Below are positions 1-64,000 of a stretch of DNA of 64,000 bases, in pieces; position 1 is the first letter of the stretch; each line of letters opens with the position of its first letter. The stretch is from the NCBI RefSeq assembly GCF_007954625.1, contig NZ_CP042420.1, forward strand, positions 248,001-312,000. The letters are read 5' to 3'. Source of the DNA: Leuconostoc lactis (GTDB lineage Bacteria; Bacillota; Bacilli; Lactobacillales; Lactobacillaceae). The position numbers and the translations under genes are program-made. Below the pieces are notes generated by a model. It did not search any database and was not told where the DNA came from. It saw only the letters and a list, made by a program, of their open reading frames with translations.

Positions 1-767
1 TTGGTACGCGTAATTTCGGTCAATTCTTTAGGCGTCATATCAAGCGTTTCCGCTAATGAATCCAAGACATACTTCACGAAAGCAGGTTCGTTATCCTTAC
101 CTCGGAATGGGGTTGGCGCCAAATAAGGCGCATCTGTTTCAACAAGCAATCGTTCAAGCGGTACCGCTTTGGCCGCTTCGCGCACTTCTTCCGCTTTTTT
201 AAAGGTCACAACACCACTAAATGAGATATGCATCCCCAAGTCAACAAACGCCAAAGCTTGTTCAGGCGTGCCAGAAAAACTATGCATCACACCTTTTGTC
301 ACGCCGCTAGCCTTCAACATGGCATACACGTCATCAAACGCATCACGGTTGTGGATAATAACAGGTAAATCATACTTTTTTGCCAAGGCAAGGTGCGTTT
401 CAAATGCTTGCTTTTGGACATCGTGGGGTGCCGTTTCCCAATAATAGTCTAGGCCAGTTTCCCCAACACCAACCACCTTGTCTGCTTGCAATTGCGCTTC
501 AAGCGTTTGGGCTGCTGCTGCATCAAAATCAACCGTATCTTCCGGTTGGAAACCTAATACAGCATAAATATTATCATGGGCTTGTGCAATTTCTAAGGCA
601 CGCGCGTTGCCCACTGCATCATAACCCACAATGTTCATTTCCATGACCCGGAATTCGTTGGCGCGGCCAATATAAGCTGGCACATCGTGAAACAACTTAT
701 CGTCATTGAGATGCGTATGTGTATCGTAACTGTCAGCCGGCGTTTTGGTTAAATCATAAATTGCCAT
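1..767 (-). CDS. tatD: TatD family metal-dependent DNase (3' end outside window)
   Basis: This is the N-terminal 255 codons of a TatD-type hydrolase; the reading frame runs off the left edge. TatD enzymes are TIM-barrel metal hydrolases with 3'-5' DNase activity. Visible motifs in order are the N-terminal DTHTHL metal site (residues about 15-20), GETGLDYYW, IIHNRDA, HSFSGT and ETDAPYLAP, all typical of the family. The start is the ATG at 765-767. The nearest good Shine-Dalgarno is 40 bases upstream behind two hairpins (separate entry). The family's usual HCFSG motif is HSFSG here, one of many Cys losses in this window. Identification is secure; the physiological substrate is not known from sequence. 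Confidence 0.93.
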   Translation of the reverse strand, partial: MAIYDLTKTPADSYDTHTHLNDDKLFHDVPAYIGRANEFRVMEMNIVGYDAVGNARALEIAQAHDNIYAVLGFQPEDTVDFDAAAAQTLEAQLQADKVVGVGETGLDYYWETAPHDVQKQAFETHLALAKKYDLPVIIHNRDAFDDVYAMLKASGVTKGVMHSFSGTPEQALAFVDLGMHISFSGVVTFKKAEEVREAAKAVPLERLLVETDAPYLAPTPFRGKDNEPAFVKYVLDSLAETLDMTPKELTEITRT

Positions 768-811
768 TTTTTATTTGGACATCGTCCTGAAAGGATAACA
801 TCCTTTCCTCC
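768..811 (-). promoter_or_regulatory. tatD 5'UTR: SD separated from start by two hairpins
   Basis: On the minus strand a GGAGG (807-811) is directly followed by a perfect 7-bp hairpin (AAAGGAT/ATCCTTT, 790-806) and then a 4-bp hairpin (GGAC/GTCC, 777-787). Nine A/T-rich bases lead to the tatD ATG at 767. The linear SD-to-ATG distance is 39 nt. With both hairpins removed it is about 11 nt. The fold is visible in the sequence; a role in translation is inferred. Confidence 0.5.
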
Positions 812-854
812 ATTCTTTTGTCGTCTCGTCATCATGACCCAATAATTGTTTTTA

Positions 855-879
855 AGAAAAAAAGCCGCCAAGCGACTTT
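855..879 (-). terminator. Rho-independent terminator after nusB
   Basis: Read on the minus strand, a 7-bp stem AAGTCGC/GCGGCTT is followed by a run of T. It lies just downstream of the nusB stop and should end the yqhY-nusB transcript. Confidence 0.75.
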
Positions 880-886
880 TAACGAT

Positions 887-1303
887 CTAATCGACCTTGG
901 GTGTATCAGTTGGCGCAAAATGCTTTAACAGCCCGTTAACAAACTTACGGTCATCTTCGTCAGCAAATGTTTTAGCCAAAATTAACGCTTCATCAATCGC
1001 TACCTTATAGGGTACCAGTTGATTGTTTAATTCATAAATGGCCAAGCGCAAAATCACAAGATCAGCTTTATTAATGCGATTAATTGCCCAACCGGTAGCC
1101 AAATGTGCCGTAATATGCGCATCAAGATCGGCTTTTGAACCCAAGACACCGTTAACAAGGCGTGGTAAATAATCATCGTAGTCCTTACCATCTAAAACGA
1201 TCTCGTAAAGACTGTCAATGCTATTACTCGTAGGATCTTTTTCAAGGGCAAACAGCACCTGAAAAGCTGCTTGACGTGACTCATGTCGTGATAAATTCGC
1301 CAT
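887..1303 (-). CDS. nusB: Transcription antitermination protein NusB
   Basis: 138-residue all-helical NusB, which with NusE (S10) binds boxA RNA and supports processive rRNA transcription. The N-terminal RHESRQAAFQVLFALE and the central INRINKADLVILRLAIYEL are characteristic, as is the C-terminal NGLLKHFAP. Length is normal for the family. The start codon overlaps the stop codon of the upstream yqhY gene, so the two are cotranscribed and probably translationally coupled. This is the standard Firmicutes yqhY-nusB pair. The protein contains no cysteine. Confidence 0.96.
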   Translation of the reverse strand: MANLSRHESRQAAFQVLFALEKDPTSNSIDSLYEIVLDGKDYDDYLPRLVNGVLGSKADLDAHITAHLATGWAINRINKADLVILRLAIYELNNQLVPYKVAIDEALILAKTFADEDDRKFVNGLLKHFAPTDTPKVD

Positions 1304-1764
1304 TAATCGGCCACCTCAGTTGTTTCTGTTTCACCAAATAGATTATCTGGATCAAATTGATTGGATACTTTTTCTGGGACAATCCCACTCACGTGGACAT
1401 TCGTTTGCACAACGTTTAAGTCTGTCATTGATGTGATTTGAGATTGAATGGCATTTTGAATGTCAAGCGCAACCTTCGGCACAGCCACACCATATTGCAA
1501 AAACACATAGGCATCGATCATCAAACCGTCTTCAGTTTGTGTTAATTCAACACCCTTACCACGTGCATTTGAACCAAAGGCGTTCGTAAAGTGATCTGAC
1601 AACTTACCACGCATTGAATAAACACCTGGCACTTCTTGCGTTGCAATTTGTGCAATCACTTCAATGACTTCTGGCGTCACTTGTGTTGTCCCCGCAACAG
1701 TATGTTGCGTTGCTAAAATAATATTCTTTGTAGCTTGCTTGCTACGCTTAATTTCTCTGGCCAT
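1303..1764 (-). CDS. yqhY: Asp23/Gls24 family protein (YqhY)
   Basis: 153-residue Asp23/Gls24 (DUF322) protein. The family core TPEVIEVIAQIATQEVPGVYSM starts near residue 30. YqhY proteins sit next to accBC/nusB in Firmicutes and have been linked to control of acetyl-CoA carboxylase and envelope stress; that role is family knowledge. A GAGGA ribosome site precedes the ATG. It overlaps nusB at the stop/start. The C-terminal 20 residues are acidic and probably disordered. Function in this strain is inferred only from family and synteny. Confidence 0.9.
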   Translation of the reverse strand: MAREIKRSKQATKNIILATQHTVAGTTQVTPEVIEVIAQIATQEVPGVYSMRGKLSDHFTNAFGSNARGKGVELTQTEDGLMIDAYVFLQYGVAVPKVALDIQNAIQSQITSMTDLNVVQTNVHVSGIVPEKVSNQFDPDNLFGETETTEVAD

Positions 1765-1794
1765 GATGTCATCCTCGAAAATATTTTTTAAAAT

Positions 1795-1819
1795 AAAAAG
1801 TTCCCCTAGGGAACTTTTT
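1795..1819 (-). terminator. Terminator downstream of efp
   Basis: An 11-bp stem AAAAAGTTCCC/GGGAACTTTTT with a 3-nt loop and A/T tracts on both sides can terminate in either direction. It separates efp from the yqhY-nusB genes on the same strand. The 90 bases between it and the efp stop hold nothing I recognise. Confidence 0.75.
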
Positions 1820-1912
1820 ATCTGTGTTCCCTACAACACGCAGCCACTGGATAACATGACAACAATTGTGCCGTGTTAGCACCGTCAGCTTGTGTTAGTT
1901 CACACTTTGTAA

Positions 1913-2473
1913 TTAGGCACGGCCCTTATATGAACCGTCTTCAGTATTAACAATGATTGTTTCACCTTCGTTAATAAAGTCAGGCACAGTAATTGTTGCC
2001 CCAGTTTCAACTGTTGCTGGCTTACCTGAACCAGTTGCTGTCGCACCCTTGATGCCTGGTTGTGTTTCCGTCACCTTCAAAGCAACTGTTGATGGCAATT
2101 CAGCACCCAAAATTTCGTTACCAAACATTGTGATCTTAACTTCCATACCTTCAAGCAAGAACTTCAAAGCAGCTTCGATCTTGTCATCTGGCAAGTTAAT
2201 TTGTTCGTAAGTTTCAACATCCATGAAGACACGACCATTGTTTTCAGCAAACAAGTAAGACATTGGACGTGTTGTGATATCAGCTTGTTCGAACTTATCA
2301 CCAGGACGGAAAGTCACTTCGTTCACGGCACCTGTACGCAAGTTCTTCAACTTTGAGCGGACAAATGCGCCACCCTTTCCTGGCTTAACGTGTTGGAAAT
2401 CCAAAACGCGCCAAATTGAGTTTGAATACTCAATTGTCAAACCATTCTTTAAATCATTCATGCCAATTGCCAT
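1913..2473 (-). CDS. efp: Elongation factor P
   Basis: EF-P relieves ribosome stalling at polyproline stretches by entering the E site. The sequence has the three-domain layout: a KOW-like N-domain beginning [12 protein letters not shown], the PGKGGAFVR loop carrying the position that is post-translationally modified in many species (Lys of GKGG), and a C-terminal OB domain ending in [13 protein letters not shown] use the ATG at 2471-2473, because AGAGGA lies 8 nt upstream; a TTG two codons earlier would extend it to MIMAIG and is less likely. Length 186 is typical. No Cys. Confidence 0.96.
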
Positions 2474-2502
2474 GATCAATATCCTCTTTTATAAATAATT
2501 TA

Positions 2503-2516
2503 GTTTATTATACCAG
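2503..2516 (-). promoter_or_regulatory. efp promoter (extended -10)
   Basis: Minus-strand TGGTATAAT (TATAAT at 2507-2512) is a strong extended -10 about 35 bases upstream of the efp start. No good -35 is seen at the usual distance. Confidence 0.6.
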
Positions 2517-2564
2517 AAAACCGTCTATGATGCAGTCTTCATACAAAACAAAATTTTACCACAA

Positions 2565-3035
2565 TTATCGTGATTCCTCAATGTTTTTCCCATTGAGTGC
2601 CGGTTTCATAATTAAATCATCAAATCGATGAATGTCTTTTAACAAGTCACGTGATTCTTCGAGACCAAATGCTTCAATCCACGCCTTACCACGAGCCCGT
2701 ACGCGCTTGGTAATTTCTGCCTCGATACGCTGCCCTTCTGGCGTTAAGGATAAGAGGATCCGCCGCCGATCTTTTTCATCTGGCGTTTGGACAACAAAAC
2801 CCAACGTCAAAATCGGCTTCAATTGGCGGCCAACGGCGCCTTTTGTCACATCACGTTCTGCGGCAATTTCTGTTAATGTCAGTGGCGTTTCGCTGCGCGC
2901 AATTGATGCCATAATCAACCACTGCTCAAAAGACAACCCGTATTCACGCATTGGCTGTGAGAGCATTGTTTCCATGTGTTTTAGCGATGACATGTAAACC
3001 CGAATAAAATCGGCTAACATTGTATATTCTGGCAT
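2565..3035 (-). CDS. MarR family transcriptional regulator
   Basis: 156-residue winged-helix protein of the MarR family. The recognition region LTLTEIAAERDVTKGAVGRQ (residues about 57-76) and the wing with DEKDRRRILLSLTPEG are diagnostic. These proteins are usually dimeric repressors that respond to small aromatic ligands or oxidants. There is no cysteine, so a Cys-based redox switch (OhrR type) is excluded. It lies 23 bases downstream of the LOG-family gene, with AAGGGAG in front of its ATG, so the two likely form an operon. Its target is not evident; no obvious palindrome was found in the shared promoter. Confidence 0.88.
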   Translation of the reverse strand: MPEYTMLADFIRVYMSSLKHMETMLSQPMREYGLSFEQWLIMASIARSETPLTLTEIAAERDVTKGAVGRQLKPILTLGFVVQTPDEKDRRRILLSLTPEGQRIEAEITKRVRARGKAWIEAFGLEESRDLLKDIHRFDDLIMKPALNGKNIEESR

Positions 3036-3058
3036 ATGATCTCCCTTGTTTCATACCT

Positions 3059-3604
3059 TTAAATGGTACCAAGATAGCGCAACGCATCGTCAACACTGTT
3101 GTATAACCGCACCGCCGCTAAATCCGTTGGTACAGCAAAATCAGCCGTCACACTATCTGCGATCCAATCCCACAAATGGTCATAGTAACCATTCACATTT
3201 AATAGTACGAGTGGTTTGTGATGTAAGCCAATTCTTGCCCAACTCAACACTTGCGCTAATTCTTCAAGTGTGCCAAATCCACCCGGTAAAACAATAAACG
3301 CATCAGCAAGTGACATCAGTAATTCTTTCCGTTCAGACATTGTCTCAACGGTTATCAACTGTGTAATGTCAGCAGCCGGTATCGTTTCTTCTGCTAAGTT
3401 ACGTGGCGACACACCAATAACTTGGCCGCCATGTGCCATCACGGCACGAGCCGTAACACCCATCAGGCCGTCTCGCCCACCTCCGTAAACGAGTGTGAGC
3501 TGTTGTTGGGCGAGTGCTTCTCCCAACGTCGCTGCAATTGTTGTAAATTCTGGATCTGCGCCAAGTTGCGATCCCATAAAAACTGTAATCGATTTGACTG
3601 ACAT
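3059..3604 (-). CDS. LOG family protein (TIGR00730, nucleotide 5'-monophosphate phosphoribohydrolase type)
   Basis: 181-residue Rossmann-like protein of the 'lysine decarboxylase-like' LOG family. Members cleave the N-glycosidic bond of (cytokinin) riboside 5'-monophosphates or related nucleotides. Two signature motifs are present: VYGGGRDGLMG (residues about 39-49) and LPGGFGTLEEL (about 106-116). The N-terminal VFMGS is also typical. A GGGGAA ribosome site precedes the ATG. It is first in a two-gene unit with the MarR regulator. Bacterial members are often annotated YvdD; the true substrate here is unknown. Confidence 0.88.
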   Translation of the reverse strand: MSVKSITVFMGSQLGADPEFTTIAATLGEALAQQQLTLVYGGGRDGLMGVTARAVMAHGGQVIGVSPRNLAEETIPAADITQLITVETMSERKELLMSLADAFIVLPGGFGTLEELAQVLSWARIGLHHKPLVLLNVNGYYDHLWDWIADSVTADFAVPTDLAAVRLYNSVDDALRYLGTI

Positions 3605-3623
3605 TTCTTTGTTCCCCTACATC

Positions 3624-3652
3624 AATTTAACAATGATAATGGGAATAATCAA
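3624..3652 (-). promoter_or_regulatory. Promoter for LOG-marR operon
   Basis: Minus-strand TTGATT (3647-3652), 17-nt spacer, TAAATT (3624-3629), about 20 bases from the LOG gene start. Confidence 0.55.
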
Positions 3653-3757
3653 GTAATAAGGCCGACAACATTCCCGTTTTCGCATGCTATGTGGTACACT
3701 ATAATATAGGTTTTCGTTCGTGACAAATTAAAAAATTAACGATATTTTGGAGGCATT

Positions 3758-3970
3758 ATGATTTACAAAGTTTATTACCAGGAACATCCTGAACGCAATC
3801 CCAAGCGTGAAACAACCCTTTCACTCTACTTGTCGGCAGAAAGCTTGCCACAAGCACGGGAAATTATTGAAGACAACACCAACTACAACGTTGAATTTAT
3901 CGAAGAACTTTCAGATAAGGCATTGACTTACGAAAAAGCTAACCCAAACTTCGAAATCACAACATTCTAA
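3758..3970 (+). CDS. rpoY: RNA polymerase epsilon subunit (RpoY)
   Basis: 70-residue protein beginning MIYKVYYQEHPERNPKRETT, the signature of the small Firmicutes RNA polymerase subunit epsilon (DUF1447, YkzG). In the family it binds the polymerase and resembles a phage inhibitor fold. The gene has a textbook GGAGG four bases before ATG and lies three bases upstream of rnjA, as in other Firmicutes. A TATAAT at 3700-3705 with a weak -35 could drive the pair. No alternative identity is plausible. Confidence 0.95.
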   Translation: MIYKVYYQEHPERNPKRETTLSLYLSAESLPQAREIIEDNTNYNVEFIEELSDKALTYEKANPNFEITTF

Positions 3971-3973
3971 ACT

Positions 3974-5656
3974 ATGACATATTCTGTAGATATTAAACCA
4001 AACGAAGTCGGCGTTTATGCGCTAGGCGGTTTAGGCGAGATCGGTAAGAATACGTATGGTATTGAGTATCAAGATGAAATCATCGTTGTTGACGCGGGTA
4101 TTAAGTTCCCCGAAGATGAACTACTTGGTATCGATTACGTTATTCCCGACTATACTTATTTAGTCGATAATATCGATCGCGTGAAAGCACTGGTTATCAC
4201 CCACGGACACGAAGACCATATCGGTGCAATCGCCTACTTTTTACAAGCTGTTAACGTCCCAGTTTACGCTGGTCCACTGGCAATGGCTTTAATTAAGAAC
4301 AAGCTCGAAGAAAAACAACTCCTCAACCGCGTCGAACTACACGAAATTACGGATGGGTCAGTCCTTGAATTTGATAAATTAAGTGTCGAATTCTTCCGGA
4401 CAACCCACTCAATTCCTGATGTATTCGGTGTTGCGGTGCACACACCAGTCGGGACAATTGTTGAAACCGGTGATTTCAAGTTCGATCTCACCCCAACAAC
4501 AAAGCAGCCACCTAACCTGTGGTCAATGGCCCGTCTTGGGGAAAAAGGCGTCTTACTCATGATGAGTGATTCAACCAACGCTGAACGTCCTGAATGGACG
4601 AAGTCAGAAGCTTGGGTTGCCAAATCCGTTAACCGTATTTTTGACAAAATTACGAAGGGTCGTATCATTTTTGCGACCTTCGCTTCAAATATGAACCGTG
4701 TCCGTATGGCAACTGATGCGGCAATTGCCCATGGGCGTAAGATTGCTGTCTTTGGTCGTTCAATGGAATCAGCTGTTAACAATGGTCGTGCTTTAGGGTA
4801 CTTAAACATTCCTGATGACATGCTGGTTGAGCAATCTGAGATTAAGCATATTCCTGATGAAGAACTGTTGATTTTATCAACCGGTTCACAAGGTGAACCT
4901 ATGGCCGCTTTGGCTCGCATTGCTGAAGGCACGCACAAGCAAATTCGCTTGAAGCCAAACGACAACGTTATTTTCTCATCATCCCCTATTCCGGGTAACA
5001 CCGCTTCGGTCAATGAAGTGATTAATAAGCTGGAAGAAGGCGGTGCCAATGTTATTTATGGTAAGGTCAACAACATTCATACTTCTGGTCACGGTGGCCA
5101 AGAAGAAGAAAAGTTGATGTTAGCCCTCATGAAGCCAAAGTTCTTCATGCCCGTGCACGGGGAATATCGCATGTTGAAAGTTCATGCCTCATTGGCACAC
5201 GAACTAGATATCCCCGAAGATCATACCTTTATTTTGGAAAACGGTGATGTCTTAGCGCTTGATGGTGAAAATGCCCGGATTGCGGGTCATTTTCCTGGCG
5301 AAGATACTTACATTGATGGTTCAGGTATCGGTGATATCGGATCAGTTGTCCTTCATGATCGCCAAAAGCTCTCACAAGATGGTTTGGTCGTGGTCACGGC
5401 TACTATCGATTTGAAGAAAAAAGAAATTCTTTCTGGCCCAGATATTTTGTCACGCGGCTTTGTTTACATGCGTGAGTCTGGTGATTTAATTAATGAAGGC
5501 CGTCGGATTATTTTTGGCACGATGCGTCGTGTGATGAATAACGCTAATGCAACTGAAGCTGATATTCGTCAAGCAGTCATTGATGACTTATCACGTTTCT
5601 TGTATCGTGAAACAGCACGTAAGCCAATGATTTTACCAATGTTGATTATGGTCTAA
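3974..5656 (+). CDS. rnjA: Ribonuclease J1
   Basis: 560-residue metallo-beta-lactamase/beta-CASP nuclease with endo- and 5'-exonuclease activity, central to mRNA decay in Firmicutes. Motifs: ALGGLGEIGKN near the N-terminus, the THGHEDHIGAI metal site (residues about 76-86), DFKFD, the SDSTNAERP segment, and the PVHGEYRML and GFVYMRE blocks of the C-terminal half. Start at ATG 3974 is set by the family N-terminus; there is no clear SD, and the 3-base gap from rpoY suggests translational coupling. No cysteine in the whole protein. A strong terminator follows. Confidence 0.97.
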   Translation: MTYSVDIKPNEVGVYALGGLGEIGKNTYGIEYQDEIIVVDAGIKFPEDELLGIDYVIPDYTYLVDNIDRVKALVITHGHEDHIGAIAYFLQAVNVPVYAGPLAMALIKNKLEEKQLLNRVELHEITDGSVLEFDKLSVEFFRTTHSIPDVFGVAVHTPVGTIVETGDFKFDLTPTTKQPPNLWSMARLGEKGVLLMMSDSTNAERPEWTKSEAWVAKSVNRIFDKITKGRIIFATFASNMNRVRMATDAAIAHGRKIAVFGRSMESAVNNGRALGYLNIPDDMLVEQSEIKHIPDEELLILSTGSQGEPMAALARIAEGTHKQIRLKPNDNVIFSSSPIPGNTASVNEVINKLEEGGANVIYGKVNNIHTSGHGGQEEEKLMLALMKPKFFMPVHGEYRMLKVHASLAHELDIPEDHTFILENGDVLALDGENARIAGHFPGEDTYIDGSGIGDIGSVVLHDRQKLSQDGLVVVTATIDLKKKEILSGPDILSRGFVYMRESGDLINEGRRIIFGTMRRVMNNANATEADIRQAVIDDLSRFLYRETARKPMILPMLIMV

Positions 5657-5660
5657 TGAC

Positions 5661-5687
5661 AAAAACACCCCCTGTGGGTGTTTTTTT
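5661..5687 (+). terminator. Terminator after rpoY-rnjA
   Basis: Stem AAAAACACCC/GGGTGTTTTT with a 5-nt loop and a T7 run, 5 bases after the rnjA stop. Confidence 0.9.
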
Positions 5688-5756
5688 GTTGCCTTGACGC
5701 AATAAATACCGAACATTATTTTCTTTTATTCAGAGGTCAACGTATAAAACTTGACA

Positions 5757-5786
5757 TTAACATTTTTAAACCGTGCCCAATATGCT
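5757..5786 (+). promoter_or_regulatory. Probable ppc promoter
   Basis: TTAACA (5757-5762), 18-nt spacer, TATGCT (5781-5786), about 35 bases before the ppc start. A TTGACA at 5751 is also present but is spaced 24 nt from the same -10. Confidence 0.5.
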
Positions 5787-5819
5787 AGAATAGTAGAAGT
5801 ACAATATGAAGGAGCCATC

Positions 5820-7337
5820 ATGACACAACGAAAAATCCCTACGATTATGGGTACGCAACACCCCGATAATGCGAATGCACCTTTCTGGGATGCATCCCAA
5901 CAACCTTTTATCAGCGCCTATCGCGAAATGAACGAAGCTTTTGAAAATTTCAGTGAATTAAATGTTGATGAATACATGTGGGATTGGGAAGGTAAGCACG
6001 CCGATGCTGCCGTCATTGATCGCCTATTTAGCACCGAATATGATTACTTTAAGAACCAACAAATTGGTCGTGATAAATTCTTAACATTCCGCTTCCCAAA
6101 TATCTGGGAAGAAAAAGGCTATAACTTGATGCAGGCAATGACTGCCATCTTAAGCTCAGAAGACTTCGCACATGATTTAGGCTTTGAACAACGGCCACTA
6201 TTTGAAGCCATTTTGCCAATGGCACAACGCGCTGATCAATTGCTGAAGATGCAGGTTTTGTTTGAAAAGCTAGCCAACTTTAAGTCAGTTGAGTTTACTC
6301 GTTCAGATAAAAATACCCCTTATATTGAAATTATTCCCCTATTTGAAGACTTCGATACCCAACTTCACGCACCAGAAATTTTGAAAGAATATCTCAAGTT
6401 GCATGAAGAACATTTTGGATTCCGACCAAAATATATGCGTGTGTTCCTTGCCGGATCTGATTCAGCGTTGACGGCTGGGTTCATGAGCTCAATTACGGGT
6501 AACAAGCTGGCAATTGCCCGCTTACATGAATTTGCCCGTGAAGAAAACATTGAAATTTATCCAATTTCTGGGACTGGCTCAGCAATTTTCCGTGGCGGTT
6601 TGTCACCACACCGTATTGACCGTTATGTCAAAGAATTCCCTGGTGTCCGTACAGCAACCGTTCAGTCTGCTTTCCGCTACGATTTCCCAATTGCTGATGT
6701 CCAACAAGCGATTGCTGAATTAAAAGAAAAGTTGCCGACGGCTGAACCATTACAGATTTCAGCCGCCGACCAAAAAGTCTTAGCCGAAGTGGCCGAAGAA
6801 TCAGCTGAATTCTATGCCCATACATTAGATCAACTGGTGCCTGATATGCAACCAATTTTCAAGGCCTTCCCTAAGCGTCGTGATCGCCGCCAACACGTTG
6901 GTGTCTTAGGCTACTCACGTTCTGTTGACGGTATCGAATTACCCCGTGCCATCAACTTTACCGGTGCCTTTTATTCAATCGGTGTGCCACCAGAATTCAT
7001 CGGCTTCGGTCGGGCCCTTGAAAACTTAAACGCTGATCATCTGTCAGCGTTTGTCCGGAATTACCCAAGTATGAAGGACGATTTCCGTGAACTCGCTCGC
7101 TTTGTTAATCTCGATGCGCTCGCAATCTTGAAGACACAAAGCCCCGCTTGGGCAGATGTTGAACGCGACATTATGATTGTCAAAGATATTTTTGATCTTG
7201 AGATTGGTCCTAAAACCCGTGAAGAACAACAACATGCAGAAATCGCTTTGCAAGTTGTTCAAATTAAAGAAGGGGCGCCAATTGCCATTACAGCTTTAAT
7301 TAACCGTATGGCGCAACTCCGCCACTTCTTAGGATAA
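5820..7337 (+). CDS. ppcA: Phosphoenolpyruvate carboxylase, archaeal type (PpcA)
   Basis: About 505-residue PEP carboxylase of the short archaeal type, not the ~900-residue bacterial type. It carboxylates PEP to oxaloacetate, feeding aspartate synthesis in bacteria with an incomplete TCA cycle. The N-terminus IPTIMGTQHPDNA, the VFLAGSDSAL motif, GTGSAIFRGGLSPH and RRDRRQHVGVLGYSR match the family catalytic blocks. I place the start at ATG 5820, because GAAGGAG lies 6 nt upstream; the frame stays open 23 codons further but that part overlaps the promoter. This form is known in Leuconostoc mesenteroides and Oenococcus, which supports the taxonomy. Monocistronic, with its own terminator. Confidence 0.94.
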   Translation: MTQRKIPTIMGTQHPDNANAPFWDASQQPFISAYREMNEAFENFSELNVDEYMWDWEGKHADAAVIDRLFSTEYDYFKNQQIGRDKFLTFRFPNIWEEKGYNLMQAMTAILSSEDFAHDLGFEQRPLFEAILPMAQRADQLLKMQVLFEKLANFKSVEFTRSDKNTPYIEIIPLFEDFDTQLHAPEILKEYLKLHEEHFGFRPKYMRVFLAGSDSALTAGFMSSITGNKLAIARLHEFAREENIEIYPISGTGSAIFRGGLSPHRIDRYVKEFPGVRTATVQSAFRYDFPIADVQQAIAELKEKLPTAEPLQISAADQKVLAEVAEESAEFYAHTLDQLVPDMQPIFKAFPKRRDRRQHVGVLGYSRSVDGIELPRAINFTGAFYSIGVPPEFIGFGRALENLNADHLSAFVRNYPSMKDDFRELARFVNLDALAILKTQSPAWADVERDIMIVKDIFDLEIGPKTREEQQHAEIALQVVQIKEGAPIAITALINRMAQLRHFLG

Positions 7338-7348
7338 TGACCACACAT

Positions 7349-7367
7349 AGCCCTTCAGGGCTTTTTT
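7349..7367 (+). terminator. Terminator after ppcA
   Basis: Stem AGCCC/GGGCT with a TTCA loop followed by T6. Confidence 0.85.
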
Positions 7368-7406
7368 GTTACAATAAAACTAGTTTTTATCGAAAGAATA
7401 ACTATC

Positions 7407-8336
7407 ATGCCAAACTTTTACGTGATTCACAATCCTCAGGCTGGTAACCAAGCACATGGCGATATTATCAGTCAAATTAAACAACTACGCCCCATCGCAC
7501 GCTGGTACGACACCCAATATGCTGGCCATGCGGTCAAATTGGCAAAAAACATTGCTAGCACGGTCACAGACCCTGAAGCGGTTGTTTTAGCAATCGGTGG
7601 TGATGGCACCCTAAACGAGGTGTTAAACGGCTTAATACAAGCCCAACGGCCACACCCCATCCCCTTAGCCTATATTCCGCTTGGGTCGGGTAATGACTTT
7701 GCCCGAGCAGCCCACTTAGGAACAGCCAGTGAGGCGCTGCACCATCTTAAACAGACAACCCAAGCACAGCAACTGAATGTTGGGCGCATGACAGATGACG
7801 GTCTTTATCACACAACGCGGTATTTCATTAACAATCTGGGGATTGGGTTTGATGCGTTAGTGGTCGATCACACCAACCAATCACCTTGGAAAAAACGGCT
7901 TAACCGTTTGGGCTTAGGAAAATTTAGTTACCTGGCTACAACTTTAGCCGCTTTTTTCCAACAACAAGCTTTCCAAATGACTGTCATGACTGGCGATCAG
8001 TATCAGCAATTTACCCAAGCTTTTCTGGTCACCATTACCAACCAGCCCTTTTTTGGTGGTGGGATTGCCCTACTCCCAACGGCTGACTTAACCCAAGAGC
8101 GGCTCGACCTCGTCATCGCCAAAAAAATGTCATTTTTCCAGTTTCTAAAATTATTTATGGCCTTAAAAAAGGATGGCAGCCATCTCGATAATTCAAACGT
8201 GACAACGATTCCACTCCAACATGGCACACAAATTTACGTCCGTGACATGCAACCTGGCCAAGTTGACGGTGAAACTTTGCAACCTAGTACTTTTGGCCTG
8301 ACCATTGATTATCAGTCCTATCCATTTTGGCTCTAA
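7407..8336 (+). CDS. Diacylglycerol/lipid kinase family protein (YegS/DgkB type)
   Basis: 309-residue soluble lipid kinase with the DAGK catalytic domain. Motifs: the N-terminal IHNPQAG, the nucleotide-binding IGGDGTLNEVLNGL (residues about 63-76), and PLGSGNDFAR (about 92-101). The C-terminal half has GIALLPTADLTQERLDLV and a PGQVDGE motif, as in DgkB/BmrU/YegS. DgkB in Gram-positives phosphorylates diacylglycerol back to phosphatidic acid; other members act on other lipids, so substrate is inferred. The SD (GAAAG) is weak. It is a single-gene unit bounded by terminators on both sides. Confidence 0.88.
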   Translation: MPNFYVIHNPQAGNQAHGDIISQIKQLRPIARWYDTQYAGHAVKLAKNIASTVTDPEAVVLAIGGDGTLNEVLNGLIQAQRPHPIPLAYIPLGSGNDFARAAHLGTASEALHHLKQTTQAQQLNVGRMTDDGLYHTTRYFINNLGIGFDALVVDHTNQSPWKKRLNRLGLGKFSYLATTLAAFFQQQAFQMTVMTGDQYQQFTQAFLVTITNQPFFGGGIALLPTADLTQERLDLVIAKKMSFFQFLKLFMALKKDGSHLDNSNVTTIPLQHGTQIYVRDMQPGQVDGETLQPSTFGLTIDYQSYPFWL

Positions 8337-8376
8337 AAAAGCGTTATCTCTATTAAAAATAGAGATAACGCTTTTT
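8337..8376. terminator. Bidirectional terminator between convergent genes
   Basis: A perfect 14-bp stem (GCGTTATCTCTATT and its complement, 8341-8371) flanked by A- and T-runs serves both the lipid kinase (+) and the ADP-ribosylglycohydrolase-like gene (-). Confidence 0.9.
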
Positions 8377-8379
8377 ATC

Positions 8380-9318
8380 TTAATTAAATCGTCCTAGACG
8401 TTCCGCTTGGTTTGTCACACTGACAATTAATTTCCGCGATATCAAATGTTCACTGGCTTGAATGACCAAATCTTCTTGGTAAATAATGGCCGCAATGGCA
8501 CTGACAACAGTTGGGACAATACTGTTCGCGTGACCATGCATGAAGGCATTTTTCATCGCTTCAGTATAGTTATGGCTGTTTAATAACGACCAAATAATCG
8601 CTTCCAATGTGTTGGCACTGCGACCATCTAACACGATATTGCCGACCGGAATATTGGCAAAGTCCGGTAAATTAAGTTCTTCAAATGCATTTAATTCTGA
8701 TTCAAACACCTTATGGCGAGAATAATATTCAAAGCCAAAGGCCAAGCCATTTTCCACCGCATCTCGAATGGGCTGTTTTTCAAGAATCTGGCTCACAATT
8801 AGGCTTAACATACCCACACTCACCAAGGCGCCTTCCGCATTATGCGTTAGGCCCGCAATACGATGCAAGGTTAACATGGCTGATTCATCATTAATAAACG
8901 ACACACCGTATTCATGATGTAAATATAACGCAACCGGTAACATTCGGACTAAAATATCTTCACTATCCGCCACGTCTTCTAAAATACCAGAAGCCAAAGT
9001 GTCCCGATTTTTACTGTAATTATCCATCGCCTTTTTGGTGACGACATCAATGCGTTGACGTGTTCTTTCGGGTGCAAATTGGCGCTTTTTATACCAATTT
9101 TGGAAATGATTCATCACATCAGTTAACTGGTAGCCACGTGACAAACTCGCAACGGTCGTCAATGACAAACTCGTGTGTGACCCCCAGCGCAGCTCTTGTT
9201 TAAACTGTGTTGGATCAGACAGTAATGCGCCTTGTTCACTGTTTGATAGCAGGGTCATACTTTCACCAACCGCGATACCAAACATTAAAAATTGAATTGT
9301 TGCTTGCTTTTTAGCCAT
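8380..9318 (-). CDS. ADP-ribosylglycohydrolase-like protein, metal site lost
   Basis: 312-residue all-helical protein whose overall pattern fits the ADP-ribosylglycohydrolase (DraG) fold: an N-terminal Gly-rich segment FGIAVGES, a central ILVRMLPVALYLH (family SLMRILPLALY), a GLTHNAEGALVS helix (family THNHPEG), and the C-terminal NTLEAIIWSLLNSHNYTEAM segment. Positions that carry the family's catalytic metal-binding acids are replaced: the usual YTDDT is GSHTS, and the usual GDDTDT is GHANSI. It is therefore probably not an active hydrolase of the known kind. A TAGAAT lies directly before the ATG, so a short-leader transcript is possible. It starts 33 bases beyond the metK stop. Fold assignment is good, function unknown. 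Confidence 0.7.
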   Translation of the reverse strand: MAKKQATIQFLMFGIAVGESMTLLSNSEQGALLSDPTQFKQELRWGSHTSLSLTTVASLSRGYQLTDVMNHFQNWYKKRQFAPERTRQRIDVVTKKAMDNYSKNRDTLASGILEDVADSEDILVRMLPVALYLHHEYGVSFINDESAMLTLHRIAGLTHNAEGALVSVGMLSLIVSQILEKQPIRDAVENGLAFGFEYYSRHKVFESELNAFEELNLPDFANIPVGNIVLDGRSANTLEAIIWSLLNSHNYTEAMKNAFMHGHANSIVPTVVSAIAAIIYQEDLVIQASEHLISRKLIVSVTNQAERLGRFN

Positions 9319-9350
9319 ACCTTATTCTAACATATTCAAAATACCAGCAT

Positions 9351-10508
9351 TTACATCAATGCTTTAATCTTGTCGACTTGATCCAATGCTTCCCAAGGTA
9401 AATCAATATCTGTTCGGCCAAAGTGACCAAACGCAGCTGTTTGCTTGTAAATTGGGCGACGGAGATCTAAATGATTGATGATCGCCAAAGGTCGGAAATC
9501 AAAGAGTTGTGCCGTAATGTCACGAATCTTGTCTTCATCAATTTTAGCTGTGCCAAAGGTTTCAATGTTTAATGACACGGGTTGTGCCACACCAATTGCG
9601 TAAGCAACTTGCAATTCTAACTTATCAGCGACACCAGCAGCTACTAGATTTTTAGCCACATAACGCGCAAAATAAGCAGCTGAGCGATCGACCTTGGTCG
9701 CATCCTTACCAGAAAATGCGCCACCACCATGATGGGCCGCCCCACCATAAGTATCAACAATAATCTTACGACCTGTCAAACCAGAATCTGCTTGTGGGCC
9801 ACCAAGAACGAAACGGCCAGATGGGTTAATATAGTAAACCGTTTCATCGTCGACCAAATCTTGTGGCAAAACAGCATCAATGACTAACCGACGGACATCT
9901 TCTCGTAGTTGGTCCAAAGTAACTGTCTCATCGTGTTGTGTTGACAAAACGACTGCTGCAATCCGCGTCACTTGGTTGTTATCATCAAGTTCCACACTGA
10001 CTTCAGCCTTAGCATCTGGGCGCAAGTAACTTAACGTGCCAGCTTCACGGACATCACGAATTTGACGCATTAAACGGTGTGATAAGGCCAAAGTCAACGG
10101 TAAATAACTATCCGTTTCGTTGGTGGCATACCCAAAGACCATGCCTTGATCCCCAGCCCCTAATTGTTCTGGATCATCATCGGCGCTGTCAACCGCTTGG
10201 GCGATATCACCTGATTGTTCCACGATGCGGTTAGAAACGTTCACGGAATCTGCGGTAAAGCCAAGTTCCGCTTGGTTATACCCAATTTCACGAATGGTAT
10301 CCATCGCGATTTGGCGCACATTCACGTAAGCAGATGTTGATAATTCGCCGAAAATTGAGACGTCGCCTGTTGATGTTGTCACTTCGACGGCTGAGCGCGC
10401 ATAAGGATCTTGCGCTAAAACAGCATCCAAAATCGCATCGGCAATTTGATCGGCAATCTTATCGGGATGCCCAGCTGAAACGGATTCTGAGGTAAAATAC
10501 TTTGTCAT
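9351..10508 (-). CDS. metK: S-adenosylmethionine synthetase
   Basis: 385-residue MetK, making SAM from methionine and ATP. Motifs: [18 protein letters not shown] at the N-terminus, [16 protein letters not shown] (residues about 117-132), [15 protein letters not shown] (about 255-269), and [17 protein letters not shown] near the C-terminus. I choose the ATG at 10506-10508: AAGGAGG is 11 nt upstream of it but only 2 nt from the alternative ATG at 10517. The usual Cys in GYACNET is Thr here. Expression is probably controlled by the SAM riboswitch in its 5' leader. Monocistronic as far as can be seen. Confidence 0.97.
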
Positions 10509-10552
10509 GATAAACATGACCTCCTTCGATTTTCAAAATAAAAAGCTACACG

Positions 10553-10710
10553 GTCGCAAATTAAAAGCGCCTCCCAACGGATAAGTCGGAACGCGCTAAC
10601 GTGACGACTATCTGTACAGATGGACCACCATGACGAAATATGCTGCCATATTTTGCCGGTTGGTGCAGGGTCAAAGTGCTGTATCACTCGCCTGCTCTTG
10701 ATAGCTGTTT
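10553..10710 (-). ncRNA. SAM riboswitch (S-box-like) leader of metK
   Basis: Read on the minus strand, the leader forms an S-box-like aptamer. P1 pairs GCTATC (10700-10705) with GATAGT (10607-10612). P2 has GCAGG/CCTGC with a k-turn-like GA/TGA internal loop and an AGTG/CACT upper stem. P3 starts from CAACC and returns at GGTGG. The P2 loop TACAG can pair with CTGTA after P3, the SAM-I pseudoknot. A GC-rich terminator stem (10567-10596) with a T-rich tail follows. The same core recurs at 37560. The GGUGC and AAUUCC parts of the classical consensus are altered, so class assignment is good but not certain. It is not an SMK-box, which would overlap the SD. Confidence 0.75.
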
Positions 10711-10723
10711 AAATTGTATCTCC

Positions 10724-10752
10724 AGCATAACAAAATCACCACTAGATTGCAA
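10724..10752 (-). promoter_or_regulatory. metK promoter
   Basis: Minus-strand TTGCAA (10747-10752), 17-nt spacer, TATGCT (10724-10729), a few bases upstream of the riboswitch. Confidence 0.75.
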
Positions 10753-10806
10753 ATTCTTGTGCCCAAAACGCTACGCAGGTCCACCAAATTAAGGTACAAT
10801 AACAAT

Positions 10807-11628
10807 ATGACTTATCCAAATCACTTACAATCACATCAATTACCAAACGGCCGTCCCATGCCCAAACGTATCACGACCGATCCTCGTGAGCGTCGCGCCT
10901 ATGAAACCTTTCACCCAGTGAATTTTTTAGATTGGCGCCAATGGGTCCCACTCGTTGTCATTATTTTGAGCTTAAATCTTATCTGGTGGCGTCAACCACT
11001 CCTACATACCAAGACGTTAACTGAAGCAACCGTCACTTGGCAATTAATTCCACTATTTGGCTACACCCTGACCTTAGCCATTGGGATCACGCTCCTGATT
11101 ACCCAAAATTTACGTAGTTTGCTCAGTTATGCCTTCCTAGGGGTGAGCATTTTACTGACCTTTAGCTCCCTCATTCAAACACGACACGAGATTTTCTTGT
11201 TGTTACTCCTACTTAGCGGATTCTTTATCATCCTACAGCAGCAGTGGTTAGGGTTACAAAATTGGTTAGGCTTAGTGCTTTTAAGTGTTTTAGCAACCTA
11301 TACCGTCCCTGTCACCATCTTTTACATTTCAAACGGCTTTATGACGCATCGTTACCTCAACCAACTGCTGCCAATGCTTTTTGGCTTTGGCTTCTTCTTT
11401 ACCCCCATCATGATGCCCAATCCTGATGGTCGGAAATTAAGCATTCTGACCCTTGGCCTCTTTTTGGTCACAGTTTTTAGCCACGCGATTGGCATCGGCA
11501 CGATTTTTGTCATCCTCTTTAGCTTACTGGCTTTTATTTTACAATTTGTCAAAGCTAAAATTGGTAGCTGGCAACCGATGGGGTATGTCTTGATGTTTGC
11601 TTTATCCCTACTTCTCATCTATCATTAA
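10807..11628 (+). CDS. Polytopic membrane protein of unknown function
   Basis: 273-residue protein that I do not recognise. A basic, soluble N-terminus (residues 1-45, ending RRAYETFHPVNFLDWRQW) is followed by about eight hydrophobic segments that look like transmembrane helices. Start is placed at ATG 10807; an open frame 31 codons longer overlaps the metK promoter and is unlikely. No convincing SD is visible, and a TACAAT at 10795-10800 sits where a -10 would give a transcript starting at or next to the ATG. It shares the intergenic region with the divergent metK. No signature for transport or catalysis seen. Confidence 0.7.
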   Translation: MTYPNHLQSHQLPNGRPMPKRITTDPRERRAYETFHPVNFLDWRQWVPLVVIILSLNLIWWRQPLLHTKTLTEATVTWQLIPLFGYTLTLAIGITLLITQNLRSLLSYAFLGVSILLTFSSLIQTRHEIFLLLLLLSGFFIILQQQWLGLQNWLGLVLLSVLATYTVPVTIFYISNGFMTHRYLNQLLPMLFGFGFFFTPIMMPNPDGRKLSILTLGLFLVTVFSHAIGIGTIFVILFSLLAFILQFVKAKIGSWQPMGYVLMFALSLLLIYH

Positions 11629-11660
11629 AAAAACGTGATGGTTCACACCATCACGTTTTT
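11629..11660. terminator. Bidirectional terminator
   Basis: Perfect 10-bp stem AACGTGATGG/CCATCACGTT with A7 before and T7 after; it serves the membrane gene (+) and the DUF1054 gene (-), whose stop codon lies at its edge. Confidence 0.9.
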
Positions 11661-12260
11661 TTATTTAAGCACTTGATAAATTGGTAATAATGTTTTGACG
11701 GCCGTGCTGAGTACTTCAACTGCCCTATCGCCTTGTAAACGGTCATCACCACGCGGAATTGTTAAGCCGATTAAGACTTCACTATGCCGCACAGCAGCAA
11801 AACGGGCAACCAAGCCATCATAAGCCGCTAAGGTGAGCGGTTGCGTGGCGTTGACCATATGATCAGCACTTAACACATACTCTGCAGGTAGCTGTGCTAC
11901 TTGTTCACGTGCGCGTTGTAACTTAGCGACAATATCAGGTGTTTGCTGTGGTTTCATATTTTCTTCAACGGCCAAATAAAGATAGAGATGATCAGCCCAC
12001 AAGCCCAGTTCAAAGTGTGGCATCATTTTATAGCCACGTTTATTAGGCGCAAAAGCGACCCATGTGTTGTCTGGAGCATTTGTCGTCCGGCGTAAATGCT
12101 TGGCAATATGAGCTGTCCAGTGTTGCCCATCTGTCGCCAAAATCGGTAATAGCACTGCGGCAGCTTGCTCAAACTTAGGGTCGATCACGTCCCGAATCGC
12201 TGTCATACGGCCAGAGAGAGTCGGCTCGTCAAAAATATCAAAATCCTGCGCATTAAACAT
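11661..12260 (-). CDS. DUF1054 family protein (YktB-like, UPF0637)
   Basis: 199-residue protein of the DUF1054/UPF0637 family, named after B. subtilis YktB. Recognisable blocks are FDIFDEPTLSGRMTAIRDVIDPKF at the start, the TWVAFAPNKRGYKMMPHFELG segment (residues about 67-87) and the DHLYLYLAVEENMK strand. No catalytic role has been established for the family as far as I know. The ATG has AGGAGGA upstream and lies inside the last codons of the upstream brkB-like gene (8-base overlap), so the two are cotranscribed and coupled. Identification by family is solid; function unknown. Confidence 0.85.
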   Translation of the reverse strand: MFNAQDFDIFDEPTLSGRMTAIRDVIDPKFEQAAAVLLPILATDGQHWTAHIAKHLRRTTNAPDNTWVAFAPNKRGYKMMPHFELGLWADHLYLYLAVEENMKPQQTPDIVAKLQRAREQVAQLPAEYVLSADHMVNATQPLTLAAYDGLVARFAAVRHSEVLIGLTIPRGDDRLQGDRAVEVLSTAVKTLLPIYQVLK

Positions 12261-13122
12261 GTGAATCCTCCTGTCGTGCTTGCCGTTTTGCCGACAAGAC
12301 GGTCAACCAATGAATCAAAACATAACCCGTGACCAAAATCGTAGCAATTAAGTTTAACCAAATCAATAAGACAATAATTGAACTCATTGACTGGTAGAAA
12401 TCATAGCGTTTCAACCCAAACCTGACATACCAAGTAAAGGCAACGTTCAAAATTTCTAACAGTCCCAACTCAATTAAACTCCCTAGCATGACTATTTTAA
12501 ACGGTGCGCGACCTGATTTGGCTGGTAAAAAATAATTGAGCATCACTAGCGCTAGCCACAGTCCCAACCAGATTAACCAACGCGTCTGGTGCAGGATAAA
12601 CAGTGGCAACTGGTTGCTTGGCAGGCGATTAACCACAAGGGTTAAAATATTGCCGCCAATCAACAATACACCGAAACCAGCTAAAATGACCAATAACCAC
12701 AAAAACGACCAAAATCGCGTCAACATTGTACTAATCCGCTCATCAGTATCCGAAATGCGATTAAAAGATAGCCGAAAGACCGCAATCACCCGTGACACGG
12801 TCCATAAGGTGAAAGGCACCGAAAAAGACAACAATGACACTTGCTTAGACGCCATGACCGACTTGAAAATCGGCCGGACAACGGCGGCAACATCCTGTGG
12901 TAACATACTATTAAGCGTTGTCATTAAGGCAGCTTGACTCACATTGGCAATCGAAACAATCATGGCAATGGACATCAGCATCGGAAAAACCGTTAGTAAG
13001 GCGTAGTAAGCAAAGGTTGGTCCGACATAATTAATTTGCGCACGCGAAAACAATTCCCCTAACGTCGCCAACTGCCAGCGATTATCTAATTTCTGCCAAT
13101 AATATTTCACTTGATTTAACAT
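12253..13122 (-). CDS. YihY/BrkB family inner-membrane protein
   Basis: About 289-residue membrane protein with six predicted helices, of the YihY/BrkB (formerly 'ribonuclease BN') family. Characteristic features are the N-terminal RAQINYVGPTFAYYALLTVFPMLMS helix, the conserved Pro-rich first segments, and the C-terminal MSSIIVLLIWLNLIATILVTG segment with the family's W-L motif. It is probably a small-molecule or lipid-related membrane protein; biochemical function is unsettled. I place the start at ATG 13122 (MLNQVKYYW), not at the upstream ATG whose codons lie in a hairpin. The family member is clear; the role is not. Confidence 0.85.
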   Translation of the reverse strand: MLNQVKYYWQKLDNRWQLATLGELFSRAQINYVGPTFAYYALLTVFPMLMSIAMIVSIANVSQAALMTTLNSMLPQDVAAVVRPIFKSVMASKQVSLLSFSVPFTLWTVSRVIAVFRLSFNRISDTDERISTMLTRFWSFLWLLVILAGFGVLLIGGNILTLVVNRLPSNQLPLFILHQTRWLIWLGLWLALVMLNYFLPAKSGRAPFKIVMLGSLIELGLLEILNVAFTWYVRFGLKRYDFYQSMSSIIVLLIWLNLIATILVTGYVLIHWLTVLSAKRQARQEDSHV

Positions 13123-13157
13123 ATCTCTATTATGCCAAAAAAAATGGCATATCACCT
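13123..13157 (-). promoter_or_regulatory. brkB-like gene 5'UTR: SD next to hairpin before start
   Basis: On the minus strand AGGTGA (13152-13157) is directly followed by a perfect 7-bp hairpin TATGCCA/TGGCATA with a T7 loop (13131-13151), then 8 bases and the ATG at 13122. With the hairpin excised, the SD is 8 nt from the start. A weak AGAG also lies 3 bases upstream of the ATG, so the distant SD is not the only option. Confidence 0.45.
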
Positions 13158-13228
13158 AAAAAATGTTCAACTTATGCGTATGATACTGGTGACCATGTAC
13201 AGGGTTTAACTGCGAAACAGACGATTTG

Positions 13229-13240
13229 GCATGGTATACT
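13229..13240 (+). promoter_or_regulatory. Extended -10 promoter for perR-like gene
   Basis: TGGTATACT (TATACT at 13235-13240) about 29 bases before the ATG; -35 poor. Confidence 0.55.
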
Positions 13241-13268
13241 AAACATGACAAGCAAAGGAGTGGCCGTT

Positions 13269-13676
13269 ATGACAGAACTGATACACCACGACATTTTAAA
13301 AAAACATGGGCTGAGAGTAACTGGTCAACGCCTCGCCATTCTAGACTACCTCATGACCCACGAAACTCACCCCACCGCTGAAATGATCCACCGTGATTTA
13401 CCAGAGATTAGCTTAGCCACAATCTATAACACTTTAGAACGCCTAGTAGCGGTTGGCATCGTAATCGCCATTGATACCCTAAAAGATGGTAAACGTCACT
13501 TTGACTACTACGGTCAGCCACACTATCATATTATCAATACCCAAACAAATGCCATTATTGATGCGGAAAATTTTGATGTCGGACCACTACTTGAAGCTGC
13601 CCGACAAGCTAGTGCCTTAAATATTACTGGTTTTCACATTGAAGTTTATGGCATTGCGCCCGAAGATACCAAATAA
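13269..13676 (+). CDS. Fur family regulator, PerR-like, lacking the structural zinc site
   Basis: 135-residue Fur/PerR-family repressor. The winged helix contains HGLRVTGQRLAILDYL and the recognition helix SLATIYNTLERLV. The PerR regulatory metal ligands appear retained: His34 (HPTAE), Asp79 (HFD), His85 and His87 (PHYH). The two CxxC pairs of the structural Zn site are gone: the first is NTQT (residues 90-93) and the C-terminal one is APED. The protein has no cysteine. Start at ATG 13269 follows AAGGAG with 8-nt spacing. A PerR-box-like site near the dyp gene (34215) is a plausible target. The alternative, a Zur- or Fur-type iron regulator, fits less well because of the PerR-type ligand set. 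Confidence 0.85.
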   Translation: MTELIHHDILKKHGLRVTGQRLAILDYLMTHETHPTAEMIHRDLPEISLATIYNTLERLVAVGIVIAIDTLKDGKRHFDYYGQPHYHIINTQTNAIIDAENFDVGPLLEAARQASALNITGFHIEVYGIAPEDTK

Positions 13677-13705
13677 AAAAAAGCCGACATAGTGTCGGCT
13701 TTTTG
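13676..13705. terminator. Bidirectional terminator
   Basis: Stem AGCCGACA/TGTCGGCT (13682-13700) with flanking A8 and T5; ends perR-like (+) and the transcript of the P-type ATPase and its small partner (-). Confidence 0.9.
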
Positions 13706-13706
13706 A

Positions 13707-14150
13707 TTACAAATTAGCATTCATGATTTTGGCAACAGCCGCATGAATCTTTTCCAAATAAATCCCTTGTTCTTCTTCAGATTGGGCATACTTATCAGCA
13801 TCCACACTTTGATCAGCTACAATCACAGCGTCAGCCATTAATTGTGTCGCTTCCGCATACTTCGTGTACGCCGTTGCAAGTGACTTGTGAACGCCTAACA
13901 AACGTACCGGTGCTGAAGCAGCATTTAACTGCGCCGCATTGGCCTTGTAGTTCGCCACCGCATCTTCGAATTCGGCTTTAATTTCAGCAAATTCTGCAGC
14001 AGGGATATCAGCAATTTGACCTGCTTCCTTCGCATCATCTAACTTTGTAAAGAAAGGTGAAACGCGTGTTGCAGTCTCTTCCGTATTTGTCAAAACATTT
14101 TGCAATGTTTGAATATAAATTTGGGCTTGTTTTGGATTAAATTTTGGCAA
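13707..14150 (-). CDS. Small helical protein of unknown function, cotranscribed with the ATPase
   Basis: 147-residue soluble, Ala/Glu/Gln-rich protein that I do not recognise. It has no signal peptide or membrane segment and looks like a three- or four-helix bundle, with segments around residues 8-45, 50-80, 82-110 and 115-145. It begins with a TTG codon at 14148-14150 (MPKFNPKQ), preceded by AAGGATAAGAG formed by the end of the upstream ATPase gene; the gap is 6 bases. It therefore depends on the same promoter and riboswitch as the ATPase. A role in metal handling is possible from context only. Confidence 0.7.
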   Translation of the reverse strand: MPKFNPKQAQIYIQTLQNVLTNTEETATRVSPFFTKLDDAKEAGQIADIPAAEFAEIKAEFEDAVANYKANAAQLNAASAPVRLLGVHKSLATAYTKYAEATQLMADAVIVADQSVDADKYAQSEEEQGIYLEKIHAAVAKIMNANL

Positions 14151-14156
14151 TGTCTC

Positions 14157-16820
14157 TTATCCTTTTTTGAAAATTTTTCGCTGTACTAATTTTACCAGTT
14201 CAACGATCAGAATGATACTAATTCCGGCAACTAAGACAACTGCCCATTGATAAGCATCCAAATGTGACACGTGGAAGATTGGATTCAATGGTGGGATCAC
14301 CACAACTGCGGCCATCACAACCAATGAGCCAACCAAGGCCCAGTTGAATAACTTATTGCGGAAGGCTTGTGGGCCTAACATTGAGCCATAAACTGACTTC
14401 ACGTTAATCGCGTTAAACATTTGCATCAAACCAAGTGTCATAAATGACATCGTTAAGGCATCTTGATGCGCCGCTGTTTCGCCAGCGTGAACTGGATAAG
14501 CTAACGCAAAGCCGTAAACAGATAACACGATTACAGCTTGCAAGATACCTTGCCAAATAATTGCTGGGCCAACACCACCCGACAAGAAGCTAGCACCACG
14601 ACCACGTGGCTGCTTCGTCATCGCATCTTTTTGTGCTGGTTCAAGGCCTAAGGCAATCGCTGGTAAGGTATCTGTCACCAAATTAATCCACAAAATCATA
14701 ATTGGTGCGAGAATTTCCCAACCGAGCAACGTCATCACAAAGATTGAGATCACTTCGGCTAAGTTCGAGGCCAGCAAATACTGCAAAGCCTTTTGAATGT
14801 TAGCAAAGACCTTACGCCCTTCTTCAACCGCATGCACAATTGTTGCGAAATTATCATCGGCCAAGACCATATCTGAGGCACCCTTAGACACTTCAGTTCC
14901 GGTAATACCCATGGCAATACCGATATCGGCTGCTTTCAGTGCTGGCGCATCGTTGACACCATCCCCAGTCATGGCCACAACCTTACCCTTTTTCTGCCAA
15001 GCCGTCACAATTCGCACCTTGTGTTCCGGTGCCACACGAGCGTAAACACTATAGCGGTCAACCTTGTCCGCAAATTCGGCATCACTCATGTTATCCAAAT
15101 CCGAACCAGAAATAACAGCCGTGGCCATATCGGCTTCATCTAAAATACCCAAACGCATCGCAATCGCTGCCGCCGTATCACGGTGATCACCGGTAATCAT
15201 GATTGGCCGAATACCGGCCATTTTGGCTTCTGCCACCGCTTGAGAAACTTCCGGACGTTCAGGGTCAATCATGCCCACAAAGCCTGTAAAGACAAGGTCA
15301 TTTTCGACGGCATCCGGCGTCATCACCGGTGGTATCGTATCAGATAATTTATAAGCAAAACCTAAGACACGTAGTGCCTGCATAGCCAACTCTGAATTAA
15401 TAGCCAACAATGTTTCACGAATCTCTGGCGTCAATGGGACGATGTCACCATGCATTTCAATGCGTGTTGCGCGCTTCAATAATTCATCCGGTGCACCCTT
15501 AACTGTGATGATGTAACCTTGTGGTGCAGGATGTACGGTCGTCATGAGCTTACGTTCCGAATCAAACGGAATTTCAGCAACACGCGGCATTTCTGCAAAT
15601 AACTTATCAAGATCACGTTGATGATTTTCATTAAAGGCAATTAACGCCGTTTCGGTTGGATCACCAACATACCCATTATCCGTACGCTTCGTATCATTGT
15701 TTAACGCTAAAATATCAGCTAGTCGTGCATAAGTGCCTGTTAGTTCCTCTGTCGTTGCCGCATCGGAAATTTCGGCATTCACGACTAACTTTTCAACCGT
15801 CATCTTGTTTTGCGTTAACGTACCCGTTTTGTCAGAACCAATAATGTCAGTTGACCCCAACGTTTCAACCGCTGGTAGCTTACGAATCAAGGCTTTGCGT
15901 GTTGCCATTCGGGTTGTCCCCAGTGCCAACGTAATCGTCACAATCGCTGGTAGCCCTTCCGGAATGGCCGCAACTGCCAATGAAATTGAGGTGAGCAGCA
16001 TGTTCAGAATTGTTTCTTTACCACGCAACAATCCCACAATAAACGTGATGGCCGCAATTGCCAAAATCAAATAGGTCAAGACACGACCAAGTTGAATCAA
16101 ATTGTCTTGCAAAGGCGTGCGCGTTTCCGCAGCTGCGTCTAACATCCCGGCAATATGACCAATTTCAGTCTGCATACCAGTGTGCACAACAATCCCCACA
16201 CCACGACCATACGTGACATTGGTGTTCATATAGGCTAAGTTTTTGCGATCGCCTAATGGTAAGTCAGTCGCCGTTAAAGTGGCGGCGACCTTATCAACCG
16301 GCACAGATTCACCTGTTAATGAAGCTTCTTCGATTTGTAGCGAAGCTGATTCTGTCAATCGCAGATCAGCCGGCACAATATCACCGGCTTCCAAGCGAAC
16401 AATATCACCAACTACCAAATCTGTTGACTTGATGACCATATCTTTGCCATCACGAATCACATTCGCATTGGGTGTCGACATTTCTTTTAACGCATTAATG
16501 GCATCTTCGGCCTTAGCCTCTTGAAAAACACCAAAAACAGCGTTAATAATCACAATCGCCAAAATGAAACTCGCATCAACCATTTCGCCAGTAAAGCCAG
16601 CAACAATCGCGGCAATTAACAAAATGGCAATCATCAAATCTTTAAATTGATTGATAAATTTTTGTAGCAATGACGTGCTGGTTGCTTCTTTTAACTGATT
16701 TGGACCATTTTCAGCCAAACGCTTGGCAGCCTCTTGTGTGCTTAACCCTTGCTGCCCATCCGTATTCAACTCGGCAATGATGGTCGTCACATCTTGGTTA
16801 TATAGTGGCTTATCTGCCAT
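14157..16820 (-). CDS. P-type cation ATPase (PMCA/SERCA-like, probable Mn2+/Ca2+ exporter)
   Basis: 887-residue P2-type ATPase. It has an N-terminal cation-ATPase domain, the TGES actuator loop, the phosphorylation motif SDKTGTLT, TGDHRDTA and MTGDGVNDAPALKAADIGIAMG in the hinge, and about ten transmembrane helices with PEGLPAIV in M4. The Cys that normally precedes SDKTGT is Gly. Start is ATG 16820 with GGAGGAGA just upstream; the longer frame is not needed. The upstream yybP-ykoY element, which senses Mn2+ in other bacteria, suggests manganese efflux, as for MgtA of pneumococcus and YoaB of Lactococcus. Calcium transport alone cannot be excluded from sequence. Confidence 0.92.
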   Translation of the reverse strand: MADKPLYNQDVTTIIAELNTDGQQGLSTQEAAKRLAENGPNQLKEATSTSLLQKFINQFKDLMIAILLIAAIVAGFTGEMVDASFILAIVIINAVFGVFQEAKAEDAINALKEMSTPNANVIRDGKDMVIKSTDLVVGDIVRLEAGDIVPADLRLTESASLQIEEASLTGESVPVDKVAATLTATDLPLGDRKNLAYMNTNVTYGRGVGIVVHTGMQTEIGHIAGMLDAAAETRTPLQDNLIQLGRVLTYLILAIAAITFIVGLLRGKETILNMLLTSISLAVAAIPEGLPAIVTITLALGTTRMATRKALIRKLPAVETLGSTDIIGSDKTGTLTQNKMTVEKLVVNAEISDAATTEELTGTYARLADILALNNDTKRTDNGYVGDPTETALIAFNENHQRDLDKLFAEMPRVAEIPFDSERKLMTTVHPAPQGYIITVKGAPDELLKRATRIEMHGDIVPLTPEIRETLLAINSELAMQALRVLGFAYKLSDTIPPVMTPDAVENDLVFTGFVGMIDPERPEVSQAVAEAKMAGIRPIMITGDHRDTAAAIAMRLGILDEADMATAVISGSDLDNMSDAEFADKVDRYSVYARVAPEHKVRIVTAWQKKGKVVAMTGDGVNDAPALKAADIGIAMGITGTEVSKGASDMVLADDNFATIVHAVEEGRKVFANIQKALQYLLASNLAEVISIFVMTLLGWEILAPIMILWINLVTDTLPAIALGLEPAQKDAMTKQPRGRGASFLSGGVGPAIIWQGILQAVIVLSVYGFALAYPVHAGETAAHQDALTMSFMTLGLMQMFNAINVKSVYGSMLGPQAFRNKLFNWALVGSLVVMAAVVVIPPLNPIFHVSHLDAYQWAVVLVAGISIILIVELVKLVQRKIFKKG

Positions 16821-16869
16821 ATTTCTCCTCCTAGGCTTTGTGCCTTCATCCCTGCGTCTCACCTAAAAA

Positions 16870-17030
16870 AAGAAGACCCACATAAACAACACTATGCGCC
16901 GGCATGAGTTGTTTACATGAGTCTCACCATTTAAGACAATACCGGAACCGTACGTTCGATATAAGTAAGATTTTTAACCTTACTCGCTTTGACGGTATTG
17001 TCGCGGAAAATCCGCCAGTTACTCCCTCAG
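16870..17030 (-). ncRNA. yybP-ykoY (manganese) riboswitch with terminator
   Basis: On the minus strand the 5' block GAGGGAGTAACTGG (17015-17028) and the 3' block GGTGAGAC (16921-16928) are the conserved loops of the yybP-ykoY class, joined by a long GACAATACCG/CGGTATTGTC stem. Immediately after, a long stem (AGACTCATGTAAACAAC with GTTGTTTATGTGGGTCT, 16874-16924) with a T7 tail is a terminator that shares bases with GGTGAGAC. Mn2+ binding should prevent termination. Known members control Mn exporters. The match of the two conserved blocks and the position before a cation ATPase make this assignment strong. Confidence 0.88.
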
Positions 17031-17046
17031 GAATGATTATACCTTT

Positions 17047-17075
17047 ATTCTAACAAAGGCACGCCTATGACGCAA
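17047..17075 (-). promoter_or_regulatory. Promoter for riboswitch-ATPase transcript
   Basis: Minus-strand TTGCGT (17070-17075), 17-nt spacer, TAGAAT (17047-17052), just upstream of the yybP-ykoY element. Confidence 0.65.
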
Positions 17076-17113
17076 GTTACTGTCGGCGTACTATGAGATA
17101 GAATTTAATGTCT

Positions 17114-17142
17114 TTTACCCTGAAAATAGCGTAAAATAGAAT
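17114..17142 (+). promoter_or_regulatory. Promoter for yoaK-like gene
   Basis: TTTACC (17114-17119), 17-nt spacer, TAGAAT (17137-17142). Divergent from the ATPase promoter. Confidence 0.6.
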
Positions 17143-17155
17143 GATAAAAATAATT

Positions 17156-17211
17156 GGGGGGACCGCACGTAACGATGCCAATTGTCATCATCGTTACGTG
17201 CCGATTTATTT
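17156..17211 (+). promoter_or_regulatory. yoaK-like 5'UTR: G-rich SD, perfect 12-bp hairpin, then start
   Basis: GGGGGG (17156-17161) is followed by a perfect 12-bp inverted repeat CACGTAACGATG/CATCGTTACGTG (17166-17177 and 17189-17200, 11-nt loop), then 11 bases to the ATG at 17212. No SD exists between hairpin and ATG. Excising the hairpin leaves about 15 nt. The repeat could alternatively be an operator. Confidence 0.5.
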
Positions 17212-17895
17212 ATGTCAAAAAAAACGACACATCCGATTCATGAACGTCTCTATATCGCGTTACTCTTAGCAGCTAATTCTGGTTTTGTCGATGCCTACAC
17301 CTTTCAATATCATGGGGAACGGTTTGCCAGCTTACAAACGGGTAATATTATTCAAGCCGGCTTCTTATTGGCCAAAGGACAATTTACTGCCGCACAAAGT
17401 TTTATTTTACCGATCATTTTTTTCATATTAGGCGCTGCTTTTAACGGCATTCTCAAACGTGAATTCAAGATTGGTAAACTATCTCAACAACAACACAGCC
17501 TGCTCGTCGAAACTTTTGGCGTCTTGCTCGTTGTGATGTTGAGTCCCTATATCTCAAGTACCCTTTATATCACGTTACTGTCTTTCTTTTTAGCTATCCA
17601 ATTAGACGCTTTCCCTAAAGTTAAAGGGCTGCCTTTTACCAGTGTCATGTCGACAGGTAACCTCCGAAATGTTGGCGCTAACCTGATGACTTTCCTTTAC
17701 ACCAAAGACCGGCAAGCTCGTCACGATGCTTGGTTGTTTGCCCTCATTGTCTTAGCTTTTTTGGTTGGGGCGTTTGTCTCAACTTGCTTTGTGTACCTCT
17801 TTGATCATTACACGTTGATTGGTTCTAGCGTGATTTTACTCACTATTTTCACATTACTTTTTGATTTTTCAAAAAAAGGTGTTGACAAATATTAA
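17212..17895 (+). CDS. YoaK/DUF1275 family membrane protein
   Basis: 227-residue protein with about six membrane segments. The N-terminal LLAANSGFVDAYTFQYHGERFASLQTGN, rich in small residues, and the central TSVMSTGNLRNVGANL match the DUF1275/YoaK family. No molecular function is established for this family. I use ATG 17212 (MSKKTTHPI); an upstream TTG frame begins inside a hairpin. It is divergently transcribed from the riboswitch-controlled ATPase. It carries one cysteine in a membrane helix, more than most soluble neighbours. There is no terminator before the T-box leader that follows. Confidence 0.85.
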   Translation: MSKKTTHPIHERLYIALLLAANSGFVDAYTFQYHGERFASLQTGNIIQAGFLLAKGQFTAAQSFILPIIFFILGAAFNGILKREFKIGKLSQQQHSLLVETFGVLLVVMLSPYISSTLYITLLSFFLAIQLDAFPKVKGLPFTSVMSTGNLRNVGANLMTFLYTKDRQARHDAWLFALIVLAFLVGAFVSTCFVYLFDHYTLIGSSVILLTIFTLLFDFSKKGVDKY

Positions 17896-17949
17896 ACCAG
17901 TGCGTATTATAAAACTTAACGATTTTAGAAATAAACAAGTTGAACAGAA

Positions 17950-18224
17950 AAGTAGCAATTAAGCAAAGCCCAGAAAGCTAATGGTTGATGAAAATTAGCG
18001 TGCGTGAGATTGTGAAAATGACCTGTGATTGGTGTCGGCGAATTGGTTTACCATTTAGTCGGCAACGGTTTGGCCCTCGTTACTGGGCACACCATTCGGC
18101 TAGGATCATCTCCCGATGCCCGATGGTTAGTGAGCAAGTCAATAGTAATATTGACTGACAACTCAGAATGGTAACGCGCTTTTTTAGCCGCTTCTGTATT
18201 TAGGTATACAGAGGCGGTTTTTTT
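17950..18224 (+). ncRNA. T-box leader, methionine specifier, upstream of Met importer
   Basis: A T-box riboswitch fills the 397-base gap before metQ. The distal stem I pairs GCTAA/TTAGC with a GGTTGATGAAAA loop (17977-17999). An ATG at 18018-18020 in the context GAAAATGACC sits in the expected specifier loop and would read tRNA-Met. The T-box AGAATGGTAACGCG (18165-18178) is followed by a terminator (CCGCTTCTGTA/TACAGAGGCGG, 18188-18217) and T7. Uncharged tRNA-Met would favour antitermination. The specifier assignment depends on my hand alignment of stem I. Confidence 0.85.
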
Positions 18225-18292
18225 GTCCCTGTTAACCCGACCTGTCTTTTCTAAAATCACACAATTCATGACAACATTTGGGAGAATAACAC

Positions 18293-19141
18293 ATGAGTAA
18301 AGTAAAAAATTGGTTAATTGGTGGCGCCGCAATTGTGGCCATTGGTGGCATTGGCTACGCAAGTTTTGGTAAGCCAGCCCAACAGACAGACGGCAAAGTG
18401 GTCACTGTCGGCATTATGTCTGGTTCCAAGCAAGATAGCCAAATTTGGCAATCGGTGGCTAAAACCGCCAAAAAAGATTACGGCATTACCCTGAAATTCA
18501 AAGAATTTTCAGATTATAACCAACCAAACAAAGCCCTTGCCAATGGCGACATTGATATTAACGCCTTTCAACATTATGCGTTCCTTGATGCCTCTAACAA
18601 AGCAACGGGTAACAAGATTGTCGCACTTGGTGACACGGTCATTTCACCAATTCGTTTGTATAGTAATACCTATAAAAATGTCTCAGATTTCAAATCCGGT
18701 GATACGATTGTCGTGCCTAACGATGCGTCAAATGAAAGTCGTGCCCTCTACGTTTTGAAGGCTGCTGGCCTGATTGATTTGAAGCCAGGTTTAAAAACAG
18801 CAACTGTCAAGGACATTACTAAGAATCCAAAAGACTTAAAAATTAAGGAATTAGCCGCTGACCAAACAGCGCGTGCGTTATCAGATGTACAAGGTGCCGT
18901 GGTTAACGGAACTTACGCTGATACTGCTGGTCTTGATTACAAGAAGGCCATTTTCGTTGAACCCATCAACAAAGATTCTCATCAATGGGTCAACATTATT
19001 GCCGTTAATGCAAAAGATAAGAACAAACAAGCCCTCAAAGACGTTGTTAAAGCTTACCAAACACAAACCACAAAAGATGTGATCGATAAGGTTTATGATG
19101 GTGCCGAACTCGCCGCTTGGGGAAAAGATTTCTCTAAGTAA
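18293..19141 (+). CDS. metQ: Methionine-binding protein of ABC importer (MetQ/NlpA family), copy 1
   Basis: 282-residue NlpA-family substrate-binding protein. After an N-terminal hydrophobic anchor (residues 6-24) come KVVTVGIMSGSKQDSQIW, then NQPNKALANGDIDINAFQHYAFL and the VVNGTYAD segment, as in MetQ. It should bind methionine outside the cell and deliver it to MetNP. The usual lipobox Cys is absent: the segment after the hydrophobic stretch is YASFG, so the protein is more likely held by an uncleaved helix. A GGGAGA precedes the ATG. First gene of the T-box-controlled operon. Confidence 0.92.
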   Translation: MSKVKNWLIGGAAIVAIGGIGYASFGKPAQQTDGKVVTVGIMSGSKQDSQIWQSVAKTAKKDYGITLKFKEFSDYNQPNKALANGDIDINAFQHYAFLDASNKATGNKIVALGDTVISPIRLYSNTYKNVSDFKSGDTIVVPNDASNESRALYVLKAAGLIDLKPGLKTATVKDITKNPKDLKIKELAADQTARALSDVQGAVVNGTYADTAGLDYKKAIFVEPINKDSHQWVNIIAVNAKDKNKQALKDVVKAYQTQTTKDVIDKVYDGAELAAWGKDFSK

Positions 19142-19258
19142 AGTTTGATCAGTAACGATTGGTTTACTGATCTGAGCGTCACATCAGTTGGCATGGGACG
19201 TTCAGATCAGCGAACCATTCGCTAACCACCCACCCCCCGCTATAAAGGAGATTGTCAC

Positions 19259-20104
19259 ATGAGTCAAAAAAAGAATTGGATTATTGGCGGTGTTGCTGTT
19301 GCAGCCATTGCCGTAGGTGCTTACTTTAGTTTTGGTGGTCACAGCAAAGAAACGGCCAACAAGACGGTCACAATCGGTGTCATGGCTGGTGACAAGAACG
19401 AAGACGAAATTTGGCAATCGGTCAAGGAAACCGCCAAGAAGAAGTACGGCATCACTTTAAAGACCAAGAAGTTCACTGATTATCTCCAACCTAACAAGGC
19501 CTTGTCTGCTGGAGAAATTGACTTGAACGCTTTCCAAAACTACCCTTACTTGGCAAACTGGAATAAGCAATATAAAACAGATATTGTCGCAATTGGTGAT
19601 ACTTGGACGACACCATTACGTATTTATTCCGATAAGTACAAGCAAGTCAGTGACATCCAAGATGGTGACCAAATCACCATTGCTAACGATCCAACAAACG
19701 AAAACCGTGGTCTCCATTTGTTGGCTGATGCTGGTCTTATCAAGCTTAAAGATACAACCCAAGCCACACCAAAGGACATTATTTCAAATCCAAAGCATTT
19801 GAAGATCACCCCAGTTGATGGCTCACAAACAGCAGCATCCCTAAATGATCCTAAGGTTGGCGCTGCGGTCGTCAACACCAACTATGCCAAGTCGGCAAAC
19901 TTGAATATTGATTCAGCAATTTTTGTTGAAAGTTTGAATAAGAACTCTGAGCAATACTTCAACTTTATCGCAGCCAACAAAAAGGACAAAGATAAGCAAA
20001 TCCTAAAGGACGTGGTGAAGTCATTGCAAACTGAGAAAACCAAAGAATTAGTGAAAAAGTACTACGGTAATGCCGAAATTACCGTTTGGGATTACAAGAA
20101 GTAA
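19259..20104 (+). CDS. metQ: Methionine-binding protein of ABC importer (MetQ/NlpA family), copy 2
   Basis: 281-residue paralogue of the preceding gene with the same layout: hydrophobic N-terminus (residues 6-25), KTVTIGVMAGDKNEDEIW, QPNKALSAGEIDLNAFQNYPYL and VVNTNYAK. The two copies look clearly diverged (roughly half-identical by eye), so they may have different ligand preference, for example D-/L-methionine, sulfoxide or Met peptides; this is not decided by sequence. It also lacks a lipobox Cys (YFSFG at that place). An AAAGGAG lies ahead of the ATG. The 117-base gap from copy 1 has no terminator. Confidence 0.92.
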   Translation: MSQKKNWIIGGVAVAAIAVGAYFSFGGHSKETANKTVTIGVMAGDKNEDEIWQSVKETAKKKYGITLKTKKFTDYLQPNKALSAGEIDLNAFQNYPYLANWNKQYKTDIVAIGDTWTTPLRIYSDKYKQVSDIQDGDQITIANDPTNENRGLHLLADAGLIKLKDTTQATPKDIISNPKHLKITPVDGSQTAASLNDPKVGAAVVNTNYAKSANLNIDSAIFVESLNKNSEQYFNFIAANKKDKDKQILKDVVKSLQTEKTKELVKKYYGNAEITVWDYKK

Positions 20105-20166
20105 CCACAAATCATCACCATCTGTAAGCTTGCTTACAGGTACATATGTTTAACGGGAGAACACAT

Positions 20167-21513
20167 ATGACAATCCGACAAGACTACCTCACTTTACTTG
20201 AAGAACTTGTGGCCATTCCGAGTGTTTCCGCTCAGGCAGCGTCACTACCCGAAGCAGCCACAACGATTGCCAACGCTTTTCGCCAACTTGGCGCTAAAGT
20301 AACTTACGATGACACCTATTTTGCCCCGTTTGTGCTGGCTGAATTCACCAGTGACCAACCCGATGCCAAGACACTTGTGATTTATAACCACTATGATGTC
20401 CAACCCGCCGAACCACTTGACCTGTGGACGACTGCGCCATATAGCTTGTCATCACGTGATGGCAAGCTATATGGCCGCGGGGTTGACGACGATAAAGGCA
20501 ATTTAACTGCACGCTTAGCGGCAGTTGCCGAGTATTTAAAAGAAAATGACCAAACCTTACCGGTTAATATCATCTTTATCGTCGAAGGCGCCGAAGAAAC
20601 TGCCTCACAATACTTACCAGAATACTTGGTAAAACATGCCAACACCATCAAGGCTGATTTAGTGCTTTGGGAATCTGGTGGTAAAAATGCGGATGAGATT
20701 GTCGAAATTTATGGTGGTAATAAAGGGATTGTGACCTTTGAATTAACCGCTAACACAGCGGACAGTGACCTTCATTCATCATTGTCGGCTGTTGTTGACT
20801 CGGCCCCTATCCGCTTATCACAAGCCATTGCCTCATTATTTGACCAACAAGGCAATATTGCCGTACCGCATTTTTATGATGAAGTCATCGCACCAAACGC
20901 ACGTGAAAAGGCTTTAATTGGCCAGTTACCTTTAACACGAGAAGATTTAGTGGCGCAACACGGCCTAAAAGTGCCACTTTATACAGATCGTAACGGCCAA
21001 GATTTAAAAGAAACCTTGTATTTCCAACCAACCCTTAATGTCCAAGGCATCATCTCAGGGTATAATGATAAAGGTGTCAAAACTGTCTTACCCGCGACCG
21101 CCACGGCTAAATTAGAAGCGCGCTTAGTTCCTAATATGTCACCTGACATTACGTTACAACGCATTGCTGATCATTTGACTGCACAAGGTTTTGCGGATAT
21201 TACCGTTACCAAAACACTGGGGCTAGCTGGTTATCGCAGCGATATGTCTGACCCAGAAATTCAACGGGTCATCTCAGTGGCCAAAGCCTATTACCAAGTA
21301 GACCCCGTAGTCATGCCCACATCACCCGGCACTGGTCCAATGGCAACGATTTATGCAGCTTTGCAGGCCCCAATTGCCAGCCTTGGCGTTGGTTATGCCA
21401 ATAACCTCGACCATGCGCCAAACGAGCATATTCGTTTGGTTGATTATGACCAACATATTGATGCCGTCAAAGCTTTAATTAAGAGTTATCAAGCATCTCA
21501 ACTAAAGGAGTAA
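20167..21513 (+). CDS. M20 family metallopeptidase (dipeptidase type)
   Basis: 448-residue M20/M25/M40 peptidase. Metal-site motifs: VIYNHYDVQPAE (residues about 76-87), GRGVDDDKGN (about 105-114), and FIVEGAEETAS (about 139-149). A lid/dimerisation domain with SDLHSSLSAVVDSAP sits in the middle. The C-terminal SPGTGPMATIYAALQAP and NNLDHAPNEHI complete the active site. Start is ATG 20167 with GGGAGA upstream. The metQ-M20 peptidase-metN-metP order is also known in streptococci, which suggests that it releases methionine from imported Met peptides or derivatives. The natural substrate is not established. Confidence 0.9.
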   Translation: MTIRQDYLTLLEELVAIPSVSAQAASLPEAATTIANAFRQLGAKVTYDDTYFAPFVLAEFTSDQPDAKTLVIYNHYDVQPAEPLDLWTTAPYSLSSRDGKLYGRGVDDDKGNLTARLAAVAEYLKENDQTLPVNIIFIVEGAEETASQYLPEYLVKHANTIKADLVLWESGGKNADEIVEIYGGNKGIVTFELTANTADSDLHSSLSAVVDSAPIRLSQAIASLFDQQGNIAVPHFYDEVIAPNAREKALIGQLPLTREDLVAQHGLKVPLYTDRNGQDLKETLYFQPTLNVQGIISGYNDKGVKTVLPATATAKLEARLVPNMSPDITLQRIADHLTAQGFADITVTKTLGLAGYRSDMSDPEIQRVISVAKAYYQVDPVVMPTSPGTGPMATIYAALQAPIASLGVGYANNLDHAPNEHIRLVDYDQHIDAVKALIKSYQASQLKE

Positions 21514-21517
21514 ATGA

Positions 21518-22597
21518 ATGAGTCAACCCATTATTGCATTAGACAATATTACTGTCGCTTTCCATCAAAAAAAACGGACCATTACTGCCGTGAACAACGT
21601 CTCTGTCCATGTTGAACGTGGGGACGTTTACGGCATTGTTGGTTATTCAGGTGCTGGTAAATCAACATTAGTACGCGTCATTAACCTCTTGCAAGAACCA
21701 ACCAGTGGTTCTGTGGTCGTCAACGGCGAAGTTTTCTTTCAAAGTGATGATAAGACCGGCAAAATTACCCGCATTTCTAGCCAAAAGCTCCGTGATCGCC
21801 GACGCAAAATTGGGATGATTTTCCAACATTTCAACTTGCTAAACGAACGCACGGTAACAGAAAACGTGGCGTTTGCCTTACAACACAGTCCATTATCTGA
21901 AAAAGAAAAAGCCAAAAAAGTGGCTGAACTCCTTGAATTGGTTGACCTATCTGATCGCGCACAACAATATCCGTCACAACTTTCTGGTGGTCAAAAGCAA
22001 CGTGTGGCCATCGCCCGCGCTTTGGCCAATGACCCTGAAATTTTAATTTCCGATGAAGCCACTTCGGCACTGGATCCCAAGACGACGAATCAAATTTTGG
22101 CCTTGCTCAAAAAGCTCAACCGAGAATTTGGTTTGACAATTGTGCTCATCACCCACGAAATGCAGGCCGTCAAAGAAATCGCCAATAAAGTCGCGGTCAT
22201 GCAAAATGGTGAAATCATTGAACGTGGCTCACTGCTAGATATCTTTGCCCAACCAAAGGAACAATTAACCAAAGAGTTCATCGAAACCGCGACGAACATT
22301 GATAAGGCGATTGAAACAGTTACAGCTCAACCCATGGTCCAAAACTTACAACCCAACGAAATCTTTGTCCGCTTGTCTTATGTCGGTGAGACAACCGATG
22401 AACCACTTATCGCTGGGCTTTTCCGTGATTTCAATGTGACGGCCAATATTTTGTACGGTAACATTGAAGTCTTACAAGATACACCGGTTGGCTCACTACT
22501 CGTGATTCTATCAGGGACCCCTGAACAAATTAAAGCATCGATTTCAACCTTAGCTGATCATCACGTTGAAGTCGAAATCCTTAAAGGAGGGCAATAA
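21518..22597 (+). CDS. metN: Methionine ABC transporter ATP-binding protein MetN
   Basis: 359-residue ABC ATPase. Walker [12 protein letters not shown] (residues about 43-53), Q-loop MIFQHFNLL, signature [15 protein letters not shown], and Walker [14 protein letters not shown] are intact. The C-terminal 90 residues form the NIL domain ([17 protein letters not shown] onward), which in E. coli MetN binds methionine and gives trans-inhibition. It starts 4 bases after the peptidase stop, with AAAGGAG inside the peptidase's last codons. Together with MetP and the MetQ proteins it forms the importer. Confidence 0.95.
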
Positions 22598-22599
22598 TC

Positions 22600-23295
22600 A
22601 TGCAGACATGGTTCGCACAGACATTTCCAAATGTGGTTTATCAAGGCTGGACTGGTGATACTGGTTGGCTAACGGCCATTAATGAAACACTCTTTATGAC
22701 ATTTTGGTCCGCTCTTTTTGGCGGTTTGCTTGGCCTGATTTTTGGGGTTGGCTTGGTGATTACAGCACCTAATGGGATCACCCCAAATCGCGCCGGCTTT
22801 TGGCTCTTAGATAAAATCGTCTCAATCTTCCGTGCTGTCCCATTCATTATTTTACTAGCTGCCATTGCACCATTTACCAAGCTTTTGGTCGGCACACAAA
22901 TTGGGACAACTGCGGCGCTTGTGCCTTTGTCACTCGGTGTCTTTCCTTTCTATGCCCGTCAAGTACAAGTCGCTTTATCAGAAGTCGACGGCGGTATTGT
23001 TGAAGCCGCACAATCTGTGGGCGCCTCATTTTGGGATATCGTCTTCGGTGTTTACTTGCGTGAAGGCCGTTCAGAAATCATTCGTGTCTCAACTGTCACA
23101 CTCATTAGTTTAATTGGTTTGACAGCCATGGCTGGTGCCATTGGTGCTGGTGGTTTGGGTAACATGGCCATTTCTTATGGTTATAACCGTTTTGCCACAG
23201 ATACGACCTGGTTTGCCACTATTCTTGTCTTAATTCTTGTCTTGATTGTACAAGTGGTGGGTGATTACCTCGCTAAAAAGTTAAGCCATAAGTAA
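22600..23295 (+). CDS. metP: Methionine ABC transporter permease MetP
   Basis: 231-residue permease with five to six transmembrane helices of the MetI/MetP type. The N-terminal region ETLFMTFWSALFGGLLGLIFG opens the first helix, and the coupling (EAA-like) loop is DGGIVEAAQSVGASFWDIVF (residues about 129-148). The C-terminal TAMAGAIGAGGLGNMAISYGYNR segment is strongly conserved in the family. It begins 2 bases after metN with AAAGGAGG just upstream. It is the last gene of the T-box operon; a strong terminator follows. Confidence 0.95.
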   Translation: MQTWFAQTFPNVVYQGWTGDTGWLTAINETLFMTFWSALFGGLLGLIFGVGLVITAPNGITPNRAGFWLLDKIVSIFRAVPFIILLAAIAPFTKLLVGTQIGTTAALVPLSLGVFPFYARQVQVALSEVDGGIVEAAQSVGASFWDIVFGVYLREGRSEIIRVSTVTLISLIGLTAMAGAIGAGGLGNMAISYGYNRFATDTTWFATILVLILVLIVQVVGDYLAKKLSHK

Positions 23296-23324
23296 GCACG
23301 CTTATCAAATATAATCGCTTATAA

Positions 23325-23358
23325 AAAATGCTAATACCTCGCGTATTAGCATTTTTAT
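23325..23358 (+). terminator. Terminator of met importer operon
   Basis: Stem AATGCTAATAC/GTATTAGCATT (23327-23353) with 5-nt loop and T5. Confidence 0.9.
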
Positions 23359-23429
23359 TATTTTGGCAATAAATCCGTTACCTTTTATGAGCGGTGCGGT
23401 CGTACTCATCCTGATTTTTCTACCCACTA

Positions 23430-23456
23430 AAAAAGACTAGCATCAGCTAGTCTTTT
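23430..23456 (-). terminator. Terminator of nagA-nagR
   Basis: Stem GACTAGC/GCTAGTC with ATCA-type loop (23435-23452) flanked by A/T tracts, just downstream of the nagR stop. Confidence 0.85.
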
Positions 23457-23460
23457 AACG

Positions 23461-24168
23461 TTATCGTGTCAATGTAAATTCAAAACGTTCGCCCACATAA
23501 TACGAACGGACATATTCAAACGGTCGATCATTTTGGTCAAAAGAGACTTGACGTACCGTCAAAATCGCATCCCCACGCTTAATTTGTAACAATTCTGCCA
23601 GGCGTTCGTTGGCCAGACTGGCTGAAATCGTTTGTTCTGCGCGACCAGGTTGCACGCCAGCCTTGCCCAACGTCACATATAACGATTCGGTCAGGTCATG
23701 CTTGGAAAAATTCGTCACCAACTTTGCTGGTACTGTCGTCCGTTCAAGCAAAATAGGTTCATCATCCCCCATACGCAACCGTTCCATCACAATCACCTCA
23801 TCAGTTTGCGCCAATTGCAAATGCGCCATTTCAGAGGCTGATGGTGACGTGACTCTATAACTCACAGTTTTCGTGCTTGCCACGCGTCCTGTAGCAGCCA
23901 TCAATTCCGTAAAACTGGTCATGCCTAAGGCACGCTCTGAAACCTTTTGCTCTGCGACATACGTCCCAGACCCAACTTTACGTTCCAATAAACCTTCGTC
24001 AACGAGTGTTTGTACAGCTTGCCGTAGTGTCATTCGTGACACATTAAAAGCCGCCGCCAATTCACGTTCGGCTGGTAGTCGCTTATGTGACTGCCATTCC
24101 CCTGCCTCGATGCGCGCTTTAATTTGATTATGAATTTGGATGTAACGTGGTGTCGCAGGTTTTGTCAT
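23461..24168 (-). CDS. nagR: GntR/HutC family repressor, probable NagR (YvoA)
   Basis: 235-residue regulator with an N-terminal GntR winged helix (RLPAERELAAAFNVSRMTLRQAV, residues about 25-47) and a C-terminal UTRA effector domain. Its start overlaps the nagA stop, with GGAAGA upstream. In B. subtilis the orthologue NagR/YvoA binds dre sites close to ATTGGTATAGACC and is released by GlcN-6-P or GlcNAc-6-P. An almost identical palindrome lies in the nagA promoter, so autoregulation of nagA-nagR by this protein is a strong inference. Confidence 0.9.
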   Translation of the reverse strand: MTKPATPRYIQIHNQIKARIEAGEWQSHKRLPAERELAAAFNVSRMTLRQAVQTLVDEGLLERKVGSGTYVAEQKVSERALGMTSFTELMAATGRVASTKTVSYRVTSPSASEMAHLQLAQTDEVIVMERLRMGDDEPILLERTTVPAKLVTNFSKHDLTESLYVTLGKAGVQPGRAEQTISASLANERLAELLQIKRGDAILTVRQVSFDQNDRPFEYVRSYYVGERFEFTLTR

Positions 24169-25313
24169 TAATTCTTCCGTGCAAATCGACGACCCAATGA
24201 ATACGTCGCCAATAATTGCATATCTTCCTTATTAAATAAATTGAAATCAGCATCCTTGCCAATCGCAAGTTCGCCCTTTTGGGTCAGCCCAAATTCACGG
24301 GCTTGATTGACTGAACTCATTTGAACAGCAGCTTGAATGTCAGCAGATGTCATCTGTTGAATATTACGGAATGCGTCATCATAAGCTAACACTGAACCCG
24401 CGAGATGCCCATTTTCAAGACGGGCTTGCTTATCTTTCACGATCACTTTTTGACCACCAAGTTCAGAAACCCCGTCACCAAGGCCTTCAGCTCGCATGGA
24501 ATCCGTAATTAATTCTAACTGTTCAGGCCCTTTCAAACGAAAGGCCAATTCTAGCATATCAGGGGCGATGTGGAAACCATCAGCGATTAATTCCGCCGTG
24601 ATTGATGATTCAAGCATCGCATGGCCCGTCACGCCAGGTTCTCGATGGTGGAGTGGCCGTTGCGCATTGTAAAGATGTGTCACGTGTGTCGCGCGTGAAT
24701 GGGTCAATTGTTCACGTGTCGCATTAGAGTGCCCGACTGACGGGCGAATATTATGCGCCAACATAAAGGCTTCAAAATCAGGCATGCCACCGTTTTCGGG
24801 CGCATACGTGACTAAGCGAATCCGTTCACCAGATAAAGCATACCACTTTTTGAGCAATTCAGTATCAGGATCAACAATGTATTCTTCTGGCTGCGCGCCC
24901 ATAAAGACCTTGTTAATGAATGGTCCTTCCAAATGAATGCCTTGAATAACTGGGTTTGTTTTTGCCACTTGGTCAATCGTCACCAAGGCGCGTTCAATAT
25001 TTTCTGGGGATTGCGTCATGGTTGTGGGAAAAAGTGACGTAATCCCTTCGGTCACCATCAAGTTAACCATCTCATTAAGCTTTTCAGGATCCCCGTCCAT
25101 CGTATCGAAACCATAGCCACCGTGCTTATGCACATCGATAAAGCCAGGCACCACTAAACGGCCACTGGCCTCCTCAATCACTGTATCTTCAGCATCAGGG
25201 ACAAAATCTGCCATATAACCGACATCTAAAATCTTATCAGAAAAACGGATATACGCATCTGGCATGTGCTTGTATCCTGTGTAAAGATCAATATTTTTCA
25301 ATAATTTTACCAT
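24168..25313 (-). CDS. nagA: N-acetylglucosamine-6-phosphate deacetylase
   Basis: 381-residue amidohydrolase that deacetylates GlcNAc-6-P to GlcN-6-P in amino-sugar use and cell-wall recycling. Seen in order: VPGFIDVHKHGGYGFDTMDG (residues about 48-67), GIHLEGPFI with the metal-binding Glu, GHSNATREQ, THLYNAQRPLHHREPG, LIADGFHI, and LITDSMRAEG with the catalytic Asp. The ATG at 25313 gives the family N-terminus MVKLLKNIDLYTGY; an in-frame TTG at 25346 would add 11 residues. Neither has an SD close by (separate entry). Confidence 0.93.
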   Translation of the reverse strand: MVKLLKNIDLYTGYKHMPDAYIRFSDKILDVGYMADFVPDAEDTVIEEASGRLVVPGFIDVHKHGGYGFDTMDGDPEKLNEMVNLMVTEGITSLFPTTMTQSPENIERALVTIDQVAKTNPVIQGIHLEGPFINKVFMGAQPEEYIVDPDTELLKKWYALSGERIRLVTYAPENGGMPDFEAFMLAHNIRPSVGHSNATREQLTHSRATHVTHLYNAQRPLHHREPGVTGHAMLESSITAELIADGFHIAPDMLELAFRLKGPEQLELITDSMRAEGLGDGVSELGGQKVIVKDKQARLENGHLAGSVLAYDDAFRNIQQMTSADIQAAVQMSSVNQAREFGLTQKGELAIGKDADFNLFNKEDMQLLATYSLGRRFARKN

Positions 25314-25387
25314 GATTATACGTGTCACAGTATCATCATTATTCAACTACACACATTGAATAATTTATATGCTTAGACACTGCCTCC
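25314..25387 (-). promoter_or_regulatory. nagA 5'UTR: SD and start separated by a nested hairpin
   Basis: On the minus strand GGAGG (25383-25387) is followed after 2 bases by GTGTC (25376-25380), which can pair with GACAC (25322-25326). Inside this outer stem is a perfect 8-bp hairpin TTATTCAA/TTGAATAA (25339-25363). The ATG lies 8 bases past the outer stem. Linear distance is 69 nt; with the structure excised it is 10 nt. A 13-codon ORF from a GTG at 25380 also fits in this leader but sits only 2 nt from the SD. Confidence 0.5.
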
Positions 25388-25404
25388 TTTTTCTAACTAT
25401 CCTC

Positions 25405-25433
25405 ATTATAATTGGTATAGACCGATTTTGCAA
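25405..25433 (-). promoter_or_regulatory. nagA promoter with NagR (dre) operator in the spacer
   Basis: Minus-strand TTGCAA (25428-25433), 17-nt spacer, TATAAT (25405-25410). The near-palindrome ATTGGTATAGACCGAT (25411-25426) fills the spacer and matches the known dre site of YvoA/NagR. Binding there would block RNA polymerase directly. Confidence 0.82.
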
Positions 25434-25443
25434 ATCAAAATAA

Positions 25444-25458
25444 AAACGCCGTAGCGTT
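25444..25458 (-). terminator. Terminator of pgpA-like gene
   Basis: Short stem AACGC/GCGTT with a 4-nt loop and a T-rich tail on the minus strand, 15 bases after the stop. Confidence 0.65.
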
Positions 25459-25472
25459 AAATGGTGTGTGCA

Positions 25473-25973
25473 CTAATTCGTCACAATATTTCTCGCATAG
25501 TTATGCGCAATTTTTGAAGCCGCAGCAGCTGCCAAGGCACCAGCAATATCATCCGCAAAAGTGGTTACGGCTGGCGTTGTTTTCCCCAAGCGATCCAATT
25601 CGCCTACTAACCCAACTTTGGTTTTATCAATGTAGCCATAGTTGGTCACACCAATGGTGTCATAAGACATCGCAATGGCTGTTCCCAACGTTTCATCCAC
25701 GCCAAAAAGTGTATCGTCCCCTTCAACTAAATCTTGCAAAGGTGATTCCAGCAAATGCGCTTCGGCCAAACGATCCAATTCCAATGCCACCCAAATTTGA
25801 TGTTGCACGACGCGCTTATGTAAAATACTAATCACCGCTTCTTCAACTTGTGCTAATGTCAAATCGGGTTGATAGCGATGTTGGTTTTCATACCCAATCA
25901 ACGCAATTCCGCGAATCGTGATGCGATGCTTTTTGAGTTTTTCGACAGTATTTTCATAAGTTGCGTATGCCAT
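25473..25973 (-). CDS. Phosphatidylglycerophosphatase A family protein (YutG-like)
   Basis: 166-residue soluble protein of the PgpA/YutG family. The N-terminal half has helices with RGIALIGYENQHRYQPDLTL; the C-terminal half carries DETLGTAIAMSYDTIGVTNYGYIDK (residues about 95-119) and FADDIAGALAAAAASKIAH, where the paired acids resemble the PgpA active site. PgpA dephosphorylates phosphatidylglycerophosphate in the membrane; these Firmicutes homologues lack the membrane helices and their substrate is unproven. An AAAGGGAGA lies before the ATG. Single gene with its own terminator. Confidence 0.82.
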   Translation of the reverse strand: MAYATYENTVEKLKKHRITIRGIALIGYENQHRYQPDLTLAQVEEAVISILHKRVVQHQIWVALELDRLAEAHLLESPLQDLVEGDDTLFGVDETLGTAIAMSYDTIGVTNYGYIDKTKVGLVGELDRLGKTTPAVTTFADDIAGALAAAAASKIAHNYARNIVTN

Positions 25974-26043
25974 GATTGTTCTCCCTTTATTATGTCCCTA
26001 GTATAAACAATAAATCACGATTTGACAAAGCCCGTTTTGAGGC

Positions 26044-26072
26044 TTGCAAAATCCGTGTGAAGTCTGTAAAAT
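26044..26072 (+). promoter_or_regulatory. tRNA-Gln promoter
   Basis: TTGCAA (26044-26049), 17-nt spacer, TAAAAT (26067-26072), ending 12 bases before the tRNA. Confidence 0.75.
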
Positions 26073-26084
26073 ATATAGAGTAAT

Positions 26085-26156
26085 TGCCCCTTGGCCAAGC
26101 GGTAAGGCGGTGGCTTCTGGTGCCACTATGCGTTGGTTCGAATCCAACAGGGGCAA
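26085..26156 (+). tRNA. tRNA-Gln (anticodon CTG)
   Basis: 72-nt cloverleaf: acceptor TGCCCCT/AGGGGCA, D-arm GCC/GGC with GG at 18-19, anticodon stem GTGGC/GCCAC with loop TTCTGGT, T-arm GTTGG-TTCGAAT-CCAAC. Anticodon CTG reads CAG. CCA is not encoded. Confidence 0.93.
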
Positions 26157-26163
26157 TGTTAGT

Positions 26164-26188
26164 AGCAGTCTTAGGACTGCTTTTTTTG
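26164..26188 (+). terminator. Terminator after tRNA-Gln
   Basis: Stem AGCAGTC/GACTGCT, TTAG loop, T8. Confidence 0.88.
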
Positions 26189-26225
26189 TGCCCTTTTTTA
26201 CGTCAAAATACGATTAAAGTGAGCG

Positions 26226-26257
26226 AAAAAAGCCATCGTCTAAGACGATGGCTTTTA
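26226..26257 (-). terminator. Terminator of flavin disulfide reductase gene
   Basis: Perfect stem AGCCATCGTC/GACGATGGCT with A6/T4 flanks; it overlaps the 3' end of the reductase gene and can act in both directions. Confidence 0.85.
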
Positions 26258-27592
26258 ATAAAACGTTGCAAATTCTGATCCCAATGACGGATAGGCATAT
26301 AAGTTAGCTTGCGTTTCGGCTAACGTTCGCCGTTCATTAATAGCCGTGACAAAATAATTAATCACTTCTTCAGCTTCAGCAGCAATTACGCTCGCCCCAA
26401 CAATATGGCCGGCATCATCAAGTACAGTCCGTACCCGCGCTGTATCATTGTAACGATAAAATGGCATGACCTGACTCATATCAATATCAGTTACTCGATA
26501 ACCCTTTGCCAGTCCTGCTTCAACGGATAACCCAACTTGGGCAATATGTTGGGTGCCAAATACCACAACTGGAATGGCCGGATAAGTAATCGGTGCGGTA
26601 TTCAACCCCGCAATGACTTGCGCCACGTAACGACCTTCATGGTTCCCAGTTGGCACTAACTTAGGGACTGGTGAGCCACCGACATCCCCAATGGCATAGA
26701 TATGTGGGTTTGACGTACGCAAATGATCATCAACCGGAATTTCCGTCGTATCCCAGACCACACCGGCATTTTCCAATTGTAATTGATCGGCATTGGCCAC
26801 CCGACCAGCCGTTACAAAAACACGACCTGTCTCAAATTGTGTCCCATCTGTCAATGTCACTAGTAAGCGATCAGTCGGTGTTTTCTCGATTTGTTGGACA
26901 GTCGCATTAAAATACCAGGAAATACCCGTTTCCTGCATGTCCGTGATCAATTGACGGACTAACGTTTGATCAAACGCCCGCAGTGCTGTCGGTCCAGTGG
27001 TCACAATTCGTGTGTGAGCGCCAGCAGCCTGTGTAATATTGGCAAACTCCATTCCGATATACCCAGCGCCAATAAACGTGACATCATCTGGCATCACTGG
27101 CAAATTCAAAAAGGCTTCTGAATCTTGCGTCAATTCTGCCCCAGGAAACGTTAACGTTTTTGGGCGTTGTCCGGTAGCAATAACCCAATCAAGCGCCTTA
27201 ATTCGGTCACCTGTGTCACCAACTGTAACCGTATCAGCGTTCACAAAAGCCGCCCGACCATAAAAACGGGTAATGTCTGCCGCATCAAGTCCGCGTATTT
27301 TACGGGGTTCAACAGCGTCGACATAACGCTGTTTGTGCGCCATCAAAGCTGACCAATCAATCGTTGACAAGCCGCGCAAGCCAAGATTTTGCAGTGCTGA
27401 TTGCCGGTGAATTCCTTCAACAGCCGCCAGCAAGATTTTCTTTGGATCGCAGCCGTAATTAGGGCACGTCCCACCCCATAAATAATCTTCTAAAATGACG
27501 ACATTTTTGCCTAAAGCGCGCGCAGCATACGCCGCTGCAAGACCAGCAGGTCCGGCGCCAATGACCCCAACTTCAAATTCATATTCTGTCAT
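26255..27592 (-). CDS. FAD-dependent pyridine nucleotide-disulfide oxidoreductase (glutathione reductase-like)
   Basis: 445-residue class I flavin disulfide reductase. FAD site GVIGAGPAGLAAAYAARALG at the N-terminus, redox motif GGTCPNYGCDPKK (residues about 40-52), NAD(P) motif FIGAGYIGMEFANI (about 172-185), and IYAIGDVGGSP in the second FAD segment. The CxxxxC pair is one of the few cysteine sites kept in this window. The catalytic His of the usual C-terminal HPT/HPS motif is Tyr here (AYPSLGSEF), so glutathione or lipoamide reduction is not assured. An ACGAGGT precedes the ATG. Substrate unknown. Confidence 0.88.
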   Translation of the reverse strand: MTEYEFEVGVIGAGPAGLAAAYAARALGKNVVILEDYLWGGTCPNYGCDPKKILLAAVEGIHRQSALQNLGLRGLSTIDWSALMAHKQRYVDAVEPRKIRGLDAADITRFYGRAAFVNADTVTVGDTGDRIKALDWVIATGQRPKTLTFPGAELTQDSEAFLNLPVMPDDVTFIGAGYIGMEFANITQAAGAHTRIVTTGPTALRAFDQTLVRQLITDMQETGISWYFNATVQQIEKTPTDRLLVTLTDGTQFETGRVFVTAGRVANADQLQLENAGVVWDTTEIPVDDHLRTSNPHIYAIGDVGGSPVPKLVPTGNHEGRYVAQVIAGLNTAPITYPAIPVVVFGTQHIAQVGLSVEAGLAKGYRVTDIDMSQVMPFYRYNDTARVRTVLDDAGHIVGASVIAAEAEEVINYFVTAINERRTLAETQANLYAYPSLGSEFATFY

Positions 27593-27673
27593 GATTCACC
27601 TCGTTGCTCATATTATACCAGTATTTCTCAAACAAGATATGACATGCCGGTATCCGCACACGCATGAAAGTGT

Positions 27674-27702
27674 TTGCATAAACGATTGACTTATGTTAAA
27701 TT
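27674..27702 (+). promoter_or_regulatory. Promoter of thiamine operon
   Basis: TTGCAT (27674-27679), 17-nt spacer, TAAATT (27697-27702), upstream of the TPP aptamer. Confidence 0.65.
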
Positions 27703-27728
27703 TAACGTGTAGTTGAATATTTAACAAT

Positions 27729-27853
27729 CTGGGGTGCCATTTGGCTGAGAAACACCCATTGAACCTGATCTGGTTAGTACCAGCGAAGGGAGCATTGCGC
27801 TTTAGTGTGTCTTTAAGTAAACGCATGGTTCATAAAAAGCCAGGCGTTTTTTT
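27729..27853 (+). ncRNA. TPP (thiamine pyrophosphate) riboswitch with terminator
   Basis: All conserved TPP blocks are present: GGGGTGC (27731-27737), GCTGAGA (27744-27750), ACCC (27754-27757), GAACCTGATCTGG (27761-27773) and TACCAGCGAAGGGA (27778-27791). A terminator AAACGC...GCGTTT with an inner TGG/CCA (27819-27849) and T7 follows. TPP binding should stop transcription of ykoEDC-tenA. The 90 bases between the terminator and ykoE contain only its SD. Confidence 0.96.
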
Positions 27854-27949
27854 GTTGGTCAAAATTTGGCCGTTATCCGACACATCAAAACTGCACCGTG
27901 CCAGACATAAGATACAAAACTACAAAAATTTTATGGAGGCATATTCATT

Positions 27950-28531
27950 ATGCAAACGATTTCAAATTCTAAACGCCCACACTGGGCGTTACGCGATGTC
28001 CTACTGCTGGCTTTTGTCGCAGTCTTCATCGGTTTTATTTTCTGGGTGCTAGGGCCAGTTTATAATGTTTTGTCTGCTGCCCTCACACCAATGGGGTTGG
28101 CCCCCTTTGCTAACGATCTCTTGCTAGGGGGTTGGATGATGGCCGCACCTTTGGCTAGTGTGTTAATTCGCCAAGCTGGTGCGGGTGTACTGGGTGAAGT
28201 CTTTGCCGCAGCTGTTGAAATGTTGCTTGGCGGACAATGGGGCGTGGCAACCCTGCTCTCCGGTCTTGTTCAAGGTGTTGGTAGTGAAGCTGGTTTTGCG
28301 CTTCTCGGCTATAAAGATTGGCATTGGCGCGGTATTTTCGCTTCTGCTATTACCGGCACCATTGTGACCTTCGTTTGGTCACTCTTCCGTGACGGTTATG
28401 CCTCATACCATATTGGCCTACTTGTAGCCTTGTTCTTGACACGTCTTGTGTCACTCCTCTTCTTTGGTGGTGTCTTAGTCGTTGCCATCCAAAAACTGAT
28501 TGAAAAAGCTGGTGTCTTACGTCGTGACTAA
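27950..28531 (+). CDS. ykoE: ECF transporter S component YkoE (thiamine precursor uptake)
   Basis: 193-residue integral membrane S component with about six hydrophobic segments, beginning with a short soluble N-terminus and WALRDVLLLAFVAVFIGFIFW. The motifs QGVGSEAGFALLGYKDWHW and the A/G-rich helices match YkoE, the substrate-binding part of a thiamine/hydroxymethylpyrimidine importer. A GGAGG lies 10 bases before ATG 27950. The TPP riboswitch and the following ykoD, ykoC and tenA fix its role. It is one of the clearest cases where regulation and neighbours agree. Confidence 0.93.
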   Translation: MQTISNSKRPHWALRDVLLLAFVAVFIGFIFWVLGPVYNVLSAALTPMGLAPFANDLLLGGWMMAAPLASVLIRQAGAGVLGEVFAAAVEMLLGGQWGVATLLSGLVQGVGSEAGFALLGYKDWHWRGIFASAITGTIVTFVWSLFRDGYASYHIGLLVALFLTRLVSLLFFGGVLVVAIQKLIEKAGVLRRD

Positions 28532-29933
28532 TCTCGTTGTCCAACAAGTTAATTTTGCCTACGCTGATATACCGGTTCTTAAGGATGTGTCGTTAACGTT
28601 ACAACCTGGTAGCTTGAATTTACTTGTCGGCCCAAGTGGTAGTGGTAAATCAACCCTGCTTAAACTCCTGGCCGGTCTTTATCCAACCTTTAGTGGTGGT
28701 GAATTGACGGGCACATTGACTTTAGATGGCCATGCTGTACATGATATTGTGCCTTTTCAGCGGGTAGCACATATTGGTTATCTCTTCCAAAATCCCACCC
28801 GCCAATTTGTCATGAAGACACCGTTTGAAGAACTGCGTTTTAGCCTAGAAAATCTCCAGGTTGCACCTGAAGACATCACGCCACGCATCGAAGATGCCCT
28901 GACCCGCGTGGGCATGCGTGATTTCATGTGGCATGACTTGATGACCTTGTCCGGTGGTGAAAAGCAAAAAGTGGCATTGGCCGCAGTCCTCGCAGCAGAC
29001 AGTCACCTCTTACTCCTTGATGAGCCGTTTGCTAACGTGGATCCCACATCTCGATTGCAATTAATTCAGTTGATCAAAGCCTATCAACAAGCAGGCAAAA
29101 CGATTTTAATTGCGGATCATGATTGGAGCGGTTACGCTGACGTTATCGATGATGTTTTCGTCATGGCTGATGGGGGATTGCACACCGCATCAGCTGACGA
29201 AAAAACAACGATTTTGTCCCAATTGCCCACCCAACCCACCGTTCACACCACCCAACCAGACGCTGTGATTGGTGACTTGGTGTTAGATCAAGTCACCCTC
29301 ACCAGTGGTGATCGTCTCTTACTTTCTGAAACGTCACTCGCGATTCCCAAGGCCAAACGCACACTGATTACTGGACCAAATGGTGTTGGTAAGTCAACAT
29401 TATTGTCGGCTTTGGTGAAACTTTACCCTTACGGTGGTCATATTTTGTACCAAAACCAACCACTCGCTAAACGTCGCATTGCACAACACGTTCGCGATGT
29501 TGCCCTTGTCTTCCAAAATGCCGAGCAGCAGTTTATCGCGATGACGATGGCAGAAGAATTGGCACAAGCACAGCAAATAAGTCGTTTTCCAGAAATTTGG
29601 ACAGCCGATTTACTCAATGATATCTTGGTACAACTTAATTTGAGTCATGTGCGTGAACACATCGTTTACCAATTATCTGGTGGGCAACAAAAAAAGCTGC
29701 AAGTATTGCTCATGCTCATGACTGGCACACCGGTTTTGTTATTTGATGAACCCTTGGCTGGCCTAGACAGTGCGTCACAGACACAACTATTAGCTGTCAT
29801 CGCTGACATGACCACCAAACAAAACCAAACCGTGGTGATGATTAGCCACCAATTACACGCGGTGACGGATTGGTTTGATTACCACTTGCAGTTTGAAGAC
29901 CAGCAACTAACTTTTCGAGGTGACGCATCATGA
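28524..29933 (+). CDS. ykoD: Duplicated ECF ATPase YkoD
   Basis: About 469-residue protein with two fused ABC ATPase domains, as in B. subtilis YkoD. First domain: Walker A GPSGSGKSTLLK, signature LSGGEKQKVALAAVL, Walker B LLLLDEPFANVD. Second: GPNGVGKSTLL, LSGGQQKKLQVLL, VLLFDEPLAGLD. It powers the YkoE/YkoC transporter. Start codon is uncertain: GTG 28524 overlaps the ykoE stop and gives VTNLVVQQ; a TTG at 28500 is in frame but deeper inside ykoE. The stop overlaps the ykoC start (ATGA). Confidence 0.92.
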   Translation: MTNLVVQQVNFAYADIPVLKDVSLTLQPGSLNLLVGPSGSGKSTLLKLLAGLYPTFSGGELTGTLTLDGHAVHDIVPFQRVAHIGYLFQNPTRQFVMKTPFEELRFSLENLQVAPEDITPRIEDALTRVGMRDFMWHDLMTLSGGEKQKVALAAVLAADSHLLLLDEPFANVDPTSRLQLIQLIKAYQQAGKTILIADHDWSGYADVIDDVFVMADGGLHTASADEKTTILSQLPTQPTVHTTQPDAVIGDLVLDQVTLTSGDRLLLSETSLAIPKAKRTLITGPNGVGKSTLLSALVKLYPYGGHILYQNQPLAKRRIAQHVRDVALVFQNAEQQFIAMTMAEELAQAQQISRFPEIWTADLLNDILVQLNLSHVREHIVYQLSGGQQKKLQVLLMLMTGTPVLLFDEPLAGLDSASQTQLLAVIADMTTKQNQTVVMISHQLHAVTDWFDYHLQFEDQQLTFRGDAS

Positions 29934-30592
29934 ATCCACTGATAAAATTTGGCGTGATTATGGTCATCGCCTTGGAATTAACTTTCATTAAAAGCGTGAC
30001 GGTTAATCTCATCGTCATCGGTGTGAGTGCCTTGTTATACCTGATTTTGCATTTACGTTGGCGACAATGGTTATGGCTGTGCTTACTACCTGCCCTGCCA
30101 GGCCTTGGCTCTTGGTTCTCTCTGATGTACTTTGGTACCGGTGATCACGTCCACATGGCTTGGGTGATGCTATCACGTGTGTACGCTTATCTCTGGCTTG
30201 GCGGTTTGTTCACGCTAAAGCTCAATGATGAACGCGATCTTTTCTTAGCCACCCTTGAGCAACGTGCGCACTTGAGCCCCACCTTTGTTTATGCCTTAGT
30301 TGGTGTGTTAAATTTTATGCCGGCGGTGAATCAACAAATTAAAACGATTCGTGTGGCCGCCCAAATGCGGGGCATGACATTGCACGTTTGGGATCCTCAA
30401 CTGTATTTTAAAGCCATTTTATCTGCCATTCGTTGGTCACAGAGTTTGGCTGAGGGGATGGTCAGTCACGGTTTTACTGAAGGCGCGCAACGTACCCATC
30501 TTGAGACCGTCACGATTAACCGACGTGATTGGCTCATTGCTTTACTGATTCTGATCATTTTCCAACTACTGTTGTTACCCCGTTGGTATTAA
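29930..30592 (+). CDS. ykoC: ECF transporter T component YkoC
   Basis: 220-residue membrane protein with four or five helices in the N-terminal half and the long coupling helices of EcfT proteins; the A-R-x motif is seen in AAQMRGMTLHVWD (residues about 144-156) and in a later IRWSQSLAEGMVSHGFTEGA segment. It couples the YkoD ATPase to YkoE. The ATG overlaps the ykoD TGA. One Cys in a membrane helix (WLCLLPAL). Confidence 0.9.
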   Translation: MNPLIKFGVIMVIALELTFIKSVTVNLIVIGVSALLYLILHLRWRQWLWLCLLPALPGLGSWFSLMYFGTGDHVHMAWVMLSRVYAYLWLGGLFTLKLNDERDLFLATLEQRAHLSPTFVYALVGVLNFMPAVNQQIKTIRVAAQMRGMTLHVWDPQLYFKAILSAIRWSQSLAEGMVSHGFTEGAQRTHLETVTINRRDWLIALLILIIFQLLLLPRWY

Positions 30593-30602
30593 GGAGACTG
30601 TT

Positions 30603-31274
30603 ATGACCTTTTCACAGGCGCTCTTAGAACGCGCCCAACCCATGATGGATGCCATTATGGTACACCCATTTGTTCAAGCCATCGCAGCTGGTACCGTACC
30701 AAATGATGTATTGAATTATTACGTGGAACAAGACGAGCATTATCTGAAAGATTATTTGCAGGTGACCGCCTTGACGATTACCAAAACCGATAATGTTGAT
30801 GATATCAATAATCTTTTGACCACTGCCCAATTTGTACAAAATGAATCGCGTGCGCATCAAGTCATGCTGGAAATTACCGGTCATACCATTGAAAATTGGC
30901 GACGCGAACCGGAAACAAAGCGTTACACGGACCATATGTATGCATCAGCTTACCATGGTACTTACGCTGATGCCCTAGCGGCCCTCCTGCCTTGTGCGTG
31001 GAGTTATGCGGTCATTGGTGAACAACTCGTTGACCAAGATGCTAACAATGATGAGAACCCACTTAAAGAGTGGATCGAATTATATGCACCGCAGATGGCG
31101 CCAGATACACCAGATTACAACGCTTGGCGTTTTGAAGCGTTAGATCGTGCAGTGGCGTCACTCACACCAACACAACTTGAACACGTTGCCCAAACGTTCC
31201 TGTTCAGTTTAGAAATGGAATGGCGCTTCTGGGAAGCAGCCTGGCAACAAACCCACTGGCAATTCGAATTTTAA
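30603..31274 (+). CDS. tenA: Aminopyrimidine aminohydrolase TenA (thiaminase II)
   Basis: 223-residue TenA, hydrolysing aminopyrimidine breakdown products of thiamine to HMP for salvage. The catalytic Cys is in ALLPCAWSYAVIG (residues about 133-145), and the C-terminal Glu of FLFSLEMEWRFWEAAW is the usual general acid/base. YVEQDEHYLKDYLQ near residue 39 is also typical. TAAGGAGA precedes ATG 30603, 10 bases after ykoC. As the last gene under the TPP riboswitch it links uptake (YkoEDC) to salvage. The cysteine is one of only about 13 in this window, kept because it is catalytic. Confidence 0.94.
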   Translation: MTFSQALLERAQPMMDAIMVHPFVQAIAAGTVPNDVLNYYVEQDEHYLKDYLQVTALTITKTDNVDDINNLLTTAQFVQNESRAHQVMLEITGHTIENWRREPETKRYTDHMYASAYHGTYADALAALLPCAWSYAVIGEQLVDQDANNDENPLKEWIELYAPQMAPDTPDYNAWRFEALDRAVASLTPTQLEHVAQTFLFSLEMEWRFWEAAWQQTHWQFEF

Positions 31275-31277
31275 TCA

Positions 31278-31308
31278 AAAAGCAGATCAATTGATCTGCT
31301 TTTTTTTG
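31278..31308 (+). terminator. Terminator of ykoEDC-tenA
   Basis: Perfect 20-base palindrome AGCAGATCAATTGATCTGCT (31281-31300) with A5 before and T8 after. The same palindrome recurs at 32761-32780. Confidence 0.92.
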
Positions 31309-31491
31309 AGATCTGATCACACCATTTTGTTATTTATGGCTTTATTTTAATTTAAAACTATTAAATATTTAACTTTAGTGTTAGTATTATTATTGTCGAA
31401 TTTAACTAGTAGTTGTGTTGCAATGACTGATCAACAGTAGTTGTTACCAATCAGCTAACATCATTGCATCTGGTAAACGAAAGGCGGCACA
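31309..31491 (+). other. AT-rich intergenic region before MFS gene
   Basis: About 180 bases, visibly richer in A/T than the surroundings (long TTAAA/TTTAA tracts). It ends with a weak SD, AAAGGCGG, before the ATG at 31492. No clear -35/-10 pair or known RNA motif is seen. Confidence 0.5.
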
Positions 31492-32742
31492 ATGATAAAA
31501 AAGTATTGGCGAAGTCAATTCAAATGGTTATTTTTATCGAGTATCTTAGAAAGTATTGGTGCCAATCTTTTTGGTATTGTCCTGTTGATGATGATTGCTG
31601 CAAACTTTACCGGTGCGCAAAGAGGTTGGTTAATTACTGCCGCTTCTATCGTCAACATCATGCCAGCTGTCCTCAGTGCTGTCACTGGCTATTACGCAGA
31701 CAGAACAGCCAATAAAATTACCGTCTCTCGCATCATCAGATGTTGCCAAATGGTGCTCTATTTCATTATCGCTTTTTATGCGCAAAGTTTGTCGATTGCC
31801 ACAATGATTATCATCTTACTCATCATTTCCGTGGTTAAACTCGGCGGTGGCTATGCTGGCGGCCTGCTCTACGAAAAAGAAATACAAGTCGTTGCCAATC
31901 AAGATCGCGAACAAATTATGGGGTGGAGTTCAGGCGTCACATCAACTATCGCAATGGTTGCGCAATTCATTGGGCCTGCGCTTTTAGTCCTCGTTCATGA
32001 CCACTATGGTTACTTCGCATTACTGAATGCTGTTATTTTTGGTGTTAGCGCCCTGTTATTAGGCAATTTACGTGATACGCCGAAAGCGATTATATCACCG
32101 GAACCAACCACGCAAGACAACAAGTCGCAGATCAGTTTCTTAGATGCTATCAGAACCATTTTTTCAATCCCATTACTCGGTTGGTATATTTCAGTTTATA
32201 CTGTGGCCGGTATTGTTGGCGCTGCTTTAGAAAATGTGCTATCCCTATATTTTGCCAACTATCACCAACAACAAATTATCTCGTTTGGCTTCACTATTGC
32301 ACTGGTAGGCGCAGTTTTCTCAATTGCCGAAGTTTGTGGTGCCTTCTTACCACTGACGGTTTTTAAGAAAATTTCTTTTTTACAGTTAATCGGCTTACAG
32401 GTTGTTTTCTTATTAGGCGGTGTTATCGTCGTTGAACTATTTTTACCCACCTACTTATTTTTGATTTTTTTGTTTTTGGCTGGCTTTTTACAAGGCAAGG
32501 CTGGTCCAAAATTAAGTGCTTGGATTATGAATCAAGACATCACCGAACATGTTGCATTATCGCTCGGCCTGATTTCAGCCAGTATGACCTTTACCTTGCC
32601 GATTGGTCAACTGATCTTCATGAGTATTGCTAATATCTGGTCCGTCCCCATCAGTCTCGGCTTAATGGCATTCTATATGGGTATCCTATTACTCTATATT
32701 GGCTTTATTATTAAAAAAACGTCTCAACGTACCCTGGCTTAA
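31492..32742 (+). CDS. MFS transporter (MFS_3/transmembrane secretion effector type)
   Basis: 416-residue, twelve-helix major facilitator. The first-half loop TGYYADRTANKITVSRIIRC resembles motif A of the group that includes macrolide exporters (Mef) and siderophore exporters. YKYW-type basic N-terminus, no ATPase features. Substrate cannot be assigned. It holds three cysteines (RCCQ, EVCGA), more than any other protein in the window, and its DNA is AT-richer. It is bracketed by two copies of the same terminator palindrome. These features suggest a later insertion. Confidence 0.82.
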   Translation: MIKKYWRSQFKWLFLSSILESIGANLFGIVLLMMIAANFTGAQRGWLITAASIVNIMPAVLSAVTGYYADRTANKITVSRIIRCCQMVLYFIIAFYAQSLSIATMIIILLIISVVKLGGGYAGGLLYEKEIQVVANQDREQIMGWSSGVTSTIAMVAQFIGPALLVLVHDHYGYFALLNAVIFGVSALLLGNLRDTPKAIISPEPTTQDNKSQISFLDAIRTIFSIPLLGWYISVYTVAGIVGAALENVLSLYFANYHQQQIISFGFTIALVGAVFSIAEVCGAFLPLTVFKKISFLQLIGLQVVFLLGGVIVVELFLPTYLFLIFLFLAGFLQGKAGPKLSAWIMNQDITEHVALSLGLISASMTFTLPIGQLIFMSIANIWSVPISLGLMAFYMGILLLYIGFIIKKTSQRTLA

Positions 32743-32754
32743 TTCTTGTGCATC

Positions 32755-32786
32755 AAAAAAAGCAGATCAATTGATCTGCTTTTTTA
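32755..32786. terminator. Bidirectional terminator, second copy of the tenA terminator
   Basis: The palindrome AGCAGATCAATTGATCTGCT (32761-32780) with A7/T6 flanks, identical to 31281-31300. It serves the MFS gene (+) and the convergent DHA2 gene (-). Confidence 0.9.
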
Positions 32787-34139
32787 CTCGCCTTCATGGC
32801 GTTTTAATTGTGTCGCCAGCAGCACACCAGCTACTGGTACCAAGATAAACCAGGCGGATGTACGTGATAGAGCTTGGCCAATCGTCACCGTGGTGTTGAA
32901 ATGACTAATCAGCAACGTCGCCACGACCACGCTGGCTGCACCAATGACTTGACGCATGGTCGTAATCAGCGCAGTCCCATGACTCACCAATGCTTCAGGG
33001 AGAACATTGTTAGCCGCCGTCACGGCCGGCATCATCACAAAGGCATTACCACCTTCCAGCAATAAGGCTGCCAACAAGCCGACCACCCACGATTGTGTCC
33101 CAAATAACGCTAGGCCGGCATAGCCTACCATCATCATGGTCATGCCAATATACACCAACTTTTTCAAGCCAATTTGGTTCAGTAACCGACCAGTACGTGG
33201 ATTCAACTGACTTAAAAATACCGCAGCAGGCACCATCAACAATCCCGACCACATCGGTGTGATGTGGAAGATGCGTTGATAGAATAAAGGCATAATCACC
33301 GTGGCGATAATCAAGCCAGAATATGAAATGCCCGTTAGCAACAAGCCTGGGATATACCCGCGATACCGGAGCACTGATAAGTCTAAAAAGGGTTGTGCTA
33401 ATTGACGTTGCCGAATAACAAACAATGCCAGCAGGCAAAAACTTCCCAGCAAAATAACCCACCATAGCCAATTCATGCCCAGCGTTTCAATACTTGAAAT
33501 CGCGTACAAAACCCCACCAAAACCAATTAAGCTCAGCGCCGATAGCCAGTCAAAGCGTGACGGCTGCATGACATGGGTGTTTTGAATTAAGGGTTGTCCA
33601 AACGCAATCAAGCCTAATAAAATGACAAAAAAGAGCACAAATAGCGCACGCCAAGAGACCCATTGGAGGACGACGCCAGAAATAATTGGCCCCACTGCCA
33701 AAGCTGATCCCATGACCAAGCCGACAACCCCCATGGTCACGCCACGCTGAGCCGTTGCGGTATTTTCCAAAATGACACTCTGAAAAGTGGGAAACAACGC
33801 ACCGACAGCTAATCCTTCTAGCAAGCGTCCAATAATAATGCCTTCAAACCGTGTCGCCAACATGGCCACCGCTGTCCCCGTCAAAAAGACAGCGACAATC
33901 CCATTTAACAACGTCCGCAACGTGACATTATTCAATAACCACGGACTCACCGGCATGACGAGGGTCATTGCTACCATAAATCCCGTCGTTAACCACTGAA
34001 CCGTCCCCGCATCAACTTGAAAGTTACGCATTAAAACGGGATATGCCGTCGTCATCGTCGATTGACTAATGGACATAGTAAAAGCAATTGCCAGTAATAT
34101 GATGGCAAAAGGTGTTAATTGTCGGATGTTTTTAAACAT
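32784..34139 (-). CDS. DHA2-type MFS multidrug exporter (EmrB/QacA family)
   Basis: About 451-residue, fourteen-helix proton-linked exporter. Family features: TMTTAYPVLMRNFQVDAGTVQWLTTGF (N-terminal helix and loop), the motif C-like segment GSALAVGPIISGVVLQWVSWRALF, and the antiporter loop GRLLEGLAVGALFPTFQSV. Start is ATG 34139 with GAGGTAGGA upstream; a longer frame of seven codons contains the SD itself. It lies divergent to dyp, 150 bases away, so the PerR-box-like site between them could affect both. Substrates unknown. Confidence 0.88.
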   Translation of the reverse strand: MFKNIRQLTPFAIILLAIAFTMSISQSTMTTAYPVLMRNFQVDAGTVQWLTTGFMVAMTLVMPVSPWLLNNVTLRTLLNGIVAVFLTGTAVAMLATRFEGIIIGRLLEGLAVGALFPTFQSVILENTATAQRGVTMGVVGLVMGSALAVGPIISGVVLQWVSWRALFVLFFVILLGLIAFGQPLIQNTHVMQPSRFDWLSALSLIGFGGVLYAISSIETLGMNWLWWVILLGSFCLLALFVIRQRQLAQPFLDLSVLRYRGYIPGLLLTGISYSGLIIATVIMPLFYQRIFHITPMWSGLLMVPAAVFLSQLNPRTGRLLNQIGLKKLVYIGMTMMMVGYAGLALFGTQSWVVGLLAALLLEGGNAFVMMPAVTAANNVLPEALVSHGTALITTMRQVIGAASVVVATLLISHFNTTVTIGQALSRTSAWFILVPVAGVLLATQLKRHEGE

Positions 34140-34201
34140 GTGTCCTACCTCATTTTTCAACTGTCGCTTGTGTTGTTCTCATACTAAACTTTTTACTAAA
34201 T

Positions 34202-34234
34202 TTAATCAAGTAAATTAGAATGATTCTTGATTAA
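34202..34234 (+). promoter_or_regulatory. Inverted repeat and PerR-box-like operator upstream of dyp
   Basis: TTAGAATGATTCTTG (34215-34229) fits the PerR-box pattern TTAnAATnATTnTAA at 13 of 15 positions, counting the n positions as matching. It lies within a larger 9-bp inverted repeat, TTAATCAAG/CTTGATTAA (34202-34210, 34226-34234). A TAGAAT within it could be the -10 of dyp. It is about 64 bases from the dyp start and 63 from the divergent exporter. Confidence 0.6.
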
Positions 34235-34292
34235 GGCGGTGAAAAGGTGTATGCTGACTGTGAACATAAAGTCATTAATGGAGGACGTACAG

Positions 34293-35252
34293 ATGCCCAT
34301 TACCCCAACAAAAGCACAAGATGTCTGGAAAGATGCTGGTGAACACGTACAATTCACTGTTTTAAAGCTCACGCGTGCCGATCAACAACAGGCCCAAGCT
34401 GCTATTCAAGCATTCGCGGATCGCTCACAAGCCATTATTCGCTCATTGCGAATTCGTGATTCGCATTTATCAGCTGCTTCTGGCCTAAAAGTTGCCTTTG
34501 GCTTTAGCCGTGACGCATGGGTTTACCTTTTCCCAAATGCGCCAATCCCAGCCGAATTGGAAACTTATCAGACCTTAACTGGTCCAAATTATAGTATGCC
34601 AGCGAGTGAAGGTGATTTATTCTTCCACATTCGCGCCAGCAACGAAGCGGTTGTTTATGAAGCGCAGACCCAATTTATGCGTTTCTTAAAGGACTTTACC
34701 ACTGTGGTTGATGAAACCAAGGGATTCCGTTACTTTGAAGGCCGTGCCATTATCGGCTTTATCGACGGCACTGAAGCTCCTGCGGTGGAAGATGCGGCCG
34801 AATATGCCATTATTGGTGATGAAGATCCGCAATTTATCAATGGTTCCTACGCCTTTGCACAAAAGTGGCGGCATAATATGGACTTTTGGCACCACCTAAC
34901 CACTGAAGAACAAGAAAAAGCTGTTGGTCGGGAAAAGTTTTCCGATATTGAATTAGAAGACGACGAAAAGTATCCAAACGCGCATAATGTTGCCTCAAAG
35001 TTTGAACCTGATGGGGTCGAACAAAAGATTATTCGGATGAATGTCCCTTATTCTGACCCTGCTTCGGGTAATACCGGCACTTATTTTATGGGCTATGCCC
35101 GTCATTGGACCGTGACAAAAGGGATGTTACAAAATATGCTCGATCAATCCGACTTTTTGTTACAGTTTTCCGATATTCTGTCTGGCCAACTCTTCTTCAT
35201 TCCGTCACGTGATTTGTTAGCAGCCATCGCCGATGGTGAATTCCAAGACTAA
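34293..35252 (+). CDS. Dye-decolorizing (DyP-type) heme peroxidase
   Basis: 319-residue DyP peroxidase of the YfeX-like cytosolic group. The GxxDG motif is IIGFIDGTEAP (residues about 151-161), with the catalytic Asp. NAHNVASKFE (about 230-239) is at the place of the proximal heme His. The C-terminal YFMGYARHWTVTKGMLQNML is typical. It should use H2O2 with heme; lactic acid bacteria lack heme synthesis, so it would depend on exogenous heme. Start ATG 34293 follows GGAGGA; a longer upstream frame overlaps the operator. No twin-arginine signal. Single gene. Confidence 0.92.
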   Translation: MPITPTKAQDVWKDAGEHVQFTVLKLTRADQQQAQAAIQAFADRSQAIIRSLRIRDSHLSAASGLKVAFGFSRDAWVYLFPNAPIPAELETYQTLTGPNYSMPASEGDLFFHIRASNEAVVYEAQTQFMRFLKDFTTVVDETKGFRYFEGRAIIGFIDGTEAPAVEDAAEYAIIGDEDPQFINGSYAFAQKWRHNMDFWHHLTTEEQEKAVGREKFSDIELEDDEKYPNAHNVASKFEPDGVEQKIIRMNVPYSDPASGNTGTYFMGYARHWTVTKGMLQNMLDQSDFLLQFSDILSGQLFFIPSRDLLAAIADGEFQD

Positions 35253-35253
35253 A

Positions 35254-35284
35254 AAAAGCCTGATCTAATGATCAGGCTTTTTTG
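35254..35284. terminator. Bidirectional terminator
   Basis: Stem GCCTGATC/GATCAGGC, TAAT loop, A7/T6 flanks. It lies between dyp (+) and topB (-) and overlaps the last codons of topB. Confidence 0.9.
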
Positions 35285-37356
35285 GGCTTTGGCTTTAATT
35301 TAAAGCCGTAAAATGTGCTGCCTTTATAGGTTTGTTTTGCCAATTTACCGGTGGCTGTGTACAACTTACCGCGCTTTGACTTAGCTTCAAAACTAATTTC
35401 TGCCCCGCTCAACAGCTTGGTCAGTTCATCATCTGTAAAGACATGCCCGCTCCATTCTTTGGCAAACGTGATTTCTTCACCTTTGAACGTGGCAGTCATT
35501 TTCTCGCTGACTTTGCGCTTTGGTGTTGGTTTGGGCTGCCCAAGTTGCGCCGTTAATTGTTCCGCATTGGATAACATGATTGGCATATCATGGTTCACCA
35601 CTTGGGTCACGGATTCTAATAACTTTGGCATGGTCATCTCAAATTGTCCGACTTGATCCATCATTTCAAATAGCCGTTTAGTGATTTTCGGTGACGCAAT
35701 CCATGTATCTTTCACCATCACCGCGGACACATTGCCCGTTTCGGTGAGGGTCAATTTCCCACGTGTTTCTTTAATCATGGCTTTGGTGCCTTTGCTCATG
35801 TCAGACAATGTCGAGACGCGCGTCGCCCCTGTTCCAACGTTATGCTTCTCCAAAAAGGCCATGATCCATTTCGTCGTTGGGGCTTGAGGTTTCTTATTCG
35901 CACCTTCATGCAAATAAGGTTGTGCCATTGGCCCTAATTGGCCACTCGCCACGTCCTCTTCGGCATCCTCTTCGACTTTTGTGGCGCGTTGGGCATCATA
36001 AACCGCTTTGAAATTTAACGCTATCGGCACGTTATACGCTGTTTTAAAGTCTGGATAATCCGCCAGATTAGCGGTCACGTGGTCATAGACGTAATCTTCA
36101 GCCAACATCGCCAAATAGTTCTTCGCTAACACTTCATAAATGGCTTGCGCACTAGGGCCAAATTTGGCCAAACTGGCTAATGTTGGCGGGACGTTTTCCC
36201 CTGGTCGGTTGGCCCCGTGGGCGCCTTTGGCTTTCACATGGGTTGGCCGTGGTTGCCGGTGAGTGAGTAACCCTGTATCGACTTGGACAACCTGGGCAAT
36301 TTGATCAATTTTTGGCAGTAATTCATTAAATTGTTCAGGCGTCACCGTCTTATCTTCCGTTCGTGGATAGGACACCACTTGTGCTTCATACATTTTTTGA
36401 TACGTACGCAGCACTTCTTGGGCTGAAAAACCACGTGGCGCTAAAATGGCGGCTAAGCCGGCCAAATCTAACAATTTGCCTGGGGCTTGCGTCCGTGTTT
36501 GATGCTTTTCATTCACCACCGCACTCTCATGGTATTGGGCTAAATCCTGTTCGGCCGCGGCTTGCGTCGCAAAGCGCCACGGAATAACATCCCCTTCAGG
36601 CGTGACCCGCCCAAACACATGTCCCGCCGGATCTTTGAATTTCACTTCAAAGTAGGGATTTTTAACATAATTTTTAATCGCTTCCAGTTGGGCATAAATT
36701 TGCCAAACAATGACGGACTTTAAACGCCCCTCACGTGCCACCACCTTAAAGCCCTGTTTTTTTGCTGCGGTGGTTGCGATGCGAGTGAGTTGCATCGAGG
36801 CAAAATCCCAACGATTCCGACTTTCCCCTTTGATGTAGTCGCCGTCTTGTTGTTTATAGGACACGTCGCGGAGCTGTGTCATTGCGGCTTGAATGCCTTT
36901 GACGGACTCATCCATAAAGTTCGCCCGCAGGACTTGACCGCGCCACTTAATGGCGTCCAACGCTTCCCAAGCCAACAACTCACCTTCACCAGATGGATCC
37001 GTATCCGTGGCAATAACAATGGCATCATAGCCGTTTTTAGCTTCTTTTTTTAAATCATCGACCAATTGTTTCGTTGATTCGATTTTCCCCGTGCGCAAAT
37101 TACGTTGCCGAATGTAGGTGCGTTCCCATGAAAAATCAGCCAAATCCCAAGGTAAATGCTTAATGAGCCATGACTTGTAGCGTGGCTTGAGCGCATCAGC
37201 GACCATTTCTTCGGGGTCTTTTAAGGTCATCACATGACCCCGTAAATTGGTAATTTTATAGTTAAATTGGTTAAATGTGCCAGTTTGGCCACCAAGCGCT
37301 TTCACAAAGTTGGCGGCAGCGGATGGCTTTTCCGTGAGTATCAGGTAATTGGGCAT
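35272..37356 (-). CDS. topB: DNA topoisomerase III (type IA)
   Basis: 694-residue type IA topoisomerase. TOPRIM domain: YLILTEKPSAAANFVKAL at the N-terminus and ATDTDPSGEGELLAWEAL (residues about 96-113). The catalytic Tyr is in VVSYPRTEDKTVT (about 328-340). The C-terminal zinc-finger cysteines of many topoisomerases are absent; the tail is a short basic domain (KLKPKPKKA). TopB resolves recombination and replication intermediates. The SD is weak (AAAGG, 13 nt away). Some Gram-positive homologues sit on plasmids or ICEs, but nothing mobile is seen here. Confidence 0.93.
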   Translation of the reverse strand: MPNYLILTEKPSAAANFVKALGGQTGTFNQFNYKITNLRGHVMTLKDPEEMVADALKPRYKSWLIKHLPWDLADFSWERTYIRQRNLRTGKIESTKQLVDDLKKEAKNGYDAIVIATDTDPSGEGELLAWEALDAIKWRGQVLRANFMDESVKGIQAAMTQLRDVSYKQQDGDYIKGESRNRWDFASMQLTRIATTAAKKQGFKVVAREGRLKSVIVWQIYAQLEAIKNYVKNPYFEVKFKDPAGHVFGRVTPEGDVIPWRFATQAAAEQDLAQYHESAVVNEKHQTRTQAPGKLLDLAGLAAILAPRGFSAQEVLRTYQKMYEAQVVSYPRTEDKTVTPEQFNELLPKIDQIAQVVQVDTGLLTHRQPRPTHVKAKGAHGANRPGENVPPTLASLAKFGPSAQAIYEVLAKNYLAMLAEDYVYDHVTANLADYPDFKTAYNVPIALNFKAVYDAQRATKVEEDAEEDVASGQLGPMAQPYLHEGANKKPQAPTTKWIMAFLEKHNVGTGATRVSTLSDMSKGTKAMIKETRGKLTLTETGNVSAVMVKDTWIASPKITKRLFEMMDQVGQFEMTMPKLLESVTQVVNHDMPIMLSNAEQLTAQLGQPKPTPKRKVSEKMTATFKGEEITFAKEWSGHVFTDDELTKLLSGAEISFEAKSKRGKLYTATGKLAKQTYKGSTFYGFKLKPKPKKA

Positions 37357-37505
37357 GCGTTGTCAGTTGCCTTTCATTTACTTATCTTACTATTTTACCA
37401 GATTTAACTTCAGCGTTAGTTAGGTTGTGGTGGTTAGCTTGCTAACAACGCACGTAACAGAAACGGACTAAATGAAAACAAAGAAACGTCATACTAGCCC
37501 CTTAG

Positions 37506-37535
37506 TTGACAACATCTTTTCGCTTGTGATACACT
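37506..37535 (+). promoter_or_regulatory. Promoter of SAM-riboswitch transcript
   Basis: TTGACA (37506-37511), 18-nt spacer, TACACT (37530-37535) with an upstream TG. It sits 25 bases before the aptamer. Confidence 0.8.
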
Positions 37536-37559
37536 ACTTGCAACAATTAAATCACGTGT

Positions 37560-37686
37560 TATATCGAGAGCTAGTGAGTGATTACACACTTTGACCTAGC
37601 AGCAACCTACCTTTTGGCAAGGTGCTCCACTGTAATTGGATATACGTCACTTTTAAACGTGTTCGTATATCGAGCACGTTTTTTAT
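37560..37686 (+). ncRNA. SAM riboswitch (S-box-like) with terminator/antiterminator
   Basis: P1 pairs TATATC (37560-37565) with GATATA (37639-37644). P2 pairs GCTAG with CTAGC (37570-37600), with a k-turn-like GA/TGA loop and an AGTG/CACT stem. The P2 loop ATTACA (37581-37586) is fully complementary to TGTAAT (37631-37636), the SAM-I pseudoknot. GCAACC and GGTGC match the S-box core. The 3' P1 strand GATATACG can alternatively pair with CGTATATC (37664-37671), which would break the terminator AACGTG/CACGTT (37656-37680, T-run after). So SAM should switch the gene off. The core closely matches the metK leader. Confidence 0.85.
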
Positions 37687-37726
37687 TTGTTTAACTAGTC
37701 CTTTGGACGTTAAACAGGAGCAATAA

Positions 37727-38050
37727 ATGACAACACTAACCTTAGACGCAGCGCTGCGCCAGCAAGCTTTGACCCAACTTGGGATTGCAAAAGTCCTGAC
37801 GATGCCTGATGTCACCCCAACTGATCTCGTGCTGATGGCCCAGGCCACGCAAGATCCTAAATTACTCACCCAAATTCAACAGGTTGCCGAGTCACAAGCA
37901 CACAACTTCATCAAGCGTTATCAAGCGATACAACATGCCAACGGTTTCGCCGCTAATCGTGGCCGTCAGCAGTTCAAAGCACAATTAAGCGAACTCCTAC
38001 CACTCCTCCCCGAGACGCAACAACAGGCTATTCAAAAAATTTGTCATTAA
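37727..38050 (+). CDS. Unknown 107-residue protein under SAM riboswitch control
   Basis: I do not recognise this protein. It is soluble, apparently all-helical, Gln- and Leu-rich, and has no signal peptide. The segment HNFIKRYQAIQHANGFAANR (residues about 59-78) is basic and could contact nucleic acid or a partner, but this is a guess. It ends ...QKICH, carrying one of very few cysteines in the window. AACAGGAG precedes the ATG at 37727. The gene is alone on its transcript, between a SAM riboswitch and the tRNA-Glu promoter. Its control implies a role tied to SAM or methionine shortage. Confidence 0.8.
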   Translation: MTTLTLDAALRQQALTQLGIAKVLTMPDVTPTDLVLMAQATQDPKLLTQIQQVAESQAHNFIKRYQAIQHANGFAANRGRQQFKAQLSELLPLLPETQQQAIQKICH

Positions 38051-38074
38051 TTCAAAAAAAATTGCAAAAAACGC

Positions 38075-38103
38075 TTGACGTCTGTCGTGAAACTTGTTAT
38101 GAT
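38075..38103 (+). promoter_or_regulatory. tRNA-Glu promoter
   Basis: TTGACG (38075-38080), 17-nt spacer, TATGAT (38098-38103). Confidence 0.8.
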
Positions 38104-38144
38104 ATTATATGTTGTTTGATAGTAATTCAGACATCACTGACCAT

Positions 38145-38216
38145 GGCTCGTTGGTCAAGTGGCTAAGACGCTGCCCTTTCACGGCGGAATCGAGAGTTCG
38201 ATTCTCTCACGAGCTA
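38145..38216 (+). tRNA. tRNA-Glu (anticodon TTC)
   Basis: 72-nt cloverleaf: acceptor GGCTCGT/ACGAGCT (a G-T pair at 1-72), anticodon stem CTGCC/GGCGG with loop CTTTCAC, T-arm GAGAG-TTCGATT-CTCTC. Anticodon TTC. Confidence 0.95.
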
Positions 38217-38221
38217 TATCA

Positions 38222-38248
38222 AGTCGCAACTTCGGTTGCGGCTTTTTA
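38222..38248 (+). terminator. Terminator after tRNA-Glu
   Basis: Stem AGTCGCAAC/GTTGCGGCT, TTCG loop, T5. Confidence 0.88.
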
Positions 38249-38265
38249 TGTTGTTTTAAACATGA

Positions 38266-38306
38266 TAAAAACGCCAAACCTAGTCTTTCAGGTTTGGCGT
38301 TTTTTC
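38266..38306. terminator. Bidirectional terminator
   Basis: Perfect stem ACGCCAAACC/GGTTTGGCGT (38271-38300) with A4/T6 flanks; it overlaps the 3' end of the small membrane protein gene on the minus strand. Confidence 0.88.
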
Positions 38307-38552
38307 ATATTTTCTATCTTTACTTAACGTCAGTAAGCCTAAAATGATAAATGACATCGGGAATATCAAAACCGGTAGTGCAAAAGGATGACCCATCGTC
38401 AGCAATATATAACTGAACAACATGATTCCGGTACCAATAATTAGCCACCCACGATAAGGATAAATCGCTCGCATCGGTTTCGTATTTTTAAGTAAATTGC
38501 CCAAAATTGTTGCGAAAGCAAATAATATTAGTGGCCATACTAACTGTGTCAT
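38280..38552 (-). CDS. Small membrane protein of unknown function
   Basis: 90-residue protein that I do not recognise, with three hydrophobic segments (residues about 3-19, 35-52 and 58-76) and a short charged C-terminus (SKDRKYEKTPNLKD). GGGGAG is 5 bases before the ATG at 38552; a GTG one codon upstream is too close to the SD. A promoter lies 60 bases upstream. No family signature is seen. It could be a small accessory or stress membrane protein. It stands between tRNA-Glu and the DUF2075 gene. Confidence 0.7.
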   Translation of the reverse strand: MTQLVWPLILFAFATILGNLLKNTKPMRAIYPYRGWLIIGTGIMLFSYILLTMGHPFALPVLIFPMSFIILGLLTLSKDRKYEKTPNLKD

Positions 38553-38614
38553 CACAACTCCCCGTCAATAGCAACGATAAAAGCTAATCGTTTTTTCGTG
38601 TCAACATTGGCCCT

Positions 38615-38642
38615 ATTATAACATTTGTAATTTTTTTAACAA
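38615..38642 (-). promoter_or_regulatory. Promoter for small membrane protein
   Basis: Minus-strand TTGTTA (38637-38642), 16-nt spacer, TATAAT (38615-38620). Confidence 0.65.
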
Positions 38643-38734
38643 GCGGTAACGCACTATTTTCATATTTCGCATTATTCCTCTAAAATCGCCTCATACATCA
38701 TAGCACCGACATTTCACACTGTCGTTTTAGCGAT

Positions 38735-40684
38735 TTAGTCTATCGTTGTCTGATTTAACGTAACCAATTTTCTTCTCAAGTCATCATTTACAGCATAAAT
38801 ATAAAGGCCATGTACACCGCGTGTCAGCAAAACATTAACAATGTTTTTTAGAAATGCTTTATTTTCAGCAGTATTATACGTCCCATTCTGCTTGCGCATT
38901 TTAGAATGATCAAATGAATAGTCAGCGTCAATATCTAACGCATTTGTTGCCTCATTCCAAATAACTGATGGTCCCAAAATTACCCCAACATAATTCAAAT
39001 CAATCCCTTGAACTGTGAAGTCGCTACCAACCTCGCCAATACTTTCCGCAATTTCTTGCCATGGTATTTGTTTATTTTGAGCTAACTTGACTTGTGGTAA
39101 TTCAAGATTCCAAGGAACAATCTCACTACCAAAATTCACTGTCCAATATTGACCATCTTTTGGCCTTGATCCTTGCGAATATTTCCAATCGTAAGTTGCT
39201 ACTAATCTGCTTAACCCAACTTCTTCATTTTTCTTTTCAATCGCAGCTTTGAATTTTTTTGCACTGTCAAAAAATTTAATTTGATACGTCTCATCATTTG
39301 GCGGCATAATCAGCGAATTGTTTTCAAAATGGGCTAAATTTTCAATCCACTGTTGCGTTTGTTTACTAGCTTGTATCCGCCACTGATTTTCTAAGTAAAG
39401 TGTTGTGGTATCTGGCCCATTAACTAACCACCAAAGTGTGTCATTATCACTGATATTGTTTCTCACCGATGTTACCTGTTTTGGATCATAAACCAATACC
39501 ATTGTACGCGCTAATTCATGTAGGGCCTGTAAATCTGGTTGCCATTTCGCTTTATTAACACGCCCGTAATTACCACTCCATAAGAGATGTGCCTCATCTA
39601 CCAAAAGAACATCAACCGGTTCGCCTCTATTAATAAATGTCGGTACATCCATCACAACATTCTTGCCCATATTTAGCTTACGGGCAATCTGTTCATAAGT
39701 GCGCCGTTGTTGTTCATGACGCACTAACAGCACAACGTTGGCCAAATGTTTTGATTTTTTATCCGCATTTAATACCGGATACGGATTTTGCCAAATTTCA
39801 TAAAAAAGTTGCGCCATCAGCACAGTCTTCCCAGAACCAGCAAGCCCCTGTATCTTGATAATTTTATTATCCCAACCATTGGCTAAAGTCTCTGCTATCG
39901 TAAGACCAATACGATTTTTTGCCTTTTCCTGTTCTGGACTTAATGATTTAAATGGACTATTGGCAAAAAGGGCTGAATTTTTGACAGCTTGCAAACTCGA
40001 TACGATATTTTGTTGCCGTAGTCGTTCCCATATTTCAGGAAAAATACCTGACCGATAGGTTTCCCGTTGATAAAAGTCATTGGATAAACCGTTGTTACGA
40101 CCATTGTATATTTTTTCAAACTTGTCATCGCCTAACAGATAATCCATGAACATTTGTTCAATTTCTAATGTCGCTGACTTGTTAAATTTTGAATGACCTA
40201 TAATGTGCAATGATTCGTTATGTTCGTCGGCAACAGCTTTAATCTCATTTAACTTATCTTCTTGTGCGTTCAAGTGTTCAATTGTTCGACGCACAATTGC
40301 ACTCGCTTCGCCAACATAAACTAATTGCTTCGTCTGCTCGGTATGCTCATTCGTTTGTTTCCCTATCCCCAAATAAACTGTTGGATAATTGGTCAATATC
40401 GTATTTTGAGCGGTCTTTGCAAAATTTTCAATAGCATCTTTCGAATAATCGATCGTCTTTATCATTAGATTACCGCTATCAATAAAGCCAAATACGGATA
40501 ATATTTCATGTGCATTAAAACCAAGAAGCCCAAAATAATCTGCTAATAATTCATTAGGAATCGCACGCTTATTTTTCTCCCAATTTTGAACAGCCTGTCG
40601 TGTAACATTCAAAAATCGTGCGACGTCATCCTGTGTGTAACCTTTGTCTTCTCTTTTTTGCTTAATTAACTCATACAATTTCAT
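38735..40684 (-). CDS. XRE HTH - GIY-YIG - DUF2075 (P-loop) fusion, candidate defence protein
   Basis: 649 residues with three parts. Residues 1-60 are an XRE helix-turn-helix (GYTQDDVARFLNVTRQAVQNWE). Residues about 100-215 look like a GIY-YIG nuclease domain: VYLGIG, LVYVGEAS, a following RR, and an acidic EIEQMF helix. From about 255 on it is a DUF2075 P-loop ATPase/helicase-like module: Walker A GLAGSGKT (280-287), Walker B VLLVDEAH (359-366), and the C-terminal LLTRGVHGLYIYAVND. The HTH suggests self-regulation or DNA targeting. DUF2075 and GIY-YIG both occur in anti-phage contexts, but function here is inferred. SD is weak; GATAAT lies just upstream of the ATG. Confidence 0.82.
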   Translation of the reverse strand: MKLYELIKQKREDKGYTQDDVARFLNVTRQAVQNWEKNKRAIPNELLADYFGLLGFNAHEILSVFGFIDSGNLMIKTIDYSKDAIENFAKTAQNTILTNYPTVYLGIGKQTNEHTEQTKQLVYVGEASAIVRRTIEHLNAQEDKLNEIKAVADEHNESLHIIGHSKFNKSATLEIEQMFMDYLLGDDKFEKIYNGRNNGLSNDFYQRETYRSGIFPEIWERLRQQNIVSSLQAVKNSALFANSPFKSLSPEQEKAKNRIGLTIAETLANGWDNKIIKIQGLAGSGKTVLMAQLFYEIWQNPYPVLNADKKSKHLANVVLLVRHEQQRRTYEQIARKLNMGKNVVMDVPTFINRGEPVDVLLVDEAHLLWSGNYGRVNKAKWQPDLQALHELARTMVLVYDPKQVTSVRNNISDNDTLWWLVNGPDTTTLYLENQWRIQASKQTQQWIENLAHFENNSLIMPPNDETYQIKFFDSAKKFKAAIEKKNEEVGLSRLVATYDWKYSQGSRPKDGQYWTVNFGSEIVPWNLELPQVKLAQNKQIPWQEIAESIGEVGSDFTVQGIDLNYVGVILGPSVIWNEATNALDIDADYSFDHSKMRKQNGTYNTAENKAFLKNIVNVLLTRGVHGLYIYAVNDDLRRKLVTLNQTTID

Positions 40685-40707
40685 AGCCTAATTATCTCAA
40701 AACAGGT

Positions 40708-40746
40708 CAAAACAAAAAGCAACAAATCGTTGCTTTTTGTTTTTAA
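40708..40746 (-). terminator. Terminator of DUF2130 gene
   Basis: Stem AAAAAGCAAC/GTTGCTTTTT with a 5-nt loop, T-rich on both sides, between the DUF2130 and DUF2075 genes on the same strand. The DUF2075 promoter must lie between it and 40684, where direct repeats CAAAAC-AGGT-CAAAAC are seen. Confidence 0.75.
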
Positions 40747-40778
40747 TGAATTTACTTGTCAGTAAAATCTATTCTACC

Positions 40779-42170
40779 CTACTCCCCCAAAAGCGCATCA
40801 AACTTCGCTTTCATGGTTGGATTGTTTTTCGTTAATTTTTTGACACTGACATCTTCCAGTTTATTATTCGCCAAGCGAAGTTGATTTTCTGATGTGGTGA
40901 GGGCTTTTTTGACTGCTTCCATCCGAGCAATTGACTTATCAATTTCATCAATCGCCTTTTTAAAGTTATTTGAGGCACTTTGAAAGTTTTTGCCGAAAGC
41001 CTGCTTGAAGTTCGTCAGATCACTTTCAAAATGCGTGATATCAATGTTTTGTTCACGAACTTGCGCGAGTTCCTGCTTGTACGCAACCGTGTTTAGGGCA
41101 GCGTTACGTAACACCCCGATGAATTGAATAAAGAATTGCGGGCGAATAACGTACATTTTCTCATAATTTGGCACTTGTACAATACCGGTATTGTATAAGT
41201 CACTATCCGCTTCCAGCATCGATACCAATACGGCATACTCGGTATTCTTTTCACGGCGATCTTTATCTAATTCCTTGAAAAAGTCAGCGTTCTTATGCTT
41301 GGTTGCCGTCGTATCGGCTTCGTTTTTCATATCAAACATGATGCTGATAAATTCCAACCCATCTTGATAATCACGGAAAATAAAGTCACCCTTAGAGTTG
41401 GTTTCCGATAACGTATTATCCTTTTCAAAATAGGCATTAGGAAAGGCATAAGACCGAATCTTGCTAAACTCCGTCATCGCGTATTGTTCCAAACTTTCGC
41501 CAATTTCCTTGGTCGATTGCCGTGCCTTAAAGTCCTTATAGAATTCAATTTGTTCTTGAGCGACTTTTAACTGCGCTTCAAATTGGTTCTGCACGTTCGT
41601 TAGTTCTAACTGTTGTTTTTGGTCTTTCAATTCCAACTGCGACGTCAATTCCGCCAGCTTCTTATCCCGCGTTGCCAATTCGGCTTGCACGGCTGCATCC
41701 TTTTTAACCAACGCCGTTTCCAATTCGGCTTGCCCTTGTTGCTTGGCCGCTTCAATTTTAGCCACTAATTGCGCGATTTCTGCGTCTTTTTTAGCCATGG
41801 TATCTTGGATATCCAACTCCTTTTGCACGAGCTGAGACTGCAATTCTGCGGCGTTCTGCTGCATTAAATTATCCAACTTGGTCTCTAACGCGATGATTTG
41901 TTGGGCTTTATCGTTCAACTCGGCTTGCATGGTCTGTTTTTGCGCTTGCAAGTGATTTTCCAGCTCAACGGCAGCTTGCTTTTCTTGTTGTTTAAGCCAT
42001 TCTTCACGGGCTTGCGCTAATTTATCTTCTAAAATATCGGCAATTTTCCCGTTGACAATACTCGTATCAATATTTTGTTCATCCGTGAGATCAATCACAT
42101 CCCCAGCATGGGCGTCTTGATCAAGGACGAGTTCGGTTTGCGATGCAATATGAAATTTAACTTTTGCCAT
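40779..42170 (-). CDS. DUF2130 domain protein with long coiled coil
   Basis: 463 residues. About 1-45 is a small N-terminal domain (VIDLTDEQNIDTSIV). About 60-230 is a Gln/Glu/Lys-rich coiled coil with repeated AQ/LE/KD heptads. About 235-370 is DUF2130: EIGESLEQYAMTEFSKIRS, GDFIFRDYQDGLEFISIMFDMKNEAD and VSMLEADSDLYNTGI. A second coiled coil ends the protein. The D...MKNE pattern resembles a PD-(D/E)xK nuclease core, and the layout recalls RmuC; activity is inferred. GATAGAGGT precedes the ATG. Next to the DUF2075 fusion gene. Confidence 0.85.
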   Translation of the reverse strand: MAKVKFHIASQTELVLDQDAHAGDVIDLTDEQNIDTSIVNGKIADILEDKLAQAREEWLKQQEKQAAVELENHLQAQKQTMQAELNDKAQQIIALETKLDNLMQQNAAELQSQLVQKELDIQDTMAKKDAEIAQLVAKIEAAKQQGQAELETALVKKDAAVQAELATRDKKLAELTSQLELKDQKQQLELTNVQNQFEAQLKVAQEQIEFYKDFKARQSTKEIGESLEQYAMTEFSKIRSYAFPNAYFEKDNTLSETNSKGDFIFRDYQDGLEFISIMFDMKNEADTTATKHKNADFFKELDKDRREKNTEYAVLVSMLEADSDLYNTGIVQVPNYEKMYVIRPQFFIQFIGVLRNAALNTVAYKQELAQVREQNIDITHFESDLTNFKQAFGKNFQSASNNFKKAIDEIDKSIARMEAVKKALTTSENQLRLANNKLEDVSVKKLTKNNPTMKAKFDALLGE

Positions 42171-42270
42171 GATGATCTACCTCTATCAAATGCACATCTC
42201 AACGATGCGCTACTGCTTTCATTATAGCAAACCTAGCGCGCGTTCCCGTATCAGTTCGGTCACTAACAAT

Positions 42271-42300
42271 AAAAAAAGCACCTGATAACTCAGATGCTTT
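42271..42300 (-). terminator. Terminator of amino-acid permease gene
   Basis: Minus-strand stem AAAGCATCTGA/TCAGGTGCTTT, 4-nt loop, T7. Confidence 0.85.
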
Positions 42301-42302
42301 GC

Positions 42303-43631
42303 TTAATCTAATTTTTGATGCCGTTTCCGGTAGAAATAGAGTGGTAGGCCGACTAATGTGGCTAGCACACCGCTCATGGCCAATTGGAACTGCGTCAACA
42401 ATGTCATGACAATAATGAATACCCCACCCAAAATGGCAATAATTGGAATGACAGGGTAAAGCGGCACACGGTATGGTCGTGGCAAGTCTGGCTCATCGCG
42501 ACGGAGCTTAATGACCGCCACTAAGACTAGCGTGTAGAAAATCCAGATGACAAAGATTAACATATCCGTTAACATGTCAAAGCCGCCGACAAACATTAAA
42601 GCAATTGACACAATCAATTCAAAGATCCCCGCCACATATGGAATCTTAAAGCGGTTTAATTTGAGTAATTGATTTGAAAAGGGCAGACTGTTTTCCAAAG
42701 CCATCGCGTAGGGCAAACGCATACCCGTCATCGTGAAGCCGTTCAACGTCCCATAAATTGAAATCAAAATTCCGATGGTAATTAATTTCCCACCAAAGCC
42801 ACCAAAAATGACTTGGGCCGCATCCATTGCCGTATTTTCGTTGCCTTGAATGTCTTGGAATGGCAAGGCATGCAAGAACGCATAGTTCACCAACAAATAG
42901 ATAATCATAATCCCAAACAAACCACCCGCAATCGCCCGTGGCAAGTCGCGTGAGGGATGCTTCATTTCACCGGCAATGTTACCGACGTGAATCCAACCAT
43001 CATAGGCATACATCGTAGCCAACAAACCACCACCCAAAGCAGCGGCCCAACCGCCAACTTCATGTCCTGGTGTCACGGGGAACAACGACACATCGACGCC
43101 CCCTGGCTGCAACAACCCAAAGATAATAATTAAGGCCAATGGAATGAGCTTACAGAACAAAGTCACCGCTTGGAACTGGCCGGCCACCTTTGAACCAAGC
43201 ATGTTAATTAGCGCAACTGAGACCAGTGCGGCAACGCCTGACGGAATAATTGCGCCCGCGCCCAAATGCAACAGATTGGCTACCTGTGTCCCAAAGATGA
43301 CCCCTTTAGCCGCAATACTCGCTGGGAAATAAATAATGATTTGCGCCCAACCGAGCAAATAACTCGCTAACTTACCGTATGCGCGTTCGATATAAACAAG
43401 CATCCCACCGGTCTGTGGCAAGGCCGCTGCCAATTCAGCGCCAGTCAAACCAGCCGCTAAACTAATCAAGCCACCAAGCAACCAGACAAATAACGACATG
43501 CTGGTTGAACCCGTGGCTGATGCCACACTTGAGGCTTTGTAAAATACGCCGGCGCCAATCACTGTGCCCATCACAGTTGAGATTGCCGGTATTAATGTCA
43601 TGGTGCGATTAAGTTTTTGATCCGTCGCCAT
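42303..43631 (-). CDS. APC family amino acid permease (SteT/LAT-like)
   Basis: 442-residue, twelve-helix APC superfamily transporter. The first helix GTVIGAGVFYKASSVA carries the family GAG/F motif; ALPQTGGMLVYIERAYGKLASYLLGWAQ follows, and YDGWIHVGNIAGEMKHPSRDLPRAI (residues about 215-239) is typical of the L-amino-acid exchanger branch that includes serine/threonine exchanger SteT. Substrate not assignable. AGGGGAA precedes the ATG. Single gene, one Cys. Divergent from the MFS exporter that has an attenuator leader. Confidence 0.88.
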   Translation of the reverse strand: MATDQKLNRTMTLIPAISTVMGTVIGAGVFYKASSVASATGSTSMSLFVWLLGGLISLAAGLTGAELAAALPQTGGMLVYIERAYGKLASYLLGWAQIIIYFPASIAAKGVIFGTQVANLLHLGAGAIIPSGVAALVSVALINMLGSKVAGQFQAVTLFCKLIPLALIIIFGLLQPGGVDVSLFPVTPGHEVGGWAAALGGGLLATMYAYDGWIHVGNIAGEMKHPSRDLPRAIAGGLFGIMIIYLLVNYAFLHALPFQDIQGNENTAMDAAQVIFGGFGGKLITIGILISIYGTLNGFTMTGMRLPYAMALENSLPFSNQLLKLNRFKIPYVAGIFELIVSIALMFVGGFDMLTDMLIFVIWIFYTLVLVAVIKLRRDEPDLPRPYRVPLYPVIPIIAILGGVFIIVMTLLTQFQLAMSGVLATLVGLPLYFYRKRHQKLD

Positions 43632-43766
43632 GTTTATTCCCCTGTTTCACTCTAAAAATAGCATTACATCTTTTTATCATACCAGTTTAAGAATGACAAA
43701 CCCATAACATTTTTAAATATTTAAACGTTTTTAAACAACCCAAAGGCTCGTGACCACTGTCATAGT

Positions 43767-43795
43767 TTGACAACCGCCCCACCAATTGATAAGGT
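43767..43795 (+). promoter_or_regulatory. Promoter of MFS leader
   Basis: TTGACA (43767-43772), 17-nt spacer, TAAGGT (43790-43795). Confidence 0.65.
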
Positions 43796-43801
43796 AAAGA
43801 C

Positions 43802-43886
43802 AATAGGTTGATGATAGGCCACGGTCTGCGTCAACACCGCATCGTTAGCAAAGTTTGGACGTCTAGCTCATGACGTCCACTTTTTT
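43802..43886 (+). promoter_or_regulatory. Attenuator leader with possible 20-codon peptide upstream of MFS gene
   Basis: Between promoter and gene lies a terminator GGACGTC/GACGTCC (43857-43878) with T6 after. An ORF of 20 codons (ATG 43811, stop TGA 43871-43873) runs into this hairpin. A hairpin CGGT/ACCG precedes it, and GCTAG at 43893-43899 can pair with CTAGC in the terminator loop. This is the layout of ribosome- or ligand-controlled attenuators of drug-resistance genes. It matches no riboswitch class that I know. Confidence 0.55.
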
Positions 43887-43922
43887 ATACAGATGCTAGG
43901 ACGACATCAGAAAAGGTGGTTT

Positions 43923-45104
43923 ATGACAAGCATTCAAAAACGTGCACTTTATTTACTCGTGGGTTCGCAATTACTGATTATGTTAGGAATCGGCTTGGTC
44001 ATTCCAGTTGAACCTTATATTAAAACAGAGATGGGCCTCACGGCAATGGATATGGGGATTATGGCGGCCTTATTTGCCGCTGTGCAATTTATCGCCTCGC
44101 CCATTATTGGGCGGTTATCTGATAAGTTTGCCCGTATCCCCATCATTGCGGCTGGCCTGTTGCTTTTCGCCATCTCGGAAGCTGTTTTTGCCATCGGTAT
44201 TGGGCAATCACTCTGGTATCTAAATTTTGCCCGTGTGCTCGGTGGTTTAGCCGCTGCCTTATCGATGCCATCCATTACCGCGTTAGCCGCTGATATGACC
44301 ACTCTGAAAAATCGTGCTCGCGTGATTGGTTGGTTATCCGCTTCTTTTAGTGGCGGGATTATTTTGGGGCCCGGCATTGGTGGTGTATTAGCCAATATCG
44401 ACCTTACCTTCCCCTTTTATGGGTCTGCTGTGATGGGCCTGCTCGCCTTCATTGTCTTCATCTGCTTCATGCCAGCTGAATCACAACTACGGTTACATGA
44501 AGACCCAACAAAGCCCGATGCTGAGATCACAACCCCAGCGCCTAACTTTTGGTCGGTGGCTTTAGTGATGTTGCTCCTGATGATTTTAGTGGCTTCCTTT
44601 GGTCTGGCAGCCTTTGATAATATGTTCTCACTTTATTTCCATGATGTTCGTGGCTTTGATTTAGCGGAAATTGCATGGTTCTTAATCGTCAATGGTGTCA
44701 TGTCGCTGATCTTCCAAGTCGTCTTCTTTGATGCGTTAGTCCGCCACCTCGGTGAATTACGCGTGATTCGGTTAAGTTTCATCGCTGGTTTTGTCGCCAT
44801 TATTTGGATTTTATTTGCCCAAAGCAAATGGGAAGTCTTTATCGCTACCTTAATTGTCTTTGTTGGCTTTGACGTCTTACGACCTGCTATTACCACGCTG
44901 CTGTCTCACGTTAACGAAGCGCAACAAGGCTTAATTAACGGTCTTAATATGTCTTTGACGAGTATTGGTAACATTGTCGGCCCGATTCTGGGTGGTGCCT
45001 TACTTGATATCGACGGTAGTTTACCGTATGCCTTTGTGGCCGTTATTTTAGCCATTTCCAGCGTGTTAACCTTAACCGTTCGATTTAAACCTAAAACCGT
45101 CTAA
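43923..45104 (+). CDS. DHA1-type MFS drug exporter (TetA/NorA-like)
   Basis: About 393-residue, twelve-helix exporter. Motif A is GRLSDKFARIPIIAAGLLLF (residues about 63-82) and motif C is GWLSASFSGGIILGPGIGGVLA (about 131-152), both hallmarks of drug:H+ antiporters. The N-terminus LVGSQLLIMLGIGLVIPVEP is typical. Start ATG 43923 follows AAGGTGG; the upstream ATG at 43893 lies without SD in the attenuator region. Substrate unknown; attenuator control suggests induction by an inhibitor of translation or transcription. Confidence 0.88.
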   Translation: MTSIQKRALYLLVGSQLLIMLGIGLVIPVEPYIKTEMGLTAMDMGIMAALFAAVQFIASPIIGRLSDKFARIPIIAAGLLLFAISEAVFAIGIGQSLWYLNFARVLGGLAAALSMPSITALAADMTTLKNRARVIGWLSASFSGGIILGPGIGGVLANIDLTFPFYGSAVMGLLAFIVFICFMPAESQLRLHEDPTKPDAEITTPAPNFWSVALVMLLLMILVASFGLAAFDNMFSLYFHDVRGFDLAEIAWFLIVNGVMSLIFQVVFFDALVRHLGELRVIRLSFIAGFVAIIWILFAQSKWEVFIATLIVFVGFDVLRPAITTLLSHVNEAQQGLINGLNMSLTSIGNIVGPILGGALLDIDGSLPYAFVAVILAISSVLTLTVRFKPKTV

Positions 45105-45131
45105 CCAGTTGATAGTCAACTGGTTTTTTTG
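45103..45131 (+). terminator. Terminator after MFS gene
   Basis: Stem AACCAGTTGA/TCAACTGGTT, 3-nt loop, T7; starts inside the stop codon. Confidence 0.9.
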
Positions 45132-45134
45132 CGA

Positions 45135-45176
45135 CAAAAAAAGCATGATCACTTGGATAACAGTGATCATGCTTTG
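45135..45176 (-). terminator. Terminator of tRNA-Asn/tRNA-Thr transcript
   Basis: Stem AGCATGATCAC/GTGATCATGCT (45142-45173) with A7 on the left that reads as T7 on the minus strand, 7 bases after tRNA-Thr. Confidence 0.85.
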
Positions 45177-45182
45177 ACGGGA

Positions 45183-45255
45183 TGCCGACGAGAGGATTCG
45201 AACCTCCGACCCCAGGTTTACGATACCCGTGCTCTACCAACTGAGCTACATCGGC
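45183..45255 (-). tRNA. tRNA-Thr (anticodon CGT)
   Basis: 73-nt cloverleaf on the minus strand: acceptor GCCGATG/CGTCGGC, D-arm GCTCAGTTGGTAGAGC, anticodon stem CGGGT/ACCTG with loop ATCGTAA, T-arm GGAGG-TTCGAAT-CCTCT. Anticodon CGT reads ACG. Confidence 0.93.
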
Positions 45256-45283
45256 AAGTGGATAACCTAAAGGTTATCCGATA

Positions 45284-45356
45284 CTCCGACTGCCGGGCTC
45301 GAACCGGCGACAACCTGATTAACAGTCAGGTGCTCTACCAACTGAGCTAAGTCGGA
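45284..45356 (-). tRNA. tRNA-Asn (anticodon GTT), copy 1
   Basis: Minus-strand cloverleaf: acceptor TCCGACT/AGTCGGA, anticodon stem CCTGA/TCAGG with loop CTGTTAA, T-arm GCCGG-TTCGAGC-CCGGC. Cotranscribed with tRNA-Thr from the promoter at 45381-45409. Identical to the copy at 45484-45556. Confidence 0.95.
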
Positions 45357-45380
45357 ATAATTGCTTAACACAACTATTTA

Positions 45381-45409
45381 ATTATGCCAGCTTTGCCATA
45401 TTTTGTCAA
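45381..45409 (-). promoter_or_regulatory. Promoter for tRNA-Asn-tRNA-Thr
   Basis: Minus-strand TTGACA (45404-45409), 17-nt spacer, CATAAT (45381-45386). Confidence 0.82.
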
Positions 45410-45446
45410 CACTTTTTGACGAAAAAATGCGCTAAAAAATGACACA

Positions 45447-45476
45447 AAAAAAGCAAACCCTCTAAGGTTTGCTTCT
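45447..45476 (-). terminator. Terminator after tRNA-Asn copy 2
   Basis: Stem AAGCAAACC/GGTTTGCTT (45451-45474) with A7 on the left (T7 on the minus strand). Confidence 0.85.
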
Positions 45477-45483
45477 CATAAAA

Positions 45484-45556
45484 CTCCGACTGCCGGGCTC
45501 GAACCGGCGACAACCTGATTAACAGTCAGGTGCTCTACCAACTGAGCTAAGTCGGA
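45484..45556 (-). tRNA. tRNA-Asn (anticodon GTT), copy 2
   Basis: Same 73-base sequence as copy 1, exactly 200 bases away. The following 19 bases upstream of the gene (ATAATTGCTTAACACAACT on the plus strand) are also repeated. It has its own promoter and terminator. Confidence 0.95.
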
Positions 45557-45580
45557 ATAATTGCTTAACACAACTTAATT

Positions 45581-45610
45581 ATTATATCGAATAATCTATC
45601 GTTATGTCAA
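45581..45610 (-). promoter_or_regulatory. Promoter for tRNA-Asn copy 2
   Basis: Minus-strand TTGACA (45605-45610), 18-nt spacer, TATAAT (45581-45586); near-consensus. Confidence 0.88.
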
Positions 45611-45639
45611 GCCTTTTTATCATTTAAATTGAAAATATT

Positions 45640-47157
<1,518 letters not shown>

Positions 47158-47237
47158 TTATATTCTGATGATACTCACCAGTTGTCAAAGTTTTTACTAA
47201 TATTAACTATACCAAAAATTAGAGACAACCTCAAAGG

Positions 47238-48134
47238 TTAGTCACGATTATTCTGGTTGATTTCATCGACAATTTCACGTAATTCATCAGCTGTGAAGAA
47301 GTAACGCTTACCTGAGAACTTACCCACAATTTCCGCGCCGCCATCTTCATCAATCATGGCTTGAACTTCTTCAGCTGGCAACGTTGTCAACATCTCACGA
47401 TAGGCTGCCTTCGTTGGTTCTGCTGCCAGACCAACCCCAGCCACTTGCAAGACGTCAACTTCGCCCTTGCCAAAAATTTCTTCTAACATTTCAAGCGGTG
47501 TGTAGCCTTCAACCAACATCTCAGTCAACGGCTTCATGACCTTGAGCGCTGCTTCTAATTCATTAATCGCCTCATCGGTTGCATCAGGCAAAGCTTGCAC
47601 GAGGAAGCCACCAGCAGCCCCTACCGTGTCGTCTTGGTTCATATAAACTGAAACGCCGACAACGGAAGGAATTTGTTCTGATTGTGCCAAATAGTACGTG
47701 AAGTCATCCCCAATTTCACCTGAAACCAGCTGGCTTTGGCCAATGTAAGGATTGGCATAAGGCGCAAACTTAGTGATTTGCAAGAAACCATTTGTGCCAA
47801 CTGCTTTGGCCACATCCAGTTGTCCAGCATCATCAAAGATAGGTTCAAGTTGTGGATTCGTCACATATCCCCGCACACTCCCCTTTGCGTCAGCTTCGAC
47901 AACCACATTACCGATTGGCCCGCGACCATTAATTTGAATCGCTAATCGTTCTTCACCCTTCAACATTGATTGTGCCGTCAACGTTGTGGCCAACAAGCTA
48001 CGGCCTAATACAACGGCTGCTAAGCGGTTTGTATCATGGATTTCAGCCGCTTCACGCACCATATTTGTACCGTTTAAAGCATAAGCACGGAAAAACTTAT
48101 TCTTGGTCACTGTTTTAATGAATTGATCTGACAT
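47238..48134 (-). CDS. hslO: Hsp33-family chaperone HslO without the redox zinc centre
   Basis: 298-residue Hsp33 homologue with the full N-terminal domain (TRNKFFRAYALN-like start, LLATTLTAQSMLKGEERLAIQINGRGPIG, GFLVQALPDA). Hsp33 is normally activated when four C-terminal Cys (CxC and CxxC) release zinc on oxidation. Here the first pair is at AAEPTK (Ala/Pro, residues about 237-239) and the second is GKFS (about 271-274); no Cys exists in the protein. The C-terminal domain is otherwise full length, so it is not truncated. AGAGGG precedes the ATG. Position between ftsH and lysS is as in other Firmicutes. Confidence 0.93.
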   Translation of the reverse strand: MSDQFIKTVTKNKFFRAYALNGTNMVREAAEIHDTNRLAAVVLGRSLLATTLTAQSMLKGEERLAIQINGRGPIGNVVVEADAKGSVRGYVTNPQLEPIFDDAGQLDVAKAVGTNGFLQITKFAPYANPYIGQSQLVSGEIGDDFTYYLAQSEQIPSVVGVSVYMNQDDTVGAAGGFLVQALPDATDEAINELEAALKVMKPLTEMLVEGYTPLEMLEEIFGKGEVDVLQVAGVGLAAEPTKAAYREMLTTLPAEEVQAMIDEDGGAEIVGKFSGKRYFFTADELREIVDEINQNNRD

Positions 48135-48195
48135 GTTATACCCTCTATATTTACTGTGAACGTCGTCACACCCTAGTTAAAAACTGATTTCAAAT

Positions 48196-48222
48196 AAAAA
48201 AGTTGACGTAACCGTCAACCTC
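48196..48222 (-). terminator. Terminator after ftsH
   Basis: Stem GTTGACG/CGTCAAC, TAAC loop (48202-48219), with T6 on the minus strand, 15 bases after the ftsH stop. Confidence 0.85.
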
Positions 48223-48235
48223 TATTTTACTTATT

Positions 48236-50311
48236 TTAATCGCGCTTGTCATCTATTGGCGCATCATCTAAAGTTTCTGCTTCTGATTCATCATCAGGTT
48301 TTGGTTCTTCATGATGTTCATAGCGTGCTTCAGCCTCTGAATCCTTCGCATCAGCAGCTGCCTTTGCTTCTTCAAATGACTTTGCTGTCGCCACTTCGTC
48401 ATCATCTTGCACATCTTTACGGGTAAAGTGACCCGTTTCATAGATATCCTTGATTTGACGTTCGTCCAACGTTTCGACTTCAAGCAAAGCTTCGGCAATC
48501 GCCACCAGCTTATCTTTATGTTCAGCAATCACTGAGGTTGCATCATCATAAGCTTCTTGCGCCAAACGACGAACTTCTTCATCAATCAAACGTGCTGTTT
48601 CTTCAGAATAAGGATGGTTACCAGCTTGTTCAGTATAACCGACACTGGCATTACCTTCCAGTTGCACCATCCCGACCTTAGTTGACATACCAAAGGCTGT
48701 GACCATTTGTCGTGACAAGTTAGTTGCTTGTTGGAAATCGTTTGATGCGCCAGAGCTGGCTTCATTAAACATGAACATTTCCGCAGCACGGCCACCCATC
48801 AAACCAGCCAATTGTTCCTTAGCTTCTGAGTAACGCAAGTTGTAACGGTCATTCTTTGGCGTCATCAATGCATAACCACCAATACGACCACGTGGGACAA
48901 TGGTTACCTTACGCACAACTGATGCTTCAGAACGTACCAAACCAACCAGAGCGTGTCCGGCTTCGTGGTAAGCCGTTGTCCGGCGTTCTTGTTCAGACAT
49001 GCCACGGTTTGTCTTTGCTGGTCCTTGGAAAATACGATCTTCAGCTTCATCAATATCCGCTGCATCAATTTCTTTCTTATTACGACGTGCAGCCAACAAG
49101 GCAGCTTCGTTTAACAAGTTTTCCAAATCGGCACCAACGTAACCTGGTGTCTGTTGCGCAATCGCTTTCAAATCAACGTTCTTAGCCAAAGGTTTGTTGC
49201 GAGCGTGAACATTCAAGATCGCTTCACGTCCCTTAACATCAGGCGCACCAACCAAAATCTTACGGTCAAAACGTCCTGAACGGAGCAAAGCTGGATCCAA
49301 AACATCCGAACGGTTCGTTGAAGCCAAAATGATCACACCTTCTGACCCTTCAAATCCGTCCATTTCAATCAAGATTTGGTTCAATGTTTGTTCACGTTCA
49401 TCGTTTCCGCCACCCATACCGGTACCACGACGACGACCAACCGCATCAATTTCATCAATGAAAATGATTGCTGGTGCAGCCTTCTTGGCGTTTTCAAACA
49501 AATCACGGACACGAGAAGCTCCAACACCGACGAACATTTCAACGAAGTCAGAACCAGACATTGAGAAGAATGGCACGCTGGCTTCACCAGCAACCGCCTT
49601 GGCAAGCAATGTCTTACCTGTTCCCGGAGGGCCTTCAAGCAAAACACCCTTTGGAATGCGGGCACCTAAGCTCACAAACTTCTTAGGTGACTTCAAGAAC
49701 TCAACCACTTCAACTAATTCTTGCTTTTCTTCTTCAGCACCAGCCACGTCAGAGAAGCGTACTTTATTATCCTTAGGGTCAGATGGCTTAGCTTTTGACT
49801 TACCAAAACTCATCATGCCACCTTGGCCACCCTTACCACCAGCTTGGCTCATCATCATGTAGAAGACACCAATGATCAGTAAGACTGGCAAGAATGACAC
49901 GAGTAAGTTCAACCAGAAGCCAGATGATTCTTGTTGCTTCGCGACTAATTCTGTCTTAGTGTCAGCTGCAGCACGAGAAACAGTTTGTAATGACGCATCA
50001 TTTGGCAACAAAGTTGACGTGAACTTTGTCACCTTTTGTGACTGCTGCAAAATATTCAAACCCTTGTCAGCGGTCACTTCTTGCGGCTTACGGTATTCCC
50101 CAGTAATGTTGTAAATACCATTACCTTGCTGCACTGTAATTGATTTGAGTTCCTTATCGTTCAGCGCCTTTATAAATTCACTTGACGTTAATGTCTTAGA
50201 TGTTGACTTATCGTTTCCGAACAAGCCATAAATCATCCCAACAACTGCAAGGAAAATAAAAATGTAGAAAATCGAACTTTTTAAGAAACCGTCTTTTGGA
50301 TTATTTTTCAT
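48236..50311 (-). CDS. ftsH: ATP-dependent zinc metalloprotease FtsH
   Basis: 691-residue membrane-anchored AAA+ protease. Two transmembrane segments lie at residues about 10-28 and 131-152, with an extracellular loop between. AAA module: Walker [14 protein letters not shown] (about 229-241), Walker [12 protein letters not shown], and [23 protein letters not shown]. Protease zinc site HEAGH (about 448-452). The C-terminal 50 residues are highly acidic. TTGGGGAA precedes the ATG. It lies just downstream of hpt, the common Firmicutes order. No Cys. Confidence 0.97.
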
Positions 50312-50334
50312 TAATTTTCCCCAATTTCTAGAAG

Positions 50335-50874
50335 TTAGTCAGAATAGACTTCTTTTTTCAAGATACCAACGTACGGCAAATTGCGGTACATTTCTTTGTA
50401 ATCCAATCCATACCCAACAACGAATTCGTTACGGACGTCAAACCCAATATAATCCGCATCAATTTCAACTTTGCGGCCGCCCTTTTTATCAAGCAATGTC
50501 GCAACTTTGATTGAACGCGCACCACGGTCAGCCAGCAACTCTTTCATAAAGAGCAATGATTGACCAGTATCCACGATGTCTTCTAAAATAATGACGTCAC
50601 GGTTGGCCACATCAGAACGAATATCCGTCACTAATGTGATTTCATCTGTGCTGGCAACACCGCCATGGTAACTTGATACGTTAATAAATTCTAAATCAAC
50701 GTATAAGTCAACTTCGCGTAACAAATCAGCTGTCCAAAGGTATGCCCCCTTTAAAACTGATAGTACCACTGGCTTTTCGCCAGCATAATCTTGTGTAATT
50801 TGCTTGCCTAGACGTACTGCAGCATCATGAATGCTTGCTTGGTCAAACAAAATTTCTTGTATATCGTTATCCAC
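50335..50874 (-). CDS. hpt: Hypoxanthine phosphoribosyltransferase
   Basis: 179-residue purine salvage enzyme converting hypoxanthine or guanine plus PRPP to IMP/GMP. PRPP motif [14 protein letters not shown] (residues about 94-107), flexible-loop SSYHGG (about 68-73), and the base-binding VGYGLDYKE near the C-terminus. It starts with GTG at 50872-50874, with GAGGAAA formed by the end of tilS; the stop of tilS overlaps this start. The tilS-hpt-ftsH order is highly conserved and functional coupling to TilS has been described in Gram-positives. Confidence 0.95.
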
Positions 50875-52181
50875 TATTTTTCCTCAATTCGCCATGCTAG
50901 CCAATTTGGCGTTGCATCTTGTTTGATGGCAAAATCTTCGCTAACGCGCCAACGTTGGCGAATCTTCACCGCAATAACCTCATTTTCAGGGGTCGCCAAG
51001 ACTAGCATGTCTTGCCGTTCAGCAGGTGATAATTTTTCGTCAATCGCTAGTCGTCGCAACCTTTTGTGCCCATGTATGAGAGCAAGTTTATCACGAGTTC
51101 TCACTGGGCGCAAGTCCAAATGCGTCGTGGGTTGCTTTAAGGTAAATGCAACACTGTATGCGGTTTCATTTGGGGACTGATTCGTCCATCGAAGGGCGCC
51201 ATCAGTGAATTTTTGCCATTGATTTAATTTTAACATAGTTGACGGCAAAACTTGCACCGGATTTGCCGTTTCTATTATGTTTTCTAGCTGTAATTGGTGA
51301 TAAGATTTCACAATTTGTGTTTGCTGTGACAAACGCACCGAGCCCGTTGGTTTTTTATCGTTATGCAACAATTTGACGACTTGCGCCAGCTGCGCTTGTT
51401 TAATCCGGTAAATGCCCTGTTGTTGTAAAAAAACGGTGAGCGTCGGTAAGAGCCAACGCGATGGGATAGCCGGCCAATTCGATGTGAGTAACGGCACATA
51501 GTCAGCAGCCGTTTGGGTAATTAAATCAGATTGTGCCTGAATTTGTGCAGCCATAGCATTAATATGTGTCACAGCCTGTGGATTAATCTGTTGCAAGGCC
51601 GGAACGACCACGTGTCGCAAACGATTGCGCGCGGTATAATCGGGATCATCATTGGTCTGATCATGCCGCCACATTAACCCATGCGTCTGTGCATAACTTA
51701 TTAATGTTTGCTTTGTTATCCCCAGAAAAGGTCGGCGGATTTTAGCACGGCTAGTGGCCATCCCCGCTAGTTGCGTCACTTGCCCACCACGCACCAATTT
51801 TAACAAGACCGTTTCGGCCTGATCGTCGGCATGATGTGCGACGGCAATAGTCTGGGTGTGGTATTTGGCAGCCAATGCCTCAAAAAAACGATAACGGAGT
51901 GTGCGCGCTTGCGCTTCAACACCCGTTGTCGGAATATCATCCCATTCGCATAGCTCAAATTGCGCTTGATACTGCTGTGCTAATTCGGCTACAAAAGCCG
52001 CATCCTCGTCACTCTCAGCACGCAAATGATAATTGACATGCGCGACAACGAGTTGCGCTGTGGGTAAGTGCTGGCGCAAAGCGTGCAGCAAAACAACAGA
52101 ATCGACACCGCCAGACACGGCGACGATAATGGTTGGTTCCCAGTCTTGCGCTTCTAATTGTTGTTGGATTTTTTCAATCAT
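50874..52181 (-). CDS. tilS: tRNA(Ile)-lysidine synthase
   Basis: About 435-residue N-type ATP pyrophosphatase that converts C34 of tRNA-Ile(CAU) to lysidine. The PP-loop is IIVAVSGGVDSVVLLHAL (residues about 18-35), and VAHHADDQAETVLLKLVRGG (about 114-133) is the second signature. The middle and C-terminal domains (RTRDKLALIHGHKRLRRLAIDEKLS) are standard. Start ATG 52181 (MIEKIQQQL) matches the family; the longer frame reads back through the terminator-like hairpin and into divIC. One Cys (FELCEW). Overlaps the hpt start. Confidence 0.94.
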   Translation of the reverse strand: MIEKIQQQLEAQDWEPTIIVAVSGGVDSVVLLHALRQHLPTAQLVVAHVNYHLRAESDEDAAFVAELAQQYQAQFELCEWDDIPTTGVEAQARTLRYRFFEALAAKYHTQTIAVAHHADDQAETVLLKLVRGGQVTQLAGMATSRAKIRRPFLGITKQTLISYAQTHGLMWRHDQTNDDPDYTARNRLRHVVVPALQQINPQAVTHINAMAAQIQAQSDLITQTAADYVPLLTSNWPAIPSRWLLPTLTVFLQQQGIYRIKQAQLAQVVKLLHNDKKPTGSVRLSQQTQIVKSYHQLQLENIIETANPVQVLPSTMLKLNQWQKFTDGALRWTNQSPNETAYSVAFTLKQPTTHLDLRPVRTRDKLALIHGHKRLRRLAIDEKLSPAERQDMLVLATPENEVIAVKIRQRWRVSEDFAIKQDATPNWLAWRIEEK

Positions 52182-52185
52182 GATA

Positions 52186-52208
52186 GAAAAAGCACCCTTA
52201 AGGTGCTT
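52186..52208 (-). promoter_or_regulatory. Hairpin containing the tilS SD
   Basis: Between divIC and tilS the minus strand has AAGCACC/GGTGCTT with a TTAAG loop and T-rich tail, which resembles an attenuator. The only SD-like bases for tilS (AAGGGTG) lie in its loop and 3' arm, so folding should hide them. Confidence 0.5.
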
Positions 52209-52209
52209 G

Positions 52210-52614
52210 TTAGTTATGGTCTGACGGTAGATTATAAACAATCTCACCTGATTTCGTATAGCCATACTTATCTCGCAAAATCTGTTGTAGATAAGTTGGG
52301 TCGTTTAAACGCTTCTGATCAGCTTTTAACTCGCTGTTCGCTTTTTTAACCGCAATTAACCGTGATTGCGTTGTTGTCAACGTTGCATTAGCAGCGTGTA
52401 GCTTAACTTGACTAATCAATAATTGTACCGCAAAAATTGTCGCAAAAATGGCGCCAAAGAACAGGATTCTTTTTTCACGGTTAGCGTGCGCCTTTTGATA
52501 ATGACGCTTCGCCTGCATGTTAGCTGGTTCAGAATTCCGAATAATTTGTTGTATTTCTGGATGAACACGCTGCTTATTCAATTGTCTTCTGTTGTAAGTC
52601 GACATGAATTTCAC
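52210..52614 (-). CDS. divIC: Septum formation initiator DivIC
   Basis: 134-residue bitopic division protein of the DivIC/FtsB family. A basic cytoplasmic N-terminus is followed by one transmembrane helix (ILFFGAIFATIFAVQLLIS, residues about 50-68) and an extracellular coiled coil (LTTTQSRLIAVKKANSELKADQKRL). The ending LRDKYGYTKSGEIVYNLP is a family hallmark. It works in a complex with FtsL/DivIB. Located between rqcP and tilS, as in most Firmicutes. Confidence 0.93.
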   Translation of the reverse strand: MKFMSTYNRRQLNKQRVHPEIQQIIRNSEPANMQAKRHYQKAHANREKRILFFGAIFATIFAVQLLISQVKLHAANATLTTTQSRLIAVKKANSELKADQKRLNDPTYLQQILRDKYGYTKSGEIVYNLPSDHN

Positions 52615-52686
52615 CTAATGCTAGTTTGTCACGTTCTTAGGATTTTTTCAATATTCTTTAAACTTACTTAAAATTTAAGCGTGCTT

Positions 52687-52977
52687 TTAAGCGTTTGCGT
52701 CGTCGCTATCCGTACGGAAATCTTGCGCAAATGTTTCACTCACAATTTCATACATATCAGCGGCTTCGTCTTTTTTGGTTGTTTCAACAATTTTTAAGAC
52801 CTTAACCGTCAACGTTTTATTTCCAAAACGGATTTCCAATTCGTCATTAGTTGACACATCAGATGATGACTTGGCCACTTTACCATTAATTGAAATACGA
52901 CCTTGGTCTGAAATCTCTTTTGCTACCGTCCGACGCTTAATGAGTCGTGACACTTTTAAATATTTATCTAATCGCAT
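52687..52977 (-). CDS. rqcP: S4-domain RNA-binding protein RqcP (YabO)
   Basis: 96-residue protein with an S4 RNA-binding domain: [21 protein letters not shown] and [12 protein letters not shown]. In B. subtilis the YabO/RqcP protein acts with RqcH in C-terminal alanine tailing on stalled 50S subunits. The C-terminal 30 residues are acidic. AAAAGAG is in front of the ATG. Synteny with mfd on one side and divIC on the other is the same as in B. subtilis and supports the assignment over the other small S4 protein, Hsp15. Confidence 0.93.
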
Positions 52978-53004
52978 AGTGTTCTCTTTTCTGGATAACA
53001 GACG

Positions 53005-56000
53005 TTATCCCTTACTTTCTTGTTGTTTCGCAATGACGACACGTAAATAATCCTTCAGGATATGGAGCCAAATGCTACTTTCGGCGACGTCATTGACAGT
53101 CATAATGACTTGTAATTGTCCTGATTCCGACCGGACTGCGACCTTTAACGGCACATCAACCAAAGTTGCAAATACCGCTTCCCCTGCCAAATTGGCTGTT
53201 GCTTCTGGGCTAAAGGTCATCACCAATTGTTGGCGTTGTCGGCGAATATTGGTAACTTGGGCTTGATCAGCTAGCTGTTTAATCTGCCCTACCAAAAGCA
53301 AACGCGCGACCTCATCTGGCATATCCCCAAAACGATCCAGCATATCCGCTTCAATATCTGCAAAGTCGTCATCCGTACGTGCTTGTCGAATACGGGTATA
53401 TAACTCAATTTTTTGCGCATTATCCGCCACGTAGTCTTCTGGCAAATAGGCCAAAACACCCAAAATCAATTCCGCATCGGTTTCTTGTTGTGCCGGTGTG
53501 GCGTCATGGTGACCTTGTTTCTTGGCCACAGCTTCTTTGAGCAGTTGGGTATACATGTCATAACCCACTGAATCAATAAAGCCGTGTTGTTGCTTCCCTA
53601 ATAAGTCACCAGCGCCACGAATACTCAAATCACGCATGGCAATCCGGAAACCAGAACCTAATTCCGTAAAATCACGAATCGCCGCTAGGCGCTTTTCCGC
53701 TTCTTCACTGGGTGTCCGTGAAAAAGGATAAGTGAAGTAAGCATAGGCTAAACGGGTAGAACGGCCGACACGACCACGCAACTGATAAAGCTGCGATAAG
53801 CCCATGTGATCCGCATTTTCAACAATGAGTGTGTTGGCATTCGGAATATCCACACCAGTTTCAATGATGGTGGTGGTCACCAAAACATCATAATTCCCAT
53901 TCAAAAAATCAAATAGAATGCTTTCTAATTGCGTTTCAGACATTTGCCCGTGAATCGCCGCCACGCGTGCGGATGGGACCAATTCTTCAATTTGACTCAC
54001 CACACGGTCCAAGTCGGCCACCCGATTGTGCAAATAAAACACCTGGCCATCACGTGCCAACTCTTTTTCAATGGCATTACGCACAATGGTCCAGTCTGCT
54101 TCCAATACATATGTTTGAATCGGGAAACGATTAGCTGGCGGCGTTTCAATCACTGATAAATCACGCGCACCAACCATCGCCATATTTAACGTTCTCGGGA
54201 TTGGCGTTGCAGTCAATGTCAGGACGTCAACACTGTGACGCAACTGCTTCAACCGCTCCTTATGCTTCACCCCAAAGCGTTGTTCTTCATCAATGACTAA
54301 GAGGCCCAAATCAGCAAACGTCACATCTTGGCTCAGCAAACGATGCGTGCCTACCACGATGTCAATTTCATGTGCCTTTAGCTTAGCAATCACCGCTTTA
54401 TTCTGCGCTGGCGTTTGAAAGCGACTTAACACGCCAATTTTTAATTCAGGAAACGCACTAAAGCGCGCCAACATTGTCTCATAGTGTTGTTGGACTAAGA
54501 TTGTTGTTGGTGCCAGAAAGGCAACTTGCTTCCCTGCATGGGCCGCTTTGAAAATCGCCCGTAAAGCGACTTCCGTTTTACCAAAACCAACATCGCCGAC
54601 CAGCAACCGATCCATTGGTCGTGGTTTTTGCATGTCTGCTTTAATTTCTTCAATTGATCGGATCTGGTCAGGTGTTTCTGGATAACCAAATGCCGTATCA
54701 AATTTCAATTGCGCCGTGTCATCTGGTGGAAAAGCATACCCAGCTTCCGCTTCACGCTGCGCGTATAACTCGAGTAAATCATCCGCAATGTCTTCGATTT
54801 TAGCTGCGACTTGGCGCTTGGTCTTCGCCCACTCGGTACCACCCAACTTATTTAACTTGGGTGCCTTAGCAGCATCAGAAGCCCCAATATATTTTTGAAT
54901 CAAATTTAATTGGGTAACGGGAATAAAAATCTTGGCATTTTTTTGATAAGCAATCGTGAGGTAATCTTGTTTACCACCATCAACCGTCATGGTCTGTAAG
55001 CCTTCGTAACGACCAATACCATGGTTAACGTGGACGACATAATCGCCCACATTTAACTCATTATATGACTTCAACCGTTCGGCATTCGCCATTTGTCGCG
55101 GACGTGGCGTTGTCCGGCGTGATTTGGCAAACAGTTCGTGTGCCGTTAACACTGTAAGGTGCAACTGAGGCCATTCAAAGCCGGCCGACAAGTCACCAGC
55201 CATCATTTGAACGTGATGGGGCTGGACCGCGCGGGTCTCCAGTACTGGCTGTTCTAAATCAGTCAATGTCGCCTGAAAATTTTGACGTTGTTTGGCATCA
55301 TCAAGCAATAAAATGACGGTTGTCCCCGCCCCTTGAGCTTGATCAAGATCCGTCATTAACGCTGGCATTTGACCATAATATTGATTTGCCGGTCGCGTAG
55401 TCACTTCAACGAGATTTGTCCATTTCATTTGGCTTAGGCCACGCTTAAAATTCGCCAAATACAAGGTTGCCCGCTTATCTTGATGCAATAGCGCCGTCAA
55501 ATCAGCACGAAAAGTCTGCCGCGGTAGTAATTGATAACTTGAGATTTGCTGTTCAACCCATTCTTGCGCTTGATTATGTTGGGTGAGTCCAGTTTCTTTA
55601 ATCCGTGTATATTCATCCAATATCAACAAATGATCCGGTTGGAAATAAGCCAACAGCGTCGTTTCACCACCGAAAAAGTGGGTCGCATACGGCAACAAGC
55701 GATTTTCACGCACACGTGTTTCTAACAACTGATGCGTTAACGCAAAACCAGTCGTGGCATGCTTCTTTTCCACGCCAACAAGCTCACGACGGTAGTCATT
55801 AAAGGCAGCTTCAATACTAGCAGCAGCGGCCGTATAATCCGTTTCTGACACAATAAAATCCGTCACCGGTTCAATGGTGGCTGTCTCAAAATTGCCTGTC
55901 CGCTTTTGCGTACTTACATCAAAACTTTTAATTTGATCTAATTCATCATCAAAAAAGTCCAGTCGCACGGGTTCCTCACCAGTGAACGGATAAATGTCAA

Positions 56001-56523
56001 TAATGGACCCGCGTTGCGCAAATTCGCCAGGGGTTTGCACCAACTTAGTTGGCGTGTACCCCATCATCATCAAAGTCGCTTTGATATCGTCAAGCGCATA
56101 CGTCTCTCCGACAGCCAAGTTCAAGCTGGCCTGATCCAACGTTTCTGGCTTTGGCAACAGGCGTTCAACGCCCGCCAAACTTGTCACGACAATCACTTTT
56201 TCTTGGCGTCGCAAGGCCAACAGTGTGGCCACACGTTGCATACGCAATTCGGGTGAGCTAATGGCCATTTCTGTTGCTAATGATTCTTCCGCCGGAAATC
56301 CCATAGCCGCCGTCAGCTGGGATAAATCAGCCAAAAGTTGATCAGCATGCACCTGTGTATCAGTCACCACCAACATTTGGCGTGGTTGGGCTTGATAAAG
56401 CGCCGCAATACTGGCAGCACGCGCGCTACCATGTACCCCTAACAAGAGTTGGGTCGAATCCTCAGTGGCGTGAGTCGTAATATTTTGAATTGTTTCTGAT
56501 TGTGCTAGAAAATCCGTTAACAT
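53005..56523 (-). CDS. mfd: Transcription-repair coupling factor Mfd
   Basis: About 1172-residue Mfd that removes stalled RNA polymerase and recruits UvrA. UvrB-like domains at residues 1-350, the RNA polymerase-interacting CarD/Tudor domain with LNVGDYVVHVNHGIGRYEG (about 485-503), the helicase motor with LLVGDVGFGKTEVALRA (about 642-658) and LLVIDEEQRFGV, TLTATPIPRTLNMA, and the LRGRVGRS motif VI. The C-terminal TRCF domain is present. Start ATG 56523 is preferred: GGGGAG is 10 nt upstream, while the ATG at 56532 is 1 nt from it. No Cys. Confidence 0.96.
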   Translation of the reverse strand: MLTDFLAQSETIQNITTHATEDSTQLLLGVHGSARAASIAALYQAQPRQMLVVTDTQVHADQLLADLSQLTAAMGFPAEESLATEMAISSPELRMQRVATLLALRRQEKVIVVTSLAGVERLLPKPETLDQASLNLAVGETYALDDIKATLMMMGYTPTKLVQTPGEFAQRGSIIDIYPFTGEEPVRLDFFDDELDQIKSFDVSTQKRTGNFETATIEPVTDFIVSETDYTAAAASIEAAFNDYRRELVGVEKKHATTGFALTHQLLETRVRENRLLPYATHFFGGETTLLAYFQPDHLLILDEYTRIKETGLTQHNQAQEWVEQQISSYQLLPRQTFRADLTALLHQDKRATLYLANFKRGLSQMKWTNLVEVTTRPANQYYGQMPALMTDLDQAQGAGTTVILLLDDAKQRQNFQATLTDLEQPVLETRAVQPHHVQMMAGDLSAGFEWPQLHLTVLTAHELFAKSRRTTPRPRQMANAERLKSYNELNVGDYVVHVNHGIGRYEGLQTMTVDGGKQDYLTIAYQKNAKIFIPVTQLNLIQKYIGASDAAKAPKLNKLGGTEWAKTKRQVAAKIEDIADDLLELYAQREAEAGYAFPPDDTAQLKFDTAFGYPETPDQIRSIEEIKADMQKPRPMDRLLVGDVGFGKTEVALRAIFKAAHAGKQVAFLAPTTILVQQHYETMLARFSAFPELKIGVLSRFQTPAQNKAVIAKLKAHEIDIVVGTHRLLSQDVTFADLGLLVIDEEQRFGVKHKERLKQLRHSVDVLTLTATPIPRTLNMAMVGARDLSVIETPPANRFPIQTYVLEADWTIVRNAIEKELARDGQVFYLHNRVADLDRVVSQIEELVPSARVAAIHGQMSETQLESILFDFLNGNYDVLVTTTIIETGVDIPNANTLIVENADHMGLSQLYQLRGRVGRSTRLAYAYFTYPFSRTPSEEAEKRLAAIRDFTELGSGFRIAMRDLSIRGAGDLLGKQQHGFIDSVGYDMYTQLLKEAVAKKQGHHDATPAQQETDAELILGVLAYLPEDYVADNAQKIELYTRIRQARTDDDFADIEADMLDRFGDMPDEVARLLLVGQIKQLADQAQVTNIRRQRQQLVMTFSPEATANLAGEAVFATLVDVPLKVAVRSESGQLQVIMTVNDVAESSIWLHILKDYLRVVIAKQQESKG

Positions 56524-56570
56524 ATAATCCATACTCCCCTTGCCCACAAATCACTAATCGGTGACACATG

Positions 56571-57140
56571 TTAACCGTTATACTGGTTACTCAATTGTGC
56601 CACGTCAGCCCCTTTAATCCAGTCAGTCATCGCTGCGACGCTGCGATCTAGCATTTGTTCAACCGCTGGCATCTCAGCTGGTGTAAACTTTCCTAACACG
56701 TAGTTAATCACTGCTTGCTTGTCACGTTCTGGATGACCGAGTCCAAACTTCAAACGTAGAAATGTCTGGGAATCAGTATGCGCCATAATGGACTTCAAGC
56801 CATTATGGCCACCGGCTGACCCTTTTCCGCGAAAGCGTAATTTACCAAATGGCAAATCCATATCGTCCACCAGCACAAGGACATCATCATCAATTGCCCC
56901 ACCAAAATAGTCTAAAACAGCGCGTACCGCTTTACCTGAATCGTTCATATAAGTTGTTGGTTTGACCAACATGACTTGCACACCAGCCACGGTCACTTTG
57001 GCCGTTAAGGCAAAGTGTTTACTTGGTGAAAAGGCGACTTGGTGCGCCGCTGCAAAGGCATCAACGGCCATAAAACCAATGTTATGGCGTGTTTGTTCAT
57101 ATTTTGAGCCAATGTTTCCGAGTCCAATAATATATTTCAT
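56571..57140 (-). CDS. pth: Peptidyl-tRNA hydrolase
   Basis: 189-residue Pth, recycling peptidyl-tRNAs that fall off the ribosome. GLGNIGSKYEQTRHNIGFMAVD at the N-terminus includes the catalytic His; LVKPTTYMNDSGKAV (residues about 59-73), VLVDDMDLPFGKLRFRGKGSAGGHNGL (about 90-116) with the catalytic Asp, and LGHPERD follow. SD is weak. pth-mfd is the standard Firmicutes order; 48 bases separate them. Confidence 0.96.
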   Translation of the reverse strand: MKYIIGLGNIGSKYEQTRHNIGFMAVDAFAAAHQVAFSPSKHFALTAKVTVAGVQVMLVKPTTYMNDSGKAVRAVLDYFGGAIDDDVLVLVDDMDLPFGKLRFRGKGSAGGHNGLKSIMAHTDSQTFLRLKFGLGHPERDKQAVINYVLGKFTPAEMPAVEQMLDRSVAAMTDWIKGADVAQLSNQYNG

Positions 57141-57259
57141 GTCAGCTTTTTATCTATCCTTACTAAAATTCTCAATCTTATCTACCAGTATAACAGAATT
57201 CTGTGTTATCATGATATATGGCTATTTCATGATAAAAAATTTAATTTTAGGACACGCAT

Positions 57260-57907
57260 ATGCTCCACGAATCTCTCATCACCCCAAAGTCTGAATTGAC
57301 AACAGTTACAGAAAATACGACAATTGCGCAAGTGAATGATTTGTTTAATTCAGCTGCGGAGGCGCATACGCGCACAATGCCAATTTTGGATGAATCTGGC
57401 AAACTCTTTCGCGGTAACGTTTATAAGCAACATGTTTACGAACACATCGCCAAAAACGGCGACATGAACTTGCCCGTAACGGCTATCATGCGCAATTCAA
57501 CCAAGTTTATTTATACCACAAGTCAATTTTACGAGGTCTTTTTTGCGATCCGTGATTTGCCTTTTATCGCGGTACTCGATGAACAACACCACTTCGCCGG
57601 CATCTTCACCCATGACGCCCTGATGGATCTTTTGTCACAGAGTTGGTCCGTTCGTACCGGCGGGGTTGCCATTTCAGTTACCTCACATAACACGCAAGGT
57701 GACTTGAAAAAAATAGCGAGCATTATCGCCCGCTATTCCAACATCGAATCTGTTTTAAGCATTCAACCACAACAAGCAACGCCCACATCACTCATGTTCA
57801 CGTTGCCCCTCGCAATCGACAGCGAACAGTTGCAAAAACTGGTGACACGCCTTGAAAAGAAGGGCTTTACTGTTACAAGTATTGAAGATTTACGACGTTT
57901 TAACTAA
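57260..57907 (+). CDS. CBS-pair protein with C-terminal ACT-like domain (AcuB/CbpA type)
   Basis: 215-residue soluble protein. Residues about 1-65 and 72-125 form two CBS motifs (TTIAQVNDLFNSAAEAHTRTMPILDE; TSQFYEVFFAIRDLPFIAVLDE), and about 133-215 resemble an ACT domain (GGVAISVTSHNTQGDLKKIASII). This layout is that of AcuB and of c-di-AMP-binding CBS proteins such as Listeria CbpA, so an adenine nucleotide or c-di-AMP sensor is likely. AGGACA precedes the ATG. Divergent from pth, single gene. A 12-base palindrome ACAGAATTCTGT lies at 57190. Confidence 0.8.
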   Translation: MLHESLITPKSELTTVTENTTIAQVNDLFNSAAEAHTRTMPILDESGKLFRGNVYKQHVYEHIAKNGDMNLPVTAIMRNSTKFIYTTSQFYEVFFAIRDLPFIAVLDEQHHFAGIFTHDALMDLLSQSWSVRTGGVAISVTSHNTQGDLKKIASIIARYSNIESVLSIQPQQATPTSLMFTLPLAIDSEQLQKLVTRLEKKGFTVTSIEDLRRFN

Positions 57908-57937
57908 AAAGACGACCGCAATTGCGGTCGTCTTTTT
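57905..57937. terminator. Bidirectional terminator
   Basis: Perfect palindromic stem GACGACCGCAATTGCGGTCGTC with A5/T6 flanks, between the CBS gene (+) and ubiA-type gene (-). Confidence 0.9.
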
Positions 57938-58824
57938 TATAACAATAGCCCTGCCACAATGGCGACAGTCATCCCCAACATGACAATGACTAGATTTTTA
58001 ATGGCTAAAATAAAGGTTTCACGTTTAATCGGACGGGCAATAAAATCACGTGCATGACGAATCACAATGGGCAACAAGACAATCATCGCATAACTGGTAA
58101 TCGGCAACCAACCGACCAACGTCACTAAGATCAATTCCGCAAACGCAATGATTGCCAAAACAAGATAGAGCTGCTTGGCCGCTGATACGCCAATATAGTG
58201 CACCAAGGTGTGGCGATTGTTTTCTTCATCTTCATCATGATCAGCAATATTATTTGCCAACATAATTTCCGCAATAAACACAGTTAACGGGAAGCTGACC
58301 ACAAACCATTGGAGTAAGACACTCGGCATAGGCGTCATGTGCGTGTTGACGTACACTTGCGCGACAAAGATAAAGTAACCCATCGTCAAGCCAGAGACAA
58401 GTTCACCAAATGGCGTGTTCGTAATTGGTTTTGGCCCCGCTGAATAGAGATAACCAATTAAAAAACTGACAATCCCAATAATCCAAGTCACATAACCGGT
58501 ACGCAACGCTACGGCCACTCCGGCCAGTGCTGCAATCACACCTAAAGCGAGCGCAACATTTCGCACCTGATGGTTAGAAATTTCTTCTCCAGCCGCTTCC
58601 TCACGCAAAAAGGCGTTATTCTTTTGGCGTTTCGCATCTTCATAACGATTAAATGTATTCACTGCTAAATGCACGCTAGTCGTTGCAATGATGAGCAATG
58701 TTGCATTCAACCAATTTAATCGCGCATATTGCCATTGACTATAAGCTAACCCCACCAGCAATGGCGCAACACTGGGGATTACCACCCGAATTTCAACTAA
58801 ATCTAAAAACTGTTTTGGTGTCAT
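57937..58824 (-). CDS. UbiA family prenyltransferase (MenA-like)
   Basis: 295-residue membrane protein with eight to nine helices. The first aspartate-rich motif is NTFNRYEDAKRQKNN (residues about 56-70) and the second is NNIADHDEDEENNRHTLV (about 191-208), both typical of UbiA prenyltransferases. The N-terminal PKQFLDLVEIRVVIPSVAPLLVGLAYS is close to the MenA group, which attaches a prenyl chain to dihydroxynaphthoate for menaquinone. Whether this strain makes menaquinone is not visible here; no men genes are nearby. AGAGGT lies 11 bases before the ATG. Confidence 0.85.
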   Translation of the reverse strand: MTPKQFLDLVEIRVVIPSVAPLLVGLAYSQWQYARLNWLNATLLIIATTSVHLAVNTFNRYEDAKRQKNNAFLREEAAGEEISNHQVRNVALALGVIAALAGVAVALRTGYVTWIIGIVSFLIGYLYSAGPKPITNTPFGELVSGLTMGYFIFVAQVYVNTHMTPMPSVLLQWFVVSFPLTVFIAEIMLANNIADHDEDEENNRHTLVHYIGVSAAKQLYLVLAIIAFAELILVTLVGWLPITSYAMIVLLPIVIRHARDFIARPIKRETFILAIKNLVIVMLGMTVAIVAGLLL

Positions 58825-58903
58825 TGTCGTATTAACCTCTAGTAACCTATTCTACCAGAAAAATGCAATCGACGACATGCCCGCTCATGAGTCCACAACA
58901 CAA

Positions 58904-58932
58904 AAAAACACGACCTTAAGTCGTGTTTTTTA
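58904..58932 (-). terminator. Terminator of groESL
   Basis: Stem ACACGAC/GTCGTGT with CTTAA loop (58908-58926) and A/T flanks, 16 bases after the groL stop. Confidence 0.85.
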
Positions 58933-58947
58933 ATCTAATCTAACAGA

Positions 58948-60582
<1,635 letters not shown>

Positions 60583-60651
60583 CTAGTAATTCATTTTAAA
60601 TCTACAGTTTAAATATATAGTTGTTTGTACCGACTTAACTTGGCACAAAAA

Positions 60652-60936
60652 TTACGCCACAATGGCAACAATATCCTTTTCATGTAGTGCAAGGTAGTCA
60701 TTTCCTTCAAATGATACTTCTTGCCCTGCGTACTTATCAAAAAGTACTTCATCACCTGTCTTCACAGTTAATTCGCGGACTGTCCCATCGTTTAGGACAT
60801 ATCCTGAACCTACGGCAACGACCTTACCTGTGACTGGCTTTTCCTTAGCATTTGTTGCCAAGAGAATGCCACCAACAGTTTCTTCCGCAGCTTCAGTTAC
60901 TTCAATAATCACGCGATCACCCAATGGCTTCAACAT
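60652..60936 (-). CDS. groS: Co-chaperonin GroES
   Basis: 94-residue Gro[15 protein letters not shown] at the start; the mobile loop [13 protein letters not shown] (residues about 23-35); and the C-terminal [14 protein letters not shown]. Start ATG 60936 is supported by GGAGG 8 nt upstream; a TTG five codons earlier overlaps this SD. First gene of the HrcA-controlled groESL operon. Confidence 0.97.
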
Positions 60937-60960
60937 GAGACATACCTCCAATTTTAAGTT

Positions 60961-60987
60961 TTAGCACTCTTTTTATGCGAGTGCTAA
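60961..60987 (-). promoter_or_regulatory. CIRCE element (HrcA operator)
   Basis: Perfect TTAGCACTC-N9-GAGTGCTAA, the canonical CIRCE inverted repeat, between the groES promoter and SD. It binds HrcA and gives heat-shock induction. The hrcA gene is not in this window. Confidence 0.98.
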
Positions 60988-60998
60988 TTACAACTATT

Positions 60999-61026
60999 AT
61001 TATAGCACTGTCCGGATATTTGTCAA
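60999..61026 (-). promoter_or_regulatory. groESL promoter
   Basis: Minus-strand TTGACA (61021-61026), 16-nt spacer, TATAAT (60999-61004); both hexamers are consensus. Confidence 0.93.
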
Positions 61027-61052
61027 TAAAAAAAGCCTACTTTTGTAGACTA
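61027..61052 (-). terminator. Terminator of manO-yitT transcript
   Basis: Minus-strand stem AGTCTAC/GTAGGCT, AAAA loop, T7; directly adjacent to the groESL -35. Confidence 0.75.
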
Positions 61053-61083
61053 ATTTTGTCGCCCAAAGTAGACCTAAGTATTT

Positions 61084-61917
61084 CTATATAAACGTGCCGC
61101 CATGCGCTTCACTAATGTCGTAAGCAATCATGAAAGCAGTGGGATCGACTTGATGCACACCGCGGACCAAGTGATTGTAATCTTGATTTTCTAAAATCAC
61201 CATCAACATATCCCGATTGCTATCCGTGTACCCACCGCGAACATTCATCAGTGTGTAACTCGTATCATTTTCTTTCAAATAGGCTTTAACCGCTTCAATA
61301 TGATCGTTACTCGTGATATACACCATTTTACGCCGATCAAGACCTGTCTCAATATAGTTCATCACAACGGCCGTAATAATCAGCGAAAACACCGCCAAAA
61401 TAAAGGCTTCCAGGCCATCCGTTAGTAGGTTGCCTAACGACACAAATAGGTCAATAACCAATAACGATAACGCTGGTGCAATGCGGAAATATTTCTTCAA
61501 AATCATTGGCGGTACAGCCGTGCCACCACTGGACGCCTCCACTCGATAAAGCATCGCCACACCAAACGCAAAAATTGCCCCACCAACCAAAACAGCAAAC
61601 GTTCTATCGGTTAAAATTTGATGACTAGGCGTTATTTTCAATAATATCGGCAATAACAGACTGCCAAAAGTAATGCGCATCGTTGTGCCACGATCTAAAA
61701 AAATTGCCGCCAAGATGATCATCAAAATATTAACCACTAAGACGGTCACCGCACGATCAATCCCAACTAATTCATTCAGCAAGATAGCAAAACCTGTCGC
61801 CCCACCAGCCGCAACTTTAGCTGGTGCGTAAAAAAAGTTAATGCTAATGGCGACGAATTCCAAAGCGACAACAATCGTTAAATAACGTAAAATCTGGTAC
61901 TGCCGTAATAATTTCAT
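61084..61917 (-). CDS. YitT family membrane protein (DUF2179)
   Basis: 277-residue protein. Five or six membrane helices in residues 10-195 (with AISINFFYAPAKVAAGGATGFAILL near the start and the GGAIFAFGVAMLYRVEASSGGTAV motif) are followed by a soluble DUF2179 domain (TSNDHIEAVKAYLKEND to the end). The YitT family has no fixed function. Its ATG overlaps the stop codon of the manO-like gene and uses AAAGGCG in it as SD, so the two are coupled. Confidence 0.88.
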   Translation of the reverse strand: MKLLRQYQILRYLTIVVALEFVAISINFFYAPAKVAAGGATGFAILLNELVGIDRAVTVLVVNILMIILAAIFLDRGTTMRITFGSLLLPILLKITPSHQILTDRTFAVLVGGAIFAFGVAMLYRVEASSGGTAVPPMILKKYFRIAPALSLLVIDLFVSLGNLLTDGLEAFILAVFSLIITAVVMNYIETGLDRRKMVYITSNDHIEAVKAYLKENDTSYTLMNVRGGYTDSNRDMLMVILENQDYNHLVRGVHQVDPTAFMIAYDISEAHGGTFI

Positions 61918-62294
61918 TAAACGCCTTTCTTTTTATCCTTCTTTTTAAATAGTGCTTTCAAACGTGAGATTAAAGTGGGTTGTTTTAAGACCTTTTCATG
62001 ACCAATTTGATCACGAATGGCCTTTAACACCTTCCCAGACTCCGGTGATGAAAAGGAAAAACTGCCACGATCTGTATCAATTCGGAAACGCCGACTGACT
62101 TGATGCCGCGAAACATTCGCATACACCGCCGTCACGTTCGCCCAAGGAATTTGAATATAGTCAGCCACGTTATTATCATTAAAAAATTCAAATGCGCGAT
62201 CACCCACTAGAAATTTACCGTATTGCGCACCAATACCTAAATACGAAATCCCTTTAGCTGTTAACGCTACTTTAGTATTCAGTGATTGTACCAT
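61917..62294 (-). CDS. manO: DUF956 family protein (ManO-like, PTS-associated)
   Basis: 125-residue protein of DUF956, the small family found beside man-type PTS operons (ManO). Recognisable is the N-terminal VQSLNTKVALTAKGISYLGIGAQYGKFLVGDRAFEFFND and a Lys-rich C-terminus (RLKALFKKKDKKKGV). It has been proposed to be a regulator of the mannose PTS. Start ATG 62294 has GGAGG 9 bases ahead. It lies downstream of manZ, after the PTS terminator, and overlaps yitT. Confidence 0.88.
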   Translation of the reverse strand: MVQSLNTKVALTAKGISYLGIGAQYGKFLVGDRAFEFFNDNNVADYIQIPWANVTAVYANVSRHQVSRRFRIDTDRGSFSFSSPESGKVLKAIRDQIGHEKVLKQPTLISRLKALFKKKDKKKGV

Positions 62295-62373
62295 TCTGAT
62301 TACCCTCCTCACCTATCATACTTTAATCGTATCATTAAATGATAGGCATACTCAATAACTTTTCTTTTATGTA

Positions 62374-62406
62374 CAAAGGCGCTCGTCTAAAATGACGGGC
62401 GCCCTT
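62374..62406 (-). terminator. Terminator of mannose PTS operon
   Basis: Minus-strand stem GGCGCCCGTC/GACGAGCGCC with a 6-nt loop (62378-62403) and A3/T3 flanks, 25 bases after the manZ stop. The short T-run may allow read-through to manO. Confidence 0.7.
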
Positions 62407-62429
62407 TATCGTAATAATTTAATTCATGC

Positions 62430-63344
62430 TTACATGATGTGCAAGGCATGCATGATGATTCCGAAGACGAAGATACCAACAATCATTGCAATTGGTGACA
62501 CGTTCTTCTTCAACAACCACATAGCCAAGAATGTCAATGCCAATCCCATCAAACCAGGTACCAAACTATCCAAGTTTGCTTGCAATGTGTTTGGTGCCAT
62601 CTTTGTCAATGACAAACCAGCAGCTTGATCACTCAAAATTTGTTGCAACTTACCACCGGTCACAGCACCACTTGGGAAATCAATGTAAGCCCCTTCAGCT
62701 AACTTCTTAGCTGGTAGGTTAACGACAAACTTGATTGAAACCCAACGCTCAACCAGAACGGCCAAGATAAACATTCCCAGGATTGAGGCACCCTTAGTGA
62801 TGTCCTTCAAGAGGCCACCTGACAAGTCTTGTGTAATCGCAGAACCGGCCTTATAACCGAATTCTTGGGTATACCAGATAAATGACATACGAATCAAGTT
62901 CCACAAAACGAAGAACAAGATTGGACCAAGAATATTACCAGAAAGGGCCAATGAGGCACCTAGCGCACCTAAGATTGGACGCACTGTGAACCAGAAGACC
63001 GGATCACCAATACCAGCCAAAGGTCCCATCATACCAATCTTCACACCTTGAATTGCTGTATCATCAATCGCTGCACCATTGGCACGTTCTTCTTCCAGCG
63101 CCAAAGTTACACCAATGATTGGTGAAGCAACATAAGGATGTGTGTTAAAGAATTCCAAGTGACGCTTTAAAGCGGCTACTCGATCTTCTTTTGTTGTATA
63201 TAATTTCTTAATTGCTGGGATCAAGGCATAAGCCCAACCCACGTTTTGCATACGTTCGTAGTTCCATGAACCTTGTAAGAACTGTGAACGCCATGCAACA
63301 GATAGACGATCACTACGTGTTAATTCAATTTTTTCAGCCATCAT
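62430..63344 (-). CDS. manZ: PTS mannose/fructose/sorbose transporter subunit IID
   Basis: 304-residue IID membrane subunit. SWNYERMQNVGWAYALIPAIKKLY (residues about 26-49) and FFNTHPYVASPIIGVTLALEEERANG (about 68-93) are family hallmarks, followed by GVKIGMMGPLAGIGDPVFWFTVRPILGALG. It forms the sugar channel with IIC and is also the receptor region for class IIa bacteriocins in other species. AAGGAGC precedes the ATG; either of two adjacent ATGs could be used. It starts 11 bases after manY. Confidence 0.95.
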   Translation of the reverse strand: MMAEKIELTRSDRLSVAWRSQFLQGSWNYERMQNVGWAYALIPAIKKLYTTKEDRVAALKRHLEFFNTHPYVASPIIGVTLALEEERANGAAIDDTAIQGVKIGMMGPLAGIGDPVFWFTVRPILGALGASLALSGNILGPILFFVLWNLIRMSFIWYTQEFGYKAGSAITQDLSGGLLKDITKGASILGMFILAVLVERWVSIKFVVNLPAKKLAEGAYIDFPSGAVTGGKLQQILSDQAAGLSLTKMAPNTLQANLDSLVPGLMGLALTFLAMWLLKKNVSPIAMIVGIFVFGIIMHALHIM

Positions 63345-63355
63345 GTTGCTCCTTC

Positions 63356-64000
63356 CTAGTATTGATCCAAAATTTCACCGACTGGGTCGCCCGAGCCGTT
63401 GCCATTTGAACCACCGCCACCGTTACCACCCATCTTTGATAGGTTAAGGTAGATAAGAGCCAAGGCCACACCGATTGCACCAAGTGCGATCAATGTGAGT
63501 TGACTTACAGCGGCCAAGGCAAAACCAATTGCGAAGAATGGCCATACTTCGCGTGTTGCCATCATGTTGATAACCAATGCGTAACCAACGGCGACAACCA
63601 TACCACCACCGATAGCCATACCACCAGTCAACCATTCTGGCATTGCTGCCAAAGCATTTTGAACAGCTGACGCAGGGACTGCAATCAACAAAGCAGCTGG
63701 GATCGCAATACGCAAACCTTGCAACAAGATACCAATCAAGTGGTAACGTTCAATTGCACGATAGTTACCGTCCTTGGCAGCCGCATCGGCACCGTGCGTC
63801 AAACCAACAGAAATGGTACGCACGATCATTGTCAAGAACAAACCAGCAACAGCCAAAGGAATAGCTGAAGCAACGGCCACAGAGATACCTGTTGGCGTGA
63901 AGTTATTACCCTTAATCATGATAATCGCTGAAGCGACAGAAGCCAAGGCCACGTCCGGTGCAACAGCGGCACCGATGTTAGCCCAACCTAAGGCGATCAT
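63356..64000 (-). CDS. manY: PTS mannose/fructose/sorbose transporter subunit IIC (5' end outside window)
   Basis: C-terminal 214 codons of the IIC membrane subunit; the gene continues past the right edge. Multi-helix region with MIALGWANIGAAVAPDVALASVASAIIMI, then TISVGLTHGADAAAKDGNYRAIERYHLIGILLQGLRIAIPAAL, both typical of ManY. The C-terminus is a Gly/Asn/Ser-rich linker (residues about 190-205 of this part) ending DPVGEILDQY, as seen in several lactic acid bacteria. The first codon shown should not be taken as the true start. Confidence 0.93.
   Translation of the reverse strand: MIALGWANIGAAVAPDVALASVASAIIMIKGNNFTPTGISVAVASAIPLAVAGLFLTMIVRTISVGLTHGADAAAKDGNYRAIERYHLIGILLQGLRIAIPAALLIAVPASAVQNALAAMPEWLTGGMAIGGGMVVAVGYALVINMMATREVWPFFAIGFALAAVSQLTLIALGAIGVALALIYLNLSKMGGNGGGGSNGNGSGDPVGEILDQY

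Follow-up and report, generated by a model that had tools for sequence, protein, structure and literature searches.

The window analysed here is a stretch of 64,000 nucleotides from Leuconostoc lactis, in which a regulatory leader (37506-37681) and a small open reading frame (ORF) follow one another on the forward strand. The leader begins with a putative promoter, recognised in a consensus scan by the hexamers TTGACA and TACACT at a spacing of 18 nt (37506-37535, 10 of 12 matches), which is followed by a conserved 5' tail, CAACAATTAAATCACGTG (37541-37558), ahead of helix P1 of an aptamer. The core of this tail, AAATCACGTGTTATATC, is unchanged in eight of the nine homologous loci, the exception being L006. 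The aptamer (37558-37646) is of the SAM-I type with a reduced P4, as judged from its match to RF00162 and from helix covariation in 64 leaders, and its pseudoknot joins UUACA in the loop of P2 (37582-37586) to UGUAA in J3/4 (37631-37635), the latter at the place where P4 would start. The 3' strand of P1, GATATACG (37639-37646), also provides the first half of an antiterminator; it is the exact 8-bp complement of the second half, CGTATATC (37664-37671), which lies inside an intrinsic terminator (37655-37681) located by a terminator scan. A ribosome-binding site read from the sequence, AGGAG (37716-37720), precedes an ORF of 107 residues (37727-38050), the window member of a family that we call F1 and that is recognised as a gene from its open frame, its omega values and its homologues. 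A tRNA-Glu(ttc) with its own promoter-like site lies 3' of the ORF.

The original prediction had described a complete S-box-like aptamer, and a profile search against the SAM clan of Rfam upholds the clan but not the completeness. Using cmscan, 37558-37646 (+) was found to give a full-length match to RF00162 at 40.2 bits (E 1.7e-7), short of the gathering score of 44.4 for this model. As the small-gene leader scores under the cut-off, a standard Rfam scan of the window yields only the other SAM-I leader of the genome (10605-10707, reverse strand, 45.7 bits), which lies ahead of metK (9351-10517, reverse strand, recognised by its sequence) and is used here as a comparator. These two leaders are the only RF00162 matches in the whole genome at E <= 1, and SAM-III (RF01767) has no match in this genome at the same threshold. 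The P1-P2-P3 core with its conserved P3 strands is present (the strict pattern GCAAC..GUGC occurs in 59 of 64 leaders), and the alignment to the RF00162 model shows an internal loop in P2 that may form the kink-turn. P4, in contrast to a full S-box, is cut to 2-3 possible pairs between the 3' strands of P3 and P1, which would enclose the pseudoknot strand UGUAA. On its sequence, the leader is filed as a probable SAM-I-like variant of the SAM clan rather than as a plain member of RF00162. Elsewhere in the window a TPP riboswitch is found at 27720-27809 (+) with a score of 72 bits.

Covariation was studied in an alignment (A9) of 64 leaders, 55 of them distinct, from which metK leaders and those of L115-L118 were left out. 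The five pairs of the pseudoknot are paired in 99.6% of the cells, with two-sided changes at all five, and their covariation score of 0.710 compares with a shuffled mean of 0.263, none of 500 shuffles being as high; when the strands are slid out of register, the score falls to 0.160 or less. For the nested helices and the terminator taken together, 96.2% of the cells are paired and 23 of 34 pairs show two-sided changes, including 10 of 10 pairs in the terminator stem, although the nested helices are favoured in this respect because the alignment was fitted to them, whereas the pseudoknot is absent from the model. The predicted terminator and its exact 8-bp antiterminator are borne out, since 8 bp of complement to GATATACG was never reached when the letters of the downstream segment were shuffled 200 times. 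In the 55 distinct leaders, P1' can pair with the downstream segment over a longest stretch of 5.9 nt on average, as against 3.8 nt after shuffling, and 29 of them reach 6 nt or more. The whole leader folds at -38.1 kcal/mol against a shuffle mean of -28.4 (z -3.3); the aptamer by itself is no more stable than its shuffles (z -0.7), and the case for it therefore rests on the covariance model and on covariation. The minimum-energy fold holds the antiterminator and the centroid holds the terminator, as would be expected of the alternative states of such a switch.

From this anatomy, a transcriptional OFF switch can be proposed. At high SAM the aptamer, comprising P1, P2, P3 and the 5-bp pseudoknot, would close P1, the terminator would fold and the gene would remain silent; when SAM is low, the terminator would be paired instead with the 3' strand of P1 and transcription would continue, so that a compact helical protein of 107 residues would be made together with metK. 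A search of the interval from the ORF to the tRNA-Glu (38050-38144) gave no terminator, so that read-through into the tRNA at low SAM is possible. The order of ORF and tRNA-Glu is also kept in L002, L003 and L004, and the tRNA-Glu follows in the four loci of the L. lactis/holzapfelii/citreum group. The tRNA was considered as a co-regulated target and set aside, as it has its own promoter-like site and lies beside only four of the nine loci.

Four comparisons inside the L. lactis/holzapfelii/citreum group give omega values of 0.15-0.30, which indicates that the ORF is coding and under purifying selection; constraint is weaker (0.35-0.75, four comparisons) in the MSSILD subgroup of Leuconostoc and Fructobacillus. 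The F1 protein sequence evolves faster than neighbouring genes: dN is 0.144 versus 0.044 in the adjacent gene, at an equal dS of 0.559. The protein had been described as unrecognised and helical; it is indeed unrecognised, and it is predicted to be helical. No family is named by Pfam (best E 0.02), NCBIfam (0.066), PHROGs (0.093) or PADLOC (no match), with no score above a family's curated cut-off, and the AlphaFold2 model is confident and all-helical, with no clear structural match in the PDB. A cysteine near the C-terminus, to which the original prediction had attached significance, is not conserved in the F1 alignment. Searching with profile A5, we obtained 155 database homologues at E <= 0.01, which are hypothetical proteins of Leuconostoc and Lactobacillus delbrueckii, and no function name occurs among the best 120 of these 155 matches. 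Among the matches listed, the L. delbrueckii forms (P0015-P0124) have variable C-termini and contain a unit of about 30-37 residues once, twice or three times. These units, which may resemble LRV/HEAT repeats, look as if they were gained and lost by recombination. When 52 proteins under such leaders were scanned against Pfam, NCBIfam and PADLOC, only weak scattered matches were seen, as was the case in a repeated Pfam scan of ten of them; DUF6800 was matched by five leader-linked proteins (1.3e-4), and a match of two to PglX (6.4e-6) was judged by eye to reflect coiled-coil resemblance and was rejected.

Conservation of the leader together with the gene was examined in 60 genomes, and an F1 homologue was found in nine, the window's own included, with the leader present at all nine loci. 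Across 11 F1 loci compared with the window, identity ranges from 81 to 100% for the aptamer and from 18 to 79% for the protein. F1-like leaders scoring above 90 bits amount to 19 copies in 18 of 397 Lactobacillaceae genomes, covering seven genera, and an exact leader pattern recovers 17 stretches in GTDB representatives, which belong to Leuconostoc, Fructobacillus, Weissella, Periweissella, Ligilactobacillus, Liquorilactobacillus and Lactobacillus, plus one record named "Faecalicatena". In this last record (L129, labelled Faecalicatena absiana, about 2.2 Mb) both leader and protein are much like those of Lactobacillus, and it may be mislabelled, contaminated or a real transfer. The leader also occurs on four plasmids typed as mobilizable, from Lactococcus, Leuconostoc and Latilactobacillus, of which the Lactococcus one lies outside the family. 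In three of the four the ORF, full-length on two of them and 78 residues long on the third, stands directly after genes for pilin and sortase; the plasmid of Leuconostoc pseudomesenteroides (L149) carries the leader without a small ORF. The next large genes on this plasmid (L149:10013-14253) match PbeA and PbeC, and here the SAM-I-type leader may now stand directly ahead of a defence operon. A search of the plasmids with the window protein gave no match, though the leader matched there, because the plasmid proteins are too divergent. Transposase-like genes are seen near several copies of the leader, and four broken copies were met in the survey described below (one of the two in G220, and those in G017, G389 and G311). 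As regards a phage origin, neither leader nor protein has a match in 50,697 phage records, and the leader pattern has none in IMG/VR. F1 is a fast-evolving family of lactic acid bacteria that is also borne on plasmids, and the patchy, plasmid-borne and decaying pair has the look of an accessory gene subject to repeated gain and loss.

Leaders of this kind are not confined to F1. A covariance model built from the nine F1 leaders (R1) was used to survey 397 Lactobacillaceae genomes and returned 104 places, 94 of which were examined with their flanks or in the window; since R1 was trained on F1 and stricter filters were applied in the large surveys, these counts are lower bounds skewed to F1-like leaders. 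The other ten places (56-69, 54-60 and 42-45 bits; eight in the genus Leuconostoc, two in g2) were left unclassified, and their bit range suggests that they are metK leaders. A renewed search of the examined loci gave 96 matches, and the first downstream gene was read for 95, a 25-bit match in L118 being left unclassified and a 28-bit match there being called spurious. This gene is metK in 31 cases, an intact small ORF of 37-234 residues in 54 and a broken small ORF in four; three of the remaining leaders stand ahead of a 49-residue ORF with a canonical SAM-I, two ahead of a large gene, and one is spurious. Small-gene leaders, the four broken cases among them, therefore make up 58 of 95, from 49 genomes and 14 genera by hand count. 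The 54 intact cases correspond to 52 ORFs, because the ORFs in L092 and L112 each follow two leaders. Genes were called with a rough script, and the second ORF was taken in L060 and L063, where the nearest is of 37 residues (L063 is seemingly frameshifted). The tandem arrangement, two SAM-I-type leaders before one small ORF (L092:5001-5368, L112:4693-5138), occurs in two unrelated genomes. In L099 (1423-4860) a leader lies 141 nt ahead of a gene for 1146 residues that has no sequence match in the PDB.

With RF00162 itself, 77 of these 397 genomes give a match, and the model sees little of this class: 19 of the 58 small-gene leaders match below its cut-off, one matches above it (one of the two tandem leaders in G223), and the rest are undetected at E <= 0.001. 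A further 25 RF00162 places comprise 21 ahead of metK and four ahead of an ORF of 48-52 residues; ORFs of the latter size follow canonical SAM-I leaders of 58-76 bits in genus g50 (L115-L117, L159-L161, L165). Across the whole order, R1 matches in 26 of 395 genomes, and of 15 such loci sorted by script, 13 stand before small ORFs, one before metK and one is unreadable. P4 reduction is not universal among these order-wide leaders, and one of their small proteins matches a hypothetical protein of Enterococcus. The family of the window protein is shown to be one of several unalignable families of small proteins under the same kind of leader. As similar switches precede many small, fast-changing and apparently mobile genes in lactic acid bacteria, the SAM switch seems to be used beyond methionine metabolism.

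Common descent of F1 and a second such family, F2, was considered and rejected, their profiles (A5 and A6) having no similarity (hhalign probability 1.8%). A short stretch of the form G/S-aromatic-Ala had, however, been spotted by eye in several of the small proteins, and its counterpart in the window protein, according to the F1 alignment, is NGFAANRGRQQ at residues 72-82 (37940-37972, +). A matrix derived from 19 F1 words alone was run on 42 non-F1 proteins under SAM-I leaders, near-copies having been left out and some relatives remaining, with 500 shuffles per protein and 100 for controls. The motif exceeds the protein's own shuffles at p < 0.05 in 13 of 42 cases versus 10 of 170 ordinary small proteins (one-sided Fisher p 3e-5), and at p < 0.01 in nine of 42 versus two of 170 controls at p <= 0.01 (one-sided Fisher p 9e-6), p-values that are optimistic because the motif and its window were chosen after looking and some proteins are related. 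Examples are NSWSASLARQN, RGYASYMARAW, TNWASAMARHY and CSWATSLLHAN; in 29 of the 42 proteins the motif is not significant. In statistical terms, it is shown that some otherwise unalignable small proteins have this candidate motif in common.

The surroundings of the F1 loci are diverse. No neighbour is common to all of them and no mobility gene is conserved beside the copies; two upstream genes are shared by L042, L125 and L126, and two downstream genes by L044, L045 and L051. Methionine genes were not read beside any F1 locus except L047, where two likely sulfur amino-acid genes were seen by eye 2.5-4.6 kb upstream. For a wider view, 171 flanking proteins from 45 loci were collected, those above 1400 residues or with unknown residues being left out, and 169 were scanned (two pilus genes of L148 were omitted); the controls were 147 of 155 proteins from randomly placed regions, of which the first 37 of 39 were used for reasons of size. 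A strong PADLOC match of the restriction or defence type lies within two genes of the leader in nine of 45 loci: HKD with Snf2 (L124, L042), type I restriction (L125), DndH (L046), JetC with a further helicase (L073), a type II methyltransferase (L096, L058), PbeA/PbeC (L149) and PDC-M33A (L044). These nine rest on 17 hand-picked proteins scanned singly, a treatment that the controls did not receive. The hand-picked proteins of L045, L053, L075, L051 and the window (40782-42170) had no PADLOC match, and in 36 of 45 loci no restriction or defence neighbour was found. The best 25 of the 40 families matched by the controls are helicase-type models (GajB, AbiO, Nhi, RTasHel, SspH), mad3, mad8, MzaA and PDC-S33, and matches of this control type also occur in the test set among the best 25 families of each scan. 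Depending on whether 0 to 4 of the 37 control regions are called defence, p ranges from 0.003 to 0.20. The signal is therefore suggestive only, because accessory genes cluster in any case and only the test loci were read one protein at a time.

Two loci illustrate these surroundings. Next to the window cassette lies a gene for 649 residues (38735-40684, reverse strand), which we take to combine XRE, GIY-YIG and DUF2075 helicase-like parts, and for which PADLOC gives only a weak match to AbiO (2.5e-11); a similar-looking gene, with no PADLOC match, is found near the unrelated F2 leader of L075. In L073 (422-10116) the leader is flanked on one side by a JetC-like gene and on the other by a sigma-factor-like gene, after which comes a RecQ-like helicase.

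Considering these observations together, we regard it as probable that the window holds a SAM-sensing transcriptional OFF switch ahead of a small, horizontally mobile accessory gene, which more likely serves genome conflict than methionine metabolism. The main rival to a genome-conflict function is a role in SAM physiology, essentially that of the original prediction, in which the protein would be an undescribed helper made at low SAM, such as a small protein regulating MetK, the uptake of methionine or an enzyme that consumes SAM. Co-control with metK, whose leader is the genome's one further SAM-I leader, would fit such physiology, and SAM-I leaders control methionine and SAM genes according to the available part of PMC11477304. 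A pair that is patchily present, carried on plasmids, sometimes broken and quick to change, with the methionine-related genes near L047 as the one exception in its surroundings and with the same kind of leader preceding other, unalignable small proteins, argues against it, and we consider this role unlikely. The far better conservation of the aptamer than of the protein could instead mean that the leader, once terminated, works as a trans-acting small RNA, in the manner of the SAM riboswitches SreA/SreB of Listeria (PMC9495176, in the part available), and that the ORF is of little importance; with the ORF under purifying selection and a homologous ORF after all nine leaders (loci that were, however, found through the protein), this appears very improbable.

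It is also conceivable that the cassette is of service to its carrier, a plasmid or another element, for instance through stability or through transfer timed by low SAM, in keeping with the four mobilizable plasmids and the transposase-like genes; most copies, however, are on contigs of chromosomal size beside unrelated genes and have no conserved mobility gene at their side, which leaves such service improbable. Within the genome-conflict reading, we propose tentatively, from its mobility, its fast change, its decay, its predicted helical build and its surroundings, that the protein is an adaptor or inhibitor acting at low SAM in genome conflict or on SAM-dependent restriction-modification, and not a methionine enzyme; its target is hypothetical, and we would not press this assignment further than a serious possibility. 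More broadly, and doubtfully, the Lactobacillales may harbour a previously unrecognised class of mobile SAM-depletion cassettes, with SAM-I-like leaders that are often P4-reduced and mostly under the Rfam threshold, and with small fast-evolving proteins, part of them bearing the G/S-aromatic-Ala helix motif, that would be released at SAM collapse; the metabolite riboswitch would then be the sensor of a safeguard that is directed at invaders or works by self-restriction. Such a collapse could follow the draining of SAM by phage enzymes or DNA modification.

A SAM riboswitch is read as a sign that a methionine or SAM gene follows. Among the classified leaders of the Lactobacillaceae, small genes of unknown function outnumber metK, and the Rfam threshold conceals a P4-reduced variant that covaries well. 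The outcome is a set of genes expected to be on when SAM falls, together with a short motif to pursue, and if the SAM-depletion reading is true, a metabolite riboswitch would be tied to genome conflict. No description of a class of SAM leaders before small genes was found in the open-access literature, a scope outside which most subscription journals fall and which includes the available parts of PMC2258182, PMC2965389, PMC11477304, PMC2864571 and PMC9495176. The first of these, as far as available, treats the distribution of SAM-I and suggests horizontal transfer for riboswitches that occur sporadically.

Compared with known systems, the window leader resembles SAM-I (S box, RF00162) in its P1-P2-P3 core, its pseudoknot between the P2 loop and J3/4 and its terminator/antiterminator platform, but differs in a P4 of 2-3 possible pairs, a score below the cut-off and a small mobile gene in place of a methionine or SAM gene. 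The metK leader of the same genome belongs to the same clan family and has the same kind of pseudoknot (UACAG with CUGUA), whereas it scores just over the cut-off and controls a core enzyme. The SAM-I/IV variant RF01725 is likewise a variant within the SAM-I/SAM-IV superfamily, but it is described, in the available part of PMC2864571, without the P2 internal loop that the window leader possesses. The mobile attenuators of Naville and Gautheret (PMC2965389, in the part available) are also related attenuators ahead of unrelated genes; those, however, are terminators derived from insertion sequences or prophages, whereas here a full aptamer travels and, in F1, does so together with its gene.
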